Shown piece after piece: positions 1-34,746 of a DNA stretch of 34,746 nucleotides; the first letter of the stretch is position 1; each line of letters begins with the position of its first letter. The translations under genes were made by a program, and so were the position numbers. The notes under the pieces are model-generated. The model had not been told where the DNA came from, searched no databases, and was given only the letters and a program-made list of their open reading frames with translations. Source of the stretch: Chitinophagaceae bacterium (GTDB taxonomy: Bacteria; Bacteroidota; Bacteroidia; Chitinophagales; Chitinophagaceae); assembly GCA_947483415.1 (NCBI GenBank), contig CANKLV010000004.1, positions 1 through 34,746 of the forward strand. The letters run 5' to 3'.

Positions 1-804
1 ACAGATTTAAGCAGTACAAAAGAAGTTAAAAATCAAGTGTTAGATGTGCAAAGTAAAGAGATGGCTCAGCTTGAATTACAACAAAAAGAAAAAGATAGGG
101 TGTTGGCAGAATTAAAAAAACAGGGTAAGCAGTTTGTAAAACAGATAGATGCGAAGCGCAAGCAAATGCAAAAAGTAAACAATGCCATAGCGGCGGCCAT
201 TAAAAAAGCACAAGCTGAGGCCAGAGAAAAAGCTATGAAAGAAGCGGCGAAAGAAAAAGAAAGATTGCGTAAAGAAGCTGAAAAAAATAAAACCAATAAT
301 ACAAACAATCCAATTACAAAAACAACTACAACACCAACAAAAACAACACCAGCAAAACCAGTAGGGAGTGTATTGTTGAATGCTGATAATTTGGCGTTAA
401 ATGCTAGTTTTGAAAAAAATAAAGGAACATTGCCTTGGCCATTGGATAAAGGAATGGTGTTGATGCATTATGGAAAAAATACGCTACCAAGCGGAACCGT
501 TATGGAGGTAACGTCTGTAACCATTTCATCTGATGTTGGCACTACGGTAAAAGCTGTTTTTGACGGAACCGTTTTTACTGTTCAGGTAATTGAAGACATG
601 ACTGTTGTTATCATACAGCATGGTCGTTATTTTACTACTTACAGCAATTTATCAGGGGTAACTGTTCAACGCGGACAACAAATTAAAACTGGTCAATCTA
701 TTGGAAAAGTAGCAGCAAATTTTGATGGTGTTGGTGCCGTTGATTTTTATATTTCTAATGAAAGTAGCAATTACGATCCAGAGAAATGGTTGAGAAGGAA
801 ATAA
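1..804 (+). CDS. Murein hydrolase activator EnvC-like / M23-family peptidase with N-terminal coiled coil, 5'-truncated by window edge
   Basis: Frame is open to base 1 (TDLSSTKEVKNQ precedes the GTG at 37). Long Lys/Glu/Ala coiled coil, then a C-terminal domain 'LPWPLDKGMVLMHYGK...VIIQHGRYFTTYSNLSGVTVQRGQQIKTGQSIGKV' typical of LytM/EnvC domains. Confidence 0.85.
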   Translation, partial: TDLSSTKEVKNQVLDVQSKEMAQLELQQKEKDRVLAELKKQGKQFVKQIDAKRKQMQKVNNAIAAAIKKAQAEAREKAMKEAAKEKERLRKEAEKNKTNNTNNPITKTTTTPTKTTPAKPVGSVLLNADNLALNASFEKNKGTLPWPLDKGMVLMHYGKNTLPSGTVMEVTSVTISSDVGTTVKAVFDGTVFTVQVIEDMTVVIIQHGRYFTTYSNLSGVTVQRGQQIKTGQSIGKVAANFDGVGAVDFYISNESSNYDPEKWLRRK

Positions 805-807
805 TAA

Positions 808-849
808 GCCCCCATCCCCAACCCTTCCCCCGAAAGGTGAAGGGAGCTT
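808..849. repeat. Extragenic C/G-rich repeat, copy A (inverted relative to 12365-12405)
   Basis: gcccccatccccaacccttcccccgaaaggtgaagggagctt is nearly the reverse complement of acccccttcacctttcgggggaagggttggggaagggggct at 12365. Confidence 0.8.
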
Positions 850-1027
850 GAATCATTTTCCAAAATCTAGCATCATGTATCATGCGAAAAACATTATGTG
901 AATGAAGAAGAAAGTATGAACTAAATGATTGCTTTGATTCTCTTTTTCGCTCATACTTTTTAGAAATGCTTCCAACTTTTAAACCCTTAAACTATTAAAC
1001 TAGCGAAGCGATTTAAACATTTCTATA

Positions 1028-1140
1028 TGGCGCCGGTTTTCTAAGCGGTGACAAAAAAAGGCGAAGGACTTCGTCCTTTCTTATTCAATCAGACAAAGTC
1101 TGAAATGCTTTAATAAACACCGGTTTGGAAACCGGCGCTA
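1028..1140. repeat. 113-nt palindromic element with 23-nt imperfect terminal inverted repeats and two internal hairpins (MITE/REP-like)
   Basis: Left arm TGGCGCCGGTTTTCTAAGCGGTG (1028-1050) against the reverse complement of the right arm TAGCGCCGGTTTCCAAACCGGTG (1118-1140): 19/23 identical. Internal hairpins AAGGAC-TTC-GTCCTT (1064-1078) and TCAGAC-AAA-GTCTGA (1089-1103). Confidence 0.75.
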
Positions 1141-1186
1141 ATTTTATTTTTCGCAAGTCATGCAAAGGTAGACGACTTACAACCAT

Positions 1187-1267
1187 TTGAACGCATTGAA
1201 CCTCCTAAACATCTTGAACGGGTTGAAGATTCCCAAGCTCTACAAACCTCTCAAACCTCTCAAACCT
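1187..1267. repeat. Degenerate 9-nt tandem repeat (TTGAACnnn)
   Basis: TTGAACGCA|TTGAACCTC|CTAAACATC|TTGAACGGG|TTGAAGATT|CCCAAGCTC|TACAAACCT|CTCAAACCT|CTCAAACCT. Confidence 0.7.
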
Positions 1268-2393
1268 TCCTCCTCCCCAACACCCGCTCATAAAGCGCTT
1301 CATATTGAGGTACAATGGTATTTATGCCAAATCGTTTTGCTTGCGTAAAAGCGTTGGTTTTAAATTGCTGATGTATTAATGGATCTGATAAAATAGAAAT
1401 TGCATTTTTGCTCATGTCTTCTACGTCTCCCACATTGCTCATAAAACCAGAGAATCCGTTGATGTTTATTTCTGGCAATCCACCTGCATTACTAGAAATT
1501 ACGGGTACTTCAGCAGCCATGGCCTCTAATGCGGATAAGCCAAAACTTTCATATTCGCTGGGTAATAAAAATAAATCTGCAATGGGCAGTATGTCTTCAA
1601 TTTGTTCTTGCTTACCCAAAAATTTAATGTCATTGCAAAGCGATAACGAACGTGTGTATGCTTCCAATTCGGGCCTTTCGGGGCCATCACCAATTAGCAA
1701 TAATTTAGCTGGCATTTCTTTTGCAATGCGAATAAAAATTTCTACTACATCTCTAACCCTCTTTAATTTTCTGAAATTTGAAGCATGCATGATTATTTTT
1801 TCACCATTTGGTGCAACCATTTTTTTGAATGCATCAACTGGCTTTTTATTAAAATTGGCAATGTCCACAAAATTGTAAATCACTTCTATTGGTTTGGAGA
1901 TATCAAAGTTTTTATAGGTTTCTTCTTTTAAGTTTTCAGATACTGCTGTTAATGCATCACTTTCTTCCATGGAGAAAGTTACAACCGGACTATAGGTTTT
2001 ATCTTTTCCAATAAGCGTGATATCCGTTCCGTGTAATGTAGTTATTACAGGAAGTATAATTCCTTTTTTTGCTAAAATTTGTTTTGCCATATAAGCTGCG
2101 GCAGCATGAGGTATGGCATAATGTACATGAAGTAATTGAATGTCGTGATTGATTACTACATCTACCATTGCGCTTGCTAATGCGGTTTCATAGGGTGGGA
2201 AATCAAATAGAGGATAAGTAGGCACTCGCACCTCATGATAAAATAAATTGGCATGAAAACCACTTAATCTTACAGGTTGTTGATATGTTATAAAATGCAC
2301 TAGATGCCCTTTTTCCGCAAGTGCTTTTCCCAACTCTGTTGCCAAAACACCACTTCCTCCAAATGTTGGGTAACAAACTATAGCTATATTCAT
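1260..2393 (-). CDS. bshA: N-acetyl-alpha-D-glucosaminyl L-malate synthase BshA (GT4 family, bacillithiol biosynthesis)
   Basis: N-terminus MNIAIVCYPTFGGSGVLATELGKALAEKGHLVHFITYQQPVRL and GT4 motifs (LPSEYESFGLSALEAMA). Confidence 0.9.
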   Translation of the reverse strand: MNIAIVCYPTFGGSGVLATELGKALAEKGHLVHFITYQQPVRLSGFHANLFYHEVRVPTYPLFDFPPYETALASAMVDVVINHDIQLLHVHYAIPHAAAAYMAKQILAKKGIILPVITTLHGTDITLIGKDKTYSPVVTFSMEESDALTAVSENLKEETYKNFDISKPIEVIYNFVDIANFNKKPVDAFKKMVAPNGEKIIMHASNFRKLKRVRDVVEIFIRIAKEMPAKLLLIGDGPERPELEAYTRSLSLCNDIKFLGKQEQIEDILPIADLFLLPSEYESFGLSALEAMAAEVPVISSNAGGLPEININGFSGFMSNVGDVEDMSKNAISILSDPLIHQQFKTNAFTQAKRFGINTIVPQYEALYERVLGRRKV

Positions 2394-2624
2394 GATTTCC
2401 TTTTCGATTTTAATGCAATTTATATCAAATTGAATTAAAAATTAATCCTGAATTATTTGGTATTATGCTGATTGAGCTATTAGTGAGAATGAATTAAAAA
2501 TTCAAAATTCAAAAAGTCAAAAAGTCAAAAAGTTCGCTGATATGGTGGAACAAAAAATTGTCAATTCGTATTTTTCACTTTTTACCCGCCACGGCGGACA
2601 CGCTTTTATTTTTCTATTTTTATT

Positions 2625-3335
2625 TTAACTATCAGCGTGTAGCAAAAAAATCACAGGTTTCTTATGTAGCTCAGGTTTGCTTTTTTTCCAATCAGATATT
2701 TTCTTTGTTTGGATAATTTCATCTTTACCCGTAATATTAACACCAATACATAAGCGGGTTTTATCGCTGCAATGCTGTAACAAACTTTCTAAAAGAGGGT
2801 TGTTGCGATAGGGAGTTTCTATAAATATTTTTGTACTGTTGTTTTTCAAAGAACTTAATTCAAGTTCTTTGATTTTCTTTATTCTTTCTCCATTTTCAAT
2901 GGGTAGGTATCCAATAAATTCAAATTGTTGTCCATTCATGCCACTTGCCATTAATGCCAACAAAATTGAACTTGGTCCTACGAGCGGCTTAATGATGCAT
3001 CCCATTTCTTGGGCAATAGCAATGAGTTGTTGCCCTGGATCTGCTACACCCGGACATCCAGCTTCACTTATTATAGAGATGTTTTTTCCTGAGGTAATTG
3101 CTGTTTTAAAAGCCTGTATATTTATTTGATCCGTTTCCGTTTTATGAATCGTATGCCATTCAAAAGCATCTATAGAAATGCTTTTGTCCATGGATTTTAA
3201 AAATCGTCTAGTTGTGCGCTCATTTTCTGCAAAGATGACCAGCGATTTTTTAACGGATTCCATTACATAGGCAGGAATGGTTTCGTTTGCGTCTTCAGCT
3301 AAAAAACAGGGAATTAAAAATACAGTCGTTTTCAT
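2625..3335 (-). CDS. Tetrapyrrole methylase / RsmI-like SAM-dependent methyltransferase, divergent
   Basis: SEAGCPGVADPGQQLIAIA and GPSSILLALMASGMNGQQFEFIGYLP motifs resemble RsmI, but the canonical RsmI N-terminus is absent. Confidence 0.75.
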   Translation of the reverse strand: MKTTVFLIPCFLAEDANETIPAYVMESVKKSLVIFAENERTTRRFLKSMDKSISIDAFEWHTIHKTETDQINIQAFKTAITSGKNISIISEAGCPGVADPGQQLIAIAQEMGCIIKPLVGPSSILLALMASGMNGQQFEFIGYLPIENGERIKKIKELELSSLKNNSTKIFIETPYRNNPLLESLLQHCSDKTRLCIGVNITGKDEIIQTKKISDWKKSKPELHKKPVIFLLHADS

Positions 3336-4109
3336 CTAGAAAGATATCAATTTGTTTTCTTTTGCTTTATGTATGCTTAATGTTGCTGCAACTACGGCAT
3401 AGCTTGGAGCTAACATCCAACCCAAAAAAGGGATGGCATGAAACATATAAAATACCATTCCATTTCCAATAGCTAATCCGCGATGGTGACCAATTAAATC
3501 GATGCTTGCAGATGAACTTAATTTATTTCGTTCGCAACTGTAATCTAGCATTGAAAATCCCATATAAAAACAATCTATAAATATGGCAATTAAAGGTGTT
3601 ATCCATCCAATTAATGGAACAAAAGAAACGATAAAAAAAGCTAGCATGTAAATCGTTTGCCAAGAAAAATTACGAAGTGCAATTTTAATGGAACGCAACA
3701 TATCTTGAAGCAATTGAGCAAAATCAAAATGATAATCATTGCCTGTAATAATACTGTCTGTTTTCTCACTTAAATAAGCAAATACTGGTGAGCCAATTAC
3801 AAGAAATGTAAATTTGAATAAGGAGAAATAAAAAATGAGTAAAAATAAATGTGTAAATACTTGTCCAACGATAAAGAAGAAACTCAACCAACTGTCTTGC
3901 ATTTTATCCAACCAACTTTTCGCGCCAATTTTAGTGAGTATCCATGCGGTAGCTTCATTGCTAGAAGTCCAGAAATAATAAAATCCAATTAAAAAAAGTA
4001 TACAATACAAAATTCCTGGAATGAAAATCCATTTCCACAATCGATGCTTTTTAATGAATTGGTGCGCTTCACCGTAAGCCTGAAAGGAAAGAATGATTTC
4101 TTTAAGCAT
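3336..4109 (-). CDS. EI24/CysZ-like integral membrane protein
   Basis: Multiple hydrophobic segments; FSMLDYSCERNKLSSSASIDLIGHHRGLAIGNGMVF...AIPFLGWMLAPSYAVVAATL resembles the EI24 domain. Confidence 0.75.
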   Translation of the reverse strand: MLKEIILSFQAYGEAHQFIKKHRLWKWIFIPGILYCILFLIGFYYFWTSSNEATAWILTKIGAKSWLDKMQDSWLSFFFIVGQVFTHLFLLIFYFSLFKFTFLVIGSPVFAYLSEKTDSIITGNDYHFDFAQLLQDMLRSIKIALRNFSWQTIYMLAFFIVSFVPLIGWITPLIAIFIDCFYMGFSMLDYSCERNKLSSSASIDLIGHHRGLAIGNGMVFYMFHAIPFLGWMLAPSYAVVAATLSIHKAKENKLISF

Positions 4110-4167
4110 ATAGGATTTAAATCATGAAAAAAAGTGACTGATTATTTAAGTATCCGAATGATATGTA

Positions 4168-5193
4168 TTAAAATCTCGGACAAGGAATGCCCATGTATTC
4201 GCTTGGCCTTTTTGTATAAATGATAGAAAATTCAGTTCCGCCTCTGCTACCAGTTGCTGCTTTTAAAGTACTGGTATTTATATCGTAACTAGCACCAAAT
4301 CTAATTCCTGAAAACTCTAATCCCAAATATGGAATGATGGCATCATTTACACGTAGCCATGAGCCAATATAAAAGCTAGTTGGATTGTCTTTATCTCCAT
4401 TTGCATTCAATGAAAGTGCACCCCCTATTACGGTTTCACTTGCTTTATTTTGTGATTGGTGAATGAATGAAACATTTACACCAGCAACATCTGAAATTGG
4501 AAATGTGCCTCCTGCATGTACCGTTAACCTACTTGCTAAATACCAACTATTTGCAGTTGAGTTTCTTAAAAAACTAACTTTTGGACGATTAATATGGTAC
4601 ATAGAAACACCGAAATAATAATTATTTTCACCATTGCTCGAACCAGAATATAACATTCCCGCATTTACATCCAAATATTTTTGAGTATTACCTAGATTTG
4701 GATTGATTAAATATTCTCCAGAAGTATTTGGTTGAAATCCATTTTGACGCAATTCATCTTCAAACAATAAGCCACTTTTATCAATTGTTGTTGAAGAATA
4801 TGTGCCCTGGAAGCCAACGCCTAATGTATTAAATCCATTTTCATCAATCGATTTATGATAAGAAACAGAAAGTGAACCGTAGTTTAATTTTAATGCGTTG
4901 TTTGAACTGGCATCTGTTAATCCTGAAATGCCTATTCCAAATACATCACCTTCTGGTAATTTGCCTTTTAATATGGGAAAATCTATTGATCCACTAGTAG
5001 TCACATAAGCTTTTGGAATGGTTGGCCATTGGTCTCTGTGGTTTACAGCCAATCTCCAAGTACCATTAAATTTTCCTGTAAATGCAGGGTTTAATGTTAA
5101 TGGAGAAGAAAAAAATTGTGAAAAATGTGGATCTTGCGCTTGAACAGTTGCTGTTAACAATAGAAGGCAAATTATGTTTATAAATTTTCTCAT
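4168..5193 (-). CDS. PorP/SprF family type IX secretion system membrane protein
   Basis: Signal peptide then QDPHFSQFFSSPLTLNPAFTGKFNGTWRLAVNHRDQWPTIPKAY, the family signature; C-terminal FGASYDINTSTLKAATGSRGGTEFSIIY. Confidence 0.9.
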   Translation of the reverse strand: MRKFINIICLLLLTATVQAQDPHFSQFFSSPLTLNPAFTGKFNGTWRLAVNHRDQWPTIPKAYVTTSGSIDFPILKGKLPEGDVFGIGISGLTDASSNNALKLNYGSLSVSYHKSIDENGFNTLGVGFQGTYSSTTIDKSGLLFEDELRQNGFQPNTSGEYLINPNLGNTQKYLDVNAGMLYSGSSNGENNYYFGVSMYHINRPKVSFLRNSTANSWYLASRLTVHAGGTFPISDVAGVNVSFIHQSQNKASETVIGGALSLNANGDKDNPTSFYIGSWLRVNDAIIPYLGLEFSGIRFGASYDINTSTLKAATGSRGGTEFSIIYTKRPSEYMGIPCPRF

Positions 5194-5340
5194 GATAAAT
5201 ATGCTTATCGTAAAGATAATAATTTAGATTTAAAAGTCAAATTTCTATTTAAAACTAAATTATGATGTCTATTGAATTTAAATTGATAAGTAACAGTTTT
5301 TTATATTCTGGTTTTTTTACAAACTGCAAATACTGTAAAT

Positions 5341-5991
5341 TTAATGTTGAATCTTTTCTCCGAATGCCAAATCGCCTGCATCACCTAATCCAGGAATAAT
5401 ATATCCTTTATCCGACAATGTTTCATCAATATCACCACACCAAATTTTAGCTTCTGGAAATGTTGTTTGAACTTTTTTAATTCCAAATTTGCTGGCAATA
5501 GCACATACAATATGTAAACTTTTAAATTGACCTGCTGTTTTTAAAAAATCAATTGATTTCACCAATGATGCACCTGTAGCCAACATTGGGTCGCAAATAA
5601 TCATGTCTCTGTTTGTGAGATCTGGGCAACTCATATATTCCAATTTAATTTCAAAACCGCCATCTTCATTATGCTTTCGGTATGCACATAAAAATGCACT
5701 ATCGGCTTTGTCAAAATAATTCAGTAAACCCTGATGCATTGGAACGCCCGCCCTTAATATCGTTGATACAACAGGCTGTTGTTTAAAAAGCATTGATTTG
5801 TGAATTCCAAGCGGTGTTTGTACATCAAGTATTGAACTTTCCAATTGCTTACTGATTTCAAAAGCCGCTACTTCTCCAATGCGTTCAAGGTTTCTTCTAA
5901 AGCGCATTCTATCTTTTTGAATGTTAACTTCTCTTAATTCACTTACCCAATTGCTCACTAATGAAGGGGCTTCGCTTAAATTTGTAACCAT
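5341..5991 (-). CDS. upp: Uracil phosphoribosyltransferase
   Basis: STILRAGVPMHQGLLNYFDKADSAFLCAYRK, DPMLATGASLVKSIDFL (PRPP-binding loop), DIDETLSDKGYIIPGLGDAGDLAFG. Confidence 0.92.
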   Translation of the reverse strand: MVTNLSEAPSLVSNWVSELREVNIQKDRMRFRRNLERIGEVAAFEISKQLESSILDVQTPLGIHKSMLFKQQPVVSTILRAGVPMHQGLLNYFDKADSAFLCAYRKHNEDGGFEIKLEYMSCPDLTNRDMIICDPMLATGASLVKSIDFLKTAGQFKSLHIVCAIASKFGIKKVQTTFPEAKIWCGDIDETLSDKGYIIPGLGDAGDLAFGEKIQH

Positions 5992-6111
5992 GTGTGATTT
6001 TTATTTTTTATTTTTGAATTTTAAATTATGTCATTAAACAAATTTACTTTAAAAAGTAGGCTTGTTGTTATTTTTTTGAATAAAGTATTTTAATTTTTTA
6101 AATGTTATTTT

Positions 6112-6534
6112 ATGAATTTATTTAAATCGTTTCTTTTTGTATTTGCATTGTTTTTGTTTGCTTGTAACGACAAAGGAAAAAAACAAGATGCAAAATCCGA
6201 TACTTATGAAACCAGTAAAATGACAATTTCTGAAATTGAATCAAAAAATCCTAAAAAGTTTTTAAAAGTAGAAGGAAGGGATAAACATAATTTGATTGGT
6301 CAAACTGTAGTAAAAGGAAAAATTTCAAATACAGCAACTGTAGCTGTTTATAAAGACGTAACCATCAAAATATCTTTTTTTAGCAAAACAGGCACACTAC
6401 TTGAAGAAGATGAGGAAACCATTTACAATGAGGTAAAACCAGGCGAAACTCTGGAATTTAAATCTAAGTTTTATGCACCAAAAGGATCAAGTGATGTAAA
6501 GTTGAATATTATTAATGCTAAAGCGTCAAACTAG
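6112..6534 (+). CDS. Putative small lipoprotein, hypothetical
   Basis: Signal peptide with lipobox-like ALFLFAC followed by NDKGKK; beta-rich domain ([34 protein letters not shown]). Confidence 0.65.
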
Positions 6535-8162
6535 TTTTTTAATTCAAAACGATCTCCATCAAATAGTCCAAGGTCACTTATTTTTAAATGAGGAATTACC
6601 AGTAAAGCCATAAATGAAAGGGTCATAAATGGTGAACTTAAATGGCTGCCTAATTCATTTTTTGAAAAATGATCTATTTCGGTATACGCATCCGCAACTT
6701 TATATCCATCTTCATTACTCATCAATCCGGCCACAGGTAGTTTTAATAATTTTATTTGGTGTTCATCTACAGCACTAACGCCACCACCTGCTTGTATAAT
6801 GGCATTTACCGCTTTGCAAATAGATATGTCATCAACCCCAACGGCAACAATATTATGGCTATCATGGGCTACTGAAGATGCTAGTGCGCCCTTATTTATG
6901 CCGATGTTTTTAATAAACGATTTTGCAATAGGTGCATTTTTATATCGATTTACCACAACAATTTTTAAGATGTCGTTTTCAACATCAGCAACAATTGTAT
7001 CATTAAGAACTTTTGGAGAAACCAACAATTTATTTGTAATCAATTGACCATCTAGAGCTTCTATTACTTGTATATTTTCTTCTCCTTTAAAAATGATTTC
7101 AAAATCGGAGGCTAACTTTTCTACACAATTAAACTGATTGATAATTGTTGCAGGTGTTGTATGAATTAAAGATTTTCCATTTTCTGCTACAAGGATTCCA
7201 TTAACGAAAGTTTGTACCACATCAAATTCAATCAAATCTTTTATTACAATAAAATCCGCATCATCATTTACTTTTAATAATCCAACATCCATTTTATAAT
7301 GCTCAACAGGATTGATACATGCCGCTTTTAATATTTTAAAAATGTCGATTCCGCATTTCACAGCTCTCGCACATAATGTATTGATATGTCCTAATGCAAG
7401 ACTATCCGGATGTTTATCATCACTGCAAAACATCATCATGTCTGAATGGTCGTGCATCAAATCGATAAGTGCATCAAAGTTTTTGGCAGCACTTCCTTCT
7501 CTGATGAGAATTTTCATACCATATTTTAATTTATCCAACGCTTCTGCAGCTGTAAAACATTCATGATCGGTGCTTATTCCAGCATCTATATATTTTTTTG
7601 CATTTGCTCCCATCAAGCCTGGCGCGTGGCCATCTATAACTTTATTATATTTTTTTGCACTTGCTATTTTTTCCATCAGTTCTTCATCGCCATTTAACAC
7701 CCCCGGAAAATTCATTACTTCGCTTAGATATTTTATTTCAGAAAGTTGCAACAATTGATCTACATCACTTGCGTTTAATGCAGCACCAGCTGTTTCGAAA
7801 ATGGTTGCTGGTACGCAACTTGGCGCGCCAAACGTACATTTGAAAGGAACTGTTTTACTATTTTCAATCATGTATTTAACGCCTTCTATTCCACATACAT
7901 TGGCTATTTCATGGGGATCACTTATGGTCCCCACCGTTCCATGAACTACAGCAAGCTTGGCAAATTCTGATGGCACCAGCATCGAACTTTCAATATGTAC
8001 ATGACTATCTATAAACCCAGGAAGAATATAGTGTTCACCTTGTTTGGATTCGCCTTCTTTGGTAATTGAAATTATCTTTTCGCCTTCGATTTGAATCGTT
8101 CCCCAGAATATATCTGCTGAATGAATATCTACTATGTTGCCCGTTATGGAAAAATGACTCAT
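6531..8162 (-). CDS. ade: Adenine deaminase
   Basis: [57 protein letters not shown]-terminal [24 protein letters not shown]. Confidence 0.92.
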
Positions 8163-8255
8163 GCTTGTTTTTAAATAAATCTAAACATTTTATTGATTCT
8201 ATTATTCTGCAAAAATTAATATTTATAATTTACATTCGCAAACAATCTATTTTAT

Positions 8256-8927
8256 ATGTTAATCAAAGCATTTAATCTTTTATTTGGTCCATTTTTTAAT
8301 GCCCAAAAAGCACGTATCAATTTATCTTTGAATTATTTAAACAGAAAAAGGGAATACGATAGAAATTATTTAGACTATATCCGACTTTCAACATTGGAAC
8401 TCGTTTCCAATCAAATTGAAGAAGCTGAATTGTCTGGTGCTGTGGCCGAATTGGGCGTTTATAAAGGAAAGTTTGCACGCTATATCAATCAATATTTCCC
8501 CAATAGAAAATTATATCTTTTTGATACATTTAAAGGGTTTGATGAAGTAGATATTAAAACAGAACAATCTAATAAATTTTCTCACGGGGATCAAGATTTT
8601 AGCAATACTTCTGTAAAAAAAGTACTAGACATTATGCCTCATCCCAATCAATGTATTATTAAAGAAGGATTTTTTCCAGAAACAGCAAAAGGACTCGAAG
8701 AAACATTTGCTTTTGTGAGCATTGATACTGATTTGTATGATCCGATTTATAATGGGCTGCAATATTTTTATCCAAGACTAGTTAAAGGGGGGTATATTTT
8801 TATTCACGATTTTAATAACGATGCCTATTTAGGTGCGAAGCAAGCGGTGATAAAATTTTGTACAGAAAACAACATTAGTTTTGTTCCATTACCCGATAGC
8901 TGCGGAAGTGCAATTATTACAAAATAG
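8256..8927 (+). CDS. TylF/MycF-like class I SAM-dependent methyltransferase
   Basis: GAVAELGVYKGKFARYINQYFPNRKLYLFDTFKGFDEVD and GGYIFIHDFNNDAYLGAKQAVIKFC motifs of the TylF/macrocin O-methyltransferase family. Confidence 0.8.
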   Translation: MLIKAFNLLFGPFFNAQKARINLSLNYLNRKREYDRNYLDYIRLSTLELVSNQIEEAELSGAVAELGVYKGKFARYINQYFPNRKLYLFDTFKGFDEVDIKTEQSNKFSHGDQDFSNTSVKKVLDIMPHPNQCIIKEGFFPETAKGLEETFAFVSIDTDLYDPIYNGLQYFYPRLVKGGYIFIHDFNNDAYLGAKQAVIKFCTENNISFVPLPDSCGSAIITK

Positions 8928-9605
8928 TTATTCGTTTAATAAATCAGGTCTTCGCAATCTTGTTCTTTCCAAAGATTGTTCAGTACGCCATTGATCGATA
9001 TTTTTGTGATTGCCGCTCATTAATACTTCTGGTACTTTCCAATTTCGAAATATTTCCGGACGGGTATAAACTGGGGGTGCCAATAAATCATCTTGAAAAG
9101 AATCACTTAGCGCGGATGTTTCATCATTTAAAACGCCAGGAAGCAATCGTCCAATGCTATCCGTTAGTACGGCTGCAGCAAGCTCTCCACCACTCAAAAC
9201 ATAATCGCCTATCGAAATTTCTTTGGTAACAAAATGATCTCTAAATCTCTGATCAATTCCCTTGTAATGTCCACAAATCATCAATAAATTCTTTTTCAAA
9301 GAAAGTTGATTCGCCATTTTTTGATTGAATGTTTCACCATCGGGGGTTAAAAAAATCACTTCATCATACTGTGTGGTTTTTTGCAGCGCTTCTAAAGCAT
9401 TTACCAAAGGTTCTATCATAATGACCATTCCTGCACCTCCACCAAACGGATAATCGTCTACCTGAGCGCGCGCAAAAGTGGTGTATTCGCGTAAATTTAT
9501 AACGTTTACTTCAAGCAATCCTTTTGTTTGCGCACGTTTCATTATCGAATGCGAAAATGGTCCACTTAATATTTCAGGAACTACAGTTATAATATCAATT
9601 TTCAT
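8928..9605 (-). CDS. trmD: tRNA (guanine-N1-)-methyltransferase TrmD
   Basis: [92 protein letters not shown]. Confidence 0.95.
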
Positions 9606-9626
9606 TTTTTAATTTAATGGGGTGCT

Positions 9627-10010
9627 TTATACATCTAAAAATTCGTCTAAATCTCGTTTGTCTTTTTTGGTTGGCCTTCCTACTTTGCTTTGTCTTTTTC
9701 CAGTTTGAAAAAAAGCGGCTTCAAATTTTATTCTGTCGGTTTCTTCTGCTGGTGTAATATCCGAATAATATTTTATGGCTTCCGAATATTGAACCCTAGT
9801 ATGCAATAAACCCAATACTATTATCAACCATTTTTTTTCACTTGTTCTGATTTCGTATTCTTCCCCAATTTGCACATTTCTTGATGGTTTCAAACTGTTT
9901 CCATTCAATTTTACTTTCCCTTTATCACAAGCTTCGGATGCTAATGATCTGGTTTTGAATAAACGTATCGACCAAAGGTATTTATCTAATCTAAGTTTTG
10001 CTGATTCCAT
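9627..10010 (-). CDS. S4-domain RNA-binding protein (HslR-like)
   Basis: MESAKLRLDKYLWSIRLFKTRSLASEACDKGKVKLNG is an S4 domain. The ORF track start (10028) is 18 nt upstream; the ATG at 10010 looks more natural. Confidence 0.85.
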   Translation of the reverse strand: MESAKLRLDKYLWSIRLFKTRSLASEACDKGKVKLNGNSLKPSRNVQIGEEYEIRTSEKKWLIIVLGLLHTRVQYSEAIKYYSDITPAEETDRIKFEAAFFQTGKRQSKVGRPTKKDKRDLDEFLDV

Positions 10011-10111
10011 ATTATTGATGTAAAACAAAATTAAGTTTCTTTTTTTCTATAAGCGATATTTGATTAAGTATTTACTATTTTTAATCTTTAATTTTTACTA
10101 AAAATATTGAT

Positions 10112-12307
10112 ATGCGTATTTTAAAAAATCTATCTGTTTTTGTTTTGTTTTTATTTGCTTTTATTCAAATTTCTGTTGCACAAAGAAAAGGCATTGTATG
10201 GACAAAAGATGGGTTGAGTTATATGAAAATAGTTGATGGAGAAATAGTAAAAGTGGATGTTAAAAAAGAGTCACAAACAGTTGTACTTTCAAAAGCACAA
10301 TGCACGCCTGTTGGAACCAACACACCCATAGTGATAGAAGGTTTTTCATTCAATATGGATTACTCTAAAATTTTACTTTACACCAATGCGGAAAAAGTTT
10401 GGCGATATAAAACTAGGGGAGATTATTGGGTGTTCGATATCTCTTCAAAAAAATTACATCAGCTTGGAAAAAATTTGCCAGCGCAATCATTGATGTTTGC
10501 TAAGTTTTCGCCTGATGGTAAGCAAGTGGCTTATGTTAGTGAGCACAATATATTTTCGGAAGATATGTCAACATCTAAAATAAAGAAACTAACTATTGAT
10601 GGTACACGAAAATTGATTAATGGAACATTTGATTGGGTTTATGAAGAAGAGTTTGGTTGTAGAGATGGCTTTCGTTGGTCTCCTGATAGTAAGTCTATTG
10701 CCTATTGGCAAATTGATGCCAATAAAATTAGGGATTATTATATGCTTAACACAACAGATTCGGTGTATTCCAAAATTATTCCTGTAGAATACCCAAAAGT
10801 AGGAGATGCTCCATCTTCTGCCAAAATTGGCGTTATGTTATTGGCAAATGGCGTTACAAAATGGATGAAGATTGAAGGCGACCCGAGACAAAATTATTTA
10901 ACCAGAATGGAATGGAGTGGGGTTAATGAAATAATAGTTCAGCAGATAGATAGAAGACAACAAGAGAGCAAATTAATCTATTGCAATACATCTGATGGAA
11001 ATGCCAGAACTTTTTGGGCAGAAAATGATAAAGCATGGGTGGATATGAATACAGATAATCCGGTAGGTTGGAGTTGGATAAACAACAAACAAGATTTTTT
11101 ATGGGTAAGTGAAAAAGATGGCTGGAGGCATATTTACAAAATAAGTAAAGATGGTAAAACCACCACATTGATTACAAAAGGCAATTTTGATATTGGTGAA
11201 ATTAAAGCAATAGACGAGGCGAATAATTATGTTTATTTTACCGCCTCGCCAGACAATGCAACGCAACTTTATTTATATCGGATAAAAATAAATGCGCCAG
11301 CAGGTAAAGTATTTAAAGAAGAGCCAATGGAATTGTTGTGCAACACAAATTTAAAAGGTACCCATAATTATGACATTTCTCCAAATGCAAAAATGGCATT
11401 CCATCGCTTTAGCAATCACAACACTCCGCCCATTTCAGAATGGGTGGAATTTCCAGAAAATACGCCAACAAATTCGAGCAAATCTGTCTTAAAAAATATT
11501 AATACAGATGCATCAATTCAAGTTGAATATTTAAAGTTATTAACTGCGGATAATATTGAACTAGATGCATGGATTAACAAACCCAAAAATTTCAATCCCA
11601 AAAAAAAATATCCACTTGTGGTTTATGTATACGGCGAACCGGCAGCAAAAACCACAGATGATGAATATGGGAACCATGAAAACTTTTTGTACAATGGAAG
11701 CATGTCTGATGATGGATATATTCAAGTTGCTTTAGATAACAGAGGAACACCTTCTTTAAAAGGTGCCGCTTGGAGAAAAGCAATTTATAGAAGAAATGGA
11801 CAGATCAACATTCGCGATATGGCAATGGGTGTAATTAAATTAATAGAAAATTCACCATTCATAGACACATCAAGAGTCGCAGTTTGGGGATGGAGTGGAG
11901 GAGGTTCTTCTACATTGAATTTACTCTTTCAATTTCCGAGTATTTTTAAAACAGGCATCTCCATTGCACCGGTTACCAATTTGTTGTTTTACGATAACAT
12001 TTACACCGAGCGATACATGGGTTTGCCTCAAGAAAACATGCAAGATTTCAGAAAAGGTTCACCTATGACGTATGCAAAAGGGTTAAGCGGAAATCTATTA
12101 TTGGTGCATGGTACGGGCGATGACAATGTACATTATAGCAATGCAGAATCATTAATCAATGAGCTGATTAAATACAATAAACAGTTTCAATTTATGCCTT
12201 ATCCCAACAGAACACATAGCATCAGTGAAGGAGAAGGTACGTTTGAACATTTATCTACTTTGTATACCAATTATTTAAGAAAAAATTGTACGCCAGGAGA
12301 AAAGTAG
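10112..12307 (+). CDS. S9 family peptidase, dipeptidyl peptidase IV-like, secreted
   Basis: Signal peptide, beta-propeller DPPIV N-terminal domain, catalytic WGWSGGGSS, GTGDDNVHYSNA and NRTHSIS motifs. Confidence 0.9.
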   Translation: MRILKNLSVFVLFLFAFIQISVAQRKGIVWTKDGLSYMKIVDGEIVKVDVKKESQTVVLSKAQCTPVGTNTPIVIEGFSFNMDYSKILLYTNAEKVWRYKTRGDYWVFDISSKKLHQLGKNLPAQSLMFAKFSPDGKQVAYVSEHNIFSEDMSTSKIKKLTIDGTRKLINGTFDWVYEEEFGCRDGFRWSPDSKSIAYWQIDANKIRDYYMLNTTDSVYSKIIPVEYPKVGDAPSSAKIGVMLLANGVTKWMKIEGDPRQNYLTRMEWSGVNEIIVQQIDRRQQESKLIYCNTSDGNARTFWAENDKAWVDMNTDNPVGWSWINNKQDFLWVSEKDGWRHIYKISKDGKTTTLITKGNFDIGEIKAIDEANNYVYFTASPDNATQLYLYRIKINAPAGKVFKEEPMELLCNTNLKGTHNYDISPNAKMAFHRFSNHNTPPISEWVEFPENTPTNSSKSVLKNINTDASIQVEYLKLLTADNIELDAWINKPKNFNPKKKYPLVVYVYGEPAAKTTDDEYGNHENFLYNGSMSDDGYIQVALDNRGTPSLKGAAWRKAIYRRNGQINIRDMAMGVIKLIENSPFIDTSRVAVWGWSGGGSSTLNLLFQFPSIFKTGISIAPVTNLLFYDNIYTERYMGLPQENMQDFRKGSPMTYAKGLSGNLLLVHGTGDDNVHYSNAESLINELIKYNKQFQFMPYPNRTHSISEGEGTFEHLSTLYTNYLRKNCTPGEK

Positions 12308-12364
12308 TTTGGATGAGGGATGCTTGATATTAAATTCTAGATGTTGGATACGGAATAAACTTCA

Positions 12365-12405
12365 ACCCCCTTCACCTTTCGGGGGAAGGGTTGGGGAAGG
12401 GGGCT
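12365..12405. repeat. Extragenic C/G-rich repeat with nested palindrome, copy B (inverted relative to 808-849)
   Basis: CCCCCTTC...GGAAGGGGG outer arms with inner CCTTtcgggggAAGG. Confidence 0.8.
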
Positions 12406-12427
12406 TCAAACACCAAACAAAAAACCT

Positions 12428-13624
12428 TTAACTAACCTTGCCCGAATAAACTTCTAATGCTTTTTCAAGACAGTCGATTGCTTTATGAATGGCATTAACA
12501 TTCAACACATAAGCCAATCGAACTTCATTTTTACCCAAGCCTGCGGTAGCATAAAAGCCAGTTGCCGGAGCGAGCATTATTGTTGCATTGTTATAGCTGA
12601 AAGATTCTAAAAGCCATTGACAAAAAACATCGCAATCATCAATTGGCAATCTTGCCATGGCATAAAAAGCACCACCTGGGTTTGGACAAAATACTCCTGG
12701 GATTTTATTTAGTCTTTCAACAATGGTATCTCTTCTTAGTTTGTATTCTGCTTTGGTAATGTCAAAATAATCATCTGGTAAATCAACCGCAGCTTCACCA
12801 AGAAGTTGTGCGTAGTATGGTGGACTTAATCTTGCTTGTGCAAATTTCATTGCAGCATTAAGTACATCTTTGTTTTTGGTTACCAATGCGCCGATTCTTC
12901 CACCACAAGCACTATATCTTTTACTGATGGTGTCCATCAAGATTACATTATTCTCGGCACCTTTTAAATGCATCGCACTGGTATGTGTTGATTCGTAGCA
13001 AAACTCTCTGTAAGCCTCATCTGCAAAAAGAAATAAGTTGTGTTTGATTACAAGCGCTTCAAGAATTTTCATTTCCGCTTCGCTATACAAATAGCCAGTT
13101 GGATTATTGGGATTGCAAATTACAATTGCTTTGGTTTTCGAAGTAATGGCTTTTTCTATTTCTTCCATTTTAGGCAAATCAAATCCTGTTTCAATTTTAC
13201 TGCCAATTGGAACAACCTTTACGCCAGCCTGAACAGCAAAACCGTTGTAATTTGCGTAGAATGGTTCGGGAATAATTACTTCATCACCAGCATCCAGGCA
13301 AGCCATAAATCCAAATAAAATAGCTTCACTACCTCCGGTAGTTACAATAATTTCTGAAGCATCAACATGGATATTATTTTTAGCATAATATTGAACCAGT
13401 TTTTTTCTATAGCTTTCATTTCCTGCACTATGGCTATATTCTAAAACAGAGAAATCTGCGTTTCGAACAGCATCTAAACAAGATTTTGGTGTTTCAATGT
13501 CTGGTTGTCCGATGTTTAAATGAAAAACATTAATACCTTTTTTCTTCGCAGCTTCTGCAAATGGAACCAATTTTCTAATTGGAGATGCGGGCATCATTTC
13601 CCCACGTTGACTGATTTTTAACAT
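12428..13624 (-). CDS. Pyridoxal phosphate-dependent aminotransferase (aspartate aminotransferase-like, class I/II)
   Basis: FHLNIGQPDIETP, VICNPNNPTGYLYS, FADEAYREFCYE, ISKRYSACGGRIGALV (PLP-lysine region). Confidence 0.92.
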   Translation of the reverse strand: MLKISQRGEMMPASPIRKLVPFAEAAKKKGINVFHLNIGQPDIETPKSCLDAVRNADFSVLEYSHSAGNESYRKKLVQYYAKNNIHVDASEIIVTTGGSEAILFGFMACLDAGDEVIIPEPFYANYNGFAVQAGVKVVPIGSKIETGFDLPKMEEIEKAITSKTKAIVICNPNNPTGYLYSEAEMKILEALVIKHNLFLFADEAYREFCYESTHTSAMHLKGAENNVILMDTISKRYSACGGRIGALVTKNKDVLNAAMKFAQARLSPPYYAQLLGEAAVDLPDDYFDITKAEYKLRRDTIVERLNKIPGVFCPNPGGAFYAMARLPIDDCDVFCQWLLESFSYNNATIMLAPATGFYATAGLGKNEVRLAYVLNVNAIHKAIDCLEKALEVYSGKVS

Positions 13625-13689
13625 GTTGCAAATATATGTTTTTATCTAAAAAAAGAAACTGTAGTAATGAAGTTCAATTTTTTGTGATT

Positions 13690-13812
13690 AAGTAAAAAGT
13701 GAAAAGTAAAAAGTAAAAAGTGAAAAATCCTACCCGCTGTGGTTTTTACAAAAAAAGAAGTGAAAAAATCATACCCTCTGTTTTGACTTTTGATTTTTGA
13801 CTTTTGAATTTC
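13690..13812. repeat. Heptad A/T-rich repeats in inverted arrangement (AAAAGTn ... TTTTGAn)
   Basis: AGTAAAA|AGTGAAA|AGTAAAA|AGTAAAA|AGTGAAA at about 13691-13727 and TTTTGAC|TTTTGAT|TTTTGAC|TTTTGAA at about 13781-13808. Confidence 0.65.
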
Positions 13813-13905
13813 TGTTTAACAAGTTTGAGGGTTTTTAAAAAATTGGTTCATTTTTTAATTTCAATGCATTAATATTCAATAACTTGCAATGCAAAATTAA
13901 ACATA

Positions 13906-14646
13906 ATGACAGTAATTATTGTATTTTTTCTAACCCATTGGTTTTTATCTCTTTTTTTACATACTTTTTTTCTTCATCGATTTGCATCACACAAATTGTA
14001 TGAAACAAGCAAGAATTGGGAAAGGTTTTTTTATTTCAGCACTTGGTTTGTTCAAGGTTCGTCTTACCTAATTCCGAGAGCTTATGGGGTTATGCATCGC
14101 ATGCACCACGAGTATAGTGATAGTGAAGAAGATCCGCACTCTCCTCATTTTTTTAAAGATGTTTATCAAATGATGATGAGCACAAAAAAAATGTATCAAT
14201 CATTCATTAAAAATGAAAAAGTACCAGATGCAAAATTTACAGCAGATTACCTACCGGTTTGGGAGAAGCTAGATAAATTTGGCGATCACAATATCACAAG
14301 ACTGTTTTTTATCCTATCATACACCGCTGTTTATGTAATTTATGCGCCAAGTTTTTGGTGGTATTTATTATTGCCTATACATTTTTTAATGGGCCCAGTT
14401 CAAGGAGCAATTGTGAATTGGTGCGGACATAAATATGGTTACCGAAATTTTAATTCTACCGATCAAAGTAAAAACTCTACACCTTGGGGAATTTTATTGA
14501 TGGGTGAATTATTTCAAAATAATCATCACCATAACAAAGAAGACGCAAACTTTGCTAAAAAATGGTATGAGTTTGATACGACTTATTTAATAATGAAAGG
14601 ACTTCATGCAGTTGGAATAATTAAAATAAAAAAGTTACCAAGCTAG
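13906..14646 (+). CDS. Acyl-CoA / fatty acid desaturase
   Basis: Histidine boxes HRFASHKLYETS, MHRMHHEYSDSEEDPHSP and NNHHHN; several TM segments. Confidence 0.9.
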   Translation: MTVIIVFFLTHWFLSLFLHTFFLHRFASHKLYETSKNWERFFYFSTWFVQGSSYLIPRAYGVMHRMHHEYSDSEEDPHSPHFFKDVYQMMMSTKKMYQSFIKNEKVPDAKFTADYLPVWEKLDKFGDHNITRLFFILSYTAVYVIYAPSFWWYLLLPIHFLMGPVQGAIVNWCGHKYGYRNFNSTDQSKNSTPWGILLMGELFQNNHHHNKEDANFAKKWYEFDTTYLIMKGLHAVGIIKIKKLPS

Positions 14647-14961
14647 CATTCCGCTATTAATTTTCATTTTATACACGTTTTCAATATTTCATTGAACGCT
14701 ACAAATTATTGTTTACATCATTCTTTAATCGAATATAGTAACGCTATAACGACATTTTTACGAATGTTGACTTTTTTTTAATAGTTAGTCCACATTATCA
14801 AGTATAATTATTAAAAGCCAGATGTATTGTAAAGGTTCAATCATTTACTTCTTTGGTTTGGATTAATGATCAAACAAGCTGCATAGTTCATTTGAATAAC
14901 CTAGTTATAACTCCATCTACAAATTTATAAAGCTATTTTAAGTTTAATTTCTATAAAATAA

Positions 14962-14986
14962 AAAGCCCCGCAATTTGCAGGGCTTT
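14962..14986. terminator. Rho-independent terminator-like hairpin downstream of the DUF1573 gene (- strand)
   Basis: AAAGCCC-CGCAATTTGCA-GGGCTTT. Confidence 0.75.
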
Positions 14987-15008
14987 AAAATATTGCAGTA
15001 AAAATAAA

Positions 15009-15512
15009 TTATGGTTTCTTAGTTGTTTTTTTAACTGGTGCTTTTTTAGCTGGTGTAGCAACTGCTTCAGTTGATTTAACTGCAGGTGCTGCAATTTTAG
15101 CAGGTTCAGTTGAAGGGGTTGTTGTAGCTGCTGCATCTTCATTTTTCAAAACCTCACCTTTAATCGAAATTGATCTTGCATCATAACCTGCAAATTTTAC
15201 GTTTAAAGTCTTTTGGAATGCACCTACATTTTTAGCGTTGTAGGTTGCTTTGATAAAACCTGATTTTCCAGGTGCAATTGGTTCTTTAGTATAGTCACCA
15301 ATTGTACAGCCACAAGTTGGTGTTGCTGATTCAATCACTAAAGGCTCAGTACCAATATTTGTAACTTCGAAAGTTGCAGTAGTAGGATTGTCTTGTTTAA
15401 TTTTTCCTAAATCAATTGTAGTTGAATTGAATTTTGCAACAGCTGAATCTGATTGTGCAAAAATGCTTGTTGTTAAAACCAATGCAGTTAAAGAAAGTAA
15501 TAGTTTTTTCAT
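15009..15512 (-). CDS. DUF1573 domain-containing protein, secreted, Lys/Ala/Pro-rich C-tail
   Basis: Signal peptide; TIDLGKIKQDNPTTATFEVTNIGTEPLVIESATPTCGCTIGDYTKEPIAPGKSGFIKATYNAKN. Confidence 0.88.
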   Translation of the reverse strand: MKKLLLSLTALVLTTSIFAQSDSAVAKFNSTTIDLGKIKQDNPTTATFEVTNIGTEPLVIESATPTCGCTIGDYTKEPIAPGKSGFIKATYNAKNVGAFQKTLNVKFAGYDARSISIKGEVLKNEDAAATTTPSTEPAKIAAPAVKSTEAVATPAKKAPVKKTTKKP

Positions 15513-15537
15513 TTTTTTGATTTTTTAGCGTTTATAA

Positions 15538-16014
15538 TTAGTCTTTTAAAATACTTGATGATGTGTTTACTGGAGCGCTAGAAGATGGTGTCTTCCATAC
15601 TTCTCCTTTAATGGTGATGATTCTGCTCTGGTCTGTATTATAAGTTATGGTTATTGTTTTTGAAAATGGTCCCTCAGCTGCAGCGTTATAGCCCACTTTA
15701 ATTACGCTAGTTTCATTTGGAGCAATGCTTTTATCTTTTTCCCATTCTGGAGTGGTGCAACCACAACTCGCCTGCACATTTACCAATTTTAAATCTGAAT
15801 TTCCACCGTTTTTAAAGGTGAAATTATGATTTACAGGTTTTCCCTGTGGGATTTTCCCAAAGTCAAATGTTGTTTCTAACAAAACTAATGAAGTATCTAA
15901 TTTAGGTTCAAGTGTTGTTTCAGATTTTACAACATCATGATTGTGTCCTTCATGTTGGGCATAAGAACCTATACTTATTAAAATAGAAACGCAAAAAGGG
16001 ATTAAAATTTTCAT
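15538..16014 (-). CDS. DUF1573 domain-containing protein, secreted
   Basis: TTFDFGKIPQGKPVNHNFTFKNGGNSDLKLVNVQASCGCTTPEWEKDKSIAPNETSVIKVGYNA. Confidence 0.88.
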   Translation of the reverse strand: MKILIPFCVSILISIGSYAQHEGHNHDVVKSETTLEPKLDTSLVLLETTFDFGKIPQGKPVNHNFTFKNGGNSDLKLVNVQASCGCTTPEWEKDKSIAPNETSVIKVGYNAAAEGPFSKTITITYNTDQSRIITIKGEVWKTPSSSAPVNTSSSILKD

Positions 16015-16146
16015 AATTACTTCGATGTAAAATAAATTAAAAGTAAATATACAAAATCATTTTAAAAAAACTATTTTGATACTTTGTTTTCTGTTTTTTA
16101 ACAAACTAATTTGAAAGTGTTATTTTTGAAAAATATTATTATACCA

Positions 16147-18531
16147 ATGGATACATCAATTAATGAAATCAACAAACAAGAACCACTAAGTTTTGAAAAT
16201 TTTCGAAGTGAAGTACTAAAAGATTACAAAATTTCATGCGAAAGTAGAGAAACGAGTTTAATGGGCAGAAAAGAAGTGCTTTCTGGAAAAGCCAAATTTG
16301 GCATTTTTGGCGATGGTAAAGAAGTTGCTCAGGTGGCAATGTCAAAGTTTTTTAAACCAGGAGATTTCAGAGCTGGTTATTATAGAGATCAAACATTTAT
16401 GTTTTCGAGTGGGTTGGCAACTGTAGAACAATTTTTCGCGCAATTATATGCCGATCCTAATATTGAGCATGAACCTTTTAGCGCTGGCAGACAAATGAAT
16501 GCCCATTTTGCAACAAAGTTTGTTTCAGAAAATGGCGATTGGATGGACTTGGCATCTTTAAAAAATGTATCGAGTGACATTGCACCTACTGCTGGTCAGA
16601 TGGTGCGCGCATTAGGCCTTGCATTTGCATCTAAAGTTTTTAGAAATGTACCACAACTTTCGGAACTTAAAAATTTAAGTAACGAAGGAAATGAAGTATG
16701 CTTTTGTACCATTGGAGATGCATCTACTAGTGAAGGCCAATTTTGGGAAACCATGAATGCTGCGGGGGTTTTGCAAGTTCCATTAGCCGTTTTTGTTTGG
16801 GATGATGGATATGGAATTTCGGTTCCTAAAAAATATCAAACTACAAAAGGTTCAATCTCTAATGCCTTATCTGGCTTGCAAAAAGAAGAGGAAACAAATG
16901 GTATAGATATTTACAAATTAAAAGGTTGGGATTATGCGGGCATGTGCGAAATTTTAGAAACTGCTATTCAAAAAATTAGAGATACCCATGTTCCGGCTCT
17001 GTTTCATGTAGAAGAAATTACGCAACCTCAAGGACATTCTACTTCAGGTAGCCATGAACGATATAAAGATGCAGATAGACTTTCTTGGGAAAAGGAATGG
17101 GATTGTTTAAAACAAATGCGTCAATGGATTTTAGATAATGCACTTGCTGATGAGGATGATTTGAATGCTATTGAAGAAAATGCAATTGCTTTTGTAAAAG
17201 AAAGCAAACAAAATGCTTGGTCAAAATATCATCAGCCGCTTAAAAATTTAGTAAAAGAAACGATTGATATTTTGAGCGGTGCAGATCAATCGATTCCTGA
17301 AATATCTAATGCAATAAAAGAGTTGAATGCCATTCGTGAACCAATGCGCAGAGATGTGCTTAAATCGTTGGCTTCAATTTTAGATAACGCATCAAATTCA
17401 AATGAACCTGCAATTATTCGCATCAATCAATTTTATCAAAAATTGAAATCTGAAAGTGAAAAACTTTATGATTCACACTTATATAATGAAGGTGAAAAAT
17501 CGGCATTAAATGTGCCTGCTATTTCTGTTCGTTATGAAGATGATGCTGCTTTGCTAAATGGATTTGAAGTATTGAATAATTATTTTGATCAGTTGTTTTC
17601 AGCCAATTCAAAAGTGGTGGCATTTGGAGAAGATCTCGGTCATATTGGGGATGTGAATCAAGGATTTAGTGGGTTACAAGAAAAGCATGGCATTCAGCGT
17701 ATATTCGATACCGGTATAAGAGAGCTTACTATAATGGGACAGGGGATAGGTTTAGCATTAAGAGGTCTAAGGCCTATTGCCGAAATACAGTACTTAGATT
17801 ATTTATTGTATGGATTGCAACCCCTAAGTGATGATGTGGCAACAACACATTTTAGAACTTCTGGTCAACAAAGTTGTCCTTTAATTGTAAGAACACGCGG
17901 ACATCGCTTGGAAGGTATTTGGCATAGTGGCTCACCAATGGGGATGATAGTTCACGCACTTCGTGGAATGTATGTTTGTGTTCCTAGAAATATGACTCAA
18001 GCAGTTGGCATGTATAATACTTTATTACAAAGCAACGACCCCGGGTTAGTAATCGAATGTTTAAATGGATATCGATTAAAAGAAAAATTGCCTAATAATT
18101 TACTTGAATTTACCGTTCCTTTAGGCATTCCTGAGGTGCTAAAATCAGGAGATGATATTACAATTGTGAGTTATGGCTCAACTTTACGCATCGTACAAGA
18201 AGCAGCGGAAAAACTAGCATTAATGGGTATTTCTTGCGAAATAATGGATGTGCAAACATTGTTGCCTTTTGATATCAATCATTCAATCAAAGCTTCGCTT
18301 CAAAAAACGAGTCGTATTTTATTTGTGGATGAAGATGTACCAGGAGGTGCGGCATCATACATGTACAACAAAGTAATGGAAGAGCAAAATGGTTATCGCC
18401 TATTAGACGTAGCACCTCGAACATTGACATCAAAAGCGCATCGCCCATCATTTGGAAGTGACGGAGATTATTTCTCTAAACCCAATACAGAAGATGTAAT
18501 TAGGGTTGTTAAAGAAATGATGGCTGAATAA
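16147..18531 (+). CDS. Thiamine pyrophosphate-dependent 2-oxoacid dehydrogenase E1, fused alpha and beta subunits
   Basis: Alpha-type TPP region (GDASTSEGQFWETMNAAGVLQVPLAVFVWDDGYGISVP) and beta-type C-terminal half (VVAFGEDLGHIGDVNQGFSGLQEKHG...RIFDTGIRELTIMGQGIGLALRGLRPIAEIQY). The track starts at a TTG (16111); the ATG at 16147 is preferred. Confidence 0.9.
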   Translation: MDTSINEINKQEPLSFENFRSEVLKDYKISCESRETSLMGRKEVLSGKAKFGIFGDGKEVAQVAMSKFFKPGDFRAGYYRDQTFMFSSGLATVEQFFAQLYADPNIEHEPFSAGRQMNAHFATKFVSENGDWMDLASLKNVSSDIAPTAGQMVRALGLAFASKVFRNVPQLSELKNLSNEGNEVCFCTIGDASTSEGQFWETMNAAGVLQVPLAVFVWDDGYGISVPKKYQTTKGSISNALSGLQKEEETNGIDIYKLKGWDYAGMCEILETAIQKIRDTHVPALFHVEEITQPQGHSTSGSHERYKDADRLSWEKEWDCLKQMRQWILDNALADEDDLNAIEENAIAFVKESKQNAWSKYHQPLKNLVKETIDILSGADQSIPEISNAIKELNAIREPMRRDVLKSLASILDNASNSNEPAIIRINQFYQKLKSESEKLYDSHLYNEGEKSALNVPAISVRYEDDAALLNGFEVLNNYFDQLFSANSKVVAFGEDLGHIGDVNQGFSGLQEKHGIQRIFDTGIRELTIMGQGIGLALRGLRPIAEIQYLDYLLYGLQPLSDDVATTHFRTSGQQSCPLIVRTRGHRLEGIWHSGSPMGMIVHALRGMYVCVPRNMTQAVGMYNTLLQSNDPGLVIECLNGYRLKEKLPNNLLEFTVPLGIPEVLKSGDDITIVSYGSTLRIVQEAAEKLALMGISCEIMDVQTLLPFDINHSIKASLQKTSRILFVDEDVPGGAASYMYNKVMEEQNGYRLLDVAPRTLTSKAHRPSFGSDGDYFSKPNTEDVIRVVKEMMAE

Positions 18532-18547
18532 TAAACTTAAGTTTTAT

Positions 18548-19258
18548 TTATTTTAGATTGTGATAAACTTTTTGAACATCTTCATCTTGTTCAAGCTTAT
18601 CTACCATTTTCAATACTTCATTGGCTTCGTCTTCACCGAGTTCAACGGTGTTGGCAGGAATGCGTGTAAGCTCAGCCGTTATAACTTCAATTCCTTTTTC
18701 TTCTAAGGCTTTATTCATATTGCCAAACTCATTAAAAGCAGTCCGAATAATGATATTACCTTCAGCATCTTCACCTATTTCTTCTAATCCAAAATCTATT
18801 AATTCCAATTCTAGATCTTCGGTGTTTAATCCGCCATTTTTTACTTTAAATTCTCCCATTCTATTAAATGTAAAAGCCACACTTCCACTTGTTCCTAAAG
18901 CGCCACCACCTTTGGTAAAATGCATCCTTACATTTGCTACTGTACGGGTTGGGTTATCTGTTGCTGTTTCTACCATTACTGCCACGCCGTGTGGTCCGTA
19001 ACCTTCGTAAGCAATTTCTTCATAGTTTGTAGTATCTTTTCCCATCGCACGTTTAATCGCAGCTTCAACGCGGTCTTTAGGCATATTGCATGCTTTTGCG
19101 TTGATATAACACCTTCTCAATGCAGGATTATTATCCGGCTCTGGCCCACTTGATTTTACAGCAATTGCAATCTCTTTACCAATACGGGTAAAGTTTTTAG
19201 CCATTTTATCCCAACGTGCAAACATGGCACTTTTACGAACTTCAAATATCCTTCCCAT
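18548..19258 (-). CDS. YebC/PmpR family DNA-binding transcriptional regulator
   Basis: [93 protein letters not shown]. Confidence 0.93.
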
Positions 19259-19358
19259 AGTAATTACTTATTTAAGGTTGACAAATGTACGGAAATGATT
19301 TTTTTTGAAGTTGCCAGTCTTATTATTTTATAAAATTAAGCTGCATTATCTTCGCTAA

Positions 19359-20447
19359 ATGGAACAAAAATTTTTTTATCATCAGTTGTTTGCTTTTGTG
19401 CAATCGATTTTTATTCAGATGGGATGCTCAGAAATAGATGCAATAACTGCTTCAAAATCCTTACTTAGTGCCGATTTAAGTGGTGTAGACAGTCATGGCA
19501 TTGCTCGTTTGGTGGGTTATGTTCGATTGTGGGAAGTTGGGCGGATTAATAGCAAACCCGAAATAAAAATAATTCATGAAACACCAAGTACAGGTGTTGT
19601 AGATGGAGGTGCTGGATTGGGTTTGGTCGTAGCTCCGTGGGCAATGAATATTGCTATTGAAAAAGCCAGGCAAGTGGGCAGTGGATGGATTAGCGTACAA
19701 AACAGTAATCATTTTGGAATAGCCGGACAACATGCAATGATGGCATTGCCTCATGATATGATTGGTATAGCGATGACAAATGCTTCTGCGTTAGTGTCGC
19801 CTACTTTTTCTAAAGAAAGGATGTTGGGCACAAATCCAATTGCAGTAGCTATTCCTGCAGGTGAACAACCTCCATTTGTGGCTGATTTTGCAACAACTAC
19901 TGCAGCCAATGGAAAACTTGAAATATCACAAAGAAAAAATATTGCGGTTCCAAGTGGTTGGGTACAAGATGAGAATGGAATTGAATCAAATGATGCGCAT
20001 GCATTGAAGCAGGGTGGGGCGTTATTGCCACTTGGTGGCGATCGTGAGCATAGTAGCCATAAAGGATTTATGTTGGGTTCAATTGTAGATATTTTTTCAG
20101 GAGTATTAAGTGGTGCAAATTTTGGTCCATGGGTACCGCCTTTTCCAGCTTATGTACCAATGCCTGAAAATATGCCAGGAAAAGGAATTGGTCATTTTTT
20201 TGGGGCAATGAGAATCGATGCATTTCGAACAGCAGAATCATTTAAAAAAGATATGGATTTATGGATTAGTAGATTTAGAGAAGCGGTACCAATAGATGCT
20301 AGAAATCCTGTTGTAATCCCCGGTGATCCAGAAAGAATAATGGAGCAAGAGCGCATTCATAATGGAATTCCAATTCCAGAAGTAATTCAAAATGATTTAA
20401 AAGAACTGGGTGCAAAATTTAATGTTCCGTTTGATTTAGTAAAGTAA
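19359..20447 (+). CDS. Ldh family (malate/L-lactate dehydrogenase-type) oxidoreductase
   Basis: LLSADLSGVDSHGIARLVGYVRLWEVGRIN, GWISVQNSNHFGIAGQHAMMAL, MLGTNPIAVAIPAGEQPPFVADFATT, HKGFMLGSIVDIFSGVLSGANFG. Confidence 0.92.
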   Translation: MEQKFFYHQLFAFVQSIFIQMGCSEIDAITASKSLLSADLSGVDSHGIARLVGYVRLWEVGRINSKPEIKIIHETPSTGVVDGGAGLGLVVAPWAMNIAIEKARQVGSGWISVQNSNHFGIAGQHAMMALPHDMIGIAMTNASALVSPTFSKERMLGTNPIAVAIPAGEQPPFVADFATTTAANGKLEISQRKNIAVPSGWVQDENGIESNDAHALKQGGALLPLGGDREHSSHKGFMLGSIVDIFSGVLSGANFGPWVPPFPAYVPMPENMPGKGIGHFFGAMRIDAFRTAESFKKDMDLWISRFREAVPIDARNPVVIPGDPERIMEQERIHNGIPIPEVIQNDLKELGAKFNVPFDLVK

Positions 20448-20453
20448 AAAGTA

Positions 20454-20640
20454 AAAAAGTATGGATGACTTGTACTTTTAAAAATCCAATGTAATCTGAG
20501 CATAACTCAAAAACTTTCAAAAAAACTTTCAAAATCATTTTTACAAACGCAATAAAATCAACGCGTTATCGTTTTAAAGATGGTTTTTCATAGGATATTG
20601 GATTAATACGGGCTGCGATTTCTATCACGGCCCTTTTTTT
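20454..20640 (+). ncRNA. Candidate small RNA unit, copy 1 of 3 (98-nt core 20543-20640 ending in an intrinsic terminator-like hairpin)
   Basis: Core differs by one base from each of the other two copies, with no indels; 3' end GGGCTG-C-GAT-TTCT-ATC-A-CGGCCC-T7. Confidence 0.55.
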
Positions 20641-20687
20641 ATTTTGGGAAGAGAGAAGTGAAAAGAGAGAAGTGAAAAGTCAAAATT

Positions 20688-20862
20688 AAAAAAGTATAGA
20701 TGACTTTTGGTTAAAGAATTCAACGTTTTCTGAGCAAAACACAAAAACTTTCAAAATAATTTTTACAAACGCAATAAAATCAACACGTTATCGTTTTAAA
20801 GATGGTTTTTCATAGGATATTGGATTAATACGGGCTGCGATTTCTATCACGGCCCTTTTTTT
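20688..20862 (+). ncRNA. Candidate small RNA unit, copy 2 of 3 (core 20765-20862)
   Basis: Same 98-nt core with a single G-to-A change (ACGCG to ACACG); same hairpin and T7. Confidence 0.55.
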
Positions 20863-20882
20863 GTTTTCGAAAGTCAAAAGTC

Positions 20883-21056
20883 AAAAAGTATGGATGACTT
20901 GTAGTTTTAAAAACTCAATGTTATCTGAGCTAACACAAATACTTTCAAATTAATTTTCACAAACGCAATAAAATCAACGCGTTATCGTTTTAAAGATGGT
21001 TTTTCATAGGATATTGGATTAATACGGGCTGCGATTTCTATCATGGCCCTTTTTTT
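20883..21056 (+). ncRNA. Candidate small RNA unit, copy 3 of 3 (core 20959-21056)
   Basis: Same 98-nt core with a single C-to-T change in the 3' hairpin arm (CGGCCC to TGGCCC), which keeps a G-U pair; T7 follows. Confidence 0.55.
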
Positions 21057-21062
21057 ATGTAT

Positions 21063-21093
21063 AAAAAAAGCCCCGAATAATTCGAAGCTTTAA
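21063..21093 (-). terminator. Rho-independent terminator downstream of queA
   Basis: On the - strand: AGCTTCGAA-TTA-TTCGGGGCT-TTTTTT, a 9-bp stem including G-U pairs. Confidence 0.75.
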
Positions 21094-21110
21094 AATGATT
21101 TTGATTTCTA

Positions 21111-22160
21111 TTATATAATCAACATTGCATCTCCATAACTAAAAAAGCGATACTTATCTTTTATTGCTTTTTGATATGCATCCATCATTAAATCATAACC
21201 TGCAAAAGCACATGCCATTATCATCAAACTCGATTTTGGCAAATGAAAATTACTTACCAATGAATCGGCAACATTGAAATTATATGGTGGATGGATAAAA
21301 TGATTTGTCCAACCCTCTGATGGTTTTAATAATTTTTGTGCAGTATAAGAGGTTTCCATCGCGCGCATTGTAGTTGTTCCAATTGAACAAATTCTGTTTT
21401 TGCATTCTTTTGCTTTGTTTACAATGGCACATGCAGTTGCATCTACTCTATAATATTCTGCATCCATTTTATGCTTGCTCAAATCTTCTACTTCAATTTG
21501 GCGGAAAGTGCCTAATCCAGTGTGTAAGGTAACTTCAGCAAAACGAATTCCTTGTATTTCCAAACGCTTAATTAGTTCTTTACTAAAATGCAAACCAGCA
21601 GTAGGTGCAGCAACGGCTCCTTCATATTTTGCATAAACCGTTTGATATCTTTCTTTATCTTCTTCTTCTGGTTTTCTTTTGATGTATTTAGGCAATGGCG
21701 TTTCTCCCATCAATTCAAGCATCTGACGAAACTCTTCTTCTGTTCCATCCCAAAGGAATCTTATTGTTCTTCCGCGGCTGGTTGTATTATCGATTACTTC
21801 TGCAACCAATTCATCATTTTCGCCAAAATACAATTTATTTCCAACCCTGATTTTACGCGCAGGATCCACAATTACATCCCACAATTTATTGGTTTTGTTA
21901 AGTTCTCTTAATAAAAAAACTTCAATTTTTGCCCCTGTCTTTTCTTTTCTTCCATACATTCTTGCAGGGAAAACCTTGGTATTGTTTACTACAAACACAT
22001 CCTTATCATCATAATATTCCATGATGTCGGAAAAGTTACGATCTTCAATATGACCGGTTTTGCGATGAATTACCATTAAGCGACTATCTTCTCTTCTTTT
22101 TGTTGGATTTTGTGCAATTAAATTTAACGGGAGGTCGAAACGGAACTGTGATAACTTCAT
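21111..22160 (-). CDS. queA: S-adenosylmethionine:tRNA ribosyltransferase-isomerase QueA
   Basis: [94 protein letters not shown]. Confidence 0.95.
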
Positions 22161-22183
22161 GTATATTTTTTTTAGATTTTATA

Positions 22184-22254
22184 CATGCCGCTATGCAATA
22201 AGATTGCAATTGTCATTTAAGCCTTAATAAAGGCACTTATCATGTTACGGCATG
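22184..22254 (-). promoter_or_regulatory. Candidate structured leader of queA: branched fold with 7-bp closing stem and two inner hairpins
   Basis: CATGCCG (22184-22190) pairs with CGGCATG (22248-22254); inner GCAAT-AAG-ATTGC (22195-22207) and GCCTT-AATA-AAGGC (22221-22234). Begins 24 nt upstream of the queA start codon. Confidence 0.4.
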
Positions 22255-22431
22255 ATTTTGAAGTGCAAATGTAATTTATTTATTTTAAAAATAGAGAAAG
22301 AATTTGGGTGGGGAGTTATTAGATATCCGATTCTAGACACTGGATGCTCGATTGTATATGGTTCCAACAATAAACAATAAACAACAAACAACAAACGTCT
22401 GATGAAAAAGATTGCAAAGCGGAAAATACGT

Positions 22432-23163
22432 TTATCTAACATCATGTCCATTTTTCAAATTATTTCGATAATACTCGTAGCTGATGCAAAGAAAAATAAA
22501 AGCTTGAATACATTCGAAAATTTCTGATGCGGTTAAATAGTAATAGATGTTATTTCCTTTTGGCAGAATCATCAACACTAACTTATACACAAACCAATTG
22601 ATTATAAAGAAAACGCCAATAGATAATTTTGGTGTAGGCATTTTTATTTTATGTATAAAATTGGAGATTGTTTTCGACTGAATTATTAAGAATGGGATTA
22701 CAATTCCATAAAAAAGACAAAACAGTCGGAATAAAAAATTAATTTCTAATAATCTTTCCAAACCAGATTTTTTTGAGCCGTCAAAATTTCCAGTGTTAAA
22801 TATTTCAATATTATGAAAATTGAACTCGTTTTGAACATTTATTTTATTTAAATAATTGGGGGTAGAAAAGTGCATCAAATGCTGACCCCAGTTAATTTCT
22901 TCTCCTGCTCCAACAAAAAATATTACTGAAAGTAAAATGAAAAAAATGTTTTTTGTGCTTCTAAACAAGAGAAATAAAATAACAGAAGATATAAAAAAAA
23001 ACAAAGCAGTAGAAAGCTCAAATAATGCGTTTTCTTCGCTAAGACGTATAATTAATGATACACTGCAATATTTATATACACCATAACTGGCAATGATGGC
23101 TAATACGATTAAAAGTATATAACCTTTACTTTGATTAAAATCATTTTGATACTTTTTAAACAT
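22432..23163 (-). CDS. Multi-pass membrane protein of unknown function
   Basis: Several hydrophobic helices; polar signature FVGAGEEINWGQHLMHFSTPNYLNKINVQNEFNFHN. Confidence 0.7.
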   Translation of the reverse strand: MFKKYQNDFNQSKGYILLIVLAIIASYGVYKYCSVSLIIRLSEENALFELSTALFFFISSVILFLLFRSTKNIFFILLSVIFFVGAGEEINWGQHLMHFSTPNYLNKINVQNEFNFHNIEIFNTGNFDGSKKSGLERLLEINFLFRLFCLFYGIVIPFLIIQSKTISNFIHKIKMPTPKLSIGVFFIINWFVYKLVLMILPKGNNIYYYLTASEIFECIQAFIFLCISYEYYRNNLKNGHDVR

Positions 23164-23279
23164 TTATTTTTGATTTGGCAGTTTAGTGTTTCTATTCAGA
23201 TAATTTAAATTTTCCTGAAAAAAAATAACGAAAATCGAATCGAAATGTTGTATAAGTAAATTATTAAAAGATTTGTTGA

Positions 23280-24050
23280 TTAAAATTTCAAATGTCTTAC
23301 CGTTAATCCAGAATTAATGAGTTGTTTCAAAGAATCAATGCCAATTTTCAGATGAAGCTCTACAAACTCGGTTGTTACTTTTATGTCGCTGGCTTCGGTT
23401 TTCACACCTTCTGGAACCATTGGAGAATCGCTAACCAGTAATATTGCGCCGGTAGGGATTTTATTAAAAAATCCGACAGTAAATATTGTTGCCGTTTCCA
23501 TATCAATAGCATATGCCCTTATCTTTTCTAGATATGCTTTAAATTGTTCATCGTGTTCCCATACCCTTCTATTTGTTGAGTAGCAAACGCCTGTCCAATA
23601 ATCGCATTCATAATCCCGAATGGTTGTTGAAATAGCTTTTTGCAAAGCAAATGCAGGCATGGCGGGAACTTCAGGAGGAAAATAATCGTTGCTTGTTCCT
23701 TCGCCTCTTATTGCTGCGATGGGTAATATTAAATCGCCTATTTTATTTCTCTTTTTCAAGCCGCCACATTTTCCTAAAAACAATACTGCTTTTGGATGAA
23801 TTGCCGAAAGCAAATCCATTATTGTAGCAGCTCCTGGACTACCCATACCAAAGTTTATAATGGTTATGTTATTTGCAGTTGCACATTGCATTGGATTTTC
23901 TTTCCCAATTATCTCTACTTTGTGCCATGCAGCAAATAGATGTACATATTTAGAAAAATTGGTTAACAAAATATATTCACCAAATTCTTCAATTTTTAAT
24001 CCGGTGTAACGAGGTAGCCAATTGTTTACGATTTCTTCTTTTGTTTTCAT
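23280..24050 (-). CDS. amn: AMP nucleosidase
   Basis: NFGMGSPGAATIMDLLSAIHPKAVLFLGKCGGLK, GDLILPIAAIRGEGTSNDYFPPEVPAMPAFALQKAI, AIDMETATIFTVGF. Confidence 0.9.
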   Translation of the reverse strand: MKTKEEIVNNWLPRYTGLKIEEFGEYILLTNFSKYVHLFAAWHKVEIIGKENPMQCATANNITIINFGMGSPGAATIMDLLSAIHPKAVLFLGKCGGLKKRNKIGDLILPIAAIRGEGTSNDYFPPEVPAMPAFALQKAISTTIRDYECDYWTGVCYSTNRRVWEHDEQFKAYLEKIRAYAIDMETATIFTVGFFNKIPTGAILLVSDSPMVPEGVKTEASDIKVTTEFVELHLKIGIDSLKQLINSGLTVRHLKF

Positions 24051-24218
24051 TGTATGCTCATTTAATACTTTTTAATAGAAAAATACTTAATCATTATAAT
24101 TCTATTTTCAAATTAGCTTATTATAAATATAATCATAAGTTGTTGATTAATGCTGAATAAAATTCGGGTAAACAGAATAAACTTTACCAATAAAAAAACA
24201 ATTCATCATTGCTGATTT

Positions 24219-24226
24219 TACTTTTG
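24219..24226 (+). promoter_or_regulatory. Bacteroidota -7 box-like TAnnTTTG upstream of the S8 peptidase gene
   Basis: TACTTTTG about 12 nt before the ATG at 24238. No convincing -33 element was recognised. Confidence 0.3.
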
Positions 24227-24237
24227 AAAAAAATATT

Positions 24238-25803
24238 ATGCAATCGAATCGAATTTATTTATGCCTTTTTTTTATGGTGATTTTTATTTCTTGTAAAAAA
24301 AATATCGTAGAACCAACGCCTTTATCCTCCGAAGTTGTATCATCCCAAACCATTGATGATTTAATTTATAAATCAACGATTAATGTTGGCGGTTTTGATT
24401 GGAACAGTGCAGATGAAAAAATTGTTTGGAGTGCTTTGAATCATAGCGATAATATCATGTCGATTGGTTTTAAACCTGCCGGAATATTTTTTGACATTAA
24501 TAAAATTCATGAAATTGATGTTAGGGAATCTGCATGGCAAAATGCAAAAAATAAATTGCTACATGAAATTTTGAATTTAGAAATGGAATTGGATTCAACT
24601 GTTACTTTGAAAAAAATAATTCCTTGGGAGGAGATTTTTTTACCGGTACTAGATGTAGTTATTAAAAACCCAAAAACAATTTCATGGTTGAGAAAATCTG
24701 TTCTGGTTAGATATGCAGAGCCAATGGGCTATGAGCCTCGGAATATTGTTTTTAATGGATTTAAAAAAGAAAACTCAATAAACAATGCCACAACAAACAG
24801 TAGTGGTTGTGATGAAAATAATGCTGAAATTGGTTTAATGGCAAGCAGCGATTATTTCAATATACTTCCTATTGCTAAACAATCATGGAATTACCAATTT
24901 CACCATATTCCAAAAGCTTGGACGAAATCTACAGGTAAAGGCGTTAAAGTTTTTTTTATAGATACAGGCTGCGAATTTGACCAGGAAAATTTAGGGACTT
25001 CATTTAATCAGGGATATTCTACAGGAAGAACAATTGAGAAAATAGTTACATTGCCTAGGTCTAGATTTTTGGGTATAAATACTGGTCCTGTTGAAACCGC
25101 TGATGATGGTTGTGGGCATGGCACATCTATGGCGGGAGCTTGTGCTGCACCAAGAGGAATTGATGGAAATGTGGTTGGTGTGGCTTATAACTGTAGTTTG
25201 GTTACTTGCAGGGCTGCAGAAGATGTATTTATTGAAGACAGTAGAGAAGCCAAAGGTGTTGCAGATGCTTTTACAAATGCAGCCAACAGAACGGATGTAA
25301 AAATAATAAGCATGAGCTTGGGGAGGGTAACAACAAGTTCACAAATTAAGGATGCTATTGCATTTGCCTATGGAAAAGGAAAGTTGATTTTTTGTGCGGC
25401 GGGAACTTCGTTTAGTTGGACAAGTGGATGGTATGGCGTAATTTTTCCGGCTACATTGCCACAAGTAAATGCAGTAACAGGGGTGTATGAAAATGATTTC
25501 AATACATCATGCGCTAGTTGTCATGATGGAGTTGAAACAGACTTTACGGTTGTAATGGAAAAATCTGCGAATGCCAAGTTCCCTTTATCATTGGCAATGC
25601 AAGGAGATATACCTTCTATTGTAGGAGGGTCATCAGTTTCCACGGCAACTACAGCAGGAATAGCAGCTTTGGTTTGGGGTAGATTTCCAACATTATCAAG
25701 AGATGCTATTTTAAATAAATTAATTCAATCAAGTTCGAACTATCCAGTGAGGAATGCGCAGTTGGGGTGGGGTAATATCAATGCAGATATGTCTACAAAT
25801 TAA
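24238..25803 (+). CDS. S8 family serine peptidase (subtilisin-like), putative lipoprotein
   Basis: Lipobox-like IFISCKKN; catalytic triad regions FIDTGCEFDQ, GCGHGTSMAGACAAP and GGSSVSTATTAGIAALVW. Confidence 0.9.
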   Translation: MQSNRIYLCLFFMVIFISCKKNIVEPTPLSSEVVSSQTIDDLIYKSTINVGGFDWNSADEKIVWSALNHSDNIMSIGFKPAGIFFDINKIHEIDVRESAWQNAKNKLLHEILNLEMELDSTVTLKKIIPWEEIFLPVLDVVIKNPKTISWLRKSVLVRYAEPMGYEPRNIVFNGFKKENSINNATTNSSGCDENNAEIGLMASSDYFNILPIAKQSWNYQFHHIPKAWTKSTGKGVKVFFIDTGCEFDQENLGTSFNQGYSTGRTIEKIVTLPRSRFLGINTGPVETADDGCGHGTSMAGACAAPRGIDGNVVGVAYNCSLVTCRAAEDVFIEDSREAKGVADAFTNAANRTDVKIISMSLGRVTTSSQIKDAIAFAYGKGKLIFCAAGTSFSWTSGWYGVIFPATLPQVNAVTGVYENDFNTSCASCHDGVETDFTVVMEKSANAKFPLSLAMQGDIPSIVGGSSVSTATTAGIAALVWGRFPTLSRDAILNKLIQSSSNYPVRNAQLGWGNINADMSTN

Positions 25804-26021
25804 GAGAAGTAAAAAGTAAAAATTAAAAAATCAAAAATAAAAAGTGCGACTTTTTTTTTTATTCTGTTTTTAAGAGACTCAATTTTTGTCTAATGAATAC
25901 TTAGCTCAATTTGGGCTTAATTTTTTCGAATTGAATTAATCGCATAAAATTGAAAAATATCTAGGCGTTTTTGTAAGAGGCAAATCGTTGAAAGGGTAAT
26001 GATTAAGATTTTTTTTCATGG

Positions 26022-26073
26022 CCCACGGTTTAAACCGTGGGTTGTAGAATGATGTAAATGGTTTCAACCATTT
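26022..26073. repeat. REP-like pair of palindromes sharing a GGTTTnAACC-type core
   Basis: Perfect 20-nt palindrome CCCACGGTTTAAACCGTGGG (26022-26041), then AAATGGTT-TC-AACCATTT (26056-26073). Confidence 0.75.
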
Positions 26074-26160
26074 TTTAGTTGACTCAGTGCGGACAATACG
26101 TATAAAGAGGATGATTCTGCTTTTTTGAATTTTAAATTTTCACTTTTTACTTTAAATAAA

Positions 26161-26187
26161 AAAATCCTTCAATAAATGAAGGATTTT
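26161..26187. terminator. Rho-independent terminator of the RRM gene (- strand; potentially bidirectional)
   Basis: AAAATCCTTCA-ATAAA-TGAAGGATTTT followed by more T's on + and more A's upstream. Confidence 0.8.
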
Positions 26188-26228
26188 TTTTGGACGTTAT
26201 ATTTAATCGTGCAAAACACGTAATCAAA

Positions 26229-26654
26229 TTAAAAATCTCTGTTGTAGCCACCGCTACCACCGCTGCGATTACCGCCACCACCGTAACCACCTCCACGACT
26301 TCCGCCGCCGCCACCGTAACCACCACCGCCACGACTTCCGCCGCCGCCGCTTCCGCCACGATTTCCACCGAATCCACCACCGCCACCTGGACGCTTCTTG
26401 TATTCGCCTTCTTGACGTGGTTGTGATTCATTAACAATAAGCTTACGATTCATAACTTCTGTTTCGTTTAAAGCTGCGATTGCTGCTTTTGCTGCTTCAT
26501 CGTCTTCCATTTCAACAAAACCAAAGCCCTTACTGCGACCGTTCATTTTGTCTTTTAAAATTTTACCGCTTGTAACGGTTCCGAATTCTGTAAAAAGATT
26601 CGTTAAATCTTCGTCAGTCATTGTCCAACTGAGATTTCCAACATAAATGTTCAT
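26229..26654 (-). CDS. RRM-domain RNA-binding protein with Gly/Arg-rich C-terminal tail
   Basis: MNIYVGNLSWTMTDEDLTNLFTEFGTV (RNP2), RSKGFGFVEM (RNP1), then GGGGGFGGNRGGSGGGGSRGGGGYGGGGGSRGG. Confidence 0.93.
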   Translation of the reverse strand: MNIYVGNLSWTMTDEDLTNLFTEFGTVTSGKILKDKMNGRSKGFGFVEMEDDEAAKAAIAALNETEVMNRKLIVNESQPRQEGEYKKRPGGGGGFGGNRGGSGGGGSRGGGGYGGGGGSRGGGYGGGGNRSGGSGGYNRDF

Positions 26655-26812
26655 TGTAAAACTGTTTAAAAAAATTAAAAAATGTATGATTTAGAAATTA
26701 CAATGAATTGAAAGTGTTTTCTTTCTTCAAGTCATAAAAACCTTAAACCATTTCTAAAACATAAAGATAGGGGTTAAAATCTTTAAATTACAACTAATTG
26801 TAAAAAATAAAT

Positions 26813-26842
26813 AAAAAAGCCACCTAATAAAGTGGCTTTTTT
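26813..26842. terminator. Rho-independent terminator of rplI (- strand)
   Basis: AAAAAAGCCAC-CTAATAAA-GTGGCTTTTTT. Confidence 0.85.
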
Positions 26843-26868
26843 ATAAAATTTAGTAAATAATGCAATGA

Positions 26869-27315
26869 TTATTCTGCAACAACTTCAAATTCAACTTCAG
26901 TTTCGTTTCCATTTCCGAAGTCGATTTTAGCTTTGAAGCTACCCAATTCTTTAACTTCATTAAGAATAGTAATACGACGACGATCGATTTCGTATCCTTT
27001 TTGTTCTTTAATTGCACGAGCAATTTGAACGGAAGTTACACTACCAAATATTTTACCACTTGTACCGGTTTTAGCGCCAATTTTTAAAGCACCGTTACTT
27101 AATACAATAATTACATCATTAATAGCAGATAGTAATTTCGCTTCTTTCTTCGCTTGTTGTTTTAAACGCTCATTTAATTGCTTTAAATTACTAGGACTAG
27201 CTTCTACAGCCAATTTGCTAGGAATTAAGTAATTACGACCATAGCCATTTTTTACGGTTACCAACTCATTGGATCCGCCAAGATTATTTACATCTTGAAT
27301 TAAAATTACCTGCAT
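26869..27315 (-). CDS. rplI: 50S ribosomal protein L9
   Basis: MQVILIQDVNNLGGSNELVTVKNGYGRNYLIPSKLAVEAS; the ORF track extends 21 nt further upstream. Confidence 0.95.
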   Translation of the reverse strand: MQVILIQDVNNLGGSNELVTVKNGYGRNYLIPSKLAVEASPSNLKQLNERLKQQAKKEAKLLSAINDVIIVLSNGALKIGAKTGTSGKIFGSVTSVQIARAIKEQKGYEIDRRRITILNEVKELGSFKAKIDFGNGNETEVEFEVVAE

Positions 27316-27397
27316 GATTTTTGCATTTTTACCCAATTTCGAATGTTTCGAAACTTTCCCCTTTGAATATTACTAAGGTTAGGGTGGTTAAAAAATA

Positions 27398-27664
27398 TTA
27401 TTTTAAAAGATCAGTTACGTAAGGAAGAATAGCCATTTGGCGTGCTTTCTTTACGGCTTCACTTACTTTACGTTGAAACTTCAAAGAGTTTCCAGTTAAA
27501 CGACGTGGCAATAATTTACCTTGTTCATTTAGGAATTTCTTTAAAAAATCTGCGTCTTTGTAATCAATATAACGAATACCCATTTTTTTAAAGCGGCAAT
27601 ATTTTTTTGGTCTATTGTCTGCTTTAATGGCCGTTAAATATTTTATTTCATTTGCTTTTGCCAT
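27398..27664 (-). CDS. rpsR: 30S ribosomal protein S18
   Basis: [64 protein letters not shown]. Confidence 0.95.
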
Positions 27665-27666
27665 GA

Positions 27667-28023
27667 TTATACACCTGCTTTTTCTGATGAAAAATGTTGT
27701 ACACCACTTCTCTTTCTATCATTGTACTCAACGGCGTATTTATCGAGTACAGTAAACATGTGACGCATAGCTGATTCGTCACGTAAAAGTTGAATTTTCA
27801 ACTTTTCATTGAAGCTGGTTGGCGCGCTGTATTCCATTACCCAATAAAGACCTGTTGTCTTTTTGGCAATTGGATACGCCAGTGATTTTAGTCCCCATGG
27901 TTTTGTGTGTATAACAGAACCGCCGTTTTCAACTACAAGCGTTTCGTACTTTTTCTGAGCGGCTTTGTAATCCTCTTCAGACAACACTGGGGTAAAAATC
28001 ACCATCAATTCGTAATTGCTCAT
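27667..28023 (-). CDS. rpsF: 30S ribosomal protein S6
   Basis: [30 protein letters not shown]...[29 protein letters not shown]; the track's TTG start at 28062 is less likely than the ATG at 28023. Confidence 0.93.
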
Positions 28024-28200
28024 TTTACCTGTTTTAAAGTTTAAAAAATTATTAATCCCCAATTATTTTTTTAGGGGGTGCGAAGATAAGGCAAACTTTT
28101 TTAAATACACTATATACGGCGATTAATTTTTCCCATGTGTTTTAAGTAATTAAAAAAACTAAATAATAGTTAAGTTTTTCAAGCTTTTTAAAGCACAAAT

Positions 28201-28228
28201 AAAAAAGACCCACTCAAAAAGCAGGTCT
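28201..28228 (-). terminator. Rho-independent terminator of rpsT
   Basis: On - strand: AGACC-tgctttttgagtg-GGTCT-TTTTT. Confidence 0.75.
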
Positions 28229-28251
28229 AAGCTATTTAGAAATAAAATTAT

Positions 28252-28512
28252 TTACTTAGTAGCTAAAGCATTTACCCTTAAAGCAAGTTTACGCTTTAGA
28301 TTTGATGCTTTATTTTTATGAATTGTTCCTCTTCTTGCTAATTTATCAATCATTGAAGCCACAGAAGGTAATTTTTCTGAAGCCGCAGCTGGTTCTTCAA
28401 TTGCACGGATGTCTCTTATTGCATTACGGGTTGTTTTTCCGTAATATCTATTTCGTGCATTACGTTTTGCACTTTGACGAACATCTTTTTTGGTAGCCTT
28501 ATGGTTTGCCAT
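28252..28512 (-). CDS. rpsT: 30S ribosomal protein S20
   Basis: MANHKATKKDVRQSAKRNARNRYYGKTTRNAIRDIRAIE...LARRGTIHKNKASNLKRKLALRVNAL. Confidence 0.93.
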   Translation of the reverse strand: MANHKATKKDVRQSAKRNARNRYYGKTTRNAIRDIRAIEEPAAASEKLPSVASMIDKLARRGTIHKNKASNLKRKLALRVNALATK

Positions 28513-28712
28513 TTATTCTATTTTAGGGACGCAAAGATAGGGATATGATTCTTATAAAACGAGTTTTTTTTAATTTTTTATTTCTTCAATAAATCTTTTT
28601 GAAAAAAAATCATTTTAAAATACAACATTTCTGTCTTAGATTCTTAAGATTTAAGCCGATATTTGCAACCAAATTACCAATTAAAGCGCTTCAAAAAATC
28701 ATTTTAACCATT

Positions 28713-31451
28713 ATGAAGGATTTTCAATTTATTACAAATTCCACTCCGGCCCATATTGAAAGTTTATATCAAGATTTTGTAACTAACCCTACAAGTATTG
28801 ATCAAGAACTTCGGAAATTCTTTGAAGGCTTTGATTTTGCTGTTTCTAATGTGTCAAATGCTAAAGCTTCTGCTCATTCAGAAAAACCGGAATCTGTAGG
28901 TAATCTAAAAAAAGAATTTGCAGTTTATCAGTTGATTCAAGCATATAGAAATCGGGGTCATTTAAGCGCAAAAACAAATCCAATTAGAGAAAGGATAGAC
29001 AGACATGCTAACATTGATATGGCTCTTTTTGGATTAACAGAGGCAGATATGAATGCACAATTTCAAATTGCAGGGTTATTAAACATTGAGAAAAATACTT
29101 TAAAAGATATCCTCACCCATCTACAAAATTGCTATACAAACCATATTGGTATTGATCTTTCTTATATAAATGATCCGGAAAAATACAATTGGTTGTTAAA
29201 TGCTTTTGAGAAAAAATTATTTGAGCCGATTTCGATTGAAAAAAAGAAAAGAATACTACAAAAATTGAATGAAGGTGTAATGTTTGAAAAGTTTTTACAC
29301 ACCAAATATATCGGACAAAAAAGATTTAGTTTAGAAGGTGGAGAAACAACCATTGCTGCTTTGGATGCCATTTTAAACGTTTCATCTGAAAACAATGTGG
29401 AAGAAGTGGTTATTGGAATGGCGCATCGTGGAAGACTGAATGTGTTGGCGAATATTTTAGGAAAAACTTATGCAGAAATATTCAATGAGTTTGAAGGAAA
29501 TGCTTTGCCTGATACCACAATGGGAAGTGGAGATGTGAAATATCATCTTGGTTTTACCAGCGACGTAGAAACTTTTTCCGGAAAAAAATTGCATTTAAAA
29601 TTATGTCCTAATCCTTCACATCTAGAAGCCGTAGATCCAGTGGTAATGGGTTATGCGAGAAGTAAAGCAGATGTGATGTATGGTAGCGACCACGAAAAAA
29701 TCTTGCCTATTTTGATTCATGGAGATGCTTCAGTTGCCGGACAAGGCATTATTTACGAATTGCTTCAGATGAGTAAATTATATGGATACACTACAGGTGG
29801 AACCATACATTATATCATCAACAATCAAATTGGTTTTACTACAGATTTTCAAGATGCAAGAAGTGCTGATTATTCAACCTCAATTGCGTCATTAGTTCAA
29901 GCACCCGTTTTTCATGTAAATGGTGATGATCCTGAAGCGGTGGTTAAAGTATCTGAAATTGCAGCATTATACCGTCAAACCTTCAATGCAGATGTTTTTA
30001 TTGATATGGTATGTTATCGCAGGCACGGACATAATGAAGGCGATGAGCCCAAATTTACTCAACCACAATTGTATGCGCTTATTGACAAACATTTGAATCC
30101 AAGGGAAGTATACACACAATTTTTGATGGAAAATGGTGAGCCGGATGCGAAATCACTTGCCAAAGAAATGGAGCTTAAGTTTTTGAAAGAGCTTCAAGAT
30201 CGTTTAAATGAAGTGAAGCAAAATCCATTGCCTTACAAGTATCAACAACCTGAGTTGTGGTGGAAAAGTTTGCGTAAAGCAACACAAGAAGATTTTCAAG
30301 CTTCGCCAAATACCACCATCAAAGAAGCGGATTTGAATTTTCTTTTTGAAGGATTAATGCAATGGCCAGCTGATTTTAAGCCATTGAAAAAAGTGGAAAA
30401 ATTAATTCAAGATAAAATAAAATTGTTTCAAGACCAACAAAAAATTGATTGGGCAACAGCAGAATTGTTGGCATATTCAAGTTTGATTTTTGAAGGCAAG
30501 GATGTTAGAATGAGTGGACAAGATGTGAAGCGCGGTACTTTCAGCCATAGACATGCGGTGTTGTTTGATGAAAAAACAAATGTTGAACACAACCGTTTGA
30601 ACTTTGCAAATAAAGACGCTGCTCAATTTAGAATTTACAATTCGTTTTTAAGCGAATATGCGGTACTTGGTTTTGAATATGGTTATGCAATGGCTAACCC
30701 AAATACATTGACGATTTGGGAAGCACAATTCGGCGATTTTTCAAATGGCGCTCAAATCATTATCGATCAGTTTATAACTTCTGCAGAAACGAAATGGCAA
30801 AAAATGAGCGGATTGGTTATGCTTTTGCCTCATGGATATGAAGGACAAGGTCCGGAACACAGTAGTGCAAGAATGGAGCGTTTTTTACAACAATGTGCCG
30901 AAAATAATATCATTGTCACCAATATTACAACAGCTGCAAATTTATTTCATGCGTTACGTCGTCAATTAAAATGGGAATTTAGAAAGCCGATGATTAATTT
31001 CTCACCAAAAGCGAACTTGCGTCATCCAGGCAGTTATAGTGATGTAGAGGAGTTTACTGAAGCTGTTTTTAAAGAGGTAATTGATGATGCAACTGTTGAT
31101 GCAAATTCCGTGAAAAAAGTATTAATGTGTTCTGGAAAAATTTATTTCGATTTAGAAGAAAAGCGTCAAAAAGAAAACCGTACAGATATTGCGATAGTAA
31201 GAATAGAGCAGTTGTATCCTTTGCCACAAAATCAATTGGATGAGTTGTATAAAAAATACGGAAAAGCAATATGGTATTGGGTTCAAGAAGAGCCATTAAA
31301 TATGGGCGCAGCTTCTTATCTTAGAATGAATTTGAAGAATATCAATTTTTATATTTTCAGCAGAGTAGCAAGTGCGGCTACGGCTACGGGTTATGCAAAA
31401 ATGCATGCAAAAGAACAAGCGGAATTGCTCAATGCAGCGTTTAATAAATAA
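28713..31451 (+). CDS. sucA: 2-oxoglutarate dehydrogenase E1 component
   Basis: Likely start MKDFQFITNSTPAHIESLYQDFVTNPTSIDQELRKFFEGF; later EEVVIGMAHRGRLNVLANILGKTYAEIFNEFEG, GDASVAGQGIIYELLQMSKLYGYTTGGTIHYIINNQIGFTTD. The track starts at 28599. Confidence 0.95.
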   Translation: MKDFQFITNSTPAHIESLYQDFVTNPTSIDQELRKFFEGFDFAVSNVSNAKASAHSEKPESVGNLKKEFAVYQLIQAYRNRGHLSAKTNPIRERIDRHANIDMALFGLTEADMNAQFQIAGLLNIEKNTLKDILTHLQNCYTNHIGIDLSYINDPEKYNWLLNAFEKKLFEPISIEKKKRILQKLNEGVMFEKFLHTKYIGQKRFSLEGGETTIAALDAILNVSSENNVEEVVIGMAHRGRLNVLANILGKTYAEIFNEFEGNALPDTTMGSGDVKYHLGFTSDVETFSGKKLHLKLCPNPSHLEAVDPVVMGYARSKADVMYGSDHEKILPILIHGDASVAGQGIIYELLQMSKLYGYTTGGTIHYIINNQIGFTTDFQDARSADYSTSIASLVQAPVFHVNGDDPEAVVKVSEIAALYRQTFNADVFIDMVCYRRHGHNEGDEPKFTQPQLYALIDKHLNPREVYTQFLMENGEPDAKSLAKEMELKFLKELQDRLNEVKQNPLPYKYQQPELWWKSLRKATQEDFQASPNTTIKEADLNFLFEGLMQWPADFKPLKKVEKLIQDKIKLFQDQQKIDWATAELLAYSSLIFEGKDVRMSGQDVKRGTFSHRHAVLFDEKTNVEHNRLNFANKDAAQFRIYNSFLSEYAVLGFEYGYAMANPNTLTIWEAQFGDFSNGAQIIIDQFITSAETKWQKMSGLVMLLPHGYEGQGPEHSSARMERFLQQCAENNIIVTNITTAANLFHALRRQLKWEFRKPMINFSPKANLRHPGSYSDVEEFTEAVFKEVIDDATVDANSVKKVLMCSGKIYFDLEEKRQKENRTDIAIVRIEQLYPLPQNQLDELYKKYGKAIWYWVQEEPLNMGAASYLRMNLKNINFYIFSRVASAATATGYAKMHAKEQAELLNAAFNK

Positions 31452-31480
31452 TAAATTAGGGTTTAAAAAAAACTAGAAAT

Positions 31481-32812
31481 ATGTTTCAGAATTTAAGTGA
31501 AAAATTAGAAAGTGCATTTAAGAATATAAAAGGTCAGGGGAGAATTACCGACTTAAATATTGCGAATACCATTAAAGATATTAGAAGAGCTTTAGTAGAT
31601 GCCGATGTAAATTATAAAATTGCCAAGGATTTTACGGATAAGGTAAAAGAAAAGGCAATGGGGGCTAAAGTATTGCTTGCTGTTAATCCTGGCCAACAGA
31701 TGGTGAAAATTGTGCAGGATGAGTTAACCGAATTAATGGGTGGTTCAGAGAGTGTGTTTAATGTAACGGGTAATCCCGCCATCATTTTAATAGCAGGGTT
31801 GCAGGGTAGTGGTAAAACTACATTCAGTGGAAAGTTGGCCAATTATCTAAAAACAAAAAAAGGAAAATCTCCATTATTGGTAGCTGCTGATATTTATCGT
31901 CCGGCTGCGATTGATCAACTTGAAGTACTTGGTGGTCAAATTGGTGTAGACGTTTATAGCGAACGTGAAAATAAAGATGCGGTATCGATTGCTCAAAATG
32001 CCATTAAAGAAGCCAAATCAAGAAATAAAAATGTAATCATAATAGATACTGCTGGTCGTTTGGCTGTAGATGAAATCATGATGAATGAAGTTGCCAATAT
32101 CAAATCGGCTATTAATCCACAGGAAATTTTATTTGTAGTAGATAGTATGACCGGGCAAGATGCTGTGAATACGGCAGCGGCATTTAATGAAAGGCTTGAT
32201 TTTACTGGGGTTGTACTTACTAAATTAGATGGTGATACAAGAGGTGGAGCTGCTTTGTCGATTAAATACACGGTAAACAAACCGATCAAATTTAGCAGTA
32301 GTGGGGAAAAGATGGAAACGCTGGATGTGTTTTACCCGGAGCGTATGGCGCAGCGAATTTTGGGGATGGGTGATATAGTGAGTTTGGTAGAAAGAGCACA
32401 AATGCAATTTGATGAAGCAGAGGCTGCAAAATTGGAAAAGAAGATTAGAAAAAATCAATTTGATTTTGAAGATTTTAAAACACAGCTTCAGCAGATTAAA
32501 AAAATGGGAAATCTTAAAGATTTGATGGGCATGATTCCTGGTGTAGGAAAGCAGATAAAAGATTTGGATATTAATGATGATGCGTTTAAAGGTATTGAGG
32601 CAATGATCAATTCCATGACTTTGGAGGAGAGAAAAAATCCAGATTTAATAAACCCGAGCAGAAAGACAAGAATTGCAAAAGGAAGTGGAAAAGAGCTTGC
32701 TGAATTAAATCAGTTTTTGAAGCAGTTTGACCAGATGAAAGACATGATGAAAATGATGAATAAAATGCCAATGGGAAATATGCCTGGTTTGGGTGCATTG
32801 GGTAAGCGTTAA
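31481..32812 (+). CDS. ffh: Signal recognition particle protein Ffh
   Basis: LIAGLQGSGKTTFSGKLANYLKTKKGKSPLLVAADIYRPAAIDQLEVL, IIDTAGRLAVDE, VLTKLDGDTRGGAALSIKYTVNKPIKF, Met-rich M domain. Confidence 0.97.
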   Translation: MFQNLSEKLESAFKNIKGQGRITDLNIANTIKDIRRALVDADVNYKIAKDFTDKVKEKAMGAKVLLAVNPGQQMVKIVQDELTELMGGSESVFNVTGNPAIILIAGLQGSGKTTFSGKLANYLKTKKGKSPLLVAADIYRPAAIDQLEVLGGQIGVDVYSERENKDAVSIAQNAIKEAKSRNKNVIIIDTAGRLAVDEIMMNEVANIKSAINPQEILFVVDSMTGQDAVNTAAAFNERLDFTGVVLTKLDGDTRGGAALSIKYTVNKPIKFSSSGEKMETLDVFYPERMAQRILGMGDIVSLVERAQMQFDEAEAAKLEKKIRKNQFDFEDFKTQLQQIKKMGNLKDLMGMIPGVGKQIKDLDINDDAFKGIEAMINSMTLEERKNPDLINPSRKTRIAKGSGKELAELNQFLKQFDQMKDMMKMMNKMPMGNMPGLGALGKR

Positions 32813-32893
32813 AAAATGAGTGCCAATTATTTGTTTAAAAATTTGGAATAAAAATAATTTTATTTTTATACAACTTTTCCACAAATTTTTATA

Positions 32894-32901
32894 TATCTTC
32901 G
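32894..32901 (+). promoter_or_regulatory. Possible -7 box-like TATCTTCG upstream of rpsP
   Basis: TATCTTCG about 60 nt before the rpsP ATG; close to the Bacteroidota TAnnTTTG consensus. Confidence 0.3.
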
Positions 32902-32962
32902 TCCTCCGTTTTTAAAAGCGGATTAAACCCTATTGTTCACAACCTAAAAAATTTCTATTTTT

Positions 32963-33460
32963 ATGGCTGTAAAAATGAGATTGCAAAGACATGGTTCTAA
33001 GAAAAGACCATTCTATTTCATTGTAGTTGCTGACGGACGTAGTCCTCGCGATGGTAAATTCATTCAGAAGTTAGGTACGTACAATCCTTTGACTGTTCCT
33101 GCAACTGTGCAGGTAGATCGTCAAAAGGCATTGGACTGGTTACAGAAAGGTGCACAACCTACTGATACCGTTCGTCGTATTCTTTCATTCAAAGGTGTAT
33201 TATTCCTTAAACATCTACTTCGTGGCGTAAGTCTTGGTCTATTTGACGAAGCTACTGCTATGGAAAAATTCACAAAATGGACAACTGAGCATGATGCTCA
33301 AATTGCACAACGTCAATCGGCTCATAAAAAAGCCCACATGGATCGTCGCAATGTACCAGTAGTGAAAAAAGTAGAAGTTGTTACGCCAGCTGAAGTTGAA
33401 GCAGAAGTTTCTGCTCCAGCTGAAGAAGTAGCTCCAGAAGAAACAAAAACAGAAGAATAA
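32963..33460 (+). CDS. rpsP: 30S ribosomal protein S16 with extended acidic/Ala C-terminus
   Basis: [43 protein letters not shown]...[27 protein letters not shown]. Confidence 0.96.
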
Positions 33461-33485
33461 ATACTCTCTGTACCAAAACGAATCA

Positions 33486-33514
33486 AGTCCTGCTTTAGAG
33501 CGGGACTTTTTTTT
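33486..33514 (+). terminator. Rho-independent terminator of rpsP
   Basis: AGTCCTGCT-TTAG-AGCGGGACT-TTTTTTT. Confidence 0.88.
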
Positions 33515-33523
33515 GAAAGAAGG

Positions 33524-33600
33524 TTTTTGAGGTTTGAGAAGTTTATGAAGTTCAAGAGGTTCAATACGTTCAATGGGTTCAAAAGGTTAGACAATTCCAA
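33524..33600. repeat. Degenerate 9-nt tandem repeat, opposite orientation (GGTTCAAnn)
   Basis: AAGGTTTTTGAGGTTTGAGAAGTTTATGAAGTTCAAGAGGTTCAATACGTTCAATGGGTTCAAAAGGTTAGACA, 9-nt period. Confidence 0.7.
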
Positions 33601-33747
33601 AGTTGTATCAGCTCCATTTTCTGCCGATGTTGGTGTTTTCACCAAACATCAAAGAGAAAGTTTCAAAAGGTCCGCCCTCGATCCCTGAAGGGGGAAGTTG
33701 GGAGCTTACATAAAAAGATGCATGTATAAAAAAGATGATTATACACA

Positions 33748-33809
33748 ACCCCAGCGGGGTGATATCCTACTAAAAAGATGAGGAATATGAATTACAGCCC
33801 CAGCGGGGC
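33748..33809. repeat. Two short hairpins ACCCC-AGC-GGGGT and GCCCC-AGC-GGGGC, 49 nt apart (REP-like)
   Basis: 33748-33760 and 33797-33809, both preceded by acA(a/g) and containing the identical CCCCAGCGGGG. Confidence 0.7.
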
Positions 33810-34146
33810 GGCATAAAAAGTTTGCAACTGGTGTCGGTAAATGCTTTGTTAGTAGGTTGGTTGTCAGCAAGCTGTCTATGTTGTAGATTCAAAGTTTTGT
33901 TGTTTCACGTAAAGTACGTAAAAGGATATTGAAACACGTTATGACGAAATGCTTGCAGCATTTTTTTGACACAAAGACACGAAGGCGCAAAGACACGAAG
34001 TTTTTTTATAAAACAAAGATGCTACTAAATGGAAAGTTCTTCCAACCTTATACCATTAAACTATTAAAAAAGCGAAGCGATTTAAATCATTTTCTCTACT
34101 TTGATTATTGAAAATTACACCAATATCGGCAGACGAAAATTCCCAA

Positions 34147-34185
34147 CCTTTTGAATGCATTGAACGTATTGAACCTTTTGAACTA
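34147..34185. repeat. Degenerate 9-nt tandem repeat (TTGAACnnn)
   Basis: TTGAATGCA|TTGAACGTA|TTGAACCTT|TTGAACTAT; contains the reverse complement of 33557-33575. Confidence 0.7.
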
Positions 34186-34235
34186 TTTTTCTTTCACTCA
34201 AAGCTGCAAGGACACAATGGAGTTTCCAGGACGGG

Positions 34236-34746
34236 CTAATCATCCTTTCTGAACCCAATTCGATTTCTTTTTGGAATCGGTTTCGGCTCCAACATTTTTT
34301 TTAACATGTTAAAAATCACCGCAATTTCTTTGTCATGCATTCCTATTTTTTGTTCAATTTGTTCGATTTTCAAAAGCATGTCTTTGTTATGTAAAGCCAA
34401 TTCTCGAATAGCCGTGAACACCCTTACAATTTGAATATTAGCTTGAATGGCTTTTTCGCTATTTAATATACATGCCAGCATAACAGCACCATGTTCGGTA
34501 AAGGCGTAGGGTAATTGATGCGAAAAAATTAAATTCTTGAGGTGGTCGCAATTTGCGACCACCTCCGCTTTTTCTTCTTGGGTTAATTGAAATAAAAAGT
34601 CTTCCGGGAACCTGGATAAATTTCTTTTCACTTGTTCATTTAATCTTTTTGTGGTTACACCATAAATTGAAGCTAAATCTCTATCAATCATAACTTTTTT
34701 ACCACGGACTCTTATTATACAATCAAGGATGTCATTTTCTGAAATC
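34236..34746 (-). CDS. ORF6N domain-containing (phage antirepressor/KilA-N-type) DNA-binding protein, 5'-truncated by window edge
   Basis: Frame continues to the window edge (SENDILDCIIRVRGKKVMIDRDLASIYGVTTKRLNEQVKRNLSRFPEDFLFQLTQEE), then YAFTEHGAVMLACILNSEKAIQANIQIVRVFTAIREL. Confidence 0.9.
   Translation of the reverse strand, partial: ISENDILDCIIRVRGKKVMIDRDLASIYGVTTKRLNEQVKRNLSRFPEDFLFQLTQEEKAEVVANCDHLKNLIFSHQLPYAFTEHGAVMLACILNSEKAIQANIQIVRVFTAIRELALHNKDMLLKIEQIEQKIGMHDKEIAVIFNMLKKMLEPKPIPKRNRIGFRKDD

Follow-up and report, generated by a model that had tools for sequence, protein, structure and literature searches.

What is the element that occurs three times in direct repeat between an Ldh-family gene and queA in the genome of a Chitinophagaceae bacterium? 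The window, by which we mean the whole stretch of 34,746 nucleotides that was analyzed, belongs to contig C4 of a 1.9-Mb MAG that is 94% complete. A first-pass annotation of the letters had proposed a multicopy array of small RNAs on the + strand, kept by selection, and homologues from other genomes bear this proposal out through an invariant seed found at dispersed loci, promoter boxes at a fixed spacing, and covariation in the terminator. The features of the array and its neighbors are as follows.

19359-20447, + strand: Ldh_2 (malate/L-lactate dehydrogenase family) gene (Pfam PF02615, E 2.7e-112)
20448-20542, + strand: diverged upstream part of unit 1, with the islands GTATGGATGACTT, CTGAGC, and ACTTTCAAA and a ~12-nt insertion
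20550-20576, + strand: predicted promoter of copy 1 (CAATAAA 20550-20556, CGTTTTA 20570-20576; 12 nt from CGTT to the first G of the seed)
20582-20640, + strand: predicted sRNA copy 1 (model R1, 78.4 bits; alignment of 107 copies; fold), made of a 23-nt seed (20582-20604), a linker, a terminator stem-loop (20610-20633), and a T-tract (20634-20640)
20676-20764, + strand: diverged upstream equivalent in unit 2
20772-20798, + strand: predicted promoter of copy 2 (CAATAAA 20772-20778, CGTTTTA 20792-20798; class box statistics and sequence)
20804-20862, + strand: predicted sRNA copy 2 (seed 20804-20826), with an RNA identical to that of copy 1 (R1, 78.4 bits)
20870-20958, + strand: diverged upstream equivalent in unit 3
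20966-20992, + strand: predicted promoter of copy 3 (CAATAAA 20966-20972, CGTTTTA 20986-20992; class box statistics and sequence)
20998-21056, + strand: predicted sRNA copy 3 (seed 20998-21020), with a C-to-T change in the terminator stem (R1, 79.5 bits)
21111-22160, - strand: queA, convergent with the array (Pfam PF02547, E 1.9e-134)

Direct comparison of the copies and the Pfam matches of the two flanking genes agreed with the annotation on the layout of the array. The three cores (20543-20640, 20765-20862, and 20959-21056, all on the + strand) are each 98 nt long without indels, and copies 2 and 3 each depart from copy 1 at one base, a G/A difference and a C/T difference in the terminator stem, respectively. 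The consensus of a 90-nt block matched the window exactly three times, versus none in 100 shuffles. The upstream parts have diverged as had been described, with 10 to 16 substitutions per 82 to 88 aligned positions in addition to the ~12-nt insertion in copy 1, against one or two per 98 in the cores (Fisher p of 1.5e-5, 0.003, and 0.001), and their islands are common only to the arrays of close relatives. Both flanks recur: the Ldh_2 gene borders many sRNA loci of relatives, and queA is syntenic with the sRNA in many of them.

The distribution of the element was followed with the 23-mer GGTTTTTCATAGGATATTGGATT, allowing up to two mismatches. Of the 299 genomes of the order, 61 contained it, each of them from the Chitinophagaceae, where it occurs in 61 of 85 genomes over 29 genera, and in none of the 214 genomes of 21 other families; most of the matches among those listed had no mismatch, and a reversed control pattern gave no match in the 299 genomes. 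With one repeat as BLAST query, 58 of 99 relatives (all of the same genus as sampled) proved to hold its 3′ ~60 nt, usually as several dispersed copies. A covariance model of the 59-nt RNA (R1), run against 396 genomes of the phylum, had strong matches only in Chitinophagaceae; of the weak matches elsewhere, three (L112-L114) were read as gyrA 3′-end terminators and two (L133 and L134) lacked the seed. The annotation had recognized no named RNA family, and the Rfam search likewise gave nothing at gathering level, with only chance matches far below the family cut-offs at E up to 10. No match to the sRNA was found in plasmid and GenBank phage collections, and a literature search by sequence string returned unrelated papers only. 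By these searches, the predicted RNA belongs to an undescribed, unnamed multicopy sRNA family whose hosts are restricted to Chitinophagaceae.

The array in the window is one predicted locus of a seven-member family in this MAG, the other four members lying at C1:2496-2556, C168:1183-1243, C39:4049-4106 (- strand), and C88:4051-4107 (- strand). The last two represent a second subfamily (AGUUUUCAUAGGGUACGGAUUAA), which was found by the covariance model and keeps the core UUUUCAUAGG common to both subfamilies; these subfamily-B genes, marked by AGTTTTCATAGGGTACGGATTAAAAACGGG, have their own promoters and terminators and were likewise found in at least eight further Chitinophagaceae genomes. An unnamed, family-wide sRNA family with two subfamilies is thereby added to a Bacteroidota group without an sRNA in the literature searched. 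In MAGs L007, L009, L039, and L042, tandem sRNA copies were seen at or near contig ends; assemblies probably break there, so that copy numbers in MAGs are likely underestimates.

The homologues also revealed the anatomy of the RNA, in which an intrinsic terminator with covarying pairs comes after an invariant 5′ seed (GGUUUUUCAUAGGAUAUUGGAUU). When 107 distinct copies from many genera were aligned, the 23 nt running from GG to ATT proved almost completely conserved; conservation drops in the linker and stem and climbs again in the T-tract. Within the seed, 21 of 23 positions are without any variation and the remaining two differ in one or two copies, a figure biased towards seed conservation by the many loci that were collected through seed similarity, but loci gathered by BLAST, for which the seed was not required, gave the same profile. 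The seed is thus kept where flanks and terminator vary, and core and flank do not decay equally among homologues, an outcome in favor of the annotation. When loci were compared upstream, they had nothing in common but a promoter box, whose distance from the seed is fixed, and for this reason the predicted 5′ end is most likely the GG of the seed (GGTTTTTCATAGG, GGTTTTTCAT, and GGUUUUUCAU), which would give an RNA of 59 nt in the window. The annotation was right about the length of the conserved core, but not about its boundary as a transcript unit: the 98 nt most likely comprise ~39 nt of promoter and a 59-nt RNA gene rather than a single 98-nt transcript. Its expectation of a ~100-180 nt transcript has to be given up as well, the homologue anatomy pointing to ~59 nt with a start at GGTTTTTCATAGG. 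Each repeat is, as far as its letters can tell, a complete small gene with a promoter, a ~59-nt RNA, and an intrinsic terminator, and we infer that this RNA is transcribed. With exact predicted 5′ and 3′ ends in hand, UUGGAUUAAUACGGGC can serve as a probe for the RNA in a single northern blot, and any contacts with partners would be expected to center on UUUUCAUAGGAUAUUGG.

That the core ends in an intrinsic terminator had been proposed from the window, where the predicted fold has six base pairs, a C·A mismatch, three further base pairs, a UUCU loop, and a T7 tract. Fold, T7, and homologues agree on this point. Seven of the eight pairs of the stem show compensatory change, 95% of cells are paired, and the covariation score was reached by none of 500 shuffles, with slid control structures scoring far lower. 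A conserved terminator with compensatory changes and a U-tract is a mark of trans-acting sRNAs that end in an intrinsic terminator. The seed is mostly unpaired in the fold, though a weak 4-bp hairpin is possible, and hence it would not be fully single-stranded.

A second mark of such sRNAs, an own promoter at a fixed distance from the 5′ end, was also found. The box begins exactly 12 nt 5′ of the seed and is, depending on the copy, either TAnnTT or an ECF-like CGTTwTA. TAnnTT stands at -12 in 34 of 35 copies, 25 of which have TTG 22-23 nt further upstream, and this consensus agrees with the published housekeeping promoter of Bacteroidota, TAnnTTTG with a -33 TTTG (PMC7366714). In the CGTTwTA class, to which all three copies of the window belong, CGTT stands at -12 in 54 of 55 copies, most with an AxTAA element upstream; this box looks like the promoter of an alternative (ECF-type) sigma factor. 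A variant, TGCAAC N16-19 followed by a GTCTTAT/CATCTAT-like element, was observed 5′ of the sRNA in L058, L089:1239, L092, and L097, and its letters suggest a promoter closer still to the classical ECF type than CGTTwTA.

A promoter, a short leader, and a terminator could also make up a cis-acting leader or attenuator of the gene downstream, since short leader-terminator units look alike. A downstream gene could be seen at 98 loci, the gene calls being simple open reading frames; it lies on the same strand in ~20 but is convergent with the sRNA in ~78, which argues that the copies are not leaders. In many loci between gldN and uvrC the terminator sits within a few bases of the uvrC stop, the tandem copies of the window precede the 3′ end of queA, and no anti-terminator pairing was seen, leaving the leader reading with almost no credit. 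The copy number, the tandem copies in several relatives, and the copies in phage contigs might instead betray a non-autonomous MITE/REP-like element that multiplies and only looks like a gene. Such an element would hardly hold the same syntenic positions in many genera, as the sRNA does at gldN|uvrC, Ldh_2|queA, and herA|recQ (recQ being assigned by its helicase domain and inspection), nor do the other traits fit: the loci are unrelated upstream save for promoter boxes at a fixed spacing, the terminator has changed by covariation and not by drift, neither terminal repeats nor target duplications were seen, and the repeat was absent from the other families sampled. Convergent neighbors, recurrent sites, and terminator covariation disfavor the two readings together, and we hold a mobile repeat to be very improbable.

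Taken as a small RNA gene family, the element has its closest known counterpart, at the level of anatomy, in FopS/GibS of Bacteroides, the FopS seed letters being given only in figures. FopS of Bacteroides thetaiotaomicron comprises 14 dispersed, short paralogues with canonical Bacteroidota promoters, a 5′ seed, and a terminator, has a related copy in a phage, and shares its genome with the RRM-1 protein RbpB; FopS and GibS repress susC translation (PMC11697453, PMC7366714). The Chitinophagaceae RNA likewise has multicopy paralogues with a 5′ seed and a terminal Rho-independent terminator, and would be a second case, beside FopS, of many genes feeding one seed. Differences are nevertheless evident, as FopS is reported to be conserved within Bacteroidaceae (PMC11697453), whereas the present RNA was detected in Chitinophagaceae alone and matches nothing in Rfam, some of its copies have ECF-like promoters, it forms tandem arrays and a second seed subfamily, and its targets and RRM binding are candidates read from sequence alone. 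GibS of B. thetaiotaomicron resembles it in a 5′ seed, which pairs at start codons, an intrinsic terminator, and a regulated non-housekeeping promoter, PM2 (PMC7366714, PMC11697453). Described in Bacteroides, GibS differs in being single copy and in having two seeds (its own R1 and R2), and the pairing with a target is only predicted for the present RNA. Further afield, LhrC1-7 of Listeria and Qrr of Vibrio come from other phyla and use other folds, with Qrr using Hfq, and we know of no sequence relation between them and the present RNA. Their likeness lies in several near-identical sibling sRNAs per genome that form one shared pool (PMC11697453).

On these grounds, we think it fairly probable that the loci encode, redundantly and under different control, a single trans-acting antisense RNA working in the FopS/GibS mode. 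Its 23-base 5′ end is nearly unchanging throughout one large family and several phages, and the RNA therefore probably controls many bacterial genes. The same RNA would have many source loci per genome, read by different sigma factors through housekeeping-type TAnnTTTG and ECF-like CGTTwTA promoters, so that several signals could raise the level of one shared seed. Acting in trans, this un- or weakly structured 5′ seed (GGUUUUUCAUAGGAUAUUGGAUU), with the terminator hairpin directly after it, would base-pair with mRNAs. The surroundings of translation starts are the most plausible sites, since the common core UUUUCAUAGG is the antisense of CCUAUGAAAA, in which a lysine codon follows the start codon. 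The letters suggest pairing at the starts of exported-protein genes, and the outcome may be mostly repression.

Two tests addressed this pairing over 573 gene starts of two genomes. Seed duplex energies, set against internal windows and shuffled seeds, showed no enrichment at starts (the subfamily-A seed ranked 30/120 and 18/120 in the shuffled-seed test of start windows), and in-register complementarity to start codons was not enriched over permuted flanks either; no target class can thus be claimed. Some of the top-scoring starts encode secreted MKK-type proteins, as is expected of any seed with UUUUCAU. In genomes rich in copies, the perfect 13-nt complement TCCTATGAAAAAC hardly occurs outside the sRNA genes.

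A protein partner is suggested by one further gene of the window.

26229-26654, - strand: RRM_1 RNA-binding protein with a Gly-rich tail (Pfam PF00076, E 3.8e-22)

This is the single RRM_1 match in the genome. The gene lies 5 kb away from the array, with the ribosomal-protein genes on its other side, and its product is a candidate counterpart of RbpB that could take part as RbpB does with FopS in Bacteroides.

The same protein opens another reading: the seed would serve mainly to bind the RRM protein, or some other RNA-binding protein, and the many copies would titrate it, as RsmY and CsrB do with CsrA. A seed that hardly varies over 23 nt, two GGA motifs (AGGAU and UUGGAU) in the conserved part, as in RsmY/RsmZ/CsrB, a small hairpin that may form around an invariant UAGGAUAU loop, and the nearby location of the only RRM protein detected would all suit a decoy, as would the lack of bulk enrichment in start-codon pairing and the binding of RbpB to the 5′ part of FopS (PMC11697453). 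A decoy for CsrA itself was rejected, since CsrA (PF02599) had no match in this 94% complete genome while control genomes were positive. Unlike RsmY/RsmZ/CsrB, each RNA has one site and not an array of repeated ones, and subfamily B alters much of the loop and the hairpin yet keeps UUUUCAUAGG. RRM proteins, moreover, usually recognize far fewer than 20 bases. We therefore regard a protein decoy as unlikely.

Joined to other terminators, the seed also turns up in phage contigs from at least three lineages. The exact 23-mer occurs in a 236-kb viral contig (L206, IMGVR_UViG_3300037418_003161) with baseplate wedge and NrdA genes, and three viral copies were delimited as genes.

L206, 5815-5872, + strand: predicted sRNA gene with a promoter-like TTTG...TCTTTG, the seed, and a terminator (R1, 71 bits)
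L207 (59-kb phage contig), 4945-5002, - strand: full variant gene of subfamily A with a variant seed end (18-mer search)
L216 (13-kb viral contig), 12409-12468, + strand: subfamily-B copy

In four other contigs from the 18-mer search (L208, L209:5706-5768, L213, and L214:10110-10170), a 21-nt seed is exact and joined to an unrelated terminator; three of these contigs also show a promoter-like TAGCTTCG at about -12. The viral 18-mer matches in L210, L211, L212, and L215 had neither promoter nor terminator and were set aside as chance.

In the phage contigs everything but the seed has been exchanged, so that these copies amount to a natural experiment, and one that singles out the seed as the functional part of the gene. 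It is conceivable, and we advance it tentatively, that viruses from several phage lineages, one of them a 236-kb jumbo phage, possess sRNA genes of their own, in which the seed of the host's global sRNA is combined with phage promoters and unrelated terminators, and that they would use these genes to steer the post-transcriptional network of the host; if so, one seed would be common to a bacterial family and its viruses. For L208, L209, L213, and L214 there is an alternative that we also take as possible without leaning on it, namely that the identical block is an attP for integration into a host sRNA gene and no phage sRNA at all. Phages often integrate in small RNA genes, identity is confined to GGTTTTTCATAGGATATTGGA, and the block precedes a tyrosine integrase gene by ~0.3-1 kb, as seen in L209 and L214. 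Against this, the hybrid GGTTTTTCATAGGATATTGGACC was present in none of 399 Chitinophagaceae host genomes, each copy has its own terminator hairpin, with the promoter-like element in three of four, and the copies in the 236-kb phage and L207 are full sRNA genes, no integrase being seen in the DNA examined.

Elsewhere in the window, an open reading frame at 34236-34691 (- strand) has by eye an ORF6N/KilA-N-like start (MIDRDLASIYGVTTKRLNEQVKRN), which we take to be typical of phage or defence-island genes.
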